DNA of 64,000 nt from Sphingomonas morindae (lineage in GTDB: Bacteria; Pseudomonadota; Alphaproteobacteria; Sphingomonadales; Sphingomonadaceae). Below, one piece after another: positions 1 through 64,000 of this stretch (position 1 is the stretch's first letter; each line of letters opens with the position of its first letter). A program made the position numbers and the translations under genes. The notes under the pieces were generated by a model. That model had not been told where the DNA came from, did not search any database, and worked only from the letters and a program-made list of their open reading frames with translations. The DNA lies in assembly GCF_023822065.1 (NCBI RefSeq), contig NZ_CP084930.1, positions 948,501-1,012,500 of the forward strand, in the 5' to 3' direction.

Positions 1-248
1 ATATCGATCGCGACCGAGTGCTTGTTGCGGTTGGCGGCGGCGAAATAGGCGGAATCGCCCGATCCGTCGTCCAGAAAGGGCGGCCCCCAGCGGCGCGTAT
101 CGTCGCCATGGCGCGGCTCCTCGATCTTGATGATCTCGGCGCCGAGATCGCCCAGGATCTGCGTCGCCCAGGGCCCCGCCAGCACCCGCGACAGATCGAG
201 CACGCGCAGCCCCGCCAGCGCGCCCGTCGTCCCGCCCGTCTCCGCCAT
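1..248 (-). CDS. CoA-transferase family III (CaiB/BaiF-like), partial
   Basis: Only the first 82 or so codons are in the window; the rest lies beyond base 1. The ATG at 248 follows a GAGGAGG-like ribosome site. The peptide carries the family III N-terminus: [14 protein letters not shown] at residues 14-27, [12 protein letters not shown] at 32-43, then a [11 protein letters not shown] stretch and a [10 protein letters not shown]-type segment. Family III enzymes move CoA between acyl donors and carboxylic acids, or racemise 2-methylacyl-CoA; the substrate cannot be told from this fragment. mntH, on the same strand, ends upstream of it with a 14-nt gap, so the two may share a transcript. Confidence 0.85.
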
Positions 249-262
249 CCTCGCCTCCTCGT

Positions 263-1582
263 TCAGCCCGCTATGCCGAGAAGCGCGGCGAGGAGCCAGA
301 GGTCGGCCAGCACGATCCCGGCGAACAGCGCCCAGGCGATCCCCGCCACCGGCCGCGCCAGGCGGAAGCGGCCCATGATCGCCGGATTGGCGGTAAAGCC
401 GATCAGCGGCGCCAGCGCGAAGGGCAATTGGAGCGAGAGCACCACCTGGGTGAGCACCAGCAGCTTGCCCACGCCGCCATCGCCAAAGGCCAGCACCCCG
501 GCCAGGGCCGGGCCCAGCGCCAGCCCGCGCGTGATCAGCCGGCGCTGCCAGCAGGGGATGCGCAGGTCCAGAAAGCCTTCCAGCACCACCTGGCCGGCGA
601 TGGTGCCGGTGAAGGTGGCGCTCTGTCCCGAGGCGAGCAGCGCCACGCCGAACAGGATCGGCGCCACCGCCGCGCCGGTCAGCGGCTCGAGCAGGTGGAA
701 GGCATCGCCGATCTCGGCCACGGCCTCATGGCCGGAGCCGTGGAAGACGGTGGCGGCGACGATCAGGATCGCCATGTTCACCAGCGTCGCCAGCGCCAGC
801 GCGGCGATGGTGTCGATCCGCGCATAGCGCAACCGGTCGCCGAAGCCGATCGACGCCGCGCCGCGCGTCTGCACGATGGCCGAGTGGAGATAGAGATTGT
901 GCGGCATCACCGTGGCGCCGAGAATGCCGACGGCGAGATACACAGCGTGCGGATCGGAAAACAGCCCGGCCGAGGGCAACAGCCCCGCCAGCACCGCCGC
1001 CGGCGCGGGCGGCGCCAGCGCGATCTGCGCCACGAAACAGCCCGCGATGGTGGCGATCAACCCGAGCACGATCGCCTCCAACTCGCGGAAGCCATGGCCC
1101 TTCAGCCCCAGCACCAGCACCGTATCCAGCGCGGTGAGCAGCACGCCCAGCCAGAGCGGCAGGCCGAACAGCAGCGTGATGGCGAGCGCGCTGCCCAGCA
1201 CCTCGGCGATGTCGGTGGCGATGATCGCCAGTTCGGCAAGCAGCCAGAGGCCGCGCGTCACGCCGCGCGGATAGTGCGCCCGCGCCATCTGGGCGAGATC
1301 GCGCCCGGTCACGAGCCCCAGCCGCACGCTCAGCGATTGCAGCAGCATCGCCGCCAGCCCGCAGCCCAGCACCACGCACAGCAGGCCATAGCCGAAGCGC
1401 GAGCCCGCCTCGATGTCGGTCGCCCAATTGCCGGGATCCATATAGCCGACCGACACCAGCAGGCCGGGGCCGAGGAAGCGCAGCAGCCGGCCGAGCGTCG
1501 GCGCGCCTTCGGGCACGCGCACCGATCCCTGCACCTCGGGCGGGCAGAAGGGGGCGGTCGCGGTCTTGGGCAAGGTGAACAC
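263..1582 (-). CDS. mntH: Nramp-family divalent metal (Mn2+/Fe2+) transporter
   Basis: A 439-residue inner-membrane protein of about 11 hydrophobic helices. It has the Nramp metal-binding motifs: DPGNWATD in helix 1 (about residue 50) and MPHNLYLHS in helix 6 (about residue 226). Nramp proteins import Mn2+ or Fe2+ by proton symport. The length matches the MntH family. The start is a GTG at 1582 without a strong Shine-Dalgarno; no ATG lies between it and the first helix. The start is about 170 nt from that of the divergently oriented response regulator. A short imperfect repeat (GGTGC..GCACC) lies just upstream, but no known Mn regulator box was recognised. Confidence 0.93.
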
Positions 1583-1755
1583 GATCGGTGCTGGTACGCA
1601 CCGGACCGGCCGGGAGCAATCGGCGCGGCTCGATCACAGTCATCGAAGGCGGCGGGGTTCGCGCCGCGCGGCGGGATCGGCTATGGCGGCGCGATGCCCT
1701 GCCGCGCATCCGCCCCGCCGCGCACGCCGCCCCCCGCCCCCGTCGCGAGGCGCGG

Positions 1756-2442
1756 ATGAGCGGCGGCGTCCTTGTCGTCGATGACGAGTTCCCGATCCGC
1801 CGTCTGCTCCGCAACAGCCTGGAACGCGCGGGCTATGCGGTGCTGGAGGCGGCCGATGGCGCGGCCGCGCTGGCGGCGGTGGAGCATCATGATCCGGCGG
1901 CGGTGCTGCTCGATCTCGGCCTGCCCGATCGCGACGGCCTGTCGCTCGTGCCGATCCTGCGCAAGCGTCCCCGGCTCGCGCTGCTCATCGTCTCGGCGCG
2001 CGACGCGACCGGCGAGAAGGTGGCGGCGCTCGATCTCGGCGCCGACGATTATGTCACCAAGCCGTTCGACAGCGACGAAGTGCTGGCGCGGCTGCGCGCG
2101 GCGCTGCGGCATCGCGGCCATGAAACGGCGCGCGCCGCCCGGCTCCGCGCGGGCGCGATCGAGATCGATCTCGAGCATCGCCTCATCCGCCGCCCCGACG
2201 GCGAGGCGCATCTGACGCGCAAGGAGCATGACGTGCTCGCCGCGCTCGCCGCCGCGCCCGGCCGGGTCGTCACCCACCAGCGTATTCTCGAGGCGGCATG
2301 GCCGCTCGATCATGATCGCAAGATCGAATATCTGCGCATCGTCATCCGCAATCTGCGCCAGAAGATCGAGCCGGCCGATGCGGTCGGCAGCGTGATCGTC
2401 AACGAACTCGGCATCGGCTACCGGCTGCGCGCCGAGCCCTGA
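1756..2442 (+). CDS. OmpR/PhoB-family response regulator, KdpE-like
   Basis: This 228-residue regulator has an N-terminal receiver domain (acidic pair D9-D10, phospho-acceptor D53 in LLDLGLPD, lysine in VTKPFD near 103). A C-terminal winged helix follows (LTRKEHDVLAAL, then the R-x-V-T-H-Q recognition region, ending GIGYRLRAEP). The pattern is closest to KdpE, which controls the Kdp potassium pump with the sensor KdpD. No kdpD or kdpFABC is nearby, so the gene is an orphan here and the potassium role is only a guess. The ATG at 1756 follows a GAGGCG site; the reading frame is open further upstream, but that stretch lacks receiver-domain features. Confidence 0.85.
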   Translation: MSGGVLVVDDEFPIRRLLRNSLERAGYAVLEAADGAAALAAVEHHDPAAVLLDLGLPDRDGLSLVPILRKRPRLALLIVSARDATGEKVAALDLGADDYVTKPFDSDEVLARLRAALRHRGHETARAARLRAGAIEIDLEHRLIRRPDGEAHLTRKEHDVLAALAAAPGRVVTHQRILEAAWPLDHDRKIEYLRIVIRNLRQKIEPADAVGSVIVNELGIGYRLRAEP

Positions 2443-2481
2443 AGGCTATCGCCGCCGCCGCGCCCCGGCTAGGGAGCGGCG

Positions 2482-2795
2482 ATGGATCTCGACGCGCTGC
2501 TCCGCCACTATTTCGGCACCGACGACCCCGATGCGATCGACGGCGTCCGCCTCGCCCTGGGCCGCGAGCGGCTGACGGTCGATTTCGGCCGCGAGGCCGA
2601 TCCCGGCCGACGCTTCGCCTTGTGGACGCTGATGGAGGTGTTCGGCATCGCGCCGCTGCCGGCCGAGGCCTTTCCCGATCATCCCGCGCTGCGCCGCGCC
2701 GCCGACGACTATCTCGACGCGGCCGACCGCCTCGCCGAGCAGGACGAGGCGGACGACGCCGACGAGGCCGGCCTTCACGGAGGCGGTGGCGGCGC

Positions 2796-2799
<4 letters not shown>
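2482..2799 (+). CDS. Conserved hypothetical small acidic protein
   Basis: A 105-residue acidic protein starting at an ATG 39 nt after the response regulator, so probably cotranscribed with it. It opens MDLDALLRHYFGTDDPD, has a middle with FGREADPGRRFALWTLMEVF, and ends in an acidic stretch followed by a glycine run. There is no signal peptide or membrane helix. I do not recognise a named family. The stop overlaps the stop of the convergent DUF885 gene by 4 nt (CTAG). Function unknown. Confidence 0.7.
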
Positions 2800-4508
<1,709 letters not shown>

Positions 4509-4630
4509 GGCAGGCCCTCTCGATCGGAACAGCCCGCCATGCTAGCCGGGCCGCCCGCCGCGCGCCAGCGGGTGCAATCCGCCGCGAAGCGTGTATCGGG
4601 GCGACACGCAAGCTTGAGGAGAGATCCGCG

Positions 4631-6409
4631 ATGAACCGCCTGGGCGCGCTGCGCCAGCTGCTGGAGACCGAAGGGCTGGACGGGCTGATCGTGCCCAAGC
4701 AGGACGAGCATCTGATCCGCGAGGTCGCCGCCGATGCCGAGCGTCTGCGCTGGCTCACCGGCTTTACCGGCTCGGCGGGCACCGCGCTGGTGCTGCGCGA
4801 TCAGGCGCTGCTCTTCGTCGACGGGCGCTACATCACCCAGGCGGCGCGCGAGGTGGCGGAGGCGGATTGGACGCTGGTGCACAGCATCCGCACCCCGCTC
4901 GCGACCTGGCTCGGCGACACGCTGCCCGCCGGTGTGCGGCTGGGCTATGCCCCGCGCTTCCACGCCATTGCCGATGCCGAAGCGCTCGGCCGCGCGGCCG
5001 CGCGCGCCGGGGCGACGCTGGTCGCGCTGGACCAGAGCCCGATCGATCGTCTGTGGCAGGATCGCCCCTCGGTGACGCCGCGCCCGGTCCGCATCCATCC
5101 CATCGCCTTCGCGGGCGAGCCCTCCGAGGCCAAGCGCCACCGCCTCGCCGCCGATCTCGGCCGCCAGTCCGCCGATGCCGCGATCGTGACGGCGCTCGAA
5201 TCGATCGCGTGGCTGTTCAACATTCGCGGCGACGATCTGGCGGACACGCCGGTCGCCCGCGCCGCCGCCATCCTCGACGCGGGGGGCCGCGCCACCCTCT
5301 TCCTCGCCGATCCCGCGCCAAGCCCTGCGCTGCGCGATCATCTCGGTGCCGAGGTGACGATCGCCGCGCTCGCCGATTTCGCCGGCGCGCTCGACGCGCT
5401 GGGCATGGCCGGACGCGCGGTGCTGGTCGCCGCGCAGGGCACCAATGCCTGGATCAAGCAGCGCCTCGAAACCGCGGGCGCCACCATAAGGCTGGGCGCC
5501 GACCCCTGCCTGCTGCCCCGCGCGCTCAAAAATCCCGTCGAGTTGGCCGGCGCGCGCGCCGCGCATTTGCGCGACGGGGTGGCCCTGGTACGCTTTCTCG
5601 CGTGGCTCAAGTCCGGCGCCGGCGGGCCTTCGCTGGACGAGATCGGCGCGCAAGAGAGGCTGCGCGCCTTCCGCGCCGAGGGCGCGCACTTCACCGGGCT
5701 GAGCTTTCCCTCCATTTCGGCCGCCGGGCCCAATGCCGCGCTGATGCATTACAGCGCCGCGCCGGACACGGTGCTGCCGCTGGCCGATCATCCACTCTAT
5801 CTCATCGACAGCGGCGGCCAATATCTGGACGGCACCACCGATGTCACCCGCACCGTTGCCATCGGCATGCCGGATGCGGCGATGCGCCGCGCCTTCACGC
5901 TCGTGCTCAAGGGGCATATCGCGCTCGCCCGCGCGCGTTTCCCGCTTGGCACCAGCGGCGCCCAGCTGGATGTGCTGGCGCGCCAGCCGCTCTGGCGCGA
6001 GGGGCTGGATTTCGACCATGGCACCGGCCATGGCGTCGGCGCCTATCTCTGCGTCCATGAAGGGCCACAGGGGATCAGCGCCAGCAATCGCGAGCGTTTG
6101 CAGCCGGGCATGATCCTGTCGAACGAGCCCGGCTATTACGAGGTCGGCGCCTTCGGCATGCGCTTCGAGAATCTCATGGCGGTGCGGGAAGACGGCGCGC
6201 TGGCCGGATCGGGCACGCCGCTGCTCGCCTTCGAGACGCTGACGCTGGCGCCGATCGAACGCGCGCTGATCGCGGTCGAGCGGCTGGACGCCGACGAGAT
6301 CGCCTGGATCGACGCCTATCATGCGGAGGTGGCGGCGCGCCTCACACCACTGCTCGATCCCGCCACCGCCGCCTGGCTGGCGGCCGAATGCCGCCCGCTG
6401 GCCGGCTGA
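4631..6409 (+). CDS. pepP: Xaa-Pro aminopeptidase (M24B, long form)
   Basis: This cytoplasmic enzyme removes N-terminal residues preceding proline. At 592 residues it is the long aminopeptidase P type with two creatinase-like N-terminal domains, a pita-bread M24 catalytic domain and a C-terminal extension. The metal ligands are visible: DSGGQYLDGTTDVTRT (two Asp, about residue 400), GTGHGVG (His), NEPGYY (Glu) and MRFENL (Glu). The ATG at 4631 is preceded by GAGGAGAG, which favours it over upstream in-frame codons. It converges with a second M24 gene, with a hairpin between the two stops. Confidence 0.93.
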   Translation: MNRLGALRQLLETEGLDGLIVPKQDEHLIREVAADAERLRWLTGFTGSAGTALVLRDQALLFVDGRYITQAAREVAEADWTLVHSIRTPLATWLGDTLPAGVRLGYAPRFHAIADAEALGRAAARAGATLVALDQSPIDRLWQDRPSVTPRPVRIHPIAFAGEPSEAKRHRLAADLGRQSADAAIVTALESIAWLFNIRGDDLADTPVARAAAILDAGGRATLFLADPAPSPALRDHLGAEVTIAALADFAGALDALGMAGRAVLVAAQGTNAWIKQRLETAGATIRLGADPCLLPRALKNPVELAGARAAHLRDGVALVRFLAWLKSGAGGPSLDEIGAQERLRAFRAEGAHFTGLSFPSISAAGPNAALMHYSAAPDTVLPLADHPLYLIDSGGQYLDGTTDVTRTVAIGMPDAAMRRAFTLVLKGHIALARARFPLGTSGAQLDVLARQPLWREGLDFDHGTGHGVGAYLCVHEGPQGISASNRERLQPGMILSNEPGYYEVGAFGMRFENLMAVREDGALAGSGTPLLAFETLTLAPIERALIAVERLDADEIAWIDAYHAEVAARLTPLLDPATAAWLAAECRPLAG

Positions 6410-6410
6410 T

Positions 6411-6432
6411 CCGGCGGGCGGCGCGCCCCCGG
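6411..6432. terminator. Hairpin between convergent M24 genes
   Basis: CCGG-C-GGGCG pairs with CGCCC-CCGG across a 3-nt GCG loop, giving 9 base pairs with one bulged C. It fills the 24-nt gap between the two convergent stop codons. There is no T-run, so it is only terminator-like. Confidence 0.4.
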
Positions 6433-6433
6433 C

Positions 6434-7816
6434 TCAGTCGGCGAGCAGCGCTTCCATCTCCTCGGCCTCCTTGGGAATGGCGGGGCCGAGGATGCGCGGC
6501 GCGTCCTCGGTGACGAGCACATCATCCTCGATGCGGATCCCGCGCACGCCGGTAAAGGCGCGTACCCGCGCATAATCGATCATGTCGGCGTGGCGGCCTT
6601 CCGCCTCCCACTTCTCGATCAGCGGCGGGATGAAATAAAGGCCGGGCTCCACCGTCACCACCATGCCCGCGCGGAGCGGCTTGGCCATGCGCAGATTGGC
6701 GAGGCCGAACAGCGGGCTGCGCGACACGCTCTCGTCATAGCCGACGCTCGCCTCGCCGAGCGCCTCCATATCGTGCACGTCGAGCCCGATCTGGTGGCCC
6801 ACCCCGGTCTGGAAGACGAGCGCATAGGCGCCGCTGTCTACGATCGCCTGCGGGTCGCCGCGGAACAGGCCCTCGGCGATCAGTCCCTCCACCAGCACGC
6901 GCGCGGCGCATTTGTGGACCTCGAGATAGGGCGTGCCCGCGCGACACGCCGCGATCGCCGCCTTCTGCGCCGCCAGCACCAGATCGTAGCAGAGCCGCTG
7001 GCGCGCCGAGAAGCGACCGCCGATCGGCAGGGTGCGGGTGATGTCGCCGGCATAGCCGAGCGGGCTGGTGGCGCCGCTATCGTGCACCACGAGATCGCCG
7101 GCGGCGAGCAGCTGGTCGCGCCGGTCATTGTGCAGCACCTCGCCCGCCGCCGAGAAGATGACGGGATAGGCGAGCCGGCGATCCGCCGCGCGCGCCACGC
7201 CTTCCACCGCCCCGGCGACGACATGCTCGCGCACGCCGGGCCGCGCCAGGCGCGCGGCGGTGGCGTGCATCTCCGCCGTCACCGCCAGCGCCAGCTCCAT
7301 CTCGGCGATTTCCTCCGGCGACTTGATCTCGCGCTGCGCGACGATCGCGGCCACCAGCGGCGCCGAGGCGCCCGCCACCACCTCGTCGGCGCCACGACCC
7401 AGCCAGGCGCCGATCCGCGCGACGCTGGTCTGCCGATAGGGCGGGGTATAGTGGATCATCCGGCCGCGGCTGACATCGAAAAGAAAAGGCGCCAGATCCG
7501 CCAGCGGCCGCACCGCCGCCACGCCGACCCGCGCGGCCTCCTCGCGGAGCGGGGTCTTGGGGCCGAGCCAGATCAGATCGTCGAGCGAGGGATCGTCGCC
7601 GAACAGCAGGCTCTCGCCGCTGTCGAAATCGATCAGCCCCACCAGCCCGCTACGGTTCAGCCCGAAATAATAAGCGAAGCAGCTGTCCTGCACATAGGGA
7701 TGGTGGTTGGACGCATAGTTCATCGGGCTGCTGGGCGCGGCGGGAAACAGGCCGAGGCCGGTGAGCGAGGCGGCGAGCGTGGCGCGCCGGGCGACATAAA
7801 GGCTCGTATCGAACAT
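6434..7816 (-). CDS. M24 family peptidase, PepP/PepQ-like with AMP_N domain
   Basis: A 460-residue paralogue of aminopeptidase P with the AMP_N-type N-terminus (HHPYVQDSCFAYYFGL near residue 40) and an M24 domain. The ligand set is VVHDSGA...YAGDITRT (two Asp), GVGHQIGLDVHD (His), TVEPGLYF (Glu) and IRIEDDVL (Glu). It probably cleaves Xaa-Pro bonds in the cytoplasm, at the N-terminus or as a dipeptidase. The reading frame stays open for 2 kb upstream because it runs antisense through the phospholipase gene. I chose the ATG at 7816 because conserved sequence starts just after it; an ATG four codons upstream (7828) is also possible, and neither has a strong ribosome site. Confidence 0.87.
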   Translation of the reverse strand: MFDTSLYVARRATLAASLTGLGLFPAAPSSPMNYASNHHPYVQDSCFAYYFGLNRSGLVGLIDFDSGESLLFGDDPSLDDLIWLGPKTPLREEAARVGVAAVRPLADLAPFLFDVSRGRMIHYTPPYRQTSVARIGAWLGRGADEVVAGASAPLVAAIVAQREIKSPEEIAEMELALAVTAEMHATAARLARPGVREHVVAGAVEGVARAADRRLAYPVIFSAAGEVLHNDRRDQLLAAGDLVVHDSGATSPLGYAGDITRTLPIGGRFSARQRLCYDLVLAAQKAAIAACRAGTPYLEVHKCAARVLVEGLIAEGLFRGDPQAIVDSGAYALVFQTGVGHQIGLDVHDMEALGEASVGYDESVSRSPLFGLANLRMAKPLRAGMVVTVEPGLYFIPPLIEKWEAEGRHADMIDYARVRAFTGVRGIRIEDDVLVTEDAPRILGPAIPKEAEEMEALLAD

Positions 7817-7921
7817 GGCCGCCGGCATAGCCGCCGCGGGCGGACGCGACAACATGCGCGCCGGCTGGATCATCGCGGCGCGTCGGGATATGGCCTGCTC
7901 GCAATCGCATAAGGGGTGACC

Positions 7922-9346
7922 ATGCTCGAACAGGGCCGGAACTGCTGGCGGATCGAGCAAGCGGACCGCATGGCCGTGATCGTCGATGCGGACGAGTATT
8001 TCGCCGCCGCGCGCCGGGCGCTGCTCCAGGCGCGATCCCGCGTCATGCTGATCGGCTGGGATTTCGACGCGCGCATCACCCTGCACGACGGGCCGCGCCT
8101 GCCCGGCGAGCCCGAGCGGGTGGGCGAGTTCCTGCTCTGGCTGGTGCGCCGCACCCCCAGCCTCCATCTCTATCTGCTGCGCTGGGACATGGGCGCGATC
8201 AAATCGCTGTTCCGCGGCTCCACGCCCTTCACGCTGCTGCGGCTGATGCGCCACCCGCGCGTGCATGTGAAGCTGGACGGGCACCACCCGGCCGCCGCCT
8301 CGCATCACCAGAAGATCGTGGTGGTGGACGATTGCCTGGCCTTTTGCGGCGGCATCGACATGACCGGCGAGCGTTGGGACACGCGCCACCATCGCGATGG
8401 CGATCCCCGGCGCGTGCGGCCCAACGGCACGCCCTATAAGCCGTGGCACGATGCCACCACCGCTCTGTCCGGCCCCGTCGCGCGGGCGCTGGGCGACGCC
8501 GCGCGCGATCGCTGGGCGCGCGCCACGGGCGAGCGGCTCGAGCCCGTCGCCGACACCGGCCCGTGCTGGCCGGAGGGGCTGCCCGCCCATGCCGAAGCGG
8601 TGCGGGTGGCGATCGCGCGTACCCATCCGGTGATGGCGGATCAGGAGCCGGTGCACGAGATCGAGGCGCTGTTCCTCGATCAGATCGCAAGCGCACGTCG
8701 CTGGCTCTATTGCGAGAGCCAGTATTTCGCCTCGCGGCGGGTGGCGCAGGCGATCGCGCGGCGGCTCGACGAGGCCGACGGGCCGGAAATCGTGATCGTC
8801 AATCCGCTCGCCGCCCAAGGCTGGCTCGAACCCATCGCCATGGACACGGCGCGCGCGCGGCTGATCGAGTCGCTGCGCCGGCGCGATCGGCACAAGCGGC
8901 TCGCCCTCTACCATCCCTTCACCGCCGGCGGCGCGCCGATCTATGTCCATGCCAAGATCACCGTCGTCGATGATCGCCAGCTGCGGATCGGCTCGGCCAA
9001 TCTGAACAACCGCTCGATGCGGCTCGACACCGAATGCGACATCGCGCTGGTGGACCAGGCGCCCGATATGATCACGGGCATCCGCGACGGGCTGATCGCC
9101 GAGCATCTCGGCCTGCCGGTGTCGCGCGTCGTCGAGGTGCTGGCCGAAACCGGATCGCTGATCGCGACGATCGAGCGGCTGCGCGGCCCCGGCCGGTCGC
9201 TCCGTCCCTATGTCGTGCCCGATCTCAGCGCGGTCGAGACCTGGCTCGCCGACAATGAGGTGCTCGATCCCGAAGGGCCGGAGGAGAGCTTCGAGCCGCT
9301 GTCCGGCCACCGTCTGTTCGAGCGCCTGCGGCCGCCGCCACGATAG
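7922..9346 (+). CDS. Phospholipase D / cardiolipin synthase-family protein
   Basis: A 474-residue enzyme with the two HKD motifs of the PLD superfamily: HQKIVVVDD (about residue 124) with GGIDMTGERWD after it, and HAKITVVDD (about residue 342) followed by GSANLNNRSM. There is no membrane helix at the N-terminus, unlike classical ClsA, so it is nearer to the soluble PLD-like phosphodiesterases that act on phospholipid head groups. The exact substrate is not evident. AAGGGG at 7911-7916 lies six bases before the ATG at 7922, so I prefer it to the GTG two codons upstream. Confidence 0.87.
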   Translation: MLEQGRNCWRIEQADRMAVIVDADEYFAAARRALLQARSRVMLIGWDFDARITLHDGPRLPGEPERVGEFLLWLVRRTPSLHLYLLRWDMGAIKSLFRGSTPFTLLRLMRHPRVHVKLDGHHPAAASHHQKIVVVDDCLAFCGGIDMTGERWDTRHHRDGDPRRVRPNGTPYKPWHDATTALSGPVARALGDAARDRWARATGERLEPVADTGPCWPEGLPAHAEAVRVAIARTHPVMADQEPVHEIEALFLDQIASARRWLYCESQYFASRRVAQAIARRLDEADGPEIVIVNPLAAQGWLEPIAMDTARARLIESLRRRDRHKRLALYHPFTAGGAPIYVHAKITVVDDRQLRIGSANLNNRSMRLDTECDIALVDQAPDMITGIRDGLIAEHLGLPVSRVVEVLAETGSLIATIERLRGPGRSLRPYVVPDLSAVETWLADNEVLDPEGPEESFEPLSGHRLFERLRPPPR

Positions 9347-9421
9347 ACCGTGGCCCGCGCCTGACCGGCCGCGCGCCTGCCGCCGGCCGCGCTTCGTTGA
9401 CGCCCGGCAAAGGAGACGGGC

Positions 9422-9847
9422 ATGAGCATTTTCGGTACCATCCTGAACAAGATCTTCCACCATGGCGGGGCCGGTTCGGCGCCCGCCCAGCCGGCGCCCC
9501 AGCCGGCCGCCGCCGCGCCCGCCAGCCCGAGCGCGGCCGCGGCCCCAAGCCCGGCCCCCGCGCCCGCCGCCGCCGCTGCTCCGGCCCAGCCGGTGGATGT
9601 CGAGGCGGTGCTCACCGACATGGCGCAGCAGCAGGGCGGCGGCGGCAATTGGCGGACGTCGATCGTCGATCTGCTCAAGCTGCTCGATCTCGATTCCAGC
9701 CTTACGGCGCGCAAGGCGCTGGCCGACGAGCTCAACGTCCATGTCGGGGCGGACGGCAGCGCCGAGGAGAATATCGCCCTGCACAAGGCGGTGATGCGCA
9801 AGCTCGCGGAGAATGGCGGCAAGGTGCCGGCAGACCTGCGCGACTGA
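9422..9847 (+). CDS. DUF3597 domain protein
   Basis: A 141-residue protein opening MSIFGTILNKIF, followed by a long Pro/Ala linker (residues 20-58). The conserved C-terminal DUF3597 domain is about 80 residues long (VDVEAVLTDMA, WRTSIVDLLKLLDLDSS, RKALADEL). GGAGACGGGC precedes the ATG. Proteins of this family are common in Proteobacteria, and the fold has been linked to LysM-like small domains; the role is unknown. It follows the PLD gene by 75 nt and ends at a strong hairpin, so it may be expressed alone. Confidence 0.8.
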   Translation: MSIFGTILNKIFHHGGAGSAPAQPAPQPAAAAPASPSAAAAPSPAPAPAAAAAPAQPVDVEAVLTDMAQQQGGGGNWRTSIVDLLKLLDLDSSLTARKALADELNVHVGADGSAEENIALHKAVMRKLAENGGKVPADLRD

Positions 9848-9861
9848 TCGATCGCGTTCGA

Positions 9862-9893
9862 GCCGGGCCGCCCCAAGCGCGGGGCGGCCCGGC
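9862..9893. terminator. 13-bp hairpin between convergent genes
   Basis: GCCGGGCCGCCCC at 9862-9874 is perfectly complementary to GGGGCGGCCCGGC at 9881-9893 across a 6-nt loop. It sits between the convergent stops of the DUF3597 gene and the deaminase, so it could serve both strands. No T-run follows on either strand. Confidence 0.55.
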
Positions 9894-9901
9894 CTCGGCC
9901 C

Positions 9902-10396
9902 CTAGATGTTGCCCTGCTCCTCGGCGGGCACGCTGTCCTCCGGGCCATAATAGAGCGCGGCGCATTCCGCGCGCAGCAGCCCGCCTTCAAAGACGATATC
10001 GTCCCGCCATGCGTCGCGGATGAAGGACAGGGTGTCGATGTGCCGATCCTCGAAATACATGCGATGCACATCGTCGCGTCCCGCGCCGTACACCACGCGC
10101 CCGACCTTGGACCAGATCGCGGCCATGGTGCACATGCCGCAGGGCTGGAGCGTGGAATAGAGCGTGGCGCCGCGCAATTCCATGTCGCCGATCGCGGCAC
10201 CGGCCGCGCGGATGGCGGCGATCTCCGCATGGGCGGTGGGATCGCACTGCTCCTCGGTATGGTTGCGCTCCACCGCAATGGCGGCGCCATCACGCACGAT
10301 CACCGCGCCGATCGGGCTCAGCGCGGGATCGCGCCCGCGTTCGACCGCCTTTTCGATCGCGAGGCGCATCCAGCGCGAATCCTCGTCCGCGCCCAT
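9902..10396 (-). CDS. Nucleoside/guanine deaminase-type protein (CDA fold)
   Basis: A 164-residue zinc deaminase of the cytidine-deaminase superfamily. HAEIAAI (zinc His and catalytic Glu, about residue 76) and the PCGMC pair (about residue 109) give the metal site. The surrounding sequence resembles guanine deaminase or tRNA-adenosine-deaminase-like nucleoside deaminases, which hydrolyse an amino group from a purine or pyrimidine base. Substrate cannot be fixed from sequence. The ATG at 10396 comes one base after the TGA of the 53-codon gene upstream, placing it last in a three-gene operon. Confidence 0.85.
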   Translation of the reverse strand: MGADEDSRWMRLAIEKAVERGRDPALSPIGAVIVRDGAAIAVERNHTEEQCDPTAHAEIAAIRAAGAAIGDMELRGATLYSTLQPCGMCTMAAIWSKVGRVVYGAGRDDVHRMYFEDRHIDTLSFIRDAWRDDIVFEGGLLRAECAALYYGPEDSVPAEEQGNI

Positions 10397-10397
10397 C

Positions 10398-10559
10398 TCA
10401 GCGCTCGTCGCCCTGGCTCGGCGGAACGGGCGGCGGCGCCGGCGTTGGCGGCCTGTGGACCAGGCCGCCCGCCGCTTCCCATTCGGCGCCTTCGGGGATG
10501 AAGGGCTCGGCGGCCGGGTCGGCCGGCGGCGGAGCCGAGGTCGGGCCGGTGCCGCTCAT
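10398..10559 (-). CDS. Small proline-rich hypothetical protein
   Basis: A 53-residue reading frame opening MSGTGPTSAPPPADPAAEPF. Its centre is IPEGAEWEAAGGLVHRPP, and a proline-rich tail ends in SQGDER. It is missed by length cut-offs, but its ATG overlaps the previous stop (ATGA) and its stop lies one base before the deaminase ATG, so the spacing supports translation. It has no signal peptide and no recognised domain. Probably cytoplasmic; function unknown. Confidence 0.5.
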   Translation of the reverse strand: MSGTGPTSAPPPADPAAEPFIPEGAEWEAAGGLVHRPPTPAPPPVPPSQGDER

Positions 10560-10924
10560 CGCGACGTCGCCGTCGGATCATGGCCGATATCGCCCGGCGT
10601 CGTCGCATTGGTGCGCGCCTCGCGCGCGGCATCGCGCGCGGCCCCTTCGGGCGGCGCCTCGTAGCGCGCGCCATCGCCGCCGAAATGCGCGCGGCTGTCG
10701 AGCGGCGCGCGCGTTTCCTGCGGATCCTCGCGCGCCTCTTCCGGGCTGCGGCCGCTCTGATCGTCATAGGCGCCGCTGCGCACCGCGCCCTCGGCCAGAG
10801 GCACGTCATCCGCCGCGCGCTCGCGCGGCGGGCGCGTCGCCGGGGTCATGCCGCCGGCCGCCGCCGTGCTGACCGCCGCGGTGCCGCCCTGGTGGCGCTC
10901 GGCATAGTCGGTCTTCTCGGTCAT
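10556..10924 (-). CDS. Hydrophilic, probably disordered hypothetical protein
   Basis: A 122-residue protein opening MTEKTDYAERHQGGTAAVS, very rich in Ala, Arg, Glu, Asp, Gly and Pro, with almost no hydrophobic clusters. This is typical of intrinsically disordered stress-type proteins, though no family is recognised. AAGGAGAGCGAGC before the ATG at 10924 is a good ribosome site. It is first in the operon with the 53-residue gene (ATGA overlap) and the deaminase. The upstream reading frame is open but lacks a comparable start signal. Confidence 0.6.
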   Translation of the reverse strand: MTEKTDYAERHQGGTAAVSTAAAGGMTPATRPPRERAADDVPLAEGAVRSGAYDDQSGRSPEEAREDPQETRAPLDSRAHFGGDGARYEAPPEGAARDAAREARTNATTPGDIGHDPTATSR

Positions 10925-11078
10925 GCTCGCTCTCCTTGTCCGGCCCCAACGCATGGCGGCGGCGCTTCGCCCCGACAGGAATCGCGCGCGGCGCTCGCTT
11001 TGCCGCGTCCCGATGTTAAACCGGGGTTCACGCAAGCGGGCGCAGCCTTCCGATCCGCCCGGTGGAAAAGGATGACCG

Positions 11079-11288
11079 ATGACCCGCGCCAAGACTTCGC
11101 TCGCCCTGGTGGGCGCCGGCCTGCTGCTCGGCGGGGGCTGGATGGCGGCGCAACAGACGCGGCATCCCAGCGCGGAAGAAGTGGCGCAGCGCGCCTGTAT
11201 CGAGGATGTCGCCAATCACTCCGCCGAGGCGGAGGATAGCGGCGCGCTCGCCGCCCAGGCGGCGGAGTGCTCGGTCCAGGATCTCTGA
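11079..11288 (+). CDS. Small exported or membrane-anchored hypothetical protein
   Basis: A 69-residue protein whose first 25 residues form a signal or anchor (basic MTRAKTS, then ALVGAGLLLGGGWMAA). A short acidic region with two cysteines (RACIEDV, AAECSVQDL) follows; the cysteines could form a disulphide after export. AAAAGGATG precedes the ATG. It is divergent from the disordered-protein operon and convergent with the M3 peptidase gene. No family recognised. Confidence 0.6.
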   Translation: MTRAKTSLALVGAGLLLGGGWMAAQQTRHPSAEEVAQRACIEDVANHSAEAEDSGALAAQAAECSVQDL

Positions 11289-11348
11289 GCCCGCGCCGGG
11301 CGGAGCCGCCGGCCCCGCCCCTCCACCGCCCGCTACGCGGCCGTCGCC

Positions 11349-13478
11349 CTAGCGGATGAAGCCATCGTGGCGCAGCAGCGCGTCGGGGCTCGGATCACGG
11401 CCCCGGAAGGCGCGATAGGCCTCGGCAGGGTCCACCGTCCCGCCGCGCGACAGGATGGTGTCGTGCAGCCGCGCCGCCACCTGCGGGTTCCAGGCATCGC
11501 CCGTCTCGGTGAAGGCGGCGAAGGCGTCATGATCGAGCACTTCGGCCCAGAGATAGCCGTAATAGCCGGCGGCATAGCCCTCGCCCGAAAAGATGTGGCC
11601 GAATTGCGGGATGCGGTGGCGCATCACGATCTCCGAGGGCATCTTCAGTTCGGCGAGCGTGGTCTTCTCGAAGGCACGCGGATCGATCTTCGCGTCGCCC
11701 GCCAGGTGCAGCTTCATATCGACCAGCGCGGAGGCCTGCGTCTCCACGACCGAAAACGCCTTGTTGAACGCCTGGGCCTGCTTGATCCGCGCGATCAGCG
11801 CCGGCGGCATCGGCTCGCCGCGCGCATTGACGAGCAGCCGCAGCACCTCCGGCGTTGTCAGCCAATTCTCGTTGAGCTGGCTGGGGAACTCCACGAAATC
11901 CCGGGCGACGGCGGTGCCCGACAGGGTCGGATAGGTGACCGAGGAGTTGAGGCCGTGCAGCGCGTGGCCGAATTCGTGGAACATGGTGTTGGCGTCGTCG
12001 AACGAGATCGTCACCGCCTCGCCCGCCGGCGCCTTCACGAAGTTGGAATTGTTCGAGACGATGGTGGTGACCGGGCCCTCGAAGCGCGATTGCTCGCGAT
12101 ACGATGTCATCCACGCGCCGGAATTTTTGCCGGCGCGGGCATAGGGATCGAAATACCAGAGGCCCACCTGCCGGCCATCGCGGCCAAGCACCTGCCACAC
12201 CTTCACGTCCGGCTGGAAGACGGGCACGTCGGTCACGGGCTTGAAGGTGAAGCCGTAGAGCCGCCCGGCCGCGTAGAACATCGCCTCGCGGACATGATCC
12301 AGCTGGAGGTAGGGCTTCACCTGGTTGAGATCGAGATCATATTTCGCCTTGCGGAGCTTCTCCGCATAATAGCGGTAATCCCAGGGCGCGATCGCGAAGC
12401 CGCCATGTTCGGCGTCGACGATCTTCTGCATCGCCGCCACGTCCTGGTGCACCTGCGCCACCGCCGGCCACCAGACCTTCATCGAAAGATCGAGCGCCGC
12501 CGTGGGCGTCTTGGCCATGGTGTCGGCGAGATGCCAGTCGGCATAGGTGTTGTAGCCGAGCAGCCGCGCCTTGCGCGTCCGCAGCGCCAGGATCTGCGTG
12601 ACGATCGCGTTGTTGTCGGTCGCGCCGCCCATGTCGCCGCGCGAGGTCCACATGGCGAACGCCTTCTGGCGCAGCGCGCGGTTGCTGCCATAGGTGAGGA
12701 AAGGCTCCACCGCCGAGCGGGTGTTGGCGATGCGCCACTTGCCGGCCTGGCCATGATCGGCGGCATCCGCCGCATAGCCGGCGACGAGCGCGGCCGGCAT
12801 GCCCGCGAGATCCTCGGCCCGATCCAGCACGAGCGCGACATTCTCCTCGTCCGCCAGCTCATTCTGGGCGAAGCGCGTCTGCAGCACCGAAAGCTGCTGG
12901 TTCACCGATGCCAGCGCCTGCTTGTCGGCGGGCGACAATTTGGCGCCCTCGCGGCTGAAATCCGTCCAGATGCGCCAGACCAGCCGCTGCTGCTCGGGCG
13001 TGAGCCGGGCCTTGTCGGGTGCGGTATAGACCGCGTCGATGCGGCGGAAGAGCGCCGCATTCTGGATGATGCTATCGTCGAACGCGGCGAGGCGCGGCGA
13101 CATGCGCGCCTCTATGTCGCGCATCGGGCCCGTCTTGAGGTTGGCGCTCCACAGATCGTAGAGCACCATCACCCGCTGCAGCGCCTTGCCCGATCGCTCC
13201 AGCGCCACGATCGTATTGTCGAAGGTCGCCGGCGCGGGATTGCTGGCGATCGCCTCGATCTCCTTCGCCTTCATCGCCATCGCCGCCGTGAGCGCGGGCT
13301 CGAAATCGGCCGGGCGCACCTTGTCGAAGGGCGGCACGCCGCCATAGGGGCCGGTCCATTCGGCGAGCAGCGGCGCGGCCGAGGCCGGGAGCGCGGTCGG
13401 CGCGGCGGAGGGTGCGGCGGCGGCGGCCAGGCCCGCCAGGCCGCCCAGCGCGGCGCCGGCCATCAGCAGCGCCCTCAC
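11349..13478 (-). CDS. M3 family metallopeptidase (peptidyl-dipeptidase Dcp-like), exported
   Basis: At 709 residues it matches the Dcp branch of thimet-type peptidases, which remove C-terminal dipeptides. The zinc motif is HEFGH at 501-505 in DDANTMFHEFGHALHGL, with the third-ligand region (VEFPSQLNENW) about 27 residues later. An Ala-rich signal peptide covers residues 1-22, so it should act in the periplasm. The start is GTG at 13478; its GTGA overlaps the TGA of the S10 gene by 4 nt, which indicates coupled translation with that gene. Confidence 0.92.
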   Translation of the reverse strand: MRALLMAGAALGGLAGLAAAAAPSAAPTALPASAAPLLAEWTGPYGGVPPFDKVRPADFEPALTAAMAMKAKEIEAIASNPAPATFDNTIVALERSGKALQRVMVLYDLWSANLKTGPMRDIEARMSPRLAAFDDSIIQNAALFRRIDAVYTAPDKARLTPEQQRLVWRIWTDFSREGAKLSPADKQALASVNQQLSVLQTRFAQNELADEENVALVLDRAEDLAGMPAALVAGYAADAADHGQAGKWRIANTRSAVEPFLTYGSNRALRQKAFAMWTSRGDMGGATDNNAIVTQILALRTRKARLLGYNTYADWHLADTMAKTPTAALDLSMKVWWPAVAQVHQDVAAMQKIVDAEHGGFAIAPWDYRYYAEKLRKAKYDLDLNQVKPYLQLDHVREAMFYAAGRLYGFTFKPVTDVPVFQPDVKVWQVLGRDGRQVGLWYFDPYARAGKNSGAWMTSYREQSRFEGPVTTIVSNNSNFVKAPAGEAVTISFDDANTMFHEFGHALHGLNSSVTYPTLSGTAVARDFVEFPSQLNENWLTTPEVLRLLVNARGEPMPPALIARIKQAQAFNKAFSVVETQASALVDMKLHLAGDAKIDPRAFEKTTLAELKMPSEIVMRHRIPQFGHIFSGEGYAAGYYGYLWAEVLDHDAFAAFTETGDAWNPQVAARLHDTILSRGGTVDPAEAYRAFRGRDPSPDALLRHDGFIR

Positions 13479-15142
13479 TGGCCGCCCCCCACGCGGCCGG
13501 CTGAGAGGCTGGGCGGCGCCGAGGGCTGGCGCTGCTGGGCGTCCGCCACGGCATCGTCGAAAAAGGCGGCGAGATCGCGGTGCATCGCCGCCCGCGCATC
13601 GGGATTCAGATAAGCCATATGTCCTGCCGGATAATAGTGGAATGCGAAATTGCGGGCCTGATCGGGGCCGAGCTGCATGTGCCGCAGATCATATTCCGTG
13701 CCGGCGAACGGTGTCGCCATGTCGTAATAGCCGTTGAGCGAGAGCACGTGCAGATAGGGGTTGGTGCGCATCGCCACCGCGAGATCGACGGCGGTGTTCG
13801 GCACCGATTGCTTGGCGTCATAGCCGCGCACCGGCGCCGCATGCTTCCAATCCCAGGAGAAGCCATCGAGATTATAGGCCGAAACGCGATAGGGCATCTC
13901 GGTGTCGTAGTGCAGGTCGCGCACGAGATAATCGGAGAAGGCGCCGATATAGGCGCCCGAGATCGCCTCGCTCGAGGCATCGAATTCGGGCGCGTCGCCG
14001 GCGGCGTCGGCGTCGACACCGGTGTAGCGGCTGTCGAAGCGGCCGATCGTCAGCCGCTGGTCGCGCAGCAGCTCCTTCTGGAAGCGGGGCAGATCGACGC
14101 GCAGATTGGCGTTGAGGATGAAGGCCGGCGACAGGCCGGTGAGCGCGGCCATCTGCTCGGCGATGCGCTGCCGGCTGGCCGGATCCAGCGCCGAGCCCTG
14201 GGCGAGCGCGGCGGCATAGGGGCCGTCGGCGAACTGCCGCGCGCGCGCCACCGCCTCCTCCACCGTCGCCGGCGGATTGGCAAGCTTGTGGTGATACCAG
14301 GCGGTGGCGGCGTAGCTCGGCAGATAGGTGATGTAGAGCCGGTCGTAGCCGGGCTGGCGTATGCCGTAATTGAGGATGGAGGAGAGCAGCACCACGCCGT
14401 TCAGCGCCATGCCGCGATCCTGCAGCGCATAGGCGAGCGCGCCCGAGCGGGTGGTGCCATAGCTTTCGCCGAAGATCACCTTGGGGCTCTGCCACCGCGC
14501 GGTCTTGGTGACATAGCGGATGATGCCGCGCGCGAAGGCGTCGACATCCTGGTCGACACCCCAGAAATCCTTGCCCTTCTTGTCGCCGAGCGGACGCGAG
14601 AAGCCGGCGCCGACCATATCGAGGAAGACCATGTCGGTCTTGTCGAGCAGCGTATCGGGATTGGGGCCGAAATTGAACGGCGCCGGGCGCACGAATTCGG
14701 GATTGGCGGTGGCCACCCGCATCGGCCCGAACGAGCCCATGTGCAGCCACAGCGACGAGGAACCGGGGCCGCCATTGTAGAAGAAGGTGATCGGCCGCTT
14801 CCGGTAATCGCCCGGCTTGTCGGCGGTGTAGGCCACGTAGAAGATCGAGGCGATCGGCTTGGCCTCGTCGTCGCGGATCGTCAGCGTGCCGGCGGTGGCG
14901 GCATAGGCGATGCGGCCGCCGCGCGTTTCGGCGACATGATGGGTGACGACGGCGCGCTCCTCGACGGGCGGCTTGATCCAGCCTTCCACCGCCTCGGCAT
15001 CCTTGTCCTTCTGATGCTGGCGGGCCATGTCGCCGCCGCTGTCGGGCTTGGCGGGATCGGCCTTGGCGGCCTCAGCGGCGGCGGGAAGGGACAGGCCGGC
15101 GAGCAGCGCGGCCGCCAGCGAAAGCACGAATTTGGAACGCAT
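13475..15142 (-). CDS. S10 family serine carboxypeptidase, exported
   Basis: A 555-residue exported hydrolase with a signal peptide ending near AAAEAA (residue 26). The catalytic triad candidates are S227 in GESYG, an Asp in the NGYYDMATPF stretch (about 450) and a His in YPAGHMAYL (about 505). NGGPGSSS at 124-131 is the oxyanion-hole signature of serine carboxypeptidases, which release C-terminal amino acids at acidic pH. ATG 15142 has GCAAGGG eight bases upstream and is preferred to the TTG just before it. First gene of the pair with the M3 peptidase; together they could digest periplasmic peptides. Confidence 0.92.
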   Translation of the reverse strand: MRSKFVLSLAAALLAGLSLPAAAEAAKADPAKPDSGGDMARQHQKDKDAEAVEGWIKPPVEERAVVTHHVAETRGGRIAYAATAGTLTIRDDEAKPIASIFYVAYTADKPGDYRKRPITFFYNGGPGSSSLWLHMGSFGPMRVATANPEFVRPAPFNFGPNPDTLLDKTDMVFLDMVGAGFSRPLGDKKGKDFWGVDQDVDAFARGIIRYVTKTARWQSPKVIFGESYGTTRSGALAYALQDRGMALNGVVLLSSILNYGIRQPGYDRLYITYLPSYAATAWYHHKLANPPATVEEAVARARQFADGPYAAALAQGSALDPASRQRIAEQMAALTGLSPAFILNANLRVDLPRFQKELLRDQRLTIGRFDSRYTGVDADAAGDAPEFDASSEAISGAYIGAFSDYLVRDLHYDTEMPYRVSAYNLDGFSWDWKHAAPVRGYDAKQSVPNTAVDLAVAMRTNPYLHVLSLNGYYDMATPFAGTEYDLRHMQLGPDQARNFAFHYYPAGHMAYLNPDARAAMHRDLAAFFDDAVADAQQRQPSAPPSLSAGRVGGGQ

Positions 15143-15240
15143 CAACGGGCCCTTGCAAGATGATCGCAGCTGCCCCCCGGCCCGGCTGCGCCCCCCGCTG
15201 CCAAGACAGCCCGCGCGCGCCCGCTTGGCAAGCCTTTTCG

Positions 15241-16902
15241 TCAGGCGACCGCGATGAGCCGCCGCGCCTGGGCGCGCGCCTCGTCGGTGATCTCGGCGCC
15301 GGACAACATGCGCGCGATCTCCTCCGCCCGATCCCCGGCATCGAGCGCGCGCACGCCGGTCCGCGTGACAAGGCCGTCATGGCTCTTGGCGATCAGGAAA
15401 TGACGGTCGGCCCGGGCGGCGACCTGCGGGCTGTGGGTGACGACGAGCAGCTGCGCCTGCGCCGCCAGCCGCGCCAGACGCTCGCCGATCGCCGAGGCGA
15501 CCGCGCCGCCGACGCCGCGGTCGATTTCGTCGAACACCATCGTCCGCGCGCCCGCCTGCTCGGCCAGCGCGACCTTGAGCGCGAGGATGAAGCGCGACAG
15601 CTCGCCGCCGCTGGCGATCTTGGCGAGCGGCGCGAAGGGCGCGCCGGGATTGGTGGAGACGAGAAACTCCACCCGGTCCCAGCCTTCCGGGCCCCAGGAC
15701 GCTTCGCCCAGCTGCTCCAGTCCGGTGCGGATGCGCGCGGCGTCCAGCTTGAGCGGCGCGAGCTCGCCGGCCACGGCGGCGTCCAGCCGCTCGGCGGCGG
15801 CGGCGCGAATGGCGCTCACCGCCTCCGCCTGCGTGCAATAGGCGTCGCGCGCGGCATCGCGCGCGCGCTCCAGCGCCGCCAGCCCGGCGCTCCCTGCCGT
15901 CAGCCGCGCCAGCCGCGCCGCCAGCTCCTCGTGCAGCGCCGCCAAGCCGTCGGGCTGGACGCGATGCTTGCGGGCGAGGCCGCGCAGATCGAAGAGCCGC
16001 GTCTCGATCCGGTCGAGCCGGGCGGGATCGAAGGCCAGCGCCTCGCCCGCGCGGGCCAGCGCCTCCTCGGCCTCGCTCGCCTCGATCACCGCGCGATCCA
16101 GCGCGGCGAGCGCGGCGGCGAGATCGTCCTGCTCGGCGGCGACGCGATCCAGCCGGCGCGCCGCCTGGCGCAGCGCCGCGAGCGCGCCGTCCGACCCGTC
16201 GAGATGCGCGATCACCCCGGCGAGATCCTCCGCCAGCCGCGCGCCCTTCTGCATCGTCGCGCGCTCGGCGGCGAGGCTTTCCTCTTCGCCCGGCTCGGGG
16301 GCGAGCGTGGCCAGCTCGCCCACCGCATGCTCCAGCCATTCGCGATCGCGCGCCGCCGTTTCCAACTCCGCCCGCGCCTCGGCCAGCACCGCCTCGGCGC
16401 GCCGCCACGCCGCATAGGCCTCGGCCAGCGGGGCGAGCGGCGTGCGCGCGAAGGCATCGAGCAGCGCGCGATGGCCGCGCGGGTTGAGCAGACCGCGATC
16501 GTCATGCTGGCCGTGGATTTCCACCAGCCGCCCGCCAAGCTCGCGCAGCAGCGCGGCGGAGGCGGGCTGATCGTTGATCGAGGCGCGGCTGCCGCCATCG
16601 GCCTTGACGATGCGGCGGATCAGCAGCGGCTCGCCGGGCTCGCCTTCCAGCCCATGCTCGGCCAGCAGCGCGGCGATGCCGGCATCGTCGCCCGGTTCGA
16701 AACTGGCGGTGACGACCCCCTGCGCGGCGCCATGGCGGACGAGCCCGCTATCGGCCCGCTGACCGAGCACCAGCCCCAGCGCATCGAGCAGGATCGATTT
16801 GCCGGCGCCCGTCTCGCCCGTCAGCGCGCCGAGGCCGGGCGCGAAATCAAGGTCCAGCGCCTCGATCAGGACGATGTCGCGGATGGCGAGCCGGGTCAGC
16901 AT
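15241..16902 (-). CDS. recN: DNA repair protein RecN
   Basis: SMC-like ATPase of 553 residues used in double-strand break repair. Walker A GETGAGKS lies at 29-36. A long Ala/Glu/Arg-rich coiled coil follows (about 150-360), then the C-terminal ATPase half with LSRFILALKVAL as signature helix and TMVFDEIDRGVGG as Walker B. I start at ATG 16902, since MLTRLAIRDIVLIEAL matches RecN N-termini; the open frame before it is intergenic. A LexA-type site sits 35 nt upstream, so the gene probably has its own SOS promoter in addition to read-through from bamD. Confidence 0.95.
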   Translation of the reverse strand: MLTRLAIRDIVLIEALDLDFAPGLGALTGETGAGKSILLDALGLVLGQRADSGLVRHGAAQGVVTASFEPGDDAGIAALLAEHGLEGEPGEPLLIRRIVKADGGSRASINDQPASAALLRELGGRLVEIHGQHDDRGLLNPRGHRALLDAFARTPLAPLAEAYAAWRRAEAVLAEARAELETAARDREWLEHAVGELATLAPEPGEEESLAAERATMQKGARLAEDLAGVIAHLDGSDGALAALRQAARRLDRVAAEQDDLAAALAALDRAVIEASEAEEALARAGEALAFDPARLDRIETRLFDLRGLARKHRVQPDGLAALHEELAARLARLTAGSAGLAALERARDAARDAYCTQAEAVSAIRAAAAERLDAAVAGELAPLKLDAARIRTGLEQLGEASWGPEGWDRVEFLVSTNPGAPFAPLAKIASGGELSRFILALKVALAEQAGARTMVFDEIDRGVGGAVASAIGERLARLAAQAQLLVVTHSPQVAARADRHFLIAKSHDGLVTRTGVRALDAGDRAEEIARMLSGAEITDEARAQARRLIAVA

Positions 16903-16936
16903 GCGCGCCCTCTCTAGTCGATCCCGAGGGGAACGG

Positions 16937-16951
16937 GAACAGGGGACGAAC
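16937..16951 (-). promoter_or_regulatory. Candidate LexA (SOS) box before recN
   Basis: On the minus strand this reads GTTC-GTCCCCT-GTTC, an exact match to the direct-repeat GTTC-N7-GTTC operator known for alphaproteobacterial LexA. It lies 35 nt before the recN start codon, between bamD and recN. RecN is a standard SOS gene, so position and target agree. Binding is inferred. Confidence 0.75.
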
Positions 16952-16972
16952 AAATCGCCCCGGTCGCGTGCC

Positions 16973-17782
16973 TCACCCGGCGGTGCGCACCACGCCCTTG
17001 GGCGCCTTGCGCGTCATCAGGCTATAGGCGCGCCCATACCATTTGGAGCCGGGATAATTGGCGCCGAGCACCGCCGCCGACCGCTCCGCCTCTTCGGGCA
17101 GACCGAGCGCGAGATTGCTTTCGACCAGACGCTCCAGCGCCTCGGGCACATGGGTGGTCGTCTGATATTGGTCGATCACCGCGCGGAAGCGGATGATCGC
17201 GGCGAGCCACTGGCCGCGCCGCTGGTAGAAGCGGCCGATCTCCATCTCCTTGCCGGCGAGGTGATCGTTGACGAGATCGACCTTCAGCCGGGCGTCTGCG
17301 GCGTATTTGGTATCGGGATAGCGGCGGATCAGCTCGCCCAGCGCATCGAGCGCCTGCTGGGTGATCTTCTGATCGCGCGTGACGTCGTTGATCTGCTCGT
17401 AATAATCGACCGCGATCAGATAATAGGCATAGGCGGCATCGCGGTTGCCCGGATGGATCGACAGGAAGCGCTGCGACGACTTGATCGAGTCATTATAGCT
17501 GCGGGCAAGATAATAGGAATAGGAGCTCATCAGCTCCGCGCGACGCGCCCAGACCGAATAGGGGTGCTGCCGCTCCACTTCGTCGAACAGCTGCGCCGCC
17601 ACGCGGTAATCCCGGCGATCCAGCCGGTCATAAGCGAGGTTGTACAGGGTATCGACATCGCGGGCGATGTAGCGCTGATCGCCCGCCTTCTTCTTGCCAT
17701 TGCTGGCGCAGCCGGCAAGCGGCGCGAACACGGCTGCGGCAAGGGCGGCGAAAAGGAGCGGACGAGAGGCGAGGCTGCGCAT
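16973..17782 (-). CDS. bamD: Outer membrane assembly lipoprotein BamD
   Basis: A 269-residue lipoprotein with lipobox LAGC (Cys about residue 25) after a hydrophobic signal. Five TPR-like repeats follow, as in BamD/ComL: YNLAYDRLDRRDYRVAAQLFDEVERQHP is the first, and YAYYLIAVDYYEQI and DALGELIRRYPDTKYA come later. BamD is the essential partner of BamA in outer-membrane beta-barrel insertion. ATG 17782 has TAAGGAG eight bases upstream; the longer open frame lacks that signal. recN follows after 70 nt, a common alphaproteobacterial arrangement. Confidence 0.94.
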   Translation of the reverse strand: MRSLASRPLLFAALAAAVFAPLAGCASNGKKKAGDQRYIARDVDTLYNLAYDRLDRRDYRVAAQLFDEVERQHPYSVWARRAELMSSYSYYLARSYNDSIKSSQRFLSIHPGNRDAAYAYYLIAVDYYEQINDVTRDQKITQQALDALGELIRRYPDTKYAADARLKVDLVNDHLAGKEMEIGRFYQRRGQWLAAIIRFRAVIDQYQTTTHVPEALERLVESNLALGLPEEAERSAAVLGANYPGSKWYGRAYSLMTRKAPKGVVRTAG

Positions 17783-17898
17783 AACGACGCTCCTTAGCGG
17801 CTGCGGGGGAGTGTGGGAAGCGGCCCGCGACATCCACGCCGCGCCTTGCGTCCCGGCGCTGAACCCGCTCTTAACGGCTTGTCGGCCATGGTGGGATC

Positions 17899-19074
17899 AT
17901 GCTGCGCATCCTGACCATCGCCAGCCTCTTCCCCGATGCGACGCGGCCCGGCTTTGGCGGCTTTGTCGCGCGGCAGACCTGCGCGCTCGCCGCCCTGCCC
18001 GACACCGACGTGACGGTGATCGCGCCGCTCGGCCTGCCGCCGCTGCTCGGCCGCCGCCATCCGCGCTGGCGCGCGCTGGCCGCGCTGCCCGCGCGCGAGG
18101 CCTGGGCGGGGCTGGACGTGCACCGCCCGCGCTTTCCCATCATTCCCGGCCTGGGCGCGGCGCACGGCCCGCTGCTGGCGGCGCGGCTGCTGCCCTATGT
18201 GGCGCGGCTCCATCGCCGCCTTCGCTTCGACGTGATCGATGCTGAATTCTTCTATCCCGATGGCCCGGCGGCGATCGCGATCGGCCGTCGGCTGGGCCTG
18301 CCGGTCTCGATCAAGGCGCGCGGCGGGGACATTCACTATTGGGGCCGGCACCGGGGCAGCGCCGGTCAGGTGCGCCGCGCCGGCCGCGCTGCCGATGGCC
18401 TGCTCGCCGTGAGCGCCGCGCTCAAGACCGATATGGTCGCGCTTGGCATGCCCGAGGCCCGGATCCTGGTGCATTATACCGGCGTGGATCTCGCCCGCTT
18501 CCGCCCGCCGGCGGACCGCGCCGCCGCCAAGCGGTCGCTCGGGCTCGAGGGGCCGGTGCTGCTCTCGGTCGGCGCGCTGATCGCCCGCAAGGGGCATGAT
18601 CTCGCCATCGCCGCCCTGCCCCGCCTGCCCGGCGCGACGCTGCTGATCGCCGGCGAGGGGCCGGAGGCGGCGGCGCTGCGCGCACAGGCCGAGCGGCTGG
18701 GCGTGGCGGATCGGGTGCGGCTGCTCGGCCGCCAGCCACACGAGGCGCTGCCCGCGCTCCATGCCGCCGCCGATGTCGGGCTGCTCGCCTCGGCGTCGGA
18801 AGGGCTCGCCAATGCCTGGGTCGAATCGCTCGCCTGTGGCGTCCCGCTGGTCATCAGCGAGGCGGGCGGCGCGCGCGAACTGCTTGACCGGCCCGAGGCG
18901 GGGCGGATCGTCGCGCGCACGCCCGAGGCCATCGCCGCCGCGGTGGCCGCGCTCCTCGCCGATCCGCCCGCGCCCGAGACGGTGCGCGCGGCGGCCGAGC
19001 GCTTCACCTGGCCGCGCAACGCGGCGCGGCTGCGCGCGCATCTCGCCGGGCTGGTGGCGGCGCGGGGCGGCTGA
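17899..19074 (+). CDS. Glycosyltransferase family 4 protein
   Basis: A 391-residue GT-B enzyme. The N-terminal half opens MLRILTIASLFPDATRPGFG, with KARGGDIHYWG in the acceptor domain. The C-terminal donor domain shows VGALIARKGHD, LIAGEGPE and the EX7E-type loop SASEGLANAWVESLACG. Such enzymes transfer a sugar from an NDP donor to glycans or lipids at the inner membrane face. No polysaccharide cluster surrounds it, so the product is unknown. It is divergent from bamD across about 115 nt; GGTGGGATC before the ATG is only a weak ribosome site. Confidence 0.88.
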   Translation: MLRILTIASLFPDATRPGFGGFVARQTCALAALPDTDVTVIAPLGLPPLLGRRHPRWRALAALPAREAWAGLDVHRPRFPIIPGLGAAHGPLLAARLLPYVARLHRRLRFDVIDAEFFYPDGPAAIAIGRRLGLPVSIKARGGDIHYWGRHRGSAGQVRRAGRAADGLLAVSAALKTDMVALGMPEARILVHYTGVDLARFRPPADRAAAKRSLGLEGPVLLSVGALIARKGHDLAIAALPRLPGATLLIAGEGPEAAALRAQAERLGVADRVRLLGRQPHEALPALHAAADVGLLASASEGLANAWVESLACGVPLVISEAGGARELLDRPEAGRIVARTPEAIAAAVAALLADPPAPETVRAAAERFTWPRNAARLRAHLAGLVAARGG

Positions 19075-19083
19075 GCCGCCGGA

Positions 19084-19458
19084 TCAGGCGTCGAGCGGGA
19101 AGAGCGCCACCGCGACCTCGCGGCCCTCGCCGCGCACGATCACCCAGGCGCGGGCGGCGGCCCGGCTGTCCATGAGATCGATGCCGATGCCGCGCGCCTG
19201 GGCGGCGGCGAGCAGCGCGGGAGACGGCCGGCGCAGCCGCGCGCCGGTGCCGATCAGCAGGAATTCGGGTGCCGGATCGAGCAGCGGCGCCAGATCGTCC
19301 AGGCTCAGCGCCTCCAGCGCGGGCGGGGTCCAGGCGATGGCGCGGCTGGGGCTGAGCTGCACCGCCCGGTACAGCGTGCCGTCCACGCGGAAGCCGCCCG
19401 CCCCGACGCCCTGGAGCACCGGACCGGCCGCGGCCTCTTCCGGGACAAAGCGCGCCAT
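19084..19458 (-). CDS. Mth938-like domain protein (DUF498/NDUFAF3 family)
   Basis: A 124-residue protein of the Mth938 fold, with FRVDGTLYRAVQLSPS near residue 23 and the conserved FLLIGTGARLRRPSP at about 67-81. The eukaryotic relative NDUFAF3 is a complex I assembly factor; the bacterial role is not established. Its ATG overlaps the secF stop by one base (TGATG), making it the last gene of the yajC-secDF transcript. This linkage is common in Alphaproteobacteria. Confidence 0.88.
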   Translation of the reverse strand: MARFVPEEAAAGPVLQGVGAGGFRVDGTLYRAVQLSPSRAIAWTPPALEALSLDDLAPLLDPAPEFLLIGTGARLRRPSPALLAAAQARGIGIDLMDSRAAARAWVIVRGEGREVAVALFPLDA

Positions 19459-20438
19459 CAGCGCTTGGGCGCGATCCGCTCGGCATTGGCGCGCGCGGCC
19501 TTGCGGGAGTCGCTCGCGGCGGCCACCTGCTTGAAGCGCGACTTGTCGATGCCGAGCGAGATGAGCAGCGAGGAGGAGACGTAGATCGAGGAATAGGTGC
19601 CGACGATCACGCCCAGGATCATCGCCGCCGTGAAGCCGCGCAGCACATGGCCGCCGAACAGCAGCAGCGACACCAGCGCCAGCAGGATGGTGAGCGAGGT
19701 CATCACCGTGCGCGGCAGGGTTTCGTTGACCGAGAGATCGATCAGCTCGCCGATCGGCATCTGCCGATACTTGCGCAGATTCTCTCGGATGCGATCGTCG
19801 ATCACGATCTTGTCGTTGATCGAATAGCCGACGATCGTCAGCACCGCGGCGACGATGTTGAGATCGAATTCGAGCCGGGTGAGCGCGAAGAAGCCGAGCG
19901 TCATCAGCACATCGTGCAGGATCGACACGAAGGTGGAGACACCGAACTGCCACTCGAACCGGAACACGCCGAACAGGGCGATGCCGGCGATGGCGAGGAA
20001 GACGGCGAGCACGCCCTTCCAGATCAGCTCGTCAGAGACCTTGCCCGAGACCGTCTCGACGCGATTGTAGCGGACGCCGGGAAAGCTCTGGCTCAGCGCA
20101 CCCTCGACCTTGGCGACCAGCGCGTTGTTGGCGCCTTCGTCGGTCGAGCGCGGCAGCGGCAGGCGGATCGAGATGGTGGTGGGGTCGAAGGACTGGAGCG
20201 ACGCCTCGCCCACATCGAGCCCGTCGATCCGCTCGCGCACCGCGTCGAGCGGCGCGGCCGTGGGGAATTTGGCCTCGATCAGCAGGCCGCCGACGAAATC
20301 GACGCCGAGGTTGAGGCCGCGCGCGGCGACCAGCCCGACGCTGGCCAGCGACAGCAGCAGCGTCACCGCAAAGGCGATGCCGCGCAGCCGGACGAAGCCG
20401 ATATTGGTGTTGTCGGGGACGATTTTGAGAAGGCGCAT
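19458..20438 (-). CDS. secF: Protein translocase subunit SecF
   Basis: A 326-residue inner-membrane protein. The first helix is followed by GLNLGVDFVGGLLIEAKF, the SecF signature, then a periplasmic P1 domain and five C-terminal helices with a GYSINDKIVIDDRIREN segment typical of SecF. With SecD it uses the proton motive force to help pull exported proteins across the membrane. I start at ATG 20438, eight bases after the secD stop; the frame is open upstream only within secD. Confidence 0.95.
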   Translation of the reverse strand: MRLLKIVPDNTNIGFVRLRGIAFAVTLLLSLASVGLVAARGLNLGVDFVGGLLIEAKFPTAAPLDAVRERIDGLDVGEASLQSFDPTTISIRLPLPRSTDEGANNALVAKVEGALSQSFPGVRYNRVETVSGKVSDELIWKGVLAVFLAIAGIALFGVFRFEWQFGVSTFVSILHDVLMTLGFFALTRLEFDLNIVAAVLTIVGYSINDKIVIDDRIRENLRKYRQMPIGELIDLSVNETLPRTVMTSLTILLALVSLLLFGGHVLRGFTAAMILGVIVGTYSSIYVSSSLLISLGIDKSRFKQVAAASDSRKAARANAERIAPKR

Positions 20439-20446
20439 GGCAGGGC

Positions 20447-22036
20447 TCAAATATGGATCGCCTGCGGGCGGTGGCGCTTGAGCCACAGCGCGACCAGCAT
20501 GCGCGTGAAGGTGACGGCGGTGAACACCGAGGTGACGATGCCGAGCAACAGCACCACCGCGAAGCCTTTGACCGGGCCGGAGCCGAGCAGCAGCATGATG
20601 GTGCCGGCGATGGCGTGGGTGACATTGGCTTCGAAGATGGTGCGGCTCGCTTCCTTATAGCCAAGCTCGACCGCCTGGACGACGTTGCGGCCGCGCCGGC
20701 GCTCCTCGCGGATGCGTTCGTTGATCAGCACATTGGCGTCCACCGCCGTGCCGATCGTCAGCACGAAGCCGGCGATGCCCGGCAGCGTCAGCGTCGCGTT
20801 GAGCAGCGCCATCGCCGCGAGGATGACGAAGATGTTCAGGATGACCGCGAGATTGGCGTAGACGCCGAACCGGCCATAGGTGACCAGCATGAAGGCGACG
20901 ACCAGCGCCACCGCGATCGCGCTGGCGACGACGCCGGCATGGATCGAATCGGCGCCGAGGCCGGGGCCGACCGTGCGCTCCTCCACCGTCTTGAGCGCGA
21001 TCGGCAGCGCGCCCGACTGGAGCGAGATGGCGAGCTGCTGCGCGCTGTCGACGGTGAAATTGCCGTTGATCCGCGCCGCGCCGCCGAGGATCGGCTCGTT
21101 GATCGAGGGCGCCGAGAGCACGACATTGTCGAGCACGATCGCGAAGGGCTTGCCGACATTCTGCTGGGTCACCTCGGCGAAGGCGCGCGCGCCCTTGGAG
21201 CCGAAGGTGATCGAGACGACCGGCTCGTTGGTCTGGCCGTCATAATCCTGGGCGGCCTTGGCGAGATCGGTGCCGGTGATGATCGCGCGGCGCTTGACCG
21301 CGATCGGCGCGCCATTCTGGTAGCGCAGGATCTGGTCGCCGATCGGCGCCTGGCCGGCGGCGACCTTCTGCGGATCGGCCTGGGTATCGACCAGCTTGAA
21401 CTCGAGCTTGGCGGTCTTGCCGATCAGCGCCTTGAGCTTGGCCGGATCCTGCAGGCCCGGCACCTGGACGAGGATGCGATCGCTGCCCTGGCGGACGATC
21501 GTCGGCTCCTTGGTGCCGAGCGCGTCGATGCGCTTGCGGACGATATCGGTCGCGCCCTTCATCGCCTGATCGACGAACTGGTTGATCCCGCCCTGGGTGG
21601 GGGTGAGGACGATGCGGGTGGAATCGACCACCTTCACGTCCCAGTCGCGCGTGCCGGTGGAGCCGACGGGCGCGGTGAGGGTGCGGATCTTCTCGACCGC
21701 GGCATCGACCCGGGCGGGATCGCGCACGAAGAAGCTGAGCGCGCCATCGGCGGTGGAGATGTCGCCGATGTCGATCGCGGGCTGCATCGCGTGCATCGAA
21801 TCGCGGACGCTGTCTTCCATGGCGGCGACGCGGGTCTTGGCGACATCGGCCGTATCCGCCTCGAGCAGGATATGGCTGCCGCCGGCGAGATCGAGGCCGA
21901 GATTGATCCGCGGCATGCCGCCGAGCCCGAGCGCGCGGGCGGTGTGGTCCGGCATCAGGCTCGGCACGGCGAGCAGCACGCCGAGCAGCAGCACGCCGAA
22001 AATCGACAGGATCTTCCAGCGCGGAAAGTCGAGCAT
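20447..22036 (-). CDS. secD: Protein translocase subunit SecD
   Basis: A 529-residue RND-type subunit with one N-terminal helix, LGLDLAGGSHILLEAD just after it (the SecD D1 motif), and a large periplasmic P1 region including the GSDRILVQVPGLQDP segment. A C-terminal six-helix bundle contains GTAVDANVLINERIREE. It acts with SecF and YajC at the SecYEG channel. The length and order yajC-secD-secF are those of Proteobacteria. It begins 8 nt after yajC. Confidence 0.95.
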   Translation of the reverse strand: MLDFPRWKILSIFGVLLLGVLLAVPSLMPDHTARALGLGGMPRINLGLDLAGGSHILLEADTADVAKTRVAAMEDSVRDSMHAMQPAIDIGDISTADGALSFFVRDPARVDAAVEKIRTLTAPVGSTGTRDWDVKVVDSTRIVLTPTQGGINQFVDQAMKGATDIVRKRIDALGTKEPTIVRQGSDRILVQVPGLQDPAKLKALIGKTAKLEFKLVDTQADPQKVAAGQAPIGDQILRYQNGAPIAVKRRAIITGTDLAKAAQDYDGQTNEPVVSITFGSKGARAFAEVTQQNVGKPFAIVLDNVVLSAPSINEPILGGAARINGNFTVDSAQQLAISLQSGALPIALKTVEERTVGPGLGADSIHAGVVASAIAVALVVAFMLVTYGRFGVYANLAVILNIFVILAAMALLNATLTLPGIAGFVLTIGTAVDANVLINERIREERRRGRNVVQAVELGYKEASRTIFEANVTHAIAGTIMLLLGSGPVKGFAVVLLLGIVTSVFTAVTFTRMLVALWLKRHRPQAIHI

Positions 22037-22044
22037 CGGGCGCC

Positions 22045-22380
22045 TCAGTCGTTCGCGGGCTTGCCGGCGGCGCGCACATCGGTGAGCGTGCCCTTGACCG
22101 CGCGGACCCGGGTGTTGGGCGCCAGCTCGATCTCGACCTCATCGCCGTCGACGCGGATCACGCGGCCGATCAGGCCGCCGCCGGTGACGACGGCGTCGCC
22201 CTTCTTGAGCGCCTCGAGCATCTGCTTGTGCTGCTTGGCGCGCGCCTGTTGCGGGCGGATGAGCAGGAAGTAGAAGATCACCACCATCAGGATGATCGGC
22301 ACGAAGCCCGAGAAAGCGGCGAAGCCGCCGCCCGAGGGCGCGGCGCCGGCGGCTTGGGCGAAGGCGGGAGACGAGAACAT
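22045..22380 (-). CDS. yajC: Preprotein translocase subunit YajC
   Basis: A 111-residue protein with an N-terminal Ala/Gly-rich segment, one membrane helix (about 26-46) and the family motif [21 protein letters not shown] cytoplasmic KOW-like part follows ([19 protein letters not shown]). YajC is an accessory factor bound to SecDF. It is the first gene of the yajC-secD-secF-Mth938 operon and is divergent from tRNA-Pro across about 180 nt. Confidence 0.94.
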
Positions 22381-22520
22381 GGGGCGGGTCGCCTGGCTGG
22401 ACTGGGGGCGTGACAGCGCCCCCCTGCTGAAGGCGGGCGCCTATCACGGCAGGCGCGCCCCGCGCAAGCGAGGGCGGGACGCGCGCTTCCCGGAAAGCGA
22501 CGCGAGCCCCTTGCGAACGC

Positions 22521-22549
22521 TTGCCAAGCGCCGCCGCCTCCCCTACAGG
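22521..22549 (+). promoter_or_regulatory. Predicted promoter of tRNA-Pro
   Basis: TTGCCA (-35) and TACAGG (-10) are separated by exactly 17 bases. The -10 ends 13 bases before the mature tRNA 5' end. Position and spacing fit a sigma-70 type promoter; the -10 is a weak match. Confidence 0.5.
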
Positions 22550-22562
22550 CCCCCGCTCAGGT

Positions 22563-22639
22563 CGGGGCGTAGCGCAGCCTGGTAGCGCATCAGACTGGGG
22601 GTCTGGGGGTCGCAGGTTCGAATCCTGTCGCCCCGACCA
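22563..22639 (+). tRNA. tRNA-Pro(GGG)
   Basis: A complete cloverleaf can be drawn: acceptor CGGGGCG/CGCCCCG, D stem GCGC/GCGC with loop AGCCTGGTA, anticodon stem TCAGA/TCTGG around CTGGGGG (anticodon GGG), and T stem GCAGG/CCTGT with TTCGAAT. The discriminator A and an encoded CCA follow. It reads proline codon CCC and probably CCU by wobble. A promoter lies before it and an intrinsic terminator after it. Confidence 0.97.
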
Positions 22640-22664
22640 GCGCGACCCTTTGGAGTCGCGGGCC

Positions 22665-22695
22665 AAGGGCCGGGTCAGCAATGGCCCGGCCTTTT
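22665..22695 (+). terminator. Rho-independent terminator of tRNA-Pro
   Basis: AAGGGCCGGG at 22665-22674 pairs with CCCGGCCTTT at 22685-22694 (one G-T pair) across a 10-nt loop and runs into TTTTCCTTT. It starts 26 nt after the tRNA CCA end. This is one of the few hairpins in the window with a T-run. Confidence 0.75.
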
Positions 22696-22779
22696 CCTTT
22701 GGCGCCCGCCGCTTGGCGCAGGCTGTCCTACACGAACCCATTTGGTTATACAGCGGGCGTTCTGGACAGGAGGCTGCGC

Positions 22780-23328
22780 ATGGACCCGACGCATCTGATC
22801 GACGCGCTGATCGCGCGCGAGGGCGACTATGTGGATCACCCCGCCGACGCCGGGGGCCCGACCCGCTACGGCATCACCGAGGCGCAGGCGCGCGCCGCCG
22901 GCTGGACGGGGTCGATCCGCGCGCTGCCGCGCGCCACCGCCGCCGCGCTCTACGCCGCGCGCTACTGGCACGAGCCCGGCTTCGACCGCGTCGCCGAGCG
23001 CGCGCCGCGCCTGGCCGCCGAACTGTTCGACACCGGCGTCAATATGGGCCCGCTCACCGCGATCGCGCTGCTGCGGCGGGTGCTGCGCGCGCTCAACCGG
23101 CAGGGCCGCGACTTTGCCGATCCGCGCCCGCGCGGCCCGATCGACCGGCCGCTGCTGGCGGCGATCGACGCCTTTCTGCGCCAGCGCGGCGCGCCCGCCG
23201 AGACGGTGCTGATCCGCGCGCTGGATGCGCTGCAGGGCGCGCGCTATGTCGCGCTCGCCGAACGGCGCCCGGCCAACGAGCTGTTCCTCTATGGCTGGCT
23301 CGCCAATCGCGTGGGCGGGGCGCGATGA
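22780..23328 (+). CDS. Glycoside hydrolase family 108 endolysin (muramidase)
   Basis: A 182-residue lysozyme-like protein. The N-terminal [22 protein letters not shown] motif holds the catalytic Glu (residue 14 in ALIAREG) typical of GH108 enzymes, and [11 protein letters not shown] and [11 protein letters not shown] follow as in that family. GH108 proteins cut peptidoglycan glycan strands, usually as phage endolysins. There is no signal peptide, so it needs a holin, and one is encoded directly after it with an ATGA overlap. AGGAGG seven bases before ATG 22780 fixes the start. It follows the tRNA-Pro terminator. Confidence 0.88.
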
Positions 23329-23633
23329 GTGAGGATCGCTTCACCCGCCGCGCGCGGCCCGCCTTTCTCTACGTGATGTACGCGCTGCTGCTGGGCGCGG
23401 GGCCGGTGGCGCTGGTGGCGGCGCTTTCGCCGGCGACGGCGGCGGCGATGACGCGCGCGATGGCGGCCTATCTCGCCGCCCTGCCGGAGCCGCTCTACGC
23501 GCTGTTCGGCACGGGCTATATCGGCTACACGGCGGCGCGCGAATGGGGCAAGGCGCGGCCCGCCGCGCGCGTCGCGCCGGCCGCCGCCGAGACGGTACGC
23601 GCCGGCTTTCCCTCGCCCCCCGCGATCGACTAG
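23325..23633 (+). CDS. Three-helix holin (gene-transfer-release type)
   Basis: A 102-residue membrane protein opening [20 protein letters not shown], with two clear hydrophobic segments (about 14-35 and 52-70) and possibly a third. PEPLYALFGTGYIGYTAAREW is typical of the 3TM holin family named for gene-transfer-agent release. Holins form membrane holes through which an unsecreted endolysin reaches the cell wall. The start codon overlaps the endolysin stop by 4 nt, so the two form a lysis cassette. No capsid, tail or terminase gene is in the window. Confidence 0.8.
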   Translation: MSEDRFTRRARPAFLYVMYALLLGAGPVALVAALSPATAAAMTRAMAAYLAALPEPLYALFGTGYIGYTAAREWGKARPAARVAPAAAETVRAGFPSPPAID

Positions 23634-23642
23634 GCCGCGCCC

Positions 23643-24572
23643 ATGACCGCGCTTCCCCGCATCGCCATCGCCCATTCCCAGCTCGGCAGCGTCGTTCCGC
23701 CGCTGCGCGCGCACTATACGGTGCTCCCCTTGTGGGAAGCGCCCGATCCGGCGGCGCTCGCCGAGACGCGGATCCTGGTGGCGGCGGGCGAGCTGCCGCT
23801 GCCGGACGCGGTGTTCGAGGCCATGCCCCGGCTCGGGCTGATCGCGGTCTTCTCGGTCGGCTATGACGGGATCGACGTGGCGGCGATGCGGCGGCGCGGG
23901 CTGGAGGTGAGCCATGCGCGCGACGCCAATCACGAGGATGTCGCCGATCACGCGATCGGCCTGATCCTGGCGCATCGGCGCAAGATCGTGGCGGGCGAGG
24001 CGCTGCTGCGCGCCGGCCTGTGGGGCACCGGGCCCAAGCTGCTCACCCGCGCGCTGGGCGGCGCGCGGCTGGGGCTGGTGGGGCTGGGCGCGATCGGCGG
24101 CGCCATCGCCCGGCGCGCCGAGGCGATGCGCATGACGGTGGGCTGGTGGGGCCCGCGCGCCAAGCCCGACGCGCCCTGGCCGCGCGCCGACAGCCTGACG
24201 GCGCTGGCGCGGGCGAGCGACATCATGGTGCTGACGGCGCGCGCGACCGAGGACAATCGCGCGATGATCGACGCCGGCGTGCTCGACGCGCTCGGCCCCG
24301 AGGGGCTGCTCGTCAATGTCTCGCGCGGCCAGCTGATCGACGAGCCCGCGCTGATCGCGGCGCTGCGCGACGGCCGGCTCGGCGGCGCCGCGCTCGATGT
24401 CTATACGGTCGAGCCGACGCCGGCGGACATGTGGGCGGATGTGCCCAACACGCTGCTCACCCCGCACAGCGCCGGCGCCACCGACCAGGCGCTGGCCGAA
24501 ATGCAACGCCAGCTCCGCGCCAATATCGACGCCTTCCTCGCCGGCCGGCCGGTGCTGTCGCCGGCGGCGTGA
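23643..24572 (+). CDS. D-isomer-specific 2-hydroxyacid dehydrogenase (GhrB-like)
   Basis: A 309-residue NAD(P)H-dependent reductase of 2-keto acids, probably glyoxylate or hydroxypyruvate. The Rossmann motif GLVGLGAIGGAIARR lies near 141-155. The catalytic set is VNVSRG (Arg, about 232), the Glu in TVEPTP (about 261) and HSAGATD (His, about 280). It begins 9 nt after the holin gene, yet it is a metabolic enzyme and probably not part of the lysis cassette. Its TGA is followed at once by nine G residues, where the low-GC island begins. Confidence 0.92.
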   Translation: MTALPRIAIAHSQLGSVVPPLRAHYTVLPLWEAPDPAALAETRILVAAGELPLPDAVFEAMPRLGLIAVFSVGYDGIDVAAMRRRGLEVSHARDANHEDVADHAIGLILAHRRKIVAGEALLRAGLWGTGPKLLTRALGGARLGLVGLGAIGGAIARRAEAMRMTVGWWGPRAKPDAPWPRADSLTALARASDIMVLTARATEDNRAMIDAGVLDALGPEGLLVNVSRGQLIDEPALIAALRDGRLGGAALDVYTVEPTPADMWADVPNTLLTPHSAGATDQALAEMQRQLRANIDAFLAGRPVLSPAA

Positions 24573-24580
24573 GGGGGGGG

Positions 24581-24715
24581 GAGACCTTCGGTGGGTTCAA
24601 GCACTCCAACACCGTCGAAAGTCTTTTCTGGCTCTTGAAGCGCGGCATGGCTGGCATCTTCCGGATGAACGAAGCCCATCTGAGCCGTAGACTCATAAAG
24701 CGGCTGCGCCGCTAA
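24581..24715 (+). pseudogene. Transposase C-terminal remnant (IS1595/ISXO2-like)
   Basis: The frame encodes ETFGGFKHSNTVESLFWLLKRG and goes on with MAGIFRMNEAHLSRRL to TAA. The HSNTVES-F-LLKRGMAGI-HL-R pattern matches the C-terminal part of DDE transposases of the ISXO2-like type, where a NTVE-x-F-x-x-x-KRG stretch contains the last catalytic Glu. The N-terminal two thirds are gone, cut at the left border of the low-GC island. No ribosome site precedes it, so it is not expected to be translated. Confidence 0.65.
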
Positions 24716-24828
24716 CGCCCGACGTGTTGCCGATCGGCCTCTACCCCCACCGATCTGAAAACGGGTATCTCGTTCACTCAGAGTTGGCAGTAAGGAAATC
24801 TGAGCATCCGACTCGCCATACCCACGTC

Positions 24829-25482
24829 ATGGCCGACCTGATCGTCAAACGCGCGACTGCTAAGCGCGATCTCCTTCGCCGTTATGCAATTCACATCGAT
24901 GGTGAGTGCGTTGCGCACGTTCGCGCGGGAGGAGCGACGCATATCAAGATCGCAGAGGGGATGCGTGAATTGCGGTTGTCGATCGACGGCCACAGTTCAC
25001 AAGCAAAGACAATCCTCGCGAGCAATCACTGCGTCGCCATAGTGAACTGCGCTCCAGCCGAATATCCGGTTCCTGCTAGACAGTCCCGGATCTCAATCCT
25101 CCGATTGGCGGAGCGCTTACCCCCGGACCGCACGTCCTATATCAAGGTGGATCTGGACTGTGCGACTGAACTGGCACGGGCGTTCTTGCATGCAGCTTGG
25201 TCGGTCGCCCGATATAAAATTGGAGAGCGATCCAAGCCGGGTGAACAGTCGCGATACGGGCTCAGCGCTGGCGACCTTTCTGTGCTTTACCACGGGTGCC
25301 GCAGCCCCAACGCGGCTATTGTCACCACTCTCGGTTCGGCAAATGATCGCCTTTGGCGTGAGTTGGTCCGCGTCCATTGGCTAGCTGCCAGCACGATCCC
25401 CGCAATCGGTTCTGGGGCAGCGGTCGGCTATAGATTTACAGAGCTTGGCCAGATAGAATTGCTTGAAATCTTCGACGGATAG
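24829..25482 (+). CDS. Hypothetical protein with N-terminal IDG-type domain
   Basis: A 217-residue protein in two parts. Residues 1-70 follow the pattern VKRATAKRDLLRRYAIHIDG, then G-x-THIKIAEGMRELRLSIDG and an HSSQAK stretch. This resembles a small beta-rich domain common in actinobacterial proteins of unknown function. Residues 110-217 are unrecognised (LSAGDLSVLYHGCRSPNA; WRELVRVHWLAAS). There is no signal or membrane helix. I prefer ATG 24829 to the GTG at 24724, since the domain starts right after it. Codon use is less GC-biased than in neighbours, as expected for acquired DNA. Confidence 0.55.
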   Translation: MADLIVKRATAKRDLLRRYAIHIDGECVAHVRAGGATHIKIAEGMRELRLSIDGHSSQAKTILASNHCVAIVNCAPAEYPVPARQSRISILRLAERLPPDRTSYIKVDLDCATELARAFLHAAWSVARYKIGERSKPGEQSRYGLSAGDLSVLYHGCRSPNAAIVTTLGSANDRLWRELVRVHWLAASTIPAIGSGAAVGYRFTELGQIELLEIFDG

Positions 25483-25510
25483 ATCGTCTCGGCAGCGGAT
25501 TTCTCCATGG

Positions 25511-25528
25511 TATCCTGATTGCAGGATA
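25511..25528. terminator. Perfect 7-bp hairpin after island gene
   Basis: TATCCTG-ATTG-CAGGATA lies 28 nt after the stop of the 217-residue gene. It has a short stem and no T-run on the plus strand, so it may be a weak terminator or a protein-binding palindrome. The stretch from here to about 25730 shows no other recognisable feature. Confidence 0.35.
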
Positions 25529-25729
25529 AGCCAATTGCACCCAATCTCAGGCATGTCGAACGGTGGCAACTAGGCATCTTTTCTTGAGTTCACGACCTAG
25601 GTTGCTACTGCGCTGAATTTGATTTTGCTACAGCACCCGCATGGTAAGCGATGCGGAGCGCACGGACGCCGCAAGGACCGGTGGCCGCTGCAAGAGCCTC
25701 ACCTATGGAAGAATTGATCAGATCGCCGC

Positions 25730-25918
25730 CTAAGCATCCCAAGCTACCCCGCCAGAGTAGCTAGCACCCTCTTCCATATTTCCTGAAGACTCCGGCCACC
25801 TTCCCTTGCTAGCCTTGTGCGGCTTGTGAGGGGTGGCGAGGGCGCGTTTCAGCGCCGCTCCCATGCGAGCCGCTGTCTCTACGTCAGAGAGAGTGTCCGC
25901 CTGCCACGGTGCTGACAT
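25730..25918 (-). CDS. Possible small hypothetical protein
   Basis: A 62-residue frame on the minus strand, opening MSAPWQADTLSDVETAARMG, with ALKRALATPHKPHKASKGR in the middle. The A-L-x-x-A-L-x-TP-x-KPHK pattern recalls small proteins seen on mobile elements of sphingomonads, but this is a recollection and not a firm match. Its ATG overlaps the ATG of the divergent 256-residue gene (CATG at 25916-25919), leaving no room for normal upstream signals of both. It could be a chance frame. Confidence 0.3.
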   Translation of the reverse strand: MSAPWQADTLSDVETAARMGAALKRALATPHKPHKASKGRWPESSGNMEEGASYSGGVAWDA

Positions 25919-26687
25919 GTACCTAGATCCATTCGAGGGGCCGTTTCTCAAGCTCGAGAGAGCGGGTAAGCATTTAATCGAGCTTGTCGAAGCAGTTCGC
26001 GCCTATCAGGCGCTCGCCCATCCTGAGTTCATTCACAGAGGTCGCGCTGAGGACCCGTGGGAGATTGCGCTTTCCGAAAAAGTTCCTCCCGAAATATCGC
26101 TGATCCTAGGCGATATCGCGCACTCCTTGCGATCAGCACTAGATGTGATGACGTGTGACATCGCTCGGGTCCGAAAAGTAGGGGTGTCCGACATGTCGTT
26201 CCCATTCACAGATAGTGAGGAGTCTTTCAAGGCGAAGCTGTCTGTTTCGCCAAAGTCGGCTCCCTTTCTAAAGCTGGGGAAAGACGTCGTAAGCATGATC
26301 GAAGCTGCACAACCTTATAAGGGCGGAAACGACCTCCTCCGCGGCCTGCATGATCTCAACAATCACGACAAACACCGAACGGCTGTACCATTAGTACAGT
26401 TCATTAGTACTTCATTCAATCCTGGAGTGAAATGGTCGAGAGAGATGGGAGTTAATCTTATCTATCAATCCGGAATACTAATGGGGCTCGGGGTTGGAGA
26501 ACCTATCTCGCACGAAAGGTACCTCAGCCATCCCGCTGACAGCATCACTATCAACAAGGACGCCATGATTATAACGTTTCCCCCGGGATACTTCCTAACC
26601 GGCTCTATCTTGGAAACAATGGAAAACCTCGTGAATGCTGTTTTTAGTCTCGTCGAGCGATTCAAGGAGGCAGTTTTGCCGGCCTAA
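25917..26687 (+). CDS. Hypothetical protein, ALDxL-NxDKHR type
   Basis: A 256-residue cytoplasmic protein with PFEGPFLKLERAGKHLIELV at the start. HSLRSALDVMTCDIAR, then SFPFTDSEESF, AAQPYKGGNDLLRGLHDLNN and DKHRTAVPL follow. I have seen this order (R-A-x-E-H-I, L-R-S-A-L-D-H, FPI, QPY, L-x-x-L-N-N-x-D-K-H-R) in many unnamed bacterial proteins on mobile DNA, but know no assigned function; the helical H/R pattern is compatible with a HEPN-like fold, as a guess. ATG 25917 is chosen since the earlier part of the frame shows no family features. Its low-GC codon use supports acquisition. Confidence 0.6.
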   Translation: MYLDPFEGPFLKLERAGKHLIELVEAVRAYQALAHPEFIHRGRAEDPWEIALSEKVPPEISLILGDIAHSLRSALDVMTCDIARVRKVGVSDMSFPFTDSEESFKAKLSVSPKSAPFLKLGKDVVSMIEAAQPYKGGNDLLRGLHDLNNHDKHRTAVPLVQFISTSFNPGVKWSREMGVNLIYQSGILMGLGVGEPISHERYLSHPADSITINKDAMIITFPPGYFLTGSILETMENLVNAVFSLVERFKEAVLPA

Positions 26688-26752
26688 TTTAGGCAATCAT
26701 GTCCTCGCTTTCTAGATTTTTTGAAGTCTGGATTGACGACTCCATTTGAAGT

Positions 26753-26884
26753 ATGATTTCAGCGCCTGCCCGTCTAGATGGCTTCCTTTTGGACCTCATG
26801 CATCAAATATGTGATTGCGTTCGAAACGATGAAGAAGCCGATTACCGGTTTATGTCAAAAGCAACATCCATTAGGCGGCCTTGA
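26753..26884 (+). CDS. Doubtful small ORF in island
   Basis: A 43-codon frame opening MISAPARLDGFLLDLMHQIC in the gap between the 256-residue gene and glutaredoxin. There is no clear ribosome site and no family match. The rest of the gap 26688-26959 shows nothing recognisable apart from a minus-strand tail (LQELPVVNDPRWDED) that may be a decayed C-terminus. Confidence 0.15.
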   Translation: MISAPARLDGFLLDLMHQICDCVRNDEEADYRFMSKATSIRRP

Positions 26885-26959
26885 ACGGCGGCTAAGTCTC
26901 AGTCTTCGTCCCACCTGGGGTCATTAACAACCGGCAGTTCTTGGAGCCGGTCGCCCCCC

Positions 26960-27208
26960 TCAGCGTTCCGCCAGATAGGCGTCGAGCGCGTCGCTGCCGC
27001 CGATGCGGTGGTCGCCGATGAAGATTTGCGGCGTGGTGTCGACGCCCTGGTCCTGCTTGAAGCGATCGACCTCCTCGCGCGAGACGAGCAGGCGGTCGTC
27101 CACCGCATAGCCGGCGCCTTCGAGCAGCGCCTTGGCGCGCAGGCCGAAGGGGCAGACATGATCGGGCAGCACCATGCGGTACAGCGTCGCCTCGTTGGTA
27201 TCGGTCAT
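26960..27208 (-). CDS. Glutaredoxin-family protein (CPFG, monothiol type)
   Basis: An 82-residue thioredoxin-fold protein. The active site is CPFG in LPDHVCPFGLRAKALLEG, so only one cysteine of the usual CPYC is present. The cis-Pro loop is TPQIFIGD, followed by IGGSDALDAYL, the glutathione-binding region. It may reduce glutathione mixed disulphides or act as a glutathione-S-transferase-like N-domain protein. Start ATG 27208 follows GGAAAGGA. Divergent from the HWE kinase gene across about 140 nt. Its stop borders the low-GC island. Confidence 0.88.
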   Translation of the reverse strand: MTDTNEATLYRMVLPDHVCPFGLRAKALLEGAGYAVDDRLLVSREEVDRFKQDQGVDTTPQIFIGDHRIGGSDALDAYLAER

Positions 27209-27345
27209 GCCGGGTCCTTTCCTGATGCTCTGCGCCAACGCGCGGCGGCGGGGGGTGATCCGCCGGGCCCGCGCGGGCCGGCGCGCGGCGGCGCCGCCCC
27301 CTTCGCGCGGCGCCGTGCGTTCTTGATCCAGCTTAGGAGTGGCCG

Positions 27346-29241
27346 ATGCTGGACAGGGACGATCTTCTGCGGCGGCAGCATGTGCTGGCCGAGTTCGGCG
27401 AGTTCGTGCTGCGGTGCGACGATCTGCAGACCGTGCTCACCGAAGCCTGCCGGCTGATCAGCGAGGCGCTGGGCACGGGGCTCGCCAAGGTGCTCGAGAT
27501 CGAGCCCGGCGGCGAGACGGCGGTGGTGCGCGCCGGCGTCGGCTGGGCGGCGAACGTGGTCGGCACGATGCGGATCCCGCTGGACGAACAATCCTCCGAG
27601 ACTTTCGCGATCGAGGCCGGCGCGCCGGTGATCGCGCGCGACGTGGAGACCGAGAGCCGCTTCTCGGTGCCCGATTTCATGCGCGCGCACGGCGTGGCGG
27701 CGCTGGTGAACGTGCCGATCCGCCTGCCCGGCGGCCGCGCCTTCGGGCTGTTGCAGGTGGATGCGCGCGAGCCCCGCCAGTTCGGCGCGGAGGATATCGA
27801 GTTTTTGCGCACCTATGCGATGGTGCTGGGCCCGGTGATCGACCGGCTGCACAAGATGCGCGACCTCGAAGACACGATGAAGCGCTACCGGATGATCGTG
27901 GAACATGCGCGCGACTACGCGATCTTCCTGAGCGACCCCGAGGATCGCATCACCGATTGGCTGCCCGGCGCCGAGGCCGTGTTCGGCTGGACCGAGGCGG
28001 AGGCGCGCGGCCGCAGCGCCGAGATCCTGTTCCTGCCCGAGGATCGCGCCGCCGGCGTGCCGCGCCAGGAGATCGCGCGCGCGCTGCGCGACGGCACCGC
28101 GCCCGACATTCGCTGGCATCTGCGCAAGAATGGCGAGCGCGTGTTCATCGACGGGCGCACCATCGCCGTGCGCGACGGCGCGCGGCTGACCGGCTTCATG
28201 AAGATCGGCCAGGACATGACCGAGCGGCGCCGGTCCGAGGACGCGCTGCGCACCAACGAGGCGCGGCTGCGGCTGGCGCTGGAGACGGCGCGGCTGGGCG
28301 CGTGGGACTGGGACATGGTGGGCAACCACATCGAATGGTCCGACGAGCATTTCCGGCTCCAGGGCTATAGCGTGGGCGGGGTGACGCCGAGCTTCGAGGC
28401 CTGGGCCGAGCGCATCCACCCCGAGGATCGCGCCGAGGCCGAGCGGGCGCTGCTCCGCGCGCGCGACGAGCGCATCCCCTATGTGGCCGAGTTCCGCACG
28501 GTGCATCCCGATGGCACGACGCTGTGGTGCTCGGCCTCGGGCCGCTTCTTCTACGACGAGCAGGGCCGGCCGATCCGCATGATCGGGGCGATGCAGGACA
28601 TCACCGAGCGCCGCCAATGGGCGGACCGCCAGCAGGTGCTGGTCGGCGAATTGCAGCACCGCACGCGCAACCTGATGAGCGTGGTGCGCAGCATCGCCGA
28701 GAAGACGGTGCGGGCGAGCACCGGGCTGGAGGATTTCCGCGACCGCTTCCGCGACCGGCTCGACGCGCTGGCGCGGGTGCAGCAGCTGCTCTCGCGCTTG
28801 CAGGAGGGCGAGCGGGTGCGGTTCGACGAGCTGATCCGCCACGAGCTGGACGCGATGCAGGGGATCGGCACGATCAGCCTGGACGGGCCCTCGGGCGTGC
28901 GGCTGCGCTCCTCAACGGTGCAGATGCTCGCGATGGGGCTGCACGAACTCGCCACCAACGCGATGAAATATGGCGCGCTGGGCCAGGCGGGCGCGCGGCT
29001 GAGCGTGACCTGGCGCTACGAGCCCGACGGCGAGGGCGGCGAGCCCTGGCTGCACATCCGGTGGCGCGAGGAGGGGGTCGCCATGCCCGCCGCCGATGCG
29101 CCGGCCGCCGGCACCGGCCAGGGCCGCGAGCTGATCGAGCGCGCGCTGCCCTATCAACTCGGCGCTCAGACTCGATACAGGTTAGAGAAGGACGGGCTCG
29201 ACTGCTGCATCGCCTTGCCGGTGTCGCGAACGAAAGGCTGA
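27346..29241 (+). CDS. GAF-PAS-PAS sensor kinase of the HWE family
   Basis: A 631-residue soluble histidine kinase with a GAF domain (about 15-165), two PAS domains (about 180-300 and 305-425) each ending in an IGQDMTERRR- or AMQDITERRQ-type motif, then an HWE kinase core. The core shows H in GELQHRTRNLMSVVRS (about 437), N in HELATNAMKYGAL, and WREEG, which gives the family its W-x-E. HWE kinases are common in Alphaproteobacteria and often sense light or stress through PAS cofactors. No cysteine of the LOV type is visible in the PAS domains. A single-domain regulator follows after 6 nt. Confidence 0.92.
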   Translation: MLDRDDLLRRQHVLAEFGEFVLRCDDLQTVLTEACRLISEALGTGLAKVLEIEPGGETAVVRAGVGWAANVVGTMRIPLDEQSSETFAIEAGAPVIARDVETESRFSVPDFMRAHGVAALVNVPIRLPGGRAFGLLQVDAREPRQFGAEDIEFLRTYAMVLGPVIDRLHKMRDLEDTMKRYRMIVEHARDYAIFLSDPEDRITDWLPGAEAVFGWTEAEARGRSAEILFLPEDRAAGVPRQEIARALRDGTAPDIRWHLRKNGERVFIDGRTIAVRDGARLTGFMKIGQDMTERRRSEDALRTNEARLRLALETARLGAWDWDMVGNHIEWSDEHFRLQGYSVGGVTPSFEAWAERIHPEDRAEAERALLRARDERIPYVAEFRTVHPDGTTLWCSASGRFFYDEQGRPIRMIGAMQDITERRQWADRQQVLVGELQHRTRNLMSVVRSIAEKTVRASTGLEDFRDRFRDRLDALARVQQLLSRLQEGERVRFDELIRHELDAMQGIGTISLDGPSGVRLRSSTVQMLAMGLHELATNAMKYGALGQAGARLSVTWRYEPDGEGGEPWLHIRWREEGVAMPAADAPAAGTGQGRELIERALPYQLGAQTRYRLEKDGLDCCIALPVSRTKG

Positions 29242-29247
29242 TCGACC

Positions 29248-29625
29248 ATGACCGGCGCGCCCCTGCGCGGCTGCCGCCTGCTGGTGGTGGAGGACGAATA
29301 TTTCCTCGCCCAGGATCTGCGCGACCATCTCACGGCGGCGGGGGCGACGGTGATCGGGCCGGTGGGGCTGATCGACGAGGCGGTGGCGCTGATCGTCGCC
29401 ACCGACGCGATCGACGGCGCCATTTTGGACGTGAACCTGCAGGGCGAACCCGCCTTCCCCGCCGCCGATCTGCTGACCGCGCGGGGCGTGCCGATCCTCT
29501 TCACCACGGGCTATGACGGCGACGCCATGCCCGAGCGCTACCGCCATATGCCGCGCTGCGAGAAGCCCGTGCCGGCGGCGACGGTGATCCGCGCGATTGG
29601 CGCGGCGGTGCGCGGCGGGCGCTGA
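29248..29625 (+). CDS. Single-domain response regulator
   Basis: A 125-residue receiver domain without an output domain. The acidic pair is in LVVEDEYFLAQDL (about 13-14), the phospho-acceptor Asp in AILDVNLQGE (about 59), the conserved Thr in ILFTTGYDGD and the Lys in RCEKPVPAATV. It begins 6 nt after the HWE kinase stop, so it is the probable partner and may act as phosphate sink or relay. The direct target is not in the window. Confidence 0.92.
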   Translation: MTGAPLRGCRLLVVEDEYFLAQDLRDHLTAAGATVIGPVGLIDEAVALIVATDAIDGAILDVNLQGEPAFPAADLLTARGVPILFTTGYDGDAMPERYRHMPRCEKPVPAATVIRAIGAAVRGGR

Positions 29626-29644
29626 GACGGGCGGGCGCGCGGGC

Positions 29645-30346
29645 TCAGCCGGTATGGGCGCGCGCCGCCGCGACGGCCGCCTTCAGCCCCGCATAGCCGA
29701 CCGCGCCCGGCAGGATCTGATCGCCGACGACGAAGGTGGGCGTGCCGGAAAAGCGCATCGCGCGCACCGCCGCCATGGTGGCCTCCACCTCGCGCGCGAT
29801 GTCCGGCGCATCGGCGGCGGCGGGCGCGATGCCGGCGGCGCGGGTGGCGGCGGCGAGCGTCGCCGTATCGAGCGGGCCGGCGGCGTAGAGCGCATGGTGG
29901 AACGCGGCGAAACGGCCCGCCTTGGCGGCGGCGAGGCTGAGCCGGGCGGCGCTGTCCGACAGTTCGGACAGGACCGGCATCTCCTTGAAGACGACGCGCA
30001 GATTCTTGTCCTCGGCGACGAGGCGATCGACATCGCCGACCGCCGCGCGGCAATAGCCGCAGGCATAATCGTAGAATTCGGCCAGCGTGACATCGCCCTT
30101 GGGATTGCCCGCGACCGCGCCCGGAAAGGGCGTGAACAGGGCGGCGCGGTTGGCGGCGACGAGCGCGGCATTCTGCTGCGCCTGGAGCCGCTCCATCGCT
30201 TCGGGCAGCACCTCGGGATGGGCGAGCAGATAGGCGCGGACGCCGGCGCCCTGATCGCTTGGCGGACGCAGCGCCAGCATCGCGCCGGCGCCGGCCAGGC
30301 CGCCGATCAGCGCCGCCGCCGCTGCCATCGCCATGCCGCTTTTCAC
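29645..30346 (-). CDS. DsbA-family thiol oxidoreductase, membrane-anchored or exported
   Basis: A 233-residue protein with an N-terminal hydrophobic stretch (residues 5-26), then a DsbA-type fold. The active site is C96-G-Y-C99 in FYDYACGYCR and the cis-Pro loop is SGTPTFVVGD (about 200). It resembles the ScsC/BcfH-like group with an N-terminal extension (AHPEVLPEAMERLQAQ) that can drive oligomerisation. Acts on periplasmic disulphides. It starts at GTG 30346, overlapping the M48 stop (GTGA), so the two are co-translated. Confidence 0.9.
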   Translation of the reverse strand: MKSGMAMAAAAALIGGLAGAGAMLALRPPSDQGAGVRAYLLAHPEVLPEAMERLQAQQNAALVAANRAALFTPFPGAVAGNPKGDVTLAEFYDYACGYCRAAVGDVDRLVAEDKNLRVVFKEMPVLSELSDSAARLSLAAAKAGRFAAFHHALYAAGPLDTATLAAATRAAGIAPAAADAPDIAREVEATMAAVRAMRFSGTPTFVVGDQILPGAVGYAGLKAAVAAARAHTG

Positions 30347-31710
30347 TTGCGCCGTTCCTTCCAGTCCAGATTGTTGCGCGAGGCGAGCGCGATGTCCTCG
30401 GCGCGGAGATAATCGACCGTGCCGACCTTGAAGCCCTTCATCGCGCGTTCGGCATTGAGGCCGGCGAGGCGATCGTCGCCCTCCATATGGTAGCGTTCGG
30501 CGGTGGCGAGCGCGGCATGCGCCTCGTCGCCGCGGCTGGCATAGACGGTGCCCAGCGCATACCAGGCGAGCGGATCCTCGCGATCGCGCGCCACCGACAG
30601 GCGCAGCACGCGCTCGGCCTCGGCATAGTTGGCGGGATCCTCGGTGGCGAGCAGCGCATGGCCGAGCATGGCCGAGATGAGCGGCGCATTGTCCGATCCG
30701 GCGACCGCCTTGCGCAGCGGCGGCAGCGCCTCCTTGGGGTGGCCGTTCTCGAGCAGCATCTGGCCGGCCAGCTCGTTGAAATAGGGATCGCCCGGCGCGG
30801 CGGTGAGCAGCGCGCTCGCCTCGCGCATGGCCTGATCGGGATAGGCGGCGCGGTGCCAGGCGAAGGCGCGCGCATAGTGGCCGTAGATCGACGAGTCGCT
30901 CGTCGGATAGCGTTTGAGCGCCTGATCGGGATCAAGCACATAGCCGGCCAGCTTGGCCTTGACCCGCAGGAAGCGGACCTGCTTGGCGGGATCGATCGGC
31001 GTGTTCCACCAGGGCGAGGCGGACAGATCATGCTCCAGCACCGCCTGGCGATCCGCCGACATGGGGTGGGTCTGCATGAAGGGATCGGCCGAGGCATAGC
31101 TGGAGGACAGCCGATATTCCTCGGCGCGCAGCTTGTCGAAGAAGCTGATCATGCCCTTGCCGCTCAGATGCGCGTCGTTGAGGTGGCGCACCGCCGAGGC
31201 ATCGGCCGCGCCTTCCTGCGCGCGGCTGAAGGCGAGATAATTGCCCAGCGCCATCTGCTGGCCCGCGCCGAGCGCCGCCATGCCCGCCTGGGGCGCGCCG
31301 GCGACGGCGGCGGCGACTCCGAGCAGCAGCGAGAGCAAGGCGATGCGGGTGGCCGGCTTGGCATGCTCGCTGCCGAGCGGGGCATGGCCGCCCTCGATAT
31401 GGCCAAGCTCGTGCGCGATCACGCCTTCCAGCTCATTGGCATTGTCGGCGGCGAGGATGGTGCCCGAATTGATGTAGATGACCTGGCCGCCCGCGACGAA
31501 GGCGTTGATCTCCGGATCGCGGACCAGCACCACTTTGAGCGCGCCCGGTGCGAGGCCGGCCGTCTTCGCGAGCGGGCTGGCGATGCTGTCGAGGAAGCGC
31601 TCGGTCTCGGTATCGCGGAGAATCTCGGGCGCGTCCTGCGCCAGGACGGGCCGCGCGCCGAGCAGGAGCGCGAGCAGCAGCATGAGGACAGCGCGAACCC
31701 GCCGGAACAT
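30343..31710 (-). CDS. M48 family metalloprotease with TPR region (BepA-like)
   Basis: About 455 residues, with a signal peptide (MFRRVRAVLMLLLALLLGA, cut near AQDAP) and an M48 domain with zinc motif HELGH at 100-104 and downstream EGAADASAVRHL as third-ligand region. TPR-like repeats follow (ELAGQMLLENGHPKEALPPL, ALGTVYASRGDEAHAALATA). BepA-type proteases survey outer-membrane protein assembly in the periplasm, which suits its pairing with a DsbA-like protein. I use ATG 31710 with GAGGCAGGG before it; ATG 31725 and an upstream TTG are alternatives. Confidence 0.9.
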   Translation of the reverse strand: MFRRVRAVLMLLLALLLGARPVLAQDAPEILRDTETERFLDSIASPLAKTAGLAPGALKVVLVRDPEINAFVAGGQVIYINSGTILAADNANELEGVIAHELGHIEGGHAPLGSEHAKPATRIALLSLLLGVAAAVAGAPQAGMAALGAGQQMALGNYLAFSRAQEGAADASAVRHLNDAHLSGKGMISFFDKLRAEEYRLSSSYASADPFMQTHPMSADRQAVLEHDLSASPWWNTPIDPAKQVRFLRVKAKLAGYVLDPDQALKRYPTSDSSIYGHYARAFAWHRAAYPDQAMREASALLTAAPGDPYFNELAGQMLLENGHPKEALPPLRKAVAGSDNAPLISAMLGHALLATEDPANYAEAERVLRLSVARDREDPLAWYALGTVYASRGDEAHAALATAERYHMEGDDRLAGLNAERAMKGFKVGTVDYLRAEDIALASRNNLDWKERRK

Positions 31711-31795
31711 GGCCCTGCCTCGCATCGCGCCGCTGAACCTCAAGTGAAAGGCTGCCGGCGCGCACCCGGACAGGGCGCGCGCCGGCGATTTCGGA

Positions 31796-34468
31796 TCAGG
31801 CGCCGAAGGTGCGCTGCCACCAGCCGCGACGCGGCGCGGACTCGGCGGCCGGCGCGGGCTCCTCCCCGGCGTCGGGGGCGGGCGCGGCGGGCTCGACCTC
31901 GGCCGGCGCGGCCTCGACCGGAGCGGCCTCCGTCTCGACCGCCTTCTTGCGCGGCGCGCGCTTGCGCTTGGGCGCGGGCGCGGCCTCCTCGGTGGCGGCC
32001 GGCGCGGCCTCGACCGGGGCGGCCTCCGCCTCGACCGCCTTCTTGCGCGGAGCGCGTTTGCGCTTGGGCGCGGGCGCGGCCTCCTCGGTCACGACCGGCG
32101 CGGCCTCGACCGCGACCGGCTCGGGCGCGGCGGGCGCCTCGGCGACAGGCTCGGCCGCGGCGGCCGTGGCGGCCTCGGCACGCGCCCGGGGACGACGCCG
32201 GGTCTTGGGCTTGGCAGGCGCCTCCGGTGCCACCGCCGCCGGCGCGACCGGGGCCGCTTCGGGCGCGGCATCGACCTCGGCCTCCGCCGCCGGCGCGGCG
32301 TCGCCCGGCGTCTCGGGATCGGTCGCGGCCGGGCCGACATCGCCGGCATCGACGATCAGCGCCTCGCCCGCTTCCCGACGACGGCCACCGCGACGGCCGC
32401 GACGGCGACGACGGCCACCCTCGCGCCCCTCGCCCGCCGGGCTTTCGCCCGCCTCGACCGGCTCGGCGCCGGCGGCCTCATCCTCGGCGTCCAGATCGGC
32501 GTCGGCTTCGGTCGCGGGCGCGGTCTCCTCGCCCTCCTCCTCGGCGCCATCGGCCAGGGTCTCGCCCTGATCCTCCTGGTCGCGGCGACCGCCGCGCCGG
32601 CGGCGACGGCGCTTGCGGCGGCCATTGCGCTCGCCCTCGCCGCGCTCGCCCTCCTCGGCGGCGCCGGAGGCGGCGGCCTCGGCCTCCTCCTCCTCCTCGT
32701 CCTCATCCTCCTCCTCGGGAAGATCGCTGTCATCCTCGGGAACAACGGGCGGCGGCAGCTTGGGGGCGTGGGCCGGCGGCGGGCCGGACACCTCGATGCT
32801 CATCCGCGCGCCATCATCCTGGCCGTCGAGCAGCACCTCGATGCGGACGCCGTAGCGATCCTCGATATCCGCGATCTCGGCGCGCTTGCGGTTGAGCACA
32901 TAGATGGCGGCCTCGCGGCTGGCGCGCAGGCAGAGCAGCGAACCGCGTCCGCGCGCCGCCGTCTCCTCGAGCAGACGCAGCGCCGACAGGCCCGCCGACG
33001 AGGCGGTACGGACAAAGCCGGTGCCCTCGCAATGCGGGCAGATGCGGGTGGAGGCCTCGAGCACGCCGGTGCGCAGCCGCTGGCGGCTCATCTCGAGCAG
33101 GCCGAAGGAGGAGATGCGCCCCACCTGGATGCGGGCGCGATCATTTTTGAGCGCCTCCTTCATCGCCTTCTCGACCTTACGGATATTGGATCCGTTCTCC
33201 ATGTCGATGAAGTCGATGACGACGAGGCCGGCCATGTCGCGCAGGCGCAGCTGACGCGCGATCTCGTGCGCCGCCTCGAGATTGGTGGCGGTCGCCGTCT
33301 GCTCGATATTATGCTCGCGGGTGGAGCGGCCCGAGTTGATATCGATCGAGACGAGCGCCTCGGTCGGGTTGATGACGATATAGCCGCCCGATTTGAGCTG
33401 CACGACGGGATTATACATGGCGGAGAGCTGATCCTCCGCGCCGAAGCGCTGGAACAGCGGCACCGCATCCGAATAGGGCCGCACCTTGCGCGCATGGGCG
33501 GGCATGAGCAGCTTCATATAATCGCGCGCGGCGTGGTAGCCGGACTCGCCCTCGATCAGCACCTCGTCGATGTCGCGCGTATAGATATCGCGAATCGCGC
33601 GCTTGATGAGGTTGGAATCCTCGTAGATCAGCGCAGGCGCGGTGGAGGAGAGCGTGTTCTCGCGGATCTCGTCCCACAGCCGGGCGAGATAATCGAAATC
33701 GCGCTTGATCTCGGTCTTGGTGCGGCTGAGGCCGGCGGTGCGGACGATGCAGCCCATGGTGCGGGGCAGCTTCAGCTCCGCCATGATCGACTTGAGCCGC
33801 TTGCGATCGGCCGCGTTGGAGATCTTGCGGCTGATGCCGCCGCCGTGCGACGTGTTGGGCATCAGCACGCAATAGCGGCCGGCCAGGCTGAGATAGGTGG
33901 TGAGCGCCGCGCCCTTGTTGCCGCGCTCTTCCTTGACGACCTGGACGAGCAGCACCTGGCGGCGATGGATGACATCCTGGATCTTGTAGCGGCGGCGCAG
34001 CGCCTGGCGGCGGCGGCGCAGCGCCTCGACCTGATCGCCCTCGCCATGGTTGGACGAAGGCTTGGGCTTGGGCGCGCCCTCGCCATCCTCGTCGGTGGCG
34101 GCGTCCTCGGCGAAATCCTCGTCCTCGTCCTCGCCGGGATCCTCGATCTCGTCCTCGTCATCCTCGGCGACGCGCAGCGCCTCCTCCGCCTCTTCGCGGA
34201 GCAGGGCCTCGCGATCCTCCTTGGGGATCTGGTAATAATCCGGATGGATTTCCGAGAAGGCGAGGAAGCCGTGGCGGTTGCCGCCGAATTCGACAAAGGC
34301 GGCCTGGAGCGACGGCTCCACCCGCGTCACCTTGGCGAGATAGATATTGCCCTTGAGCTGCCTGCGTTCGGCGGATTCGAAATCGAATTCTTCGATGCGG
34401 TTACCGGACAGGACGGCGACCCGGGTTTCCTCCGGGTGGCGCGCGTCGATGAGCATGCGCTGAGTCAT
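31796..34468 (-). CDS. rne: Ribonuclease E/G family (RNase E)
   Basis: An 890-residue endonuclease central to mRNA decay and rRNA processing. An S1 domain starts at about residue 37 (GNIYLAKVTRVEPSLQAAFV) and is split by an acidic insertion at about 90-145, as in other alphaproteobacterial RNase E. The catalytic region has VSIDINSGRS and VVIDFIDMEN for Mg2+ Asp residues, and CPHCEGTGF as Zn-link. The C-terminal 330 residues are disordered: acidic blocks alternate with Arg/Lys-rich RRKRRRRRRGGRR-type RNA-binding patches, ending RRGWWQRTFGA. ATG 34468 follows GGAG. Confidence 0.95.
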   Translation of the reverse strand: MTQRMLIDARHPEETRVAVLSGNRIEEFDFESAERRQLKGNIYLAKVTRVEPSLQAAFVEFGGNRHGFLAFSEIHPDYYQIPKEDREALLREEAEEALRVAEDDEDEIEDPGEDEDEDFAEDAATDEDGEGAPKPKPSSNHGEGDQVEALRRRRQALRRRYKIQDVIHRRQVLLVQVVKEERGNKGAALTTYLSLAGRYCVLMPNTSHGGGISRKISNAADRKRLKSIMAELKLPRTMGCIVRTAGLSRTKTEIKRDFDYLARLWDEIRENTLSSTAPALIYEDSNLIKRAIRDIYTRDIDEVLIEGESGYHAARDYMKLLMPAHARKVRPYSDAVPLFQRFGAEDQLSAMYNPVVQLKSGGYIVINPTEALVSIDINSGRSTREHNIEQTATATNLEAAHEIARQLRLRDMAGLVVIDFIDMENGSNIRKVEKAMKEALKNDRARIQVGRISSFGLLEMSRQRLRTGVLEASTRICPHCEGTGFVRTASSAGLSALRLLEETAARGRGSLLCLRASREAAIYVLNRKRAEIADIEDRYGVRIEVLLDGQDDGARMSIEVSGPPPAHAPKLPPPVVPEDDSDLPEEEDEDEEEEEAEAAASGAAEEGERGEGERNGRRKRRRRRRGGRRDQEDQGETLADGAEEEGEETAPATEADADLDAEDEAAGAEPVEAGESPAGEGREGGRRRRRGRRGGRRREAGEALIVDAGDVGPAATDPETPGDAAPAAEAEVDAAPEAAPVAPAAVAPEAPAKPKTRRRPRARAEAATAAAAEPVAEAPAAPEPVAVEAAPVVTEEAAPAPKRKRAPRKKAVEAEAAPVEAAPAATEEAAPAPKRKRAPRKKAVETEAAPVEAAPAEVEPAAPAPDAGEEPAPAAESAPRRGWWQRTFGA
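31905..32096. repeat. 96-bp tandem repeat in the RNase E tail
   Basis: Two near-identical 96-bp units (31905-32000 and 32001-32096) differ at a handful of positions. They encode a 32-residue unit twice, containing APKRKRAPRKKAVE plus an Ala/Pro/Glu linker, so the repeat adds one extra basic patch in frame. The positively charged patch is of the kind that binds RNA or protein partners. Confidence 0.85.
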
Positions 34469-34833
34469 TGATGGGTCTCCGCGCGCCGGCGGCTTCAAGA
34501 GCTCGCGGGCGCGCATGGTCAAAAGGCCGGCGCGCGCGACACGGGCGCACGCTTGCGGCGGGATCGGAAAAAGCGGCTTCGGCCGTCCAGGGGCGCTGCC
34601 CGCCACGCGCGCCGCGCGCCCGGGGCGTGCGGTCTGCTGGGACGGGGCGATGCGGCATTCTGGACGTCAACCTGGTTTGCGCCGGCGGACGCCGGCCTCG
34701 CGATCGGCGGGCCAACGACGGAAAGCGGCTGGCGGATCGACCGATGCGATCCTACCCTGCTAGCATCGGTGCGGCGGAGGAGCAAGCCGGCCAAAGGCGA
34801 AGTGTCACCCGATGGTTAACGCGCCGCGCACTT
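34469..34833. other. Intergenic region and probable long leader of rne
   Basis: About 365 bases lie between the rne start and the hxlR stop on the same strand, with no convincing gene on either strand. A perfect CtrA half-site TTAACCAT is on the minus strand at 34812-34819. The reading frames here are mostly long because of high GC. RNase E genes in other bacteria have long autoregulated 5' leaders, so this may be one; that is inference. Confidence 0.45.
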
Positions 34834-35247
34834 TTAGTCGGCGAGCAGCGGGCGGCCGGTGGCGCGATCGATCACCACCGGATCGAAGGCGACGCCATCG
34901 GCGCCGGCGAGCACGATCATCGGCGTGTCATCGCCGAAGCGCCGCGCCCAGGCGCCGAGCGCGATCAGGATCGGGATCAGCGCCTGCCCCTTCTCGGTGA
35001 GGCGGAATTCATCGCGCGGCGGCCGCTCGGAATAGCGGTGGCGGGCGAGCAGCCCATCCTCCACCAGCCCCGCCAGCCGGCGCGTGAGGATATTGGGGGC
35101 GATGCCGAGCGCGCGGCGCAGCCCATCGAACCGGAATTCGCCGCGCGCCACCTCGCGCAGGATCAGCAGCCGCCAGGCATCGCCCATCCAGGCGGCGGCG
35201 CAGGCGATCGGGCAGGCAGGTTCGGCAGGCGCGTCCATCGAGTCCAT
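34834..35247 (-). CDS. HxlR-family transcriptional regulator
   Basis: A 137-residue winged-helix regulator with the HxlR layout: a Cys-containing N-terminus (EPACPIACAAAWMGDAWRLLIL), the recognition helix region FRFDGLRRALGIAPNILTRRLAGLV, and the wing RYSERPPRDEFRLTEKG. HxlR regulators often sense electrophiles or redox state via an N-terminal cysteine, and control a divergent reductase. Here an SDR gene is divergent across 69 nt, fitting that plan. ATG 35247 is used; a second Met lies three codons in. Confidence 0.9.
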   Translation of the reverse strand: MDSMDAPAEPACPIACAAAWMGDAWRLLILREVARGEFRFDGLRRALGIAPNILTRRLAGLVEDGLLARHRYSERPPRDEFRLTEKGQALIPILIALGAWARRFGDDTPMIVLAGADGVAFDPVVIDRATGRPLLAD

Positions 35248-35319
35248 TGCAATTTGAAAGTTACGTCACTATCATTCCGCTACCAACTCAATGTGGTCGG
35301 TTTCAGGAGAATTGCAATG
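35245..35319. promoter_or_regulatory. Divergent hxlR/SDR control region with perfect inverted repeat
   Basis: CATTGCAATT at 35245-35254 and AATTGCAATG at 35310-35319 are perfect 10-bp inverted copies, and each contains the palindrome ATTGCAAT. They cover the start codons of hxlR and the SDR gene. Candidate promoter elements for hxlR are TTGGTA and TAACTT with 17 bases between; the SDR side is less clear. CAGGAGA serves as SDR ribosome site. The repeat is a plausible HxlR operator pair. Confidence 0.55.
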
Positions 35320-36108
35320 CAGGAAGCCAAGGGAACGGCGCTGGTCACGGGCGCCTCGGCGGGAATCGGCGCCGTCTATGCGGAGCGGCTGGCGCGGCGC
35401 GGCCATGACGTGATCCTCGCCGCCCGCGACACCGCGCGGCTGACCGCGCTGGCCGAGCGGCTGCGGACCACGCATGGCGTCGGCGCCGAAATCGTCACCG
35501 CCGATCTCACCCGGGACGCCGATGTCGCGGCGCTGGAGGCGCGGCTGGCGCAGGACCCGGCGATCACGCTGCTGGTCAACAATGCCGGCATCACGCTCAA
35601 GGGCGGCCTGCTCGACAATGACGCCGAAGCCATCACGCGGCTGATCGCGCTCAACGTGACCGCGCCGACCCGGCTGGCGACGGCGGCCGCGCGCGCCTTC
35701 TCGGCGCGCAAGGCGGGGGCGATCGTCAATATCGCGTCGGTGCTGGCGGTGGCGCCCGAACTGTTCGAAGGCGCCTATTCCGGCACCAAGGCCTATCTGC
35801 TCAACCTCTCGCTCGCGCTCGCGGCGCAGCTGGCGGAGAGCGGCGTGCGCGTGCAGGCGGTGCTGCCGGGCGCGACGCGCACCGAGATTTGGGAGAAATC
35901 GGGGGCCTCGGCGGATGCGCTGCCGCCCGAATGGGTAATGGAGGCCGATGTGCTGGTGGATGCCGCGCTGCTCGGGCTCGATCGCGGCGAGGTGGTGACG
36001 ATCCCGCCGCTGGCCGACGAGGGCCTGTGGCAGGCCTATGACGGCGCGCGGCGCGCGCTGGCGCCGCATCTTTCGCGCCGCGAGGTCGCGCCGCGCTACC
36101 GCAGCTGA
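35317..36108 (+). CDS. Short-chain dehydrogenase/reductase (SDR)
   Basis: A 263-residue NAD(P)-dependent classical SDR. It shows the cofactor motif TGASAGIG (about 11-18), LVNNAGI (about 88-94), a catalytic Ser in NIASVLA and the Tyr-x3-Lys as YSGTKAY. R38-type basic residues after strand 2 (LAARDTARL) suggest NADP(H). The substrate is unknown; an aldehyde or ketone detoxified under HxlR control is a reasonable inference. The start is well set by AGGAG eight bases before ATG 35317. It converges with ubiG at a strong hairpin. Confidence 0.92.
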   Translation: MQEAKGTALVTGASAGIGAVYAERLARRGHDVILAARDTARLTALAERLRTTHGVGAEIVTADLTRDADVAALEARLAQDPAITLLVNNAGITLKGGLLDNDAEAITRLIALNVTAPTRLATAAARAFSARKAGAIVNIASVLAVAPELFEGAYSGTKAYLLNLSLALAAQLAESGVRVQAVLPGATRTEIWEKSGASADALPPEWVMEADVLVDAALLGLDRGEVVTIPPLADEGLWQAYDGARRALAPHLSRREVAPRYRS

Positions 36109-36115
36109 GCCGGGC

Positions 36116-36148
36116 CGGCCGTGCGCGCGGATCAGGCGCGCACGGCCG
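36116..36148. terminator. 13-bp hairpin spanning the ubiG stop codon
   Basis: CGGCCGTGCGCGC at 36116-36128 pairs perfectly with GCGCGCACGGCCG at 36136-36148 across a 7-nt loop. The loop contains most of the ubiG stop, so the 3' arm encodes the last residues of UbiG (AAVRA). It probably ends both convergent transcripts. No T-run. Confidence 0.55.
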
Positions 36149-36881
36149 CGACCATATAGTTGAGGCGCATATCGTCCGAGAGGACAAAGCCCCGGCTGGG
36201 CGAGAGGCTGAGCCCGCGCCGCGCCACAGGCGTCAGGCCGGCGGCGCGGAGATGCGCCTCCAGCTCCTCCGGGGTCAGGAACTTCGCCCAATCATGCGTG
36301 CCGCGCGGGATGATCGACAGGCCCTCGGCGAGCGTAATCAGCGCGAGCCGCGACCGCGCGGTGCGGTTGGGCGTGGAGAGGATGAGCAGCCCGCCCTCCG
36401 CCAGCGCGCCCGCCAGCCCGGCGACGAAGGCGGCGGGATCGGCGACATGCTCGATCACCTCGAGGCTGCAGACGAGATCGAAGCGGGCGCCCGCCAGCGC
36501 CTCCACGCTGCCGGCGCGATAGCGGATCGCCAGCCCCTGCCCCTCGGCATGGGCGCGCGCGGCGGCGATATTCTCCGGCGCGGCATCGAGGCCGGTGACG
36601 CTGGCGCCGAGCCGGGCGAGCGGTTCCGCCAGCAGGCCGGCGCCGCAGCCGAGATCGAGCGCGCTCCGCCCGGCGAGCGGGTGGCGGGCGCGCGGATCGA
36701 GGCCGAAATGCCGGTCCGCCATCTCGCGGATGAAGCGCAGCCGCGCCGGATTGAGCCGGTGGAGCATCGCCGAGGAGCCTTTGGGATCCCACCATTCCGC
36801 CGCCATCGCGCCGAAATGCCGGGCCTCGCGCGGATCGATGGTGGTGGCCGGCACAGGGTGAAGTGCAGTTGCATCGCTCAT
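36132..36881 (-). CDS. ubiG: Bifunctional 2-polyprenyl-phenol O-methyltransferase UbiG
   Basis: A 249-residue SAM-dependent methyltransferase for the two O-methylations of ubiquinone synthesis. It has HFGAMAAEWWDPKGS (UbiG-specific N-terminus, about 22-36), the SAM motif LDLGCGAGLLAEPLA (about 75-89), LEVIEHVADP and STPNRTARSRLALI, plus the amphipathic membrane-contact region around GLSIIPRGTHDW. Length is normal for the family. It is divergent from lysC across about 70 nt, a recurrent arrangement in sphingomonads. Confidence 0.95.
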   Translation of the reverse strand: MSDATALHPVPATTIDPREARHFGAMAAEWWDPKGSSAMLHRLNPARLRFIREMADRHFGLDPRARHPLAGRSALDLGCGAGLLAEPLARLGASVTGLDAAPENIAAARAHAEGQGLAIRYRAGSVEALAGARFDLVCSLEVIEHVADPAAFVAGLAGALAEGGLLILSTPNRTARSRLALITLAEGLSIIPRGTHDWAKFLTPEELEAHLRAAGLTPVARRGLSLSPSRGFVLSDDMRLNYMVAAVRA

Positions 36882-36952
36882 CCCTTACCCCTAACAGGAC
36901 GCCCGCTTCTTTCCCACGCGCTTTCCGAACGGCGCAACAATCGAGCGAAGAT

Positions 36953-38209
36953 ATGGCCCGTATCGTTATGAAATTCGGCGGAACGTCGATGGCGGGCATC
37001 GAACGTATCCGGCTGGTGGCGCGCCAGGTGAAGCGCGAATGGCAGGCCGGGCACCAGGTGGCGGTGGTGGTATCGGCGATGTCGGGCGAGACCGACCGGC
37101 TCGTCAATTTCTGCCGCGAGGCCTCGCCGCTGTACGATGCGCGCGAATATGACGTGGTGGTCGCCTCGGGCGAGCAGGTGACGACGGGGCTGCTCGCGAT
37201 CGCGCTGCAGGCGATCGGCGTGCCCGCGCGCTCCTGGCTCGGCTGGCAGCTGCCGATCCGCACCAGCGAGGCGCACGCCGCCGCGCGCATCATCGACATC
37301 GACACCGCCGCCATGGACGAAAGCCTGGCGCGGGGCGAGGTGGCGGTGATCCCGGGCTTTCAGGGCCAGGGCGCGGACGGCCGCATCACCACGCTGGGAC
37401 GCGGCGGCTCCGACACCTCGGCGGTGGCGGTGGCGGCGGCGATGAAGGCGGACCGCTGCGACATCTACACCGATGTCGACGGCGTCTACACCACCGACCC
37501 GCGGATCGTGCCGCGCGCCCGCAAGATCCCGCGCATCACCTATGAGGAGATGCTGGAACTCGCCAGCGTGGGCGCCAAGGTGTTGCAGACCCGCTCGGTG
37601 GGACTGGCGATGAAGGAGCGCGTGCGCGTGCAGGTGCTCTCCTCCTTCGGCGACCCGGACCTGCCCCCCACCCCCGGCACGCTCGTCGTCGGAGAGGACG
37701 AGATCGGAGACGAAAACGTGGAAAGCCAGCTCATCACCGGCATCGCCTATGACCGCAACGAGGCCAAGATCACGCTGACCGCCGTGCCCGACCGGCCCGG
37801 CGCGGTGGCGACCATCTTCGCGCCGCTTTCGGAGGCGAACATCAATGTCGATATGATCGTGCAGAATGTAGCGCACGGCACCGGATCGACCGACGTCACC
37901 TTCACCGTGCCCGGCGCCGAGCTGGCGCGCTCGATCGACGTGCTGGAAAAGGCGCAGGCGACGATCGGCTATGCGGCGCTGGTGCCCAATACCGAGGTGT
38001 GCAAGATCTCGGTGGTGGGCGTGGGGATGCGCAGCCATGCCGGCGTCGCCGCCACCATGTTCGAGGCGCTGGCCGCGCGCGGCATCAACATCCTCGCCAT
38101 CACCACCTCGGAGATCAAGGTCTCGGTGCTGATCCACGAGGATTATACCGAGCTTGCGGTGCGCGTGCTGCACACCGCCTACGGCCTCGACGCCGAGGAC
38201 GCGGCATGA
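36953..38209 (+). CDS. lysC: Aspartate kinase
   Basis: A 418-residue enzyme for the first step of the Lys/Met/Thr pathway, phosphorylating aspartate. KFGGTS at 7-12 is the kinase signature, VVVSAMSGETD follows, GRGGSDTSAVAVAAAM marks the nucleotide region, and two ACT domains (about 265-335 and 345-410) give feedback control. I start at ATG 36953, since MARIVMKFGGTS is the family N-terminus; the upstream frame is open but intergenic. A nitronate monooxygenase-like gene overlaps its stop (ATGA). Confidence 0.95.
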   Translation: MARIVMKFGGTSMAGIERIRLVARQVKREWQAGHQVAVVVSAMSGETDRLVNFCREASPLYDAREYDVVVASGEQVTTGLLAIALQAIGVPARSWLGWQLPIRTSEAHAAARIIDIDTAAMDESLARGEVAVIPGFQGQGADGRITTLGRGGSDTSAVAVAAAMKADRCDIYTDVDGVYTTDPRIVPRARKIPRITYEEMLELASVGAKVLQTRSVGLAMKERVRVQVLSSFGDPDLPPTPGTLVVGEDEIGDENVESQLITGIAYDRNEAKITLTAVPDRPGAVATIFAPLSEANINVDMIVQNVAHGTGSTDVTFTVPGAELARSIDVLEKAQATIGYAALVPNTEVCKISVVGVGMRSHAGVAATMFEALAARGINILAITTSEIKVSVLIHEDYTELAVRVLHTAYGLDAEDAA

Positions 38210-39225
38210 GCAGCGGCAGCGACCGGCTCGCCGCGCTGATGGCGCGGGGGACGGCCTTTCTCGGCTGCGACGTGGCGATCATGGCGGGTGCCATGTCGTG
38301 GATCTCGGAGCGGCATCTCGTCTCGGCCATGTCCAATGCGGGCGGCTTCGGCGTGATCGCCTGCGGCGCGATGACCCCGGCGCTGCTCGACGCCGAGATC
38401 GCCGCCACGCAGGCGCTGACGCGCCGGCCCTTCGGCGTCAACCTCATCACCATGCATCCCGACCTGACCGCGCTGATCGATGTCTGCGCGGCGCGCGGGG
38501 TCGGCCATGTCGTGCTGGCGGGCGGACTGCCGCCGGCGGGCTCGATCGAGCGGATCAAGGCCTCGGGCGCCAAGCTCATCTGCTTCGCCCCGGCGCTGGC
38601 GCTCGCCAAGAAGCTGATCCGCTCGGGCGTGGACGCGCTGGTGATCGAGGGGATGGAGGCGGGCGGCCATATCGGGCCGGTCTCCACCAGCGTGCTCGCG
38701 CAGGAGATGCTGCCGCATATCGCCGAGGCGGTGCCGGTGTTCGTCGCCGGCGGGATCGGCCGGGGCGAGGCGATCGCCGCCTATCTGGAAATGGGCGCGG
38801 CCGGCGTGCAGCTCGGGACGCGCTTCGTGTGCGCCACCGAATGCGTGGCCCATCCCCATTTCAAGAAGGCCTTCATCCGCGCCTCGGCGCGCGACGCCGT
38901 GGCGAGCGTGCAGATCGATCCGCGGCTGCCCGTGATTCCGGTGCGCGCGCTGCGCAATGCCGGCGGCGACCTGTTCACCGCCAAGCAGCGCGAGGTGGCG
39001 CAGGCGCTGGACGAGGGCCGTGTCGCCATGGCCGAGGCGCAGCTCCAGATCGAGCATTATTGGGCGGGTGCGCTGCGCCGCGCGGTGATCGAAGGCGATA
39101 TCGAGCATGGCTCGCTGATGGCCGGCCAGTCGGTCGGGATGGTGACGCGCGAGGAGCCGCTGGCGGACATCCTCGCCCAGCTCACGGCCGAGGCGGGCGA
39201 AGCGCTGGCGCGCCGCGCCGCCTGA
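38206..39225 (+). CDS. Nitronate monooxygenase / FabK-like flavoprotein
   Basis: A 339-residue FMN-binding TIM-barrel protein of the 2-nitropropane dioxygenase family. MSWISERHLVSAMSNAGGFGV lies near the N-terminus. The phosphate-binding region is EGMEAGGHIGPV (about 148-159), and VFVAGGIGRGEAI and GAAGVQLGTRFVC follow. Members either oxidise nitronates or, as FabK, reduce enoyl-ACP; which applies is not settled by sequence. It overlaps lysC by 4 nt, an odd partner for an amino-acid gene, but the coupling suggests co-expression. Confidence 0.85.
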   Translation: MSSGSDRLAALMARGTAFLGCDVAIMAGAMSWISERHLVSAMSNAGGFGVIACGAMTPALLDAEIAATQALTRRPFGVNLITMHPDLTALIDVCAARGVGHVVLAGGLPPAGSIERIKASGAKLICFAPALALAKKLIRSGVDALVIEGMEAGGHIGPVSTSVLAQEMLPHIAEAVPVFVAGGIGRGEAIAAYLEMGAAGVQLGTRFVCATECVAHPHFKKAFIRASARDAVASVQIDPRLPVIPVRALRNAGGDLFTAKQREVAQALDEGRVAMAEAQLQIEHYWAGALRRAVIEGDIEHGSLMAGQSVGMVTREEPLADILAQLTAEAGEALARRAA

Positions 39226-39236
39226 TCGCGACGCGC

Positions 39237-39269
39237 GGACGAAGGCCGGCGCGGCTTAGCCTTTCGTCC
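39237..39269 (+). terminator. Hairpin after the lysC operon
   Basis: GGACGAAGGC (39237-39246) pairs with GCCTTTCGTCC (39259-39269) with one bulged base across a 12-nt loop, 11 nt after the stop codon. There is no T-run, so termination is only likely. Confidence 0.4.
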
Positions 39270-39354
39270 AGCCGCGTACCGCCCGCGCGCAGGCTCCAAC
39301 CAATTCGTTAACCTTATTTGGGCAAGGCTCGGCGCGTCCTTGAGGAGGCGAGTG

Positions 39355-42249
39355 GTGTTCGGCGCCTTGATCTATCTGGCCAGCCATCACGACCTGCGGC
39401 TGCTGGCGCTGGCCGGCCTTGTCTGCGCGGCGTCGACCTCCACCGCCGTGCTGTTGCTGCGGCGGCTGCGCGCCGATCCGGGACAGGCGCCGCGCCTCTG
39501 GCTCGCCGCCGCCGGGATCGTGACCGGCGCCGGTATCTGGGCGACGCATTTCATCGCCATGCTGGGCTTCGATGCCGGCGTGACGATGGGCTATGATCCG
39601 GTCCGCACGCTCGCCTCGCTGCTGATCGCGGCAGGCTTCACCACCGGCGCCTTCGCGCTGACGGTGCGCGACGCGGTGCCGGGCGGCCGCTGGGCGCGGG
39701 GCGCGCTGTTCGGCCTGGGCGTGGCGGCGATGCATTATACGGGCATGGCGGCGATGACGGGCAGCGCGACGATGCGCTGGTTCCCGCCGCTGATCCTGCT
39801 CTCGCTGGCCTTCGCCATCCTGCCCGCCATATCCGCGCTCAACCTGATCGCCGCGCGGCGCGACCGCGGCTCGGCCACGCTCGCCAGCCTCTTGCTGACC
39901 CTCGCGATCCTGCTGCTGCATCTCACCGGCATGGCGGCGATGCGGATGATGCCGATGGCCAGCGCCGCGCCGGCGGCCGGCGCCCTGCCCACCCCGCTCT
40001 TCGCCGGCCTGGTGGCGGCGATATCGATGGGGCTGATCGCCATCGCGCTCGCGGCCAATCGCTGGAGCCTGAGGCGGCGCCAGGCGCATCAGAGCACCAC
40101 CGACGCCGCCTGGGCGGCGCTGTGCCGCTCAAACCTTGTCGCCGAATTCGGGCTGGACGGCCGCATCCGCTGGGCGAACGAAGCCTTTCTCGCGACGATG
40201 GGCTATACGCTCGACGAGCTGGCGGGGGAGAGCCACCGCCTCCTCTGCCCGCCCGACTTGCCCGCCACCCCGGACTATCAGGCCATGTGGCGCAGCCTGG
40301 GCCAGGGCGCCTTCGCGTCCGGCGAGTATCGGCGCATCGCCAAGGACGGGCGCACCGTCTGGCTCCAGGCCACCTATAATCCCGTGCTCAACGATCGCGG
40401 CCAGCCCGACCGCATCCTCAAGATCGCCTCCGACGTCACCGCCGCCAAAATGGCCGCCGCCGATTCCGCCGCGCGGCTGAAGGCGCTGGATCTTTCGCAG
40501 GCGGTGATCGAGTTCACCCCCGATGGCGTGATCGTGGCGGCCAATGACGGCTTTCTGCGGCTGATGGGCTATGCGCGCGAGCAGCTGATCGGCCAGCATC
40601 ACCGCCTCTTCTGCACGGCGGAGGACGCCGCCTCGGAAAGCTATGCCGCCTTTTGGCGCAAGCTCGGCCAGGGCCGGTACGATCAGGGCACCTACAAGCG
40701 GGTGGCGCGCGACGGCCGCGAGGTCTGGCTGAACGCCAGCTACAATCCCGTGCTCGACCCGGACGGGCGGCCGGTGCGGATCGTCAAGTTCGCCAGCGAC
40801 GACACCGAGGCGCGGCTGCGCAGCGCCGAGCGCCAGGCCATGGCCATCGCCATGCGTCGCTCGCAGGCGGTGGTCGAGTTCGATCTCGACGGCACCATCC
40901 TGGACGCCAACGACAAGTTCCTCGACTGCCTCGGCTATGCCCGGCACGAGGTGATCGGCCGCAAGCACAGCCTGTTCGTGCCGGACGCCGAGGCGCGCGG
41001 CCCCGCCTATGCCGCGCTCTGGGCCAAGCTTGCCCGGGGCGATTATGACGCCGGCATCTACAAGCGGCGCGCGCGCGACGGCCGCGACGTGTGGCTGCAG
41101 GCCAGCTACAATCCGATTCTCGATCCCGAAGGCCGGCCGATCAAGATCGTCAAATTCGCCACCGACATCACCGAGGCCAAGCTGCGCAGCGCCGAGCGCG
41201 AGGCGATCGCGGCGGCGATGGACCGTTCGCAGGCGGTGATCGAGTTCGCGCTCGACGGCACCATCCTGCACGCCAACGCCAATGCGCTGGAGGCCTTCGG
41301 CTATAGCGCGACGGATCTGGCCGGCCAGCCCCATCGGCTGCTCTGCCCCGCCGGGCAGGACCGTACCGACGACTATCGCCGCTTCTGGGACCGGCTCGCG
41401 GGGGGCGGGTTCGACAGCGGCGTCTACAAGCGCCGCGCGCGGAACGGCGCCGATCTGTGGCTGCGCGCCACCTATAATCCGATCCTCGATCCCGAGGGCC
41501 GCACCCTCAAGATCGTGCTGTTCGCGATGAACATCACCGAAGCGCGCGAACGGCACGCGGATCATGAGGGCCGGGTCAACGCGATCGCCCGCGCGCAGGC
41601 GGTTGTGGAATTCGCGCTGGATGGCACCATCCTGGACGCCAACGACAATTTCCAGGCCGCCTTCGGCTATGACCGGGCCGACCTGATCGGCCGCCACCAT
41701 CGCATGCTGTGCGACGAGACGATCGCCGGCGCGGCCGACTATGCCGCCTTCTGGGAGCGGCTGGCGCAGGGCGAGTTCAGCAGCGGGCGGTTCCGCCGGC
41801 GCGGCCGCGACGGCGGCGAGATCTGGATCCAGGCGACCTATAGCCCGATCCTCGACGCCGATGGCCGGCCGCGCAAGATCGTGAAGATCGCCAGCGACAT
41901 CACGCGGCAGGTGCGGCTGGAGCAGGAGGTGCAGGCGGCGCTCGCCGAAAGCCGCCGCTTCCAGGCGGCGCTGGAGACGCAGCGCGACCAGCTGGGCCGC
42001 ACCATGACCGAGATCACCCATATCGTCGGCTCGATCGGCGCGATCGCCTCGCAGACCAATTTGCTCGCGGTCAACGCCACGATCGAGGCGGCGCGCGCCG
42101 GCGAGGCGGGGCGCGGCTTCGCCGTGGTGGCGAGCGAGGTGAAGAAGCTGGCGCACAACACCAAGGCCGCCACCGAGCGCGCGCAGGACATGATCGTCCG
42201 CCATTCGGACATCGGCCAGTCGGCGCGCGGGCAGACGCTGGCGGCGTGA
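39355..42249 (+). CDS. MHYT-(PAS)5-methyl-accepting signal transducer
   Basis: About 964 residues. The N-terminal MHYT membrane sensor has seven helices and the repeated motif as [16 protein letters not shown] and LHLTGMAAM (about 1-250); MHYT is proposed to bind copper and sense O2, CO or NO. Five PAS domains follow at a strict 122-residue spacing. A short chemoreceptor tip at the end contains [22 protein letters not shown] and [15 protein letters not shown], which binds CheA/CheW. HAMP and a CheR-binding tail are absent. GAGGAGG at 39342-39348 favours GTG 39355; GTG 39352 is the alternative. Confidence 0.9.
40132..41961 (+). repeat. Five PAS-encoding units with a 366-bp period
   Basis: The equivalent codon of each unit (N/Q of the (Q)AV-x-EF motif) starts at 40132, 40498, 40864, 41230 and 41596, so the period is exactly 366 bp four times over. 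The units share EFxxDGxIxxAN, the GY/F turn, TYNPILDxxGR and the closing KIVKFA-x-DIT. The identical spacing indicates in-frame tandem duplication. Confidence 0.9.
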
Positions 42250-42270
42250 GGCGCCGGGCCCGGCCCGTCC

Positions 42271-42969
42271 TCAGCCCCGCCCCTCGCGCCGGCCGTGATA
42301 GAGATGGGTGGCGGCGGCGGCCGCGACGATCGGCACGAGCAGATTGACGAAGGGCACCAGGAACAGCGCCGCCGCCGCCACCCCCAGCGCGGTGCGCGCG
42401 CCCCGGCTGGCCTGGAGCGCGGGGCGGAGCGCCGGGCCGCGGACGTGGCGCAGCGCCACCATCTCGCCGAGATCGGTTCCGAGCGCGAGCCCGTTGACCA
42501 GCACGAAGAGCAGCGCCGGGCCGATGCCGGTGACGAGCAGCACCAGATAGAAGGGCAAGGCGACCAGATTATAGACGAGCAGCCGCGCCGAGGAGCGCAG
42601 CCCCAAGGCCAAGGCGCGGGCCGGACCGAGCGGTCGCGCGGTGGCGCGGGCGGCGGGATAGTGGCGCGCCTCCACCGCCGCCACCACCGCGTCCATGAAG
42701 CCCGACAGCACGCCGATCGCCACCGCCGGAAAGAGCAGCCACAGGCCCAGGAGCGTCGCGAGCAGCGCGGACAGGCCCGAGGCGGTGGCATCGAGCGGGC
42801 AGCCGTCCAGCCCGATCAGCCCGCAGGGATCGCTCCCCGAAAGCGCCCAGCCGATCGCCAGCCCGGCGGCGGCGAACAGCGCGAGCGTGAGGAGCAGCGA
42901 GCGCATCAGGATGCGCAGCAGGGCGGGATCGGCGAGCTGGCCGACAGCGAGGGCGAGGGCGCGCAGCAT
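42271..42969 (-). CDS. EI24 domain (CysZ-like) membrane protein
   Basis: A 232-residue inner-membrane protein with four to five helices and the EI24/CysZ layout: FLLLTLALFAAAGLAIGW-type first helix, ATLLGLWLLFPAVAIGVLSGFMDAV, VYNLVALPFYLVLLVTGIGP and a final helix VPFVNLLVPIVAAAAATHL. CysZ is a sulphate permease in enterobacteria, but most alphaproteobacterial members have no proven substrate. It stands alone, converging with the MHYT receptor and divergent from zwf across about 107 nt. Confidence 0.85.
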   Translation of the reverse strand: MLRALALAVGQLADPALLRILMRSLLLTLALFAAAGLAIGWALSGSDPCGLIGLDGCPLDATASGLSALLATLLGLWLLFPAVAIGVLSGFMDAVVAAVEARHYPAARATARPLGPARALALGLRSSARLLVYNLVALPFYLVLLVTGIGPALLFVLVNGLALGTDLGEMVALRHVRGPALRPALQASRGARTALGVAAAALFLVPFVNLLVPIVAAAAATHLYHGRREGRG

Positions 42970-43076
42970 GCCGGCCCCAGCGCGCCGCCGCCCGGCGCGG
43001 TTCCCGCATCCGGCGGCGGAACAGAAGACGGGATGAGCCTTTGTTGCGGCGCGAGGCTTTGAAAGGACTGCTGATC

Positions 43077-44576
43077 ATGGAAGCGCCGCGCGTGCCGCCC
43101 GCGCCACCCTGCCTGCTCGTGCTGTTCGGGGCGACGGGCGATCTCACCCGGCGCCTGCTGATGCCGGCGCTGATCAACATGACCCGCGCCGGGCTGCTGG
43201 ACGAGAAGTTCCGCATCCTCGGCATCGGCATCGAGCCGGGCGACGACGCCATGCTGCGCGAGCGGCTGGCGAGCTTCCATCCCGAAAAGGGGGGCGAGGG
43301 CGATACCGAGCGCGGCGCCGCCTGGACGCAGCTGTCCGAGCGCATCCACTATGTGCAGGGCGATTTCACCCAGGACGCGATCTACGAGCGGGTGAAGCAG
43401 GAGGTGGGCGACGGCAACGCCGCCTTCTATCTGGCCACACCCCCGGCGCTGTTCGCGCCGATCGCCGCCAAGCTCGGCGCCCATGGCCTGACCGACGAGG
43501 CCAAAGGCTTCCGCCGCATCGCCATCGAGAAGCCGTTCGGCCATGATCTGCAATCGGCGCGCGCGCTCAACGCCGCGCTGCTGGAGAGCGCCGCCGAGAG
43601 CCAGATCTACCGGATCGACCATTTCCTCGGCAAGGAAACCGTCCAGAACATCATGACGGCGCGCTTCGCCAACATGATGATCGAGGGGCTGTGGAGCAGC
43701 GACAAGATCGATCATGTCCAGATCACCGCCGCCGAGACGGTGGGGATCGGCACGCGCGGCGCCTTTTACGATGTCACCGGCGCGCTGCGCGACATGGTGC
43801 CCAACCACCTCTTCCAGCTGCTCGCCATGATCGCGATGGAGCCGCCGACCAGCTTCGACGCGGAATCGATCCGCACGGAAAAGGGCAAGGTGCTGAAGGC
43901 GATCCGCCACTACAGCGTGGAGGAGGCGCGCGACAATGGCGTGCGCGGCCAGTTCACCGCCGGCACCGCCGAGGGCGCCGCCGTGCCCGCCTATACCGAA
44001 ACGCCCCATGTCGCGGCCGACAGCCGCACCGAGACCTATGTCGCGCTCAAGCTGCTGGTGGATACGTGGCGCTGGGCGGGCGTGCCCTTCTATCTGCGCA
44101 CGGGCAAGCTGCTCGCCGCGCGCGACACCGAGATCGTCGTCACCTTCAAGCCGGTGCCCTTCGCGCAATTCGCCTCCATCCCCGCCGAGCATCGGCCGCC
44201 GCCCAACCGGCTGGTGATCCAGGTCCAGCCCAATGAGGGCCTGTCGATGCAGATCTCGATCAAGCGGCCCGGGCTGGTGGTGGAGGCGGTGCCGGTGGCG
44301 CTGGATTTCCGCTACGCCGCCATGTTCGATATCTCGGGCCTGACCGGCTATGAGACGCTGCTCTACGATCTGTTCGTGGGCGACCAGACGCTGTTCCAGC
44401 GCGCCGACGGGATCGAGGCCGGCTGGGCGGCGGTGCAGCCCTTTCTCGACGCCTGGGCCGACGCCCCCGCCCCCGATCCCTACGCGCCCGGCAGCAGCGG
44501 GCCCGAGGCGGCGGACGCGCTGCTCGCGCGCGACGGTCGCCAATGGTGCCCGGTCGGCGCGGCGCGCTGCCCGTGA
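43077..44576 (+). CDS. zwf: Glucose-6-phosphate 1-dehydrogenase
   Basis: A 499-residue enzyme that oxidises glucose-6-phosphate with NADP, feeding the Entner-Doudoroff route used by sphingomonads. The Rossmann motif FGATGDLTRR is at about 17-26, the active-site RIDHFLGKE at about 180-188, and IEKPFGHDL precedes it. AAAGGA nine bases before ATG 43077 fixes the start; the earlier in-frame TTG codons lack support. Its TGA is overlapped by the GTG of the GH15 gene, coupling sugar oxidation to glucan breakdown. Confidence 0.95.
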   Translation: MEAPRVPPAPPCLLVLFGATGDLTRRLLMPALINMTRAGLLDEKFRILGIGIEPGDDAMLRERLASFHPEKGGEGDTERGAAWTQLSERIHYVQGDFTQDAIYERVKQEVGDGNAAFYLATPPALFAPIAAKLGAHGLTDEAKGFRRIAIEKPFGHDLQSARALNAALLESAAESQIYRIDHFLGKETVQNIMTARFANMMIEGLWSSDKIDHVQITAAETVGIGTRGAFYDVTGALRDMVPNHLFQLLAMIAMEPPTSFDAESIRTEKGKVLKAIRHYSVEEARDNGVRGQFTAGTAEGAAVPAYTETPHVAADSRTETYVALKLLVDTWRWAGVPFYLRTGKLLAARDTEIVVTFKPVPFAQFASIPAEHRPPPNRLVIQVQPNEGLSMQISIKRPGLVVEAVPVALDFRYAAMFDISGLTGYETLLYDLFVGDQTLFQRADGIEAGWAAVQPFLDAWADAPAPDPYAPGSSGPEAADALLARDGRQWCPVGAARCP

Positions 44577-46405
44577 GCCGGGCGATCGAGGATTATGCGC
44601 TGATCGGCTCGACCCACAGCGCGGCGCTGGTGCATCGCGACGGCACCATCGCCTGGCTGTGCCTGCCACGCTTCGACAGCGAGGCGATCTTCGCCAGCCT
44701 GCTCGGCACCGAGGCGCATGGCGGCTGGACGATGCACGCGCGCGGCGAGGCCGAGCGGACGCGGCGCTATCTGCCCGACACGATGATCCTCGAGACGACC
44801 ATCGCCACCCCCACGGGCACGGCGGTGGTGCTCGATTTCATGCCGCCCCCCGCCAGCGACGAGGTGCATGAGCTGATCCGCATCGTGCGCGGCGTGGAAG
44901 GCGAGGTGGCGCTCGCCACCGAGCTGCGGCTGCGCTTCAACTATGGCCGCGACATTCCCTGGGTGCATCGCAAGGAAGGCGCCACCCTCGCCGTGGCGGG
45001 GCCCGACGCCGTCCGCATCTCCAGCAGCATCGAGCTGGAGAACGAGGATTTCGCCACAAGGGCGGAGTTCACCTGCCACGCCGGCCAGGCGATCGCCTTC
45101 ACGCTGGAATGGTATCCCTCGCATCGCGAGCCGCCGCTCCCGCGCGACGCCTTCGCGCTGCTCGAGCATAGCCGCTGCTTCTGGCAGAACTGGATCGCCG
45201 CCTATTCGGCCGACGGCCCCTATGCCGATATGGTCGAACGCTCGCTGCTGACGCTCAAGGCGATGACCTATAGCCCCACCGGCGGCATCGTCGCGGCCCC
45301 CACCACGTCGCTGCCCGAGGCGCCCGGCGGGGTGCGCAACTGGGATTATCGCTTCTGCTGGCTGCGCGATGCGGTGGCGACCATCTATGCGCTCGGCGCC
45401 TCGGGCTTTCTGGAGGAAGCGGGGGCGTGGCGCTGGTGGCTGATGCGCGCCGTGGCGGGCGCGCCCGACGAATTGCAGATCATGTACGGGTTGCGCGGCG
45501 AACGCCGGCTGACCGAGATCGAGCTGGACCATCTTCCCGGCTTCGCCGACAGCCGCCCGGTGCGGATCGGCAACGCCGCGTCCGAACAGATCCAGCTCGA
45601 TGTCTATGGCGCGGTGCTGGCGGCCTTCGATGCCGCGCGGCGCAGCGGCATTCCCGATATGGACGCGGTGTGGCCGGTGCAATGCGCGATCGCCCATCAT
45701 CTCCTCGCCATCTGGGACCAGCCCGATAGCGGCCTGTGGGAGATGCGCGGGCCCAAGCGCCAGTTCGTCCACTCCAAGATGATGTGCTGGCTCGCCTTCG
45801 ACCGGATGATCGCGAGCGCCGAGGATTTCGGCCTGTCGGGCGATCTCGACACCTGGCGCGCCGCGCGCGACGCCATCCACGCCCAGGTCTGCGCGCAGGG
45901 CTTCGACGCGGAGAGCAACAGCTTCGTCCAATATTACGGCGCCAAGGGCGTCGACGCGGCGCTGCTGCAGATGCCGATCATGGGCTTCCTGCCGCCCGAG
46001 GATCCGCGCGTGCGCGGCACCATCGCCCGGATCGAGCGCGAATTGCTGCACAATGGCGTGGTCTATCGCTACCGCACCGATGACGGGGCGGATGGCCTGC
46101 CGGGCGAGGAAGGCGCCTTTCTCGCATGCAGCTTCTGGCTGGCGGAGGCCTATGCGCTGTGCGGCCGGCTGGACGACGCCAAGGCGCTGTTCGCGCATCT
46201 GTGCGGCTTCGCCAATGATCTGGGCCTGCTGGCCGAGGAATATGACCCGGTGAACCAGCGCCAGCTCGGCAATTTCCCGCAGGCCTTCAGCCATTTCGCG
46301 CTGGTCAACGCGGCCCATACCCTCGCCGGCGCGACCGGCGGCATGGCGCAGAGCCTGGCCGGTCGCCACGGCCGGCGGCTGAAGGAGACCGACGCCGCCG
46401 CCTGA
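44573..46405 (+). CDS. Glycoside hydrolase family 15 (glucoamylase/trehalase-like)
   Basis: A 610-residue cytoplasmic GH15 enzyme. An N-terminal beta-sandwich (YALIGSTHSAALVHRDG onward) is followed by the (alpha/alpha)6 barrel. The substrate-site motif is VRNWDYRFCWLRDA (about 258-271), with TSLPEAPGG just before, and the second catalytic Glu region is GLLAEEYDPVNQRQLGNFPQ (about 560). GH15 releases glucose from alpha-glucans or splits trehalose. The start GTG 44573 overlaps the zwf stop (GTGA). No signal peptide, so it acts on internal sugar. Confidence 0.92.
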   Translation: MSRAIEDYALIGSTHSAALVHRDGTIAWLCLPRFDSEAIFASLLGTEAHGGWTMHARGEAERTRRYLPDTMILETTIATPTGTAVVLDFMPPPASDEVHELIRIVRGVEGEVALATELRLRFNYGRDIPWVHRKEGATLAVAGPDAVRISSSIELENEDFATRAEFTCHAGQAIAFTLEWYPSHREPPLPRDAFALLEHSRCFWQNWIAAYSADGPYADMVERSLLTLKAMTYSPTGGIVAAPTTSLPEAPGGVRNWDYRFCWLRDAVATIYALGASGFLEEAGAWRWWLMRAVAGAPDELQIMYGLRGERRLTEIELDHLPGFADSRPVRIGNAASEQIQLDVYGAVLAAFDAARRSGIPDMDAVWPVQCAIAHHLLAIWDQPDSGLWEMRGPKRQFVHSKMMCWLAFDRMIASAEDFGLSGDLDTWRAARDAIHAQVCAQGFDAESNSFVQYYGAKGVDAALLQMPIMGFLPPEDPRVRGTIARIERELLHNGVVYRYRTDDGADGLPGEEGAFLACSFWLAEAYALCGRLDDAKALFAHLCGFANDLGLLAEEYDPVNQRQLGNFPQAFSHFALVNAAHTLAGATGGMAQSLAGRHGRRLKETDAAA

Positions 46406-46652
46406 GCGCGGCGCCGCGCGGGGTCGCGAGGGCGGAAACGGCCGCTCGCCGCTTTGCGGGGGAACACGGTGTTCTGGGGGGAGAGCCGAACGGCTCGCTT
46501 CGGCAAGACAGGTATTTCCCAAGATTAGTCCTCGAGCATGAGGAAGCGGGACTTGTCGCGCTGAACTTATCCCTCTTTCGGCAAGTCACAGTGTCCGCCT
46601 GGGCGTCGGCGACTGGGGCGGCGGCGGCCCGTGCGCTCTATGCGTTTCCGCC
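46406..46652. other. Intergenic region with palindromes
   Basis: About 250 bases separate the convergent GH15 and transporter genes, with slightly lower GC and no credible gene. It holds a perfect odd palindrome GAACAC-G-GTGTTC (46462-46474), a hairpin GAGCC-GAAC-GGCTC (46483-46496) and CCTC..GAGG at about 46523. These may be terminators or sites for a regulator; no known operator is recognised. Confidence 0.4.
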
Positions 46653-47885
46653 CTAGAGCCGGCGCGCCGAGGCGCAGGCGGCGAGGCCGATTGCGCCCAG
46701 CGTCAGCATAAGCCCCGGTTGGCCGAGCCGGGGCAGCACCGCCACCGACACCAGCGTGACCAGCACCATCGCCAGCGCGTTGGCGACATTGTTAGCGGCG
46801 ACATCGCGCGCGCGGGCGGCGGCGGCGCCAGCGGTTTGCAGCGTGGCGTAGAGCGGCACGATATAGACCCCGCCCGCCACCGCCAGCAGCAGCAGCAGCC
46901 CCGCCACCAGCGCGCCGCCCGGCGTCGCCACGAAGCTCAAGGCGTCGAGCGGCGCGGCGGCGGGCGGATGGCGCGTGGCGAGGCCGAGCCCGGCGGTGAG
47001 CAGCGCCAGCGCGAGCGCCGCCGGCGCCGCCGCGCGGGTGCGCACCGCCCCGCCCATCCAGCGGCTGACGCCGAGCGCGCCGAGCGCCACGCCGATCGAG
47101 AAGAGCGCGAAGAACAAGATCGCGACGCCCGGGCGTCCGCCGAGCCGCGCCGCCAGGGGGGGAAATTGCTGCGTGAGCGCGGCGCCCAGCGCGAAGAACC
47201 AGCTGATGCCGAGCACCGCGTGGCGCAGCCGCGGCGTCGCCAGCGCGTGGCGCAGGATGCGCGCCGTGCCGCGCGCCAGGTTGCGATCGGGCGGCGGCGC
47301 GGCCCCGGGCGGCGGCGCGGGCGGGATGCGCCGCGCCGCCATCAGCCCGACGAGCGCGGTCGCCAGCAGCAGCGCCAGCGCCGCCTCGCGGTGCACCAGT
47401 CCGCCCAGCATCTGGCCGGCCAGGATCGCGAGGAAGGTGCCCGCCTCGACCAGCGCGGTGCCGCCGACCAGCTCGTCCGGCCGCAGATGCTGGGGCAGCA
47501 GCGCGTATTTGACCGGGCCGAACAGCGAGGAATGGGCGCCGAAGCCGAACAGGGTGAGGCAGAGCAGCGGCAGCGAGGCGCGGTACAGCGCCAGCCCGGC
47601 GAGCCCGACCAGCGCCAGCTCCGCCGCCTTCACCCAGCGCGCGATCCGCGCCTTGTCGTAGCGATCCGCCGTCTCGCCCGACAGGCTGGAGAAGAGCAGA
47701 AAGGGCAGGATGAACAGCCCGCCCGCCAGGCTGGCGACCAGCGCGGCGGCGGCGGGCCGGTCGCGCAGCACGCCATAGGTGACGAGGAACAGCATCGCCG
47801 AGCGGAAGAGATTGTCGTTGAAGGCGCCCAGCAACTGGGTGACGAAGAGCGGGCCGAAGCGGCGCCGGGCGAGCAGCGCGATCAT
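46653..47885 (-). CDS. MFS transporter, LplT-like
   Basis: A 410-residue 12-helix major-facilitator protein with FVTQLLGAFNDNLFRSA at the start and SLFGPVKYALLPQHLRPDELVGG in the middle; both are signatures of the LplT lysophospholipid flippase group. LplT brings lysophospholipids to the inner face for re-acylation. The partner acyltransferase/acyl-ACP synthetase (Aas) is not beside it, so the substrate is only suggested. ATG 47885 overlaps the stop of the ClC gene (ATGA), marking a two-gene transcript. Confidence 0.85.
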   Translation of the reverse strand: MIALLARRRFGPLFVTQLLGAFNDNLFRSAMLFLVTYGVLRDRPAAAALVASLAGGLFILPFLLFSSLSGETADRYDKARIARWVKAAELALVGLAGLALYRASLPLLCLTLFGFGAHSSLFGPVKYALLPQHLRPDELVGGTALVEAGTFLAILAGQMLGGLVHREAALALLLATALVGLMAARRIPPAPPPGAAPPPDRNLARGTARILRHALATPRLRHAVLGISWFFALGAALTQQFPPLAARLGGRPGVAILFFALFSIGVALGALGVSRWMGGAVRTRAAAPAALALALLTAGLGLATRHPPAAAPLDALSFVATPGGALVAGLLLLLAVAGGVYIVPLYATLQTAGAAAARARDVAANNVANALAMVLVTLVSVAVLPRLGQPGLMLTLGAIGLAACASARRL

Positions 47886-49633
47886 CCGCCGCGCTCCTCG
47901 CCGAACAATTCGCGCTGGGCGCGCTCCAGCTCGTCGGCATAGCGTTTGCGGACATGCGCCTCGGTGATCAGCCCGAGCACGCCGCCATCGGACGTGACGA
48001 CGGCCAGCTCGTCCACGCCCAGGCGATCGAACACCGCCATGCAGTCGGTGATGGTGCGATCGGCGGTGACGGTTTCGTCCGGCCGCCGCGCCAGGCTCTG
48101 GATCGGCGCGGCGGGATCGAGCCCGTCGGCATAGGCGGCGGCGGTGGTGACGATGCCGCGATACATGCCGTCGCCATCGGACAGAACCATGCGGCTGGTG
48201 GCGCCGAGCGGCACCTGCCGGCGGAATTCGGCGATGCTGGTGGCGGCCGGCACCGCCGCCGGCGCCTTGCGCATCATCCGCCCGGCGGTAAGCTGCCGCA
48301 CCCAGCCGATATCGCGCGCCGAGCGGACCACCTCGCCGCGCAGATGCAGGCGCCAGGTCGAGAAGCTGTAGCCGAACAGCTCGCGCACCAGCGCGCTGGC
48401 GACGAGCGACGCCGTCAGCACCACGCCGGTGAGCGCGAAATCCCGCGTCGCCTCGAGCACCAGAAAGGCCATGGTGAGCGGACCGCCGACAATCGTGACG
48501 GCCAGCGCGGCCATGCCGACCAGCGCCGCATCCTGCGTCCAGAGATGCTGGCCGGGCAGCCAGAGATTGACGCAGGCGGCATAGACGCGGCCGATCAGCA
48601 CGCCGAGGAAGAGCGAGGCGAAGAACAGGCCGCCGCGAAAGCCGAAACCGAGCGAGATGGTGGAGGCGGCGAGCTTGGCGAGCAAGGTGGTGACGAGAAA
48701 GGCGAGGCCGACATCGCCCGCGATGGTGAGCCCGAGCGCGCCATGGCCGGCGCTGAGCGCCTGGGGCGAGGCCCAGGCGATCGGCATCAGCAGCGCGCCG
48801 CCCAGCGCCGGGCGCAGCGCCACGGGCAGCTTCAGCCGGCGCACGCCGGCCTCCACCAGCCCGACCGCGCGCATCAAGGCGATGCCGATCACGGCGCAGA
48901 CCAGCGCCACCCCCATGAAGGCGACATAATCGAGATTGCGGGTCACCCCCGCGACATCGGCGGTGAGCAGATAGGGCTCCGCGCCGAGCGCCTTGGCCAT
49001 GCCGACCCCGGCGATGCAGGCGGCGGCGACCGGCGCCACCGCGGCGGGCGTATAGGCGCCGATCACGATCTCGAAGGCATAGAAGGCGCCCGTCAGCGGC
49101 GCGCCGAAGGCGGCGCCGATCGCCGCGCCGGTGCCCGCCCCCACCAGCACGCGCAGATCGGCGCGGCGCAGCGCCAGCCAGCGTCCGGCGAGCGAGGCGA
49201 GGCCGCCGCCGATCTGCGCATAGGCCGCCTCCAGCCCCACTGACGCGCCGCAGCCATTGGAGACGAAGGTCTGCCCCGTCACGCTCAGCGTGTCGCGCAG
49301 CGGGATGGCGCCGCCATGCAGCGCGTTCGCCTCCACCACGTCGATCGCGGTGCGGCGGCGGCCGAGCGCGATGCGGATCAGGCCGAGCAGCGCGCCGCCG
49401 GCGGGCAGCGCCAGCAGGCTGAGCGGCGGCACATGGCCCATCTCGCTCAGCCGCGCATGGCCGGGCAGATGATAGAGGGCGCGCTGCACATCATGGGCGG
49501 CGAAGCCGAGCAGGATGGCGAGCGCGCCCGCGCCCGCGCCGGTGCAGGCGGCAAAGGCGATGAACACCGCCTCGCTTCGCCGCAGCTGGCCGCGCAGCGC
49601 GACAAGGTGGCGCAGCATGGTGTGCCCGGTCAC
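47882..49633 (-). CDS. ClC-type chloride channel/antiporter with CBS domains
   Basis: A 583-residue membrane protein. The ClC core has about 16 helices. The selectivity region reads SNGCGASVGLEAAYAQ instead of GSGIP and GREGP, but keeps the gating Glu (GLEA). GFGFRGGLFFASLFLGVLIG is the second filter region. Two CBS motifs follow at the C-terminus (about 460-575), for example ITDCMAVFDRLGVDELAVV. ClC proteins move Cl- against H+ or passively. GTG 49633 has AAGGGAG at good distance; ATG 49618 is possible. The LplT-like gene overlaps its end. Confidence 0.88.
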   Translation of the reverse strand: MTGHTMLRHLVALRGQLRRSEAVFIAFAACTGAGAGALAILLGFAAHDVQRALYHLPGHARLSEMGHVPPLSLLALPAGGALLGLIRIALGRRRTAIDVVEANALHGGAIPLRDTLSVTGQTFVSNGCGASVGLEAAYAQIGGGLASLAGRWLALRRADLRVLVGAGTGAAIGAAFGAPLTGAFYAFEIVIGAYTPAAVAPVAAACIAGVGMAKALGAEPYLLTADVAGVTRNLDYVAFMGVALVCAVIGIALMRAVGLVEAGVRRLKLPVALRPALGGALLMPIAWASPQALSAGHGALGLTIAGDVGLAFLVTTLLAKLAASTISLGFGFRGGLFFASLFLGVLIGRVYAACVNLWLPGQHLWTQDAALVGMAALAVTIVGGPLTMAFLVLEATRDFALTGVVLTASLVASALVRELFGYSFSTWRLHLRGEVVRSARDIGWVRQLTAGRMMRKAPAAVPAATSIAEFRRQVPLGATSRMVLSDGDGMYRGIVTTAAAYADGLDPAAPIQSLARRPDETVTADRTITDCMAVFDRLGVDELAVVTSDGGVLGLITEAHVRKRYADELERAQRELFGEERGG

Positions 49634-49667
49634 GCCGCTCCCTTCCGCTCCGCGCCTGCGCGCCCTC

Positions 49668-49943
49668 CTAGGCGCTTTCGCGCGCCTCGGCCAGCAGCGC
49701 CGCAAGCCTCGGATCGCGCGCGACAAACAGATCGAGCAGGCCAAGCGCGGCAAGCGCCGGCACGGCGGCGCGCATGGCCGCCTCGCGCGCGGCGCGCGTC
49801 TCTGGCGGGCCATCCGCCTCCAGCCAGGCGCGCGCATTGGCGAGAAAGGCGGCGACGGTGCCCTTGCGCAGCAGGCGTCCGTCGCGCTCGATATGGTCCG
49901 CGCCGTCGGCGAGAATGTCTTCGGGTCGCACGCTTTCGGTCAT
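49668..49943 (-). CDS. Conserved small hypothetical protein
   Basis: A 91-residue cytoplasmic protein opening MTESVRPEDILADGADHIE, with RDGRLLRKGTVAAFLANARAW as most conserved-looking part and an Ala/Leu-rich helix at the end. I know no named domain for it. GAGGAGATGCGACC precedes ATG 49943, and the ClC gene follows 34 nt after its stop, so the two are likely co-transcribed. The longer upstream frame is not supported. Confidence 0.6.
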   Translation of the reverse strand: MTESVRPEDILADGADHIERDGRLLRKGTVAAFLANARAWLEADGPPETRAAREAAMRAAVPALAALGLLDLFVARDPRLAALLAEARESA

Positions 49944-50038
49944 GGTCGCATCTCCTCTTTCCCTCCTTGTAGCGGCGGCGCGGCGCCGCTCTCCCGGATC
50001 ATGCGCCAAACGGCGGCCCACCCGCCGCGAGGTCAGGG

Positions 50039-50629
50039 TCAGGCCCGGCGGATGAGGAAGATGGCGTGAGCCGCGAGGAGGTTGGCGGCGGTGGCGCCGG
50101 TCCGGCGCTCGCCGCTCAGAAACCATTCGCGCTCGCGCACGATCGCGCGGTCGCGGAGGAAGGCGCGGAAATCGTCGATGGTGAGGTGATGGATGTTGGG
50201 CGTGTCGTACCAGGCCTCGGGCAGGCTACGCGTCACCGGCATGCGGCCGCCGAACAGCAGCGACAGGCGCACCCGCCAATGCGCGAAATTGGGGAAGGAG
50301 ACAAAGACGTGCCGGCCGATGCGGAGCAGCTGCTCGAGCACCCGCTCGGGCGCGCGGCTGGTCTGCAACGTCTGGCTCAGAATGGCATAGTCGAAGCCGG
50401 CGTCGGGATAGCCGGCGAGATCAATATCGGCGTCGCCCTGCACCACCGACAGGCCGCGCGCCATCGCCGCCGCGACATTGCCGGCATCGATCTCGATGCC
50501 GCGCGCATCCACCTGCCGCGCGTCGCGCAGCGCCGCCATCAGCGCGCCATCGCCGCAGCCGATATCGAGCACGCGCGCGCCCGGCTCGACATGATCGGCG
50601 ATGATCGCGAGATCGGGCCGCAGGCTCAC
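50039..50629 (-). CDS. metW: Methionine biosynthesis protein MetW
   Basis: A 196-residue class I SAM-methyltransferase-fold protein with [12 protein letters not shown] at 20-31, [12 protein letters not shown] at about 83-94 and [13 protein letters not shown], all typical of MetW. MetW works together with MetX in homoserine acylation in Proteobacteria. The start is GTG 50629, overlapping the metX stop (GTGA); this pairing supports both calls. It is the last gene of the methionine cluster. Confidence 0.93.
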
Positions 50630-51753
50630 AGCCCGCCCGCGCGCAGAAACCCGTCCACGAGCCGATTCAGCTCGGGCACGTCGAGCAGAAAGGCATCATG
50701 GCCGAAGGGCGAACGCAACTCGACAAAGCTGGCGGCGGCGCCGGCGGCGTTGAGCGCCTGCACGATCGCGCGCGATTCGCTGGTCGGGTACAACCAGTCG
50801 GTATCGAAGGAGACGAGGCAGAAGCGCGTGGACGAGCGGCGGAAGGCATTGGCCAGCCAGCCGCCATGCTCCTCGGCCAGATCGAAATAATCCATGGCGC
50901 GGGTGATGTAGAGGTAGGAATTGGCGTCGAACCGGTCGACAAAGCTGATGCCCTGGTGGCGCAGATAGCTCTCCACCTGGAAATCCGCGTCGAAGCCGAA
51001 GCCCTTGGTATCGCGCGCCTGGAGCCGCCGGCCGAATTTGGCGGTGAGCCCCGCCTCGGACAGATAGGTGATGTGCGCCGCCATGCGCGCCACCGCCAGC
51101 CCGGCGGCGGGCGGATCGGCGCTGGCATAATAGTCGCCGCCGCGCCATTTGGGATCGGCCATGATCGCCTGGCGCCCGACTTCGTGAAAGGCGATATTCT
51201 GCGCCGAATGACGCGCCGCCGAGGCGATCACCACCGCCGCGCGCACGCGATCGGGATAGGTGGCGGCCCATTCCAGCACCTGCATCCCGCCCATCGACCC
51301 GCCGACCACCGCCGCGATCGTGCCGATGCCGAGATGATCCGCCAGCCGCGCCTGGGCGCGGACCATGTCGCGGATGGTGATGACGGGAAAGCGCATCGCG
51401 AAGGGCGCGCCATCGGGCGCCGCCTCGCCCGGCCCCGAACTGCCCATGCACGAGCCCAGCACATTGGCGCAGACGATGAAGTGCCGCGCGGGATCGATCG
51501 GCCGCCCTTCCCCGACCAGCCGGCTCCACCAGCCGGGCTTGCCGGTGCGCGGATGGACGCTGGCGACATGCTGATCCCCCGTCAGCGCGTGGCAGATCCA
51601 CACCACATTGTCGCGCGCGGGGGCGAGGCGGCCATAGGTTTCGTAGGCGATCGTCACCGGGGCGAGCTGCTGCCCGCCATCCAGCGCCAGCGGCGCCGCC
51701 AGCGTGACGCGGCGCTGCGGGCCGAAGCGGCGATCCTCGGCGGCGCTCGCCAC
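50626..51753 (-). CDS. metX: Homoserine O-acyltransferase MetX
   Basis: A 375-residue alpha/beta hydrolase that acylates homoserine. The nucleophile Ser is in [13 protein letters not shown]. Asp and His are in [12 protein letters not shown] and [33 protein letters not shown] and [13 protein letters not shown] are family motifs. Since metZ (a succinylhomoserine enzyme) is in the same cluster, succinyl-CoA may be the donor, but this is not certain from sequence. The start is unclear: GTG 51753 just after the LysR stop fits family length, while GTG 51804 lies inside the LysR gene. Confidence 0.9.
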
Positions 51754-51755
51754 GA

Positions 51756-52538
51756 TCAGCCGGCCAGCGCCGCCACCAGGGCGCGCACCTTCTTCTGCCG
51801 CCACTGCGGCAGCGGCGCGACCAGCCAGTAATGCGGGCCGGGCTCGCGCGCGAACACGGCGACGCGGCCCGCCGCGACATCGCCCGCCGCGAGCAGCGCG
51901 GGCACCAGCGCGCGCCCGAAGCCGGCGGCGGCCGCTTCCAGCGCCAGCCCGGCATCCGCCACGCTCAGCAGCGGCTCGCTCGCCTGGGGCGGCGCGCCGG
52001 GCCAGCCGATCGCCGCCTCGCCGCCGCCTTCCACGCCGACCAGCGCGAAGCCGCCCTCGAGCAGGGCGACGCCTTCATGCTCGCCCTTATCCTCGGCGAA
52101 GCGGATGGCGAGATCGAGATTGGCCTCGGTGAAATCGAGCCCATCGTCGGAGGAGAGCAGCACGAAGCGCAGCTCCGGATCGGTGCGCGCATAGTCGGCC
52201 AGGCGCGGCGCCAGCCAGCGCCCGGTCATGTCGCGCGGGGCGGCGATGGTGAGCGTCTTGGACGATTGGCCGGCCTGCATCGCGCGCACCGCCTCCTCGA
52301 ACTGGAGAAAGCCCCGGCGCAGCGCCTCCAGCCCGGCCTCGCCCTCCTGGGTCAGCTCCAGCCCGCGCGTGGTGCGGCGGAACAGCACCACGCCCAGCGT
52401 ATCCTCCAGCGCGCGGATCTGCTGGCCCACGGCGGCCGGCGTCACCGCCAGCTCATCGGCCGCGCGCGTGAAGCTGAGATGGCGCGCGGCCGCATCCAGC
52501 ACGCGCAGCCCGTTGAGCGGGAGATGCGTCCGCTTCAT
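51756..52538 (-). CDS. LysR-family regulator (GcvA-like) inside the met cluster
   Basis: A 260-residue LTTR with the N-terminal winged helix ([51 protein letters not shown]) and a shortened substrate-binding domain. GcvA types share the [11 protein letters not shown] helix. The ATG overlaps the apaG stop (ATGA) and its stop sits 2 nt before the probable metX start. It is therefore co-translated with methionine genes and not divergent, as LTTRs usually are. A role in sulfur control is possible; its usual control genes are not here. Confidence 0.9.
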
Positions 52539-52933
52539 CGCGCGGTGACGGGCACGTGCAGCAGGAAGCGGGGAATGGCGACATCGAAGCTGGCGCCGAG
52601 CTCGTCGACCATGCCGTAGCTGCCCTCCATCGTGCCGCTCGCCGTATCCAGCGGACAGCCCGAGACATAATCGAAACTGTCGCCGGGGCCGATCAGCGGC
52701 TGATCGCCCACCACGCCGCCGCCGCGCACCTGCTGCACCTGGCCGCGGCCATCGGTGATGATCCAATGACGGGTGAGCAGCTGGACGCCGCGCCGGCTCT
52801 GATTCTCGATCCGGATATGATAGGCCCAGAACCAGCGATCATGCGCCGGCTCGGACTGTTCGGCCTGATAGCTGACCGACACGCGCACGATGATGCCGCG
52901 CGTTTCCGCCTCATAGGGGAAGAGCGCCTTCAC
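52535..52933 (-). CDS. apaG: ApaG (Co2+/Mg2+ efflux-associated protein)
   Basis: A 132-residue protein with the ApaG fold of fibronectin type. IIVRVSVSYQAEQSEPAHDR at about 14-33, YHIRIENQSRRGVQLLTRHW in the middle and the conserved GVVGDQPLIGPGDSFDYVSG and GTMEGSY are all present. ApaG is associated with Co2+/Mg2+ homeostasis in enterobacteria by genetics; the biochemical role is not known. GTG 52933 overlaps the metZ stop (GTGA). The metZ-apaG pairing is frequent in Alphaproteobacteria. Confidence 0.93.
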   Translation of the reverse strand: MKALFPYEAETRGIIVRVSVSYQAEQSEPAHDRWFWAYHIRIENQSRRGVQLLTRHWIITDGRGQVQQVRGGGVVGDQPLIGPGDSFDYVSGCPLDTASGTMEGSYGMVDELGASFDVAIPRFLLHVPVTAR

Positions 52934-54138
52934 AGCCCCACCGCCCGCAGCGCGGCATCGAAATCCTCGAGCAGATCATCCGCATCCTCGAGCCCGATCG
53001 ACAGGCGCAGCATGCCCTCGGTGATCCCCATATCGTGGCGCACCTCCTCGCTCAGCCCGCTGTGCGTGGTCGAGGCCGGATGCGTCATCAGGCTGCGCGA
53101 ATCGCCGAGATTGTTGGAGATGTCCACCAGCCTCAAGGCATCGAGCAGGCCATGGGCCTGGGCGCGCCCGCCATCGAGCATGAGCGCGATCACCGTGCCG
53201 CCGGCCGACATCTGGCGCATCGCCAGCGCGTGCTGGGGATGCGAGGCGAGGCCGGGATAGAGGAGACGGGGAACGCGGCGCTCCAGAAAGGCGGCGACGC
53301 GCAGCGCCGTCTCGCTCTGGCGGCGGATGCGCAGATCGAGCGTCTCCAGCCCCTTCAGCACCACCCAGGCGTTGAAGGCGGACAAGGTGGGGCCGGTGTT
53401 GCGGGTGAAGGGCAGCAGCGTATCGGTGATGAAGCGTTCGCTGCCGCACACCGCGCCGGCCAGCACGCGCCCCTGGCCGTCCATCATCTTGGTGGCGGAA
53501 TAGGCGACGACATCGGCGCCGAACTCCAGCGGGCGCTGCAGCGCCGGGCTGGCGAAGGCATTGTCGACCACGGTGGTGATGCCATGATCGCGGGCGATCG
53601 CGCAGATCGCTGCGATATCGGCCACGTCGAGCGTCGGGTTGGTCGGCGTCTCGAAGAAGAAGACCTTGGTCTCGGGCCGGATCGCCGCCGCCCAGGCCTC
53701 GGTGTCGCGGCTGTCGACCACGGTGGTGGCGATGCCGAACTTGGGAAGCAGCGTATCGGTGAGCCAGCGGCACGAGCCGAACGCCGCCTTGGCGCCGACC
53801 AGATGATCCCCCGCCTGCAACTGGCAGAGCAGGGCCGCCGTCATCGCCGCCATGCCGCTCGCCATCGTCCGCGCCGCCTCGGCGCCCTCGAGCAGCGCGA
53901 TCCGCTGCTCGAGCATCTCCGTGGTCGGGTTCTGGAGGCGGGAATAGGTCATGCCCGGCTGGTCGCCGGCGAAACGGGCGGCGGCATCGGCCGCGCAATC
54001 ATAGGCGTAGCCGGAGGTGAGGAAGATCGCCTCCGACGTCTCGCCATATTCGCTGCGCGCGGTGCCGCCGCGCACCGCGCGCGTGGCGGGGCGCCAATTC
54101 TGGGTGATCGAGCGATCTTGTCCGGCCTTGCGCTTCAT
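52930..54138 (-). CDS. metZ: O-succinylhomoserine sulfhydrylase
   Basis: A 402-residue PLP enzyme of the Cys/Met metabolism family that makes homocysteine directly from acyl-homoserine and sulfide. The PLP Lys is in YSATKMMDGQGR (about 208). SGYAYDCAADAAARF, MTYSRLQNPTTEMLEQRIA and MASGMAAM near 100 match MetZ. It heads the five-gene group metZ-apaG-lysR-metX-metW. The 60 nt to leuB show no recognisable SAM riboswitch, although a TTGACG -35-like element is present. Confidence 0.94.
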   Translation of the reverse strand: MKRKAGQDRSITQNWRPATRAVRGGTARSEYGETSEAIFLTSGYAYDCAADAAARFAGDQPGMTYSRLQNPTTEMLEQRIALLEGAEAARTMASGMAAMTAALLCQLQAGDHLVGAKAAFGSCRWLTDTLLPKFGIATTVVDSRDTEAWAAAIRPETKVFFFETPTNPTLDVADIAAICAIARDHGITTVVDNAFASPALQRPLEFGADVVAYSATKMMDGQGRVLAGAVCGSERFITDTLLPFTRNTGPTLSAFNAWVVLKGLETLDLRIRRQSETALRVAAFLERRVPRLLYPGLASHPQHALAMRQMSAGGTVIALMLDGGRAQAHGLLDALRLVDISNNLGDSRSLMTHPASTTHSGLSEEVRHDMGITEGMLRLSIGLEDADDLLEDFDAALRAVGL

Positions 54139-54198
54139 GCCCGCCGCTTTGCGCCCCCTCTCCCGTCCGCGTCAATCGCCGGCTTTGCCGTAAGCCCC

Positions 54199-55242
54199 TC
54201 AGAGCGCGGCGCGCACCGCCTCGCCCATGGCGCGCGTGCCGGTGGCGCCGCCGAGATCGGCGGTGCGGTGCCCCGCCGCCAGCGCGGCGGCGACGGCGCG
54301 CTCGATCCGGTCCGCCGACGCCGGATCGCCCAGCGAATAGCGCAGCATCATGGCGGCGGACAGGATCGTGGCGAGCGGATTGGCCTTGTCCTGGCCGGCG
54401 ATATCGGGCGCGGAGCCGTGGATCGGCTCGTACAGCCCCTTGCCGGCGCGGTCGAGCGTGGCCGAGGGCAGCATGCCGATCGAGCCCGCGCACATCGACG
54501 CCTGATCCGAGAGAATGTCGCCAAACAGATTGCCCGTGACGATGACATCGAACTGGCCGGGATCGCGCACCAGCTGCATCGCGGCATTGTCGACATACAT
54601 GTGGCTCAGCGCGACATCGGGATAGTCGGCGGCGAGCGCGCTCACCACGTCGCGCCACAGCTGCGAGGTCTCGAGCACATTGGCCTTGTCGACCGAGCAG
54701 AGCCGGCCGCGCCGCGCCCGCGCCGTCTCGAAGCCGACCCGCGCGATGCGCGTCACCTCGTCCTCGTCATAGCTCATCACGTCATAGCCCTGGCGACGGC
54801 CGGCCGGGGTGGTGCGCAGTCCCTTCTCGCCGAAATAGACATCGCCATTGGTCTCGCGGACGATCACCAGATCGATCGCGGCGGCGATATCGGGGCGCAG
54901 CGCCGAGGCGGCGGCAAGCTCGGGATAGAGCTTGGCGGGGCGAAGGTTGGCGAACAGCTCCAGATGTTTGCGCAGGCCCAAAATGGCCTGCTCGGGGCGC
55001 AGCGCGCGCTCCAGCCCGTCGCACGCGGGATCGCCGACCGCGCCGAACAGGATGGCATCGGCCCGCCGCGCGAGATCGAGCGTGGCGGGCGGCAGCGGAT
55101 GGCCCTCGGCGCGATAGCCGGCGGCGCCGACCGGCGCCTCCTCGAAGCGGAGCCCGGCGCCGGCGACCGCCTCCAGCACCTGCCGCGCCTCGGCCACCAC
55201 TTCGGGTCCGATCCCGTCTCCGGGCATGAGCGCGATCAACAT
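54199..55242 (-). CDS. leuB: 3-isopropylmalate dehydrogenase
   Basis: A 347-residue leucine-synthesis enzyme that oxidises and decarboxylates 3-isopropylmalate with NAD. It begins [15 protein letters not shown], has [13 protein letters not shown] around 128-140, [15 protein letters not shown], the Mg2+ Asp motif [20 protein letters not shown] and [16 protein letters not shown]. Length is standard. GGAG nine bases before ATG 55242. It may be transcribed on to metZ, or metZ may start in the 60-nt gap. Confidence 0.96.
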
Positions 55243-55291
55243 GGGCGGTCTCCTTCAACGCGGCGCGTATCGCGGCGCCATGCCAGCCCGC

Positions 55292-56026
55292 TTACGGCCC
55301 GGCAAGCCGGCGCAGCCGCGCCAGCAGCCGCTCGCGCGCATCCAGCACCGCCTCGCGCGCGCCGCCGAGCAGATCGCGCGCGAGGAAAAAGCCGGTGAGG
55401 CGGAACCCATCGAGCAGCGCGGGCCAATCCGCCTCGCCGCCCGCGAGCAGAAAGCCCGGCAGCGGCAGCAGCCGCGCGGCATAGGGCTCGCCGGCCGCGC
55501 GCGACACGGCCTGGCCGCTGCGCGGGCTGACATAGACAAGATCCGCCCCCGCCCCGGTGGCGGCACAGCGCGCGAGATCGAGGCCGAAGCCCAGCTCGGC
55601 GAGCAGCAACAGCTCGTAGCGCGCCAGCGCGCCCGCCCAGAGCCGCGCCGAGGGTGCCGCCTCGATCGCCGCCAGCAGCCCGCCGAGCGCCGCATAGAGG
55701 CGCGGATAGGGCTGCGCTTCCGGCAGGGCGATGGCGGTGAGCGCGGTCGCCCAGTCGATCGCCGCCGCCGCCATCGGCTCGCCATGGAGCGGCGCGCGGC
55801 TTTCCAGCAGCTCCACCGTCAGCGCCGCGAGCTGCGTGTCGGTGCGCGCGCGCAGCTCGGCAGCGACGCCATTGCCCGGCATCAGCACCGGCCGCAGCCG
55901 CCGCGAGCGGCCGCCGCGCACATAGCCGTGGCGCAGGCCGTGCTCGGCGGTGAGCAGGCGCACCACCGCGCCATGTTCGCCATGCGGGCGGACCGCGCAG
56001 ATCAGGCCGGCGGCGCGGATCAGCAC
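55292..56026 (-). CDS. recO: DNA repair protein RecO
   Basis: A 244-residue OB-fold protein of the RecFOR pathway. [29 protein letters not shown] is the N-terminal OB domain, with [15 protein letters not shown] after it, [25 protein letters not shown] is the middle helix signature, and one Cys remains of the zinc region. Length suits the family. The start is GTG 56026 with a weak ribosome site. It follows uvrC by 9 nt on the same strand, giving a small repair operon. Confidence 0.92.
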
Positions 56027-56035
56027 GCCGCCGTC

Positions 56036-57958
56036 TCAGCCGCGCGGGTGGAAATGATCGTGGATCGCCTGCGCCATCGCCTTGGAGATTCCGGGCGCGC
56101 GCTCGAGATCGGCCAGCGCCGCGCCGCGCACCGCCTTGGCCGATCCGAAATGCATCAGCAGCGCCTTTTTGCGCGCGGGCCCTATGCCGGGCACATCGTC
56201 CAGCGGATTGGCGGTGAAGCTGCGCGCGCGCTTGGTGCGGTGCGCGCCGATGGCGAAGCGGTGCGCCTCGTCGCGCAGCCGCTGCAGATAGAAGAGCAGC
56301 GGCGAGTTGAGCGGCAGCATCGATTCGCGGCCGTCGGGCAGGTGGAAATGCTCGCGCCCGGCGTTGCGGTCCGGCCCCTTGGAGATGCCGACCACAGCGA
56401 CATCCTCGACCCCGGCCTCCTGCAGCGTCGCGCACACCGCCGAGACCTGGCCCTTGCCGCCATCGATCAGCAGCAGATCGGGCCATTCGCCCGAGCGGCG
56501 CTCGGGATCCTCCTTCTCGAGCCGCGCGAAGCGGCGTTCCAGCACCTCGCGCATCATCGCGAAATCGTCGCCCGGCGCGGTTTCGGGGCGCTTGATGTTG
56601 AACTTGCGATAGGCGTTCTTGCGCAGCCCCTCGGGGCCGGCGACGATCATCGCGCCCACCATGTTGGTGCCCATGATGTGGCTGTTGTCGTACACCTCGA
56701 TGCGCGCCGGCGGGCCGTCCAGCTCGAACAGCTCGGCCACCTCGCGCAGGATGCGGCTCTGGGTGGTGCTTTCGGCCTGATGCCGGTCCAGCGCCTCCTC
56801 GGCATTGCGGCAGGCCTGCTGGAGCAGCCGCCTCTGCTCGCCGCGCTGGGGCCGCTTGAGCTCGACCCGGCGGCCGGCGCGCGTCGCCAGCATCTCGGCG
56901 AGCAGCGCTCCCTCCTCCAGCTCGCGATCGATCAGCACCAGCCGCGCAGGCGGCACCTCCTCGTAGAATTGGGCGAGGAAGCTCACCAGCACCTCTTCCT
57001 CGGGCACGTCGGCGGTGTGCGCGGGGAAGAAGCTGCGATGGCCCCAATTCTGGCCGCCGCGGATGAAGAAGGCCTGGATGCACATGGCGCCGCCCTTGGC
57101 GGCCAGCGCGAAGACATCGGCATCCGCCACGCCTTCCGCATTGATCGCCTGGGTGCCCTGGATGAAGGTGAGCGCGCGCAGCCGATCCCGGAGCAGCGCC
57201 GCCAGCTCGAAATCCATCGCCTCGGCCGCCGCCGTCATCTGATCGCCGAGCTTCTTCTGCACCTGGGTCGATTTGCCGGCGAGAAAGCTTTTGGCATCCT
57301 CGACCAGCTCGGCATAATCGGGCTTGGAGATGCGCTCGACGCACGGCGCCGAGCAGCGCTTGATCTGGTAGAGCAGGCAGGGCCGCGAGCGGTTCTGGAA
57401 GAAGCTGTCGGTGCAGCTGCGCAGCAGGAACAGCTTCTGCAGCGCGTTGAGCGTGCGTGTCACCGATCCGGCGCTGGCGAAGGGACCGTAATATTGGCCC
57501 TTGGCGCGCCGCGCGCCGCGATGCTTCTGCACGCGCGGGAAATCATGATCCTCGCGCAGCAGGATGAAGGGGAAGCTCTTATCGTCGCGCAGCAGGACAT
57601 TGTAGGGCGGCCGGAACCGCTTGATGAGCTGCGCCTCGAGCAGCAGCGCCTCGGCCTCGGTGTTGGTGGTGACGATCGTCATCGAGCGCGTCTGCGCCAC
57701 CATGCGCTGGAGCCGCTTGGTGAGCCGCGCGACCTGGACATAATTGCCGACGCGGTTGCGCAGCGCGCGCGCCTTGCCGACATAGAGCACCTCGCCGCGC
57801 TGATCCTGCATCCGGTAGACGCCGGGGCGGACGGGCAAAGTCTTCAGCACGTTGCGGATCGCGGCGATGCCCGCCTCGAGATCGGGCTGGTCGCTGCCGC
57901 GCACGGTGAAGGCGGACTTATCTTCGGCGAAACGGTCGGGCGCTACGGGATCGGTCAC
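56036..57958 (-). CDS. uvrC: Excinuclease ABC subunit C
   Basis: A 640-residue nuclease making both cuts in nucleotide excision repair. It has the GIY-YIG domain (PVRPGVYRMQDQ, then LYVGKARALRNRV at about 42-70), the Cys region YQIKRCSAPCVERIS, the UvrB-binding UVR segment near 215, the RNase H-like endonuclease domain (IEVYDNSHIMGTNMVGAMIV, LLIDGGKGQ) and C-terminal HhH repeats (LDDVPGIGPARKKALL). GTG 57958 is the start. No LexA-type box was seen before it. Confidence 0.95.
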   Translation of the reverse strand: MTDPVAPDRFAEDKSAFTVRGSDQPDLEAGIAAIRNVLKTLPVRPGVYRMQDQRGEVLYVGKARALRNRVGNYVQVARLTKRLQRMVAQTRSMTIVTTNTEAEALLLEAQLIKRFRPPYNVLLRDDKSFPFILLREDHDFPRVQKHRGARRAKGQYYGPFASAGSVTRTLNALQKLFLLRSCTDSFFQNRSRPCLLYQIKRCSAPCVERISKPDYAELVEDAKSFLAGKSTQVQKKLGDQMTAAAEAMDFELAALLRDRLRALTFIQGTQAINAEGVADADVFALAAKGGAMCIQAFFIRGGQNWGHRSFFPAHTADVPEEEVLVSFLAQFYEEVPPARLVLIDRELEEGALLAEMLATRAGRRVELKRPQRGEQRRLLQQACRNAEEALDRHQAESTTQSRILREVAELFELDGPPARIEVYDNSHIMGTNMVGAMIVAGPEGLRKNAYRKFNIKRPETAPGDDFAMMREVLERRFARLEKEDPERRSGEWPDLLLIDGGKGQVSAVCATLQEAGVEDVAVVGISKGPDRNAGREHFHLPDGRESMLPLNSPLLFYLQRLRDEAHRFAIGAHRTKRARSFTANPLDDVPGIGPARKKALLMHFGSAKAVRGAALADLERAPGISKAMAQAIHDHFHPRG

Positions 57959-58016
57959 CCCGGCGATTTAGGGTGCGGAGGCGGCGGGCGAAAGGGCCTG
58001 CGCGCCGCCGCCCCGG

Positions 58017-58358
58017 TCAGGCGCGGGCGCGATCGCGCGTGAAGCATTCGGTGGCGGCGCGCGCGCTGCTCACCACGCGGCAGATATGATCCGCGCCGAG
58101 AAAGCGGAAGCTGTACAGCTCGCCGAAGCGGGTGCGGACCGAGATCATCTTCTCGTCGCGCTCGAAGGCGGCGATCGGCACCAGCCCCAGCTCGCGCCGG
58201 CCGCTGCCGAAGGAGATGGCTTCGGGCGTGATCGTCATGGTCGGCTGGGCGGACAGGCTGATCCGATCCATGCCGGGCCGTTCGCCGATCCACTTGCCGA
58301 GCAGGGGATTGGCGCCCGCGCTGATCGCCAGAGCCATGAGCAGTGCGGCCATATACAT
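58017..58358 (-). CDS. Small exported hypothetical protein
   Basis: A 113-residue protein with a signal peptide (MYMAALLMALAISAGA) and a mature part that opens NPLLGKWIGERPGMDRISLS. Two cysteines (HICRVV, ATECFTRD) might form a disulphide. The pattern of a lipocalin-like or META-like short beta barrel is possible (GKWIGER, then SISFGSGRRELG-type strands), but no family is recognised. ATG 58352 has GGGGGATG before it and may be the true start instead of 58358. It is downstream of uvrC on neither strand partner; it stands alone. Confidence 0.6.
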   Translation of the reverse strand: MYMAALLMALAISAGANPLLGKWIGERPGMDRISLSAQPTMTITPEAISFGSGRRELGLVPIAAFERDEKMISVRTRFGELYSFRFLGADHICRVVSSARAATECFTRDRARA

Positions 58359-58420
58359 CCCCCGGGTAACGCCGGAGCATAGCGCGGCGCGGCCGATCCG
58401 CCAAGCGCCGCCGCAGCGGC

Positions 58421-58972
58421 TCAGCCCAGGGTGGCGATCGTCCGGTCGATCAGCGCCGCATCGGCGGCCGCATCGTGCCGCTCGGCGATGATCCGCGCCG
58501 CCGCGCCGGCGGCCGCGCTGGCGGCGGTGGCGCGGACATCGGCGATGGCGCCGCGCTCGGCGGCGGCGATCTTGTCCTCCGCCATCTTGCGGCGGCGCGC
58601 GATCAGCGCCTCGGCGTCGGTCTTGGCGCGGGCGACGAGCAGGCTCGCCTCCTCGCGGGCGCCGGCGAGGATCGCCTCGGCGTCGCGATGCGCGGCCTTG
58701 GCCTTGGCCTCCATGTCCGCGCGCAGCGCCTCCGCCTCGGCGCGCAACGCCCGGGCTTCCTCGAGCTGCTGACGGATGGTGGCGATCTTCTTGTCGAGGC
58801 CGGCGGCGATCAGGCGGGGCACGCCCTTCCAGATCATGATCAGGATGACCACCAGCATCGACAGCGCCACCCAGCCGGGCGGGCCGAGGCCGAGGGCGGA
58901 TTCCTCATGCTCGGAGCCGGGCACGGGCACGCCGACTTCGGCGGTCGTGGCGGCCTGGGCGGGTGCGCTCAT
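58421..58972 (-). CDS. atpF: F0F1 ATP synthase subunit b
   Basis: A 183-residue peripheral stalk subunit. There is a 40-residue N-terminal stretch (TTAEVGVPVPGSEHEE), one membrane helix (ALSMLVVILIMIWKGVP, about 38-54), then a long Ala/Glu/Arg coiled coil (IRQQLEEARALRAEAEALRA onward). It links the F0 a/c rotor to the F1 head. GAGGA before ATG 58972. Last of the five F0 genes; the reading frame upstream is antisense-free but unrelated to subunit b. Confidence 0.92.
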   Translation of the reverse strand: MSAPAQAATTAEVGVPVPGSEHEESALGLGPPGWVALSMLVVILIMIWKGVPRLIAAGLDKKIATIRQQLEEARALRAEAEALRADMEAKAKAAHRDAEAILAGAREEASLLVARAKTDAEALIARRRKMAEDKIAAAERGAIADVRATAASAAAGAAARIIAERHDAAADAALIDRTIATLG

Positions 58973-58982
58973 ATCAGATTCC

Positions 58983-59474
58983 TCAGGCGGCAAGCTGGGC
59001 GCGGACGGCGGCCATCGCCTCGCCCTCGCCGATCTGCGCGCCGGACAGACGCGCGACGATGTCCCGCGCGGCCTCGGCGGCGACGCCTTCAATATCGGCC
59101 AGGGCGCGGGCGCGGGCATTGGCCAGCGCCAGCTCGGCCTTTGCGAGCGTCTCGGCCGTGTCGGCGGCGGCGTGGCCGAGCACCGTCTCGGTGTGGCGGA
59201 CCGCCTCGGCCTTGGCGGTGGCGACCGCCTCGGCGGCGGCCTTGTGCGCGCGCGCCATCTCGGCGGCATAGTCCTTCTCCACCGTCGCGGCGGCCGCGCG
59301 CGCCGCCTCGGCGGCGGCGAGATCGCCGGCGATGGTGTCGTTGCGGGCCTGGACCGTGCCTTCGATCTTGGGCAGCATCCCCCGGCCGATCACCACATAG
59401 ATCACGGCGAAGACGAGCAGCAGCCAGAGCAGCTGCGAGGCATAGATGGATGCGGCTTGATCGATTTGCGGCAT
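58983..59474 (-). CDS. atpF': F0F1 ATP synthase subunit b'
   Basis: A 163-residue second peripheral-stalk subunit, as in Alphaproteobacteria and cyanobacteria, which use a b/b' heterodimer. MPQIDQAASIYASQLLWLLLVFAVIYVVI gives the single membrane helix (about 14-31), and GRGMLPKIEGTVQARNDTI starts the coiled coil rich in Ala and Glu. It is followed by subunit b after 10 nt. Length and position between c and b match the family. Confidence 0.93.
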   Translation of the reverse strand: MPQIDQAASIYASQLLWLLLVFAVIYVVIGRGMLPKIEGTVQARNDTIAGDLAAAEAARAAAATVEKDYAAEMARAHKAAAEAVATAKAEAVRHTETVLGHAAADTAETLAKAELALANARARALADIEGVAAEAARDIVARLSGAQIGEGEAMAAVRAQLAA

Positions 59475-59527
59475 TGGTCACTCCGCCCGCGCGGCGGTCC
59501 GGCCGGGGCCGGGCCGCCGGGCCGGGC

Positions 59528-59761
59528 TCAGCCCTTGACGACGAACAGGATGAGGATCGCGACGACGAAGGCGATCAGGCCGAGCAGCTCGGCGGCGGCG
59601 AAGCCGATGAACAGGCGGCCCTGCTGGCTGTCGGCGGCGGACGGGTTGCGCAGCGCCGAGGCGAGGAAGGAGCCGAACACATTGCCCACGCCGAGCGCCG
59701 CGAGACCCACGCCGATCGCCGCGAGACCGGCGCCGATGACCTTGGCAGAAGCGAGATCCAT
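59528..59761 (-). CDS. atpE: F0F1 ATP synthase subunit c
   Basis: A 77-residue hairpin of two membrane helices. The proton-binding Glu is in FAAAELLGLIAFVVA (about residue 58). The glycine-rich first helix (GAGLAAIGVGLAALGVGN) and the polar loop RNPSAADSQQ are typical. The c-ring drives ATP synthesis by rotating with proton flow. The true ATG is 59761 with AAGGATACAGTC before it; the longer open frame that runs through atpB is a shadow. Confidence 0.96.
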   Translation of the reverse strand: MDLASAKVIGAGLAAIGVGLAALGVGNVFGSFLASALRNPSAADSQQGRLFIGFAAAELLGLIAFVVAILILFVVKG

Positions 59762-59790
59762 GACTGTATCCTTATGTTGAAATCGGAAGA

Positions 59791-60579
59791 TTAATGCAGG
59801 TTGATGGCGTCGTTCAGATAGAGCGAGGTCAACAGCGCGAAGACATAGGCCTGGATCGCCGCGACCAGCAGCTCGAGCATGCTGACGCCGACGATCATGA
59901 CGAAGCTGAGCAGGCTCACCACCGGCCCGATCGCGGTGCCGGAATTGATGCCCTGGATCACGAAGCTGGCGAACACGTCGAGCAGGATGTGCCCCGCCGT
60001 CATGGCGACGAACAGCCGGAGCCCGAGCGAGAAGGGCCGCACCAGGAAGGACACCAGCTCGATCACGAAGATCAGCGGCACCAGCAGCGCGGGCGTGCCA
60101 TGCGGGATGAAGAGCGAGAAGAAGTGCAGGCCGTGACGGGCGAAGCCGACGATCAGCACGATCGAGAAGCTCATGATGGCGAGCACGCCGGTGACGGTGA
60201 TGTGGCTCGTCACGGTGAAGGGGTGCATGCCCGGGATCAGCGCCAGCGGGAAGAGGCCGATGAAGTTGGCCAGCAGGATGAACATGAACAGCGAGAAGAC
60301 ATAGGGGGTGAAGGCACGCCCCTTCGGCCCGATGTTCGACTCGATCATGTTCGAGACGAAGCCGGTAAAGCCTTCCACCATCGCCTGCCAGCGATTGGGC
60401 ACCAGCTGGCGGCGCATGCCGCCCAGCATGAACAGCCACAGCAGCGCCAGGATCACCACCATGAACGCCGCGGAATTGGTGAAGGCGATATTGTGCCCCA
60501 AGAGCGTCCAATCCGCGCCGACCACCGGGTCGACGCGGAATTGCGCCATGGGATCGATGCCGCCGCCCGCTTCAGCCAC
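59791..60579 (-). CDS. atpB: F0F1 ATP synthase subunit a
   Basis: A 262-residue membrane subunit forming the proton half-channels. The essential Arg is in RPFSLGLRLFVAMTAGH (about 190). ANFIGLFPLALIPGMHPFTVTSHI and the closing LLVAAIQAYVFALLTSLYLNDA match the family. The start is GTG 60579 with AGAAGGG before it. It follows atpI by 32 nt and precedes atpE by 29 nt. Confidence 0.95.
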   Translation of the reverse strand: MAEAGGGIDPMAQFRVDPVVGADWTLLGHNIAFTNSAAFMVVILALLWLFMLGGMRRQLVPNRWQAMVEGFTGFVSNMIESNIGPKGRAFTPYVFSLFMFILLANFIGLFPLALIPGMHPFTVTSHITVTGVLAIMSFSIVLIVGFARHGLHFFSLFIPHGTPALLVPLIFVIELVSFLVRPFSLGLRLFVAMTAGHILLDVFASFVIQGINSGTAIGPVVSLLSFVMIVGVSMLELLVAAIQAYVFALLTSLYLNDAINLH

Positions 60580-60611
60580 TCTGGACCCTTCTCATGCTCG
60601 AAGCGCCCAGA

Positions 60612-60935
60612 TCACTCCGGGCGCTCGCTAGAAATCCGATAAATATTCCTGAAGGCAACGGCGACGCCAAGCGCCAGCATCACCAGCAGGAGCCAGGGCG
60701 AGGTGCCGAGCCAGCGATCCAAGAGCCAGCCGATCAGCGCACCGCCTGCCGGTCCGGCGATCAGCTCGGTCAACACGCGGCTTCCCTGACTATAGCCTTT
60801 TTCGGGCTTGCGCGGGCGGCCTTGCGCGATCCGGGCCGTCTCGGCGGAGCGGGCCGCCCTCAACCGCTCCTCGAGCGATGAAGGCTCTCCCCCCGTCCCA
60901 CCTGACTGGACCTGCCGGGGATCGTCCTGCGCCAT
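60612..60935 (-). CDS. atpI: AtpI-family protein
   Basis: A 107-residue membrane protein at the head of the F0 operon. The N-terminus is hydrophilic (EERLRAARSAETARIAQGRPR), and two helices follow: VLTELIAGPAGGALIGWLLDRW, with the conserved GALIGWLLD, and LLLVMLALGVAVAFRNIYR. AtpI/AtpZ proteins assist assembly of the c-ring or carry Mg2+. GAGGAGG just before ATG 60935 is a strong ribosome site. The first gene of atpI-B-E-F'-F; F1 genes are not in this window. Confidence 0.9.
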   Translation of the reverse strand: MAQDDPRQVQSGGTGGEPSSLEERLRAARSAETARIAQGRPRKPEKGYSQGSRVLTELIAGPAGGALIGWLLDRWLGTSPWLLLVMLALGVAVAFRNIYRISSERPE

Positions 60936-61045
60936 GCACCCTCCTCGCGATCGGGAGGGTCATGCCGCGGGCCAGCCCCCCTAGGCGGGCTCCCCTTAGG
61001 TGCGGCGGCAGGGCGAGTCAATCGCGGGCGGAATGGCGGCGCGCG

Positions 61046-61423
61046 TCAGCCGCCGCATTGGGGCGGCAGGGTGATGGGCGCGTCGCGCTTGACCGCCCAT
61101 ATCCCCGGCGCGACCGAATAGGCCCGGCCGGCCTTAAGCCCGGTCAGCGTCTTGCAGCCGATCGAGGCGGCGAACGCCTCGATCGGCACGTTCTTGGCCT
61201 GGGCCACCTGGGTATAGCCCTGGCGGCGCTTGATATTGATCGCCTCCACCTCGGCCTTGAGCGCGGCCGAGGGAGGCCGCGCGAAACCCAGATAGCCATC
61301 CGCCTGCTCGCCCACGGCGCCGCTGGCGATCGCCGCCTCGACCGCGCTCGACTGGGCGAGGGCGACGCCGCCGGCGGCGAGCGCCAGCGCGGCGAGGCAC
61401 GGAAAGAGCGCGCGTCGCATCAT
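61046..61423 (-). CDS. ydbL: YdbL family DUF1318 protein
   Basis: A 125-residue periplasmic protein with signal peptide (MRRALFPCLAALALAAGGVALAQ) and the DUF1318 core: GAVGEQADGYLGFARPPSAALKAEVEAINIKRRQ, then YTQVAQAKNVPIEAFA. This unit is typically encoded after ynbE. The last residues carry two Cys (IGCKTL and PPQCGG), which could pair. Start ATG 61423 overlaps the ynbE stop (ATGA); ATG 61420 is an alternative. The function in envelope lipid traffic is indirect. Confidence 0.87.
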   Translation of the reverse strand: MMRRALFPCLAALALAAGGVALAQSSAVEAAIASGAVGEQADGYLGFARPPSAALKAEVEAINIKRRQGYTQVAQAKNVPIEAFAASIGCKTLTGLKAGRAYSVAPGIWAVKRDAPITLPPQCGG

Positions 61424-61605
61424 TTGGGGAAAAGCTCCGGGTTGGAGGTGATGAAATCCTCGGCATCCTTTTTGAGGCTGACGACGACTTCCTGCTTCAC
61501 GGTGATGTTGAGGTTGATCTCGATCGGGCGATCGGGCGCCTTGACCGAGACACAGCCGCCAAGCGCGCCGACCAGCGGCGGAAGAAGGAGAAGTTGGGGC
61601 CGCAT
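61420..61605 (-). CDS. ynbE: YnbE family lipoprotein
   Basis: A 61-residue lipoprotein with a short signal and lipobox LGGC (Cys 18), then VKAPDRPIEINLNITVKQEVVVSLKK, the YnbE motif. In E. coli, YnbE works with YdbH to form a bridge between the membranes. It starts 31 nt after the ydbH stop, and its stop overlaps ydbL by 4 nt. A 10-bp palindrome ATGCTAGCAT lies just before its start. Confidence 0.88.
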   Translation of the reverse strand: MRPQLLLLPPLVGALGGCVSVKAPDRPIEINLNITVKQEVVVSLKKDAEDFITSNPELFPK

Positions 61606-61636
61606 GGCGGAATGCTAGCATCCTCTCTGCTGTACG

Positions 61637-64000
61637 TCACCGTGGCCGATGATCTGCCATGGCATCGCTGACGGCGGGCTGAATGGCGGGGGATGACGGT
61701 GCGGCGGCGGCGGGCAGGCCGGTGCCGGCGAGCAGCAGGCTGGGATCGGCATAGGAGCGCGCGGTGCCGAGCAGCGCGCGGAAGGGCGCGCGGATGGCGA
61801 TGGAGAAGCGGAAGGGCAGGTTGCGGATCAGCCGCGCCACCAGCCCGGCGCCGGGCGTCGCCTCGCGCACGCCGGTGAAGCGCACGCGGCTGACGATCTC
61901 CCCATCCAGCCGACCGTCCAGATCCACGGCGAGCGCGCTGTAGCGGATCGCCTTCAGCGCATCGAACGCGAGCGCGCCGAGCCGCCCGACATTCTCCTGC
62001 GAGAGCGCGCCGATATAGGCGAGCGTGCCGCCCGGCGGCCGCGCCACCATCTCGCCGCCCTCGATCCGGCCGCCGCGCTGGTCGAACACCATCGGCAGGG
62101 TTCCGTCGAACAGGCCGGTGGCGGCCAGGTTGGGCGCCGCCATGTCCTGGACGAAGGCGGCGGCATCGGCGCCGCGCACGCGGAAGGTGAGCCGGCGCTC
62201 GCTATCCTGATCGAAGGCGAGCAGCGAGGGATCGAGCGTCAGCTGGCCGCGCGCGAAGGGCCAATGCCCCTCCTCCAGCGCCACCTTCTGCCCCGGCAGC
62301 AGCTGATAATGGAGGACGCCCTGTGTCACCGGCACGCCGGGATTGACCTCGGCGATCCGCACCTCCTGGCCGGGCGGCGTGGCGAGCGCGAGCAGATCGT
62401 TGAAATGCACCCGTCCCGAAAGTCCGGTAACGGGGCCGAAGGCGGCGGCGAAATCGAGCCGCTCGGTCTCGAAATCGCCCTGCGACGTGATCGCGCCCGG
62501 CGCCCAATCGATCCGGGCGCGGCCGCGGACATGGCCGCGCGCATTGGCGATCACGCCCAGCGTCAGCCGGGTGAGCGCCTCGGGCTGCAGCGCCGGGGTG
62601 AAGGCGAGATCGGGCACGGCGATGTCCGCGCTGCCCCGCCCCGCGTTCAGATCGTGGCGCAGCGTCACCTCGGCCAGCGTCGCGCCGCCGCCCGGCCGGG
62701 TGAGGCCGGTGGTGGCGGTCACCCGCCCCTGGTCCAGCCGCAGCGCCAGCCCGCGCCCCGCCAGCGGCTGGAAGCGTGCGGGCGCCTGCGCGTCGGACAG
62801 GGTGAAATCCGCCGCCAGCACCAGCGCGCCGTCCGCCTCGCGCCATTCGCCCTCGCCGCCATCGGCGATCAGGGGCACGCTGCCGATCTGCCCGCCCAGC
62901 CGGTGGAAGCGGCCCGCGCGCGCGCCGAACGCGCCGTCGAGCGCGGCGATGTCGAGCCGGGTGGGCGTGGCGCCGGCGCCGAGCCGCACCGCCAGGCCGG
63001 TGACGTCGAACCGGTCCTGGTCCAGCGTCACGCGATCGGCGGCGAGGCTGAGCGGCGCCGTGCCCGAGCGGCCGGCGAGCCGCAGATCCGCCACCATCAG
63101 CCCGGCGCGGAGCCGCCCGGCGGCGTCGATCGCCGCGATCGGCGCGCCAGCGCGGCCGCAGCCGCGCAGCCGTCCCTCCTCCAGCGTCATGCCCGCGACG
63201 GCAAGCCGCGCGAAGCCGATCGGCACGCAGCCGGACTCGAGCCGCCAGCCCCCCGCCCCGCCCGCCAGCGCGAGCGGCAGCGTGAGCCCCTCCACCCGGC
63301 CGCCGCCGATCGGGCCATCGGCGGTGAGGCGCGTGGCGAGCCGCAGCGTGCCGGCGTCGTAGCGCAGCGTCACCGGCGTGAGCGCGAGCCGCGCCGCCCC
63401 GGCTTCATACGGCGCGGCGAGGATGGTGGCGGTAAGCGGCGCAGCGCCGCGCGGCCGGGCGAAGCGGGCCGTGAGGCGGGGTAGGCCGTCGCCCGCGCTG
63501 GCCGCCTGGCCGCTCAGCGCGATCCCGCCGCCGGCCGGCCAGCTCAGCGTGCCGGCGAGGCGCAGCGCGCCGCCGCTCGCGCCGCGCAGCATGGCGTCGG
63601 CGAGGCGCAGACGCGGCCCGCCAGGCGGCCGATCGAGCGCGATCCGCGCATCGAGCGTGGCGGCGCGCGCGAGCCGCGCCGCCGCCGCGCCGATCGCCGC
63701 CGCCACCGGGCCGGCGGGCGTGGACGCGGCGGCGCGGCCGAAAGCGGCCAGCGCGCGGCGGCGATCCGGATCGAGCGCGAGCCCCGTTCCGTGCACGGTG
63801 CCGCTGCCGGTCACACCCCCGGCATAGACCAGTCGCCCCGTCAGGCTGGCCTCGGCGGCGCGGAGCCCGGCTGCGGCGAGGCGCGGTGCGGCGAGGCGCA
63901 GCGTGCCCATGCCGGTGGTGGCGCGGCGATCCCCGGCGAAGCGCAGCGCGCCGTTCAGCGCCGCGATCCGCGCCGGCCCCGCCGCGCCCGGCCCGGCGGC
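61637..64000 (-). CDS. ydbH: YdbH family AsmA-like intermembrane protein, partial
   Basis: At least 788 codons are in frame from the stop at 61637 to the window edge without a start signal, so the N-terminus lies beyond base 64000; the ATG at 63910 is internal. The C-terminal YdbH domain is seen: GLSGRVHFNDLLALATPPGQ, VLHYQLLPGQKVALEEGHWPFA, GTLPMVFDQRGGRIEGGEM and NVGRLGALAFDALKAIRYSAL. The rest is repeated beta-strand sequence of AsmA/TamB type that forms a hydrophobic groove for phospholipids. The stop is 31 nt before ynbE. Confidence 0.88.
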   Translation of the reverse strand, partial: AAGPGAAGPARIAALNGALRFAGDRRATTGMGTLRLAAPRLAAAGLRAAEASLTGRLVYAGGVTGSGTVHGTGLALDPDRRRALAAFGRAAASTPAGPVAAAIGAAAARLARAATLDARIALDRPPGGPRLRLADAMLRGASGGALRLAGTLSWPAGGGIALSGQAASAGDGLPRLTARFARPRGAAPLTATILAAPYEAGAARLALTPVTLRYDAGTLRLATRLTADGPIGGGRVEGLTLPLALAGGAGGWRLESGCVPIGFARLAVAGMTLEEGRLRGCGRAGAPIAAIDAAGRLRAGLMVADLRLAGRSGTAPLSLAADRVTLDQDRFDVTGLAVRLGAGATPTRLDIAALDGAFGARAGRFHRLGGQIGSVPLIADGGEGEWREADGALVLAADFTLSDAQAPARFQPLAGRGLALRLDQGRVTATTGLTRPGGGATLAEVTLRHDLNAGRGSADIAVPDLAFTPALQPEALTRLTLGVIANARGHVRGRARIDWAPGAITSQGDFETERLDFAAAFGPVTGLSGRVHFNDLLALATPPGQEVRIAEVNPGVPVTQGVLHYQLLPGQKVALEEGHWPFARGQLTLDPSLLAFDQDSERRLTFRVRGADAAAFVQDMAAPNLAATGLFDGTLPMVFDQRGGRIEGGEMVARPPGGTLAYIGALSQENVGRLGALAFDALKAIRYSALAVDLDGRLDGEIVSRVRFTGVREATPGAGLVARLIRNLPFRFSIAIRAPFRALLGTARSYADPSLLLAGTGLPAAAAPSSPAIQPAVSDAMADHRPR

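Follow-up and report, generated by a model that had tools for sequence, protein, structure and literature searches.

A rare Sphingomonas morindae fusion joining five PAS domains and a minimal chemoreceptor tip to an MHYT membrane domain

A single frame of Sphingomonas morindae (39355-42249, + strand, GTG start, 964 aa) encodes an MHYT membrane domain followed by five PAS domains, a linker and a chemoreceptor tip. It lies in the window, that is, the whole stretch of 64,000 nucleotides of contig NZ_CP084930.1 that was analysed. From its sequence we think it rather probable that the protein is a membrane-anchored chemoreceptor of minimal form, which would enter CheA/CheW arrays and would have no methylation adaptation of its own. 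This reading is directly supported by the domains identified, the conservation of the C-terminal module, the residues of the tip, the hairpin as modelled and the Che-type genes of the genome. The fusion is rare in the data sampled, and each of its components is of an already known kind.

Architecture of the fusion protein

The MHYT-PAS5-mini-tip gene was delimited from its open reading frame, translation and Pfam matches, and a Shine-Dalgarno sequence, AGGAGG (39343..39348, +), indicates the GTG at 39355 (or at 39352) as its start. Pfam recognised MHYT (E 4.6e-26), five stretches of PAS (PAS_3 and further models) and MCPsignal (E 7.4e-24), the last covering only positions 22-96 of the 172 in the profile. 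These E-values are much too low to be due to chance. HAMP was absent from the families reported for the frame at E up to 1. An AlphaFold2 model of the full-length protein (30 aligned rows, mean pLDDT 79.6, pTM 0.38) showed the five PAS folds between a set of seven long helices at the N-terminus and a single long helix at the C-terminus; with a pTM of 0.38, it does not give the relative placement of the domains.

The MHYT domain, defined by Pfam PF03707, the AlphaFold2 model and motifs, occupies approximately residues 1-240 (39355..40074, +). The seven helices modelled in this region span residues 14-40, 46-70, 82-104, 111-132, 144-167, 171-194 and 213-259, as compared with six predicted for MHYT in PMC8846402; five segments came out of a simple hydropathy scan. 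Pfam gave two stretches, and MHYT-type motifs occur three times, at residues 62, 125 and 187, so that the protein has both the PF03707 match and the repeated motifs in membrane helices that mark an MHYT domain. Each motif pairs a His with a Met four positions on (H65/M69, H127/M131 and H189/M193), and a Met immediately precedes the His in the second repeat only. The pairs vary little or not at all in 78 other MHYT frames, which were taken among the matches listed from 376 genomes of the class, omitting the window's own, the short G650:C34 and G465:C32. According to Pfam, the outputs of these 78 frames were HisKA (44), HATPase_c (42), EAL (18), GGDEF (18) and LytTR (13), and MCPsignal occurred in none. 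The statement in the original prediction that MHYT feeds GGDEF/EAL or kinase outputs thus holds among them, with LytTR outputs besides. According to PMC8846402, what MHYT does is still unknown.

The five PAS domains follow one another on the + strand, as delimited by Pfam, the AlphaFold2 model and alignment: PAS1 (residues 256-377, 40120..40485), PAS2 (378-499, 40486..40851), PAS3 (500-621, 40852..41217), PAS4 (622-743, 41218..41583) and PAS5 (744-848, 41584..41898). The first four are given as full repeat units. The pitch is exactly 122 residues, and pairwise identity ranges from 43 to 61%. By eye, L133 (G017:C1:1826400-1828076) shows a kindred array, of some five PAS domains and lacking MHYT, in which GGDEF and an EAL-like region stand in place of the tip; the PAS stack is thus common to c-di-GMP and chemoreceptor outputs.

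The solved structures closest to PAS1 were the flavin PAS of MmoS (3ewk, E 2e-17) and then E. coli Aer. By manual mapping on the alignments, the Aer flavin contacts H53 and W70 have equivalents in all five PAS domains of the window protein. In the same mapping, N85 is replaced by R and R115 by A in all five, and R57 by C in four and by V in one, so that the full set of Aer-type FAD contacts (H53, R57, W70, N85, R115) is not found. AerC of Azospirillum brasilense (PAS_FAD2) is described in PMC13401364 as holding FAD weakly via tryptophans in common with Aer, and a W stands at the place of Aer W70 in 5/5 window PAS domains. Because H53 and W70 are kept, and because AerC holds its FAD through Aer-like tryptophans, a flavin is possible in these domains. 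A heme of the DosP type appears unlikely. Indeed, the heme ligand of DosP and FixL is presumably a histidine of the F helix, and in the alignment with DosP none of the window PAS domains has a His at that place, which is taken by T in PAS1 and by S, G, T and A in PAS2-5; in this respect none resembles a heme PAS of the FixL/DosP type. Of the proposed link from gas or copper sensing to CheA, the CheA side is supported by the CheA/CheW contact region present in the tip, and gas and copper stay candidate signals.

The C-terminal part, all on the + strand, comprises a linker between PAS5 and the tip (residues 850-899, 41902..42051), helical in both the full-length and the tip models, then the hairpin tip (residues 900-949, 42052..42201) and a short variable tail (residues 950-964, 42202..42246). 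The tip was recognised by Pfam MCPsignal, by PDB sequence matches and by a match of its model to 6s1k_E. In phmmer, its best PDB matches were, in order, 2ch7, then an aromatic-acid receptor, then 4jpb, 3ur1 and Tsr (1qu7), with E 1.1e-14 for 4jpb_B (90 aa) and 1.8e-14 for 3ur1_C (85 aa), about 65 residues being aligned. We take 2ch7 to be TM1143, and 3ur1 and 4jpb to be Tm14 fragments solved together with CheA and CheW. The contact residues of TM1143 given in PMC5706961, L362, L365, N366 and A368, correspond to L903, V906, N907 and T909 when the pattern L..LN.A is mapped manually on the phmmer alignment. L903 and N907 are identical, and the two changes, V906 for L and T909 for A, are mild; 4jpb_B also has T at the latter place. 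Identity to E. coli Tsr is 45%, and S899 and V906, which stand where Tsr has Phe (in AFQTN) and Leu, depart from the commonest tip residues.

A separate model of the tip (13 rows) reached a mean pLDDT of 91.9, and its best PDB match was 6s1k_E, a receptor of the E. coli core signalling unit (TM 0.66 on the query and 0.74 on the target, over 91 columns). DSSP assigns this model one helix, so the hairpin stands on the fold match to 6s1k_E. In the full-length model, residues 850-963 form one helix with no hairpin turn; its pLDDT is 61-79 as far as residue 950 and drops further along. That the tip might lack the CheA/CheW contacts, a weakness against which the prediction was to be judged, is contradicted by the residues kept and by the fold match of the tip model.

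Paired methylation helices were not found: the MCPsignal match stops at 96 of 172, and the alignment with Tsr runs out past the tip. The protein ends 48 residues past the EAARAG motif with GQTLAA, as compared with NWETF in Tsr, so no CheR/CheB pentapeptide is present. Neither this pentapeptide nor HAMP, which the protein also lacks, is universal in MCPs. The prediction of a minimal output was therefore borne out, with a partial MCPsignal domain, no HAMP, no methylation bundle and no CheR-binding tail.

The PAS-mini-tip family and the spread of the fusion

Judging from alignments and profile searches, the C-terminal module (PAS, linker, mini-tip and short tail) is a conserved family and is not peculiar to the MHYT fusion. 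The minimal MCP output had been recognised in the original prediction, but not that the mini-tip belongs to a wider PAS-mini-tip family mostly devoid of a membrane part. Nineteen aligned modules showed 39 invariant columns. The profile built from these 19 rows was run on the 397 genomes of the window's taxonomic family at E up to 1e-50 and matched in 23, of which 22 were counted as mini-tip genomes. G342 was set aside, its 1030-residue protein matching over PAS positions and having a much longer end; G007 and G063 were counted, as their sequences have the tip and short tail, although the listed match covers PAS only. In 376 genomes of the class, five of them from the window's family, the window protein scored 353.7 bits and the next best 182.4, and the mini-tip was found in the window genome only. 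With this score, a linker of 52 residues and a tail of 48, the window protein is a member of the family.

Among frames whose match reached the tip, mini-tips scored at least 280 bits and all others at most 90. Past EAARAG, 28 mini-tip genes have 33-59 residues, and tails outside the family have 72 (L142 and L143) or at least 87. A clean gap in tail length, 33-59 as against at least 87, was rejected on account of L142 and L143, two frames of 604 residues, which reached only 82-84 bits on the mini-tip profile. In the tree of the C-terminal module, mini-tips grouped into a single clade apart from six rows of conventional PAS-MCPs (100/99). Motifs show between one and four PAS domains in the 21 members examined that lack MHYT, at a pitch of 122 where there are several, and the hydropathy window of these members never exceeded 1.6, that is, they have no membrane segment. 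In the literature covered, which leaves out most subscription journals and consists of partial texts, neither the mini-tip family nor minimal receptors of this sort were found described.

The window gene is flanked by a nitronate monooxygenase-like gene and an EI24 gene; it is an orphan, no che genes having been seen among its neighbours, and this counts against the chemoreceptor reading. Since the EI24 gene (42271-42969, opposite strand), the next gene 3', comes right after the frame on the other strand, there is no lost C-terminal half directly downstream. A frameshifted or truncated gene was rejected on this ground and because the short end is common to the whole mini-tip family; as read from its frame and its relatives, the gene is not a broken one.

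A search of 10 genomes of the genus found the fusion in the window genome alone, and short proteins with similar ends in others. Five loci with the same layout were identified in S. lacusdianchii (two), S. corticis, S. hankookensis and S. aquatilis. Their products are 55-56% identical to the window protein over residues 1-947, and each has five PAS domains at a pitch of 122 and a 52-residue linker (domains of L020 confirmed by Pfam). Among the best 80 of 565 related loci, 69 had an MHYT frame, which by motif was joined to GGDEF and/or EAL in 63, to a tip in five and to none of these in one; among the loci searched, MHYT with a mini-tip was confined to the window genome and these five loci in four Sphingomonas species. 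That the fusion might be common, which would have told against the prediction, was rejected for the sample searched, with MCPsignal in 0/78 class MHYT frames and a tip in 5/69 MHYT loci. Of the 37 plasmid records matching at E up to 1e-60, not one covers 80% of the window protein at a single place, and two Azospirillum plasmid matches fall within its residues 255-953. An MHYT-MCP protein was absent from the titles and parts of abstracts found, in a search whose coverage leaves out most subscription journals.

A conventional MCP that has shed its C-terminal half and is on its way out would also lack methylation bundles and might well sit at an orphan location. Yet six loci have the frame intact, each with five PAS domains and a linker of 52 residues, tails keep to 33-59 residues across 28 mini-tip genes, and tip columns are invariant. 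We consider such decay highly improbable, as these observations already contradict it.

In the MHYT tree, the six fusion rows formed one clade (96/80), which sits inside a wider group of MHYT proteins from this taxonomic family. In the C-terminal module tree, fusion rows were joined in 0/200 bootstrap trees, and constraining the fusion tip modules into one clade was not rejected (p-AU 0.186). Either a single fusion with loss of MHYT afterwards in some members, or two captures, may account for these trees.

All five Sphingomonas fusions are followed by a 136-residue frame (L020-L024; L020:7899-8306), which is not found beside the window gene; no Pfam family matched its copy in L020 at E up to 0.01. 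Transposase-like frames were seen by eye upstream of L021 and L024, and all five loci lie on contigs of 12-25 kb; a mobile setting is possible.

Chemotaxis genes and a shared upstream hexamer

The window genome holds 18 MCPsignal matches and five CheW-domain matches, two of the latter in CheA-like frames, so that the search for CheA and CheW suggested with the prediction gave a positive answer as to their presence. Frames resembling CheA, CheW, CheR and CheB were seen by eye near C1:2.09 Mb, CheW being recognised by domain match too. A second CheA-/CheW-like pair, adjoining a ChpT-looking frame, was seen by eye at L160 (G000:C1:212000-231999).

CheW-domain matches occur in 275/397 genomes of the taxonomic family, in 21 of the 22 mini-tip genomes versus 254 of the 375 others (Fisher p 0.0038, not corrected for descent). 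The sole mini-tip genome without a match is G005, which is in 880 contigs. The mini-tip gene was found in 12 of 16 fetched regions, and in all 12 no che-like neighbour was seen by eye, the surroundings being mostly housekeeping. The co-occurrence with CheW-domain genes bears on another explanation, whereby the tip would contact other partners and control biofilm or c-di-GMP behaviour. BdlA of Pseudomonas aeruginosa, a PAS-PAS protein with a short MCP domain, regulates biofilm dispersal according to PMC8694187, and the fusion MHYT falls in the tree among the family's MHYT proteins, of which those from genome contigs carry GGDEF and EAL motifs. This co-occurrence speaks against such an output, as do the CheA/CheW-facing tip residues, kept family-wide, and we judge it unlikely.

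A TTAACC hexamer, a possible regulator site, lies at 39308..39313 (+), 41 bp from the GTG, and is common to other mini-tip genes. TTAACC may be a CtrA half-site. It occurs within 120 bp upstream of 9/21 non-redundant mini-tip genes, 28-51 bp before the chosen start, and is absent in the other 12. Of all 90 permutations of its letters it was the most frequent upstream (mean over the permutations 0.57), and the next best, which overlaps it, was found in 4. With another start rule and a 200-bp span, it was upstream in 14/25 rows, near copies included. Within the window its count is not unusual (2 found versus 1.84 expected), so the case for it is its position across relatives. In the window genome (4.24 Mb), TTAACC is strongly depleted, with 147 occurrences versus 936 for the reversed control. 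It lies upstream of 3/16 of the genome's own MCP loci, namely L008 (31 bp before the first ATG), L006 (98 bp) and the window gene, and by coordinates one copy abuts the open frame of L115. With caution, its presence upstream of mini-tip and some MCP genes may point to a regulator of motility type that these genes have in common.

Some MCP-like frames (L125, L115 at C1:2166906, L117, L118, L119, L123, L126 and L127) have about 300 residues beyond the tip. L125 (G000:C1:842336; 382 aa) has its tip close to the N-terminus and a dCache match in its C-terminal part. Frames of this type may represent an inverted receptor layout, with several copies in the genus.

Proposed mode of action and its significance

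From the above, we infer how the membrane and PAS signals, a dimeric coiled coil, binding to CheA/CheW, output and adaptation might fit together. MHYT would sit in the inner membrane, with copper, redox or gas as candidate signals. On the cytoplasmic side, the five PAS domains would be stacked at even spacing and would probably hold a ligand that is flavin-like or otherwise redox-linked. The state of PAS5 would be transmitted to the tip through a continuous coiled coil, with no HAMP. The hairpin tip would pack in receptor trimers and bind CheW and the P5 domain of CheA, so that CheA activity, and with it flagellar motion, would be altered. With neither methylation bundle nor CheR tail, the receptor cannot self-adapt, and adaptation would be borrowed from methylated neighbours within the same array.

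The lengths of the linker are relevant to the coiled-coil step. From DIT to QT, it counts 52 residues in the window protein and in 19 of 27 mini-tip rows in total, the others having 38 (n=4), 31 (n=2) or 49 (n=2), to which G242 adds another 49. In the six relatives with 38 or 31 it is 14 or 21 residues shorter, that is, by whole heptads, which leaves 25/28 genes in one phase; the length of 49, three residues shorter, puts 3/28 off it. As several rows are near copies, independent changes in length were few. Such whole-heptad steps, as expected of a phased coiled coil, suggest signal transfer from PAS to tip.

This phase also weighs on a different role, in which the mini-tip, inserted in trimers, would alter the size, position or gain of the array, PAS/MHYT setting its amount. 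Short soluble PAS-MCPs act in this way: PA1930 (McpS) is reported to affect chemotaxis negatively (PMC8694187), and in Azospirillum polar clusters are disturbed when AerC or Tlp4b is lost (PMC13401364). The lack of a methylation region, hence of self-adaptation, would fit as well. However, five PAS domains and a membrane sensor exceed what a structural part needs, and the heptad phase kept in most genes suggests that a signal is passed on. We regard the organising role as somewhat unlikely.

Compared by description alone, BdlA and McpS of P. aeruginosa and AerC resemble the window protein in layout and differ from it by its five PAS domains and MHYT. BdlA (PA1423) and McpS (PA1930), whose MCP domains are the two shortest in PAO1 and whose PAS domains are predicted to bind FAD (PMC8694187), likewise combine tandem PAS with an MCP domain; as described, they have two PAS domains and no MHYT. 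AerC is soluble with two PAS domains, and MHYT is not part of its description. In Vreelandella, the PAS-PAS-MCP frame L036 (446 aa) has a tail of 87 residues versus 48 here. MHYT-GGDEF/EAL proteins share the N-terminal membrane domain, and the fusion MHYT clade lies among them; their output consists of c-di-GMP enzyme domains, in contrast to the MCP tip. E. coli Aer, another membrane-held PAS receptor acting on CheA, has its H53 and W70 kept in the window PAS domains. Yet it signals via HAMP, whereas the window protein has neither HAMP nor equivalents of N85, R57 and R115. The Thermotoga fragments 3ur1 and 4jpb, presumably laboratory truncations, are tips of 85-90 residues, of which the mini-tip is close to being a natural version; they carry no sensor, unlike the window protein with its MHYT and PAS sensors.

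More tentatively, we propose as a possibility that mini-tips make up a sphingomonad class of tip-only receptors without adaptation region, fixed to a membrane sensor in a few species, and that the five-PAS stack acts as a height ruler in place of the coiled coil. This idea draws on the two fusion lineages, which are about 55% identical and both keep exactly five PAS domains at exactly 122, the soluble members examined having one to four. It also draws on PMC7534058, which reports array heights of 25 or 38 nm in Vibrio and, in E. coli, the exclusion of receptors from the main cluster after a length change of one heptad. If true, the PAS stack would put the tip level with the CheA/CheW plate.

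If the tip binds CheA as its sequence predicts, the membrane sensor would steer swimming. MHYT wired to a chemoreceptor tip would offer a fast, graded read-out, through CheA activity and swimming, of the signal that MHYT perceives. As natural minimal receptors, mini-tips may serve to test how much of a chemoreceptor the control of CheA needs. They may also show if neighbouring receptors can supply the adaptation and if receptor height can be determined by a stack of PAS domains.
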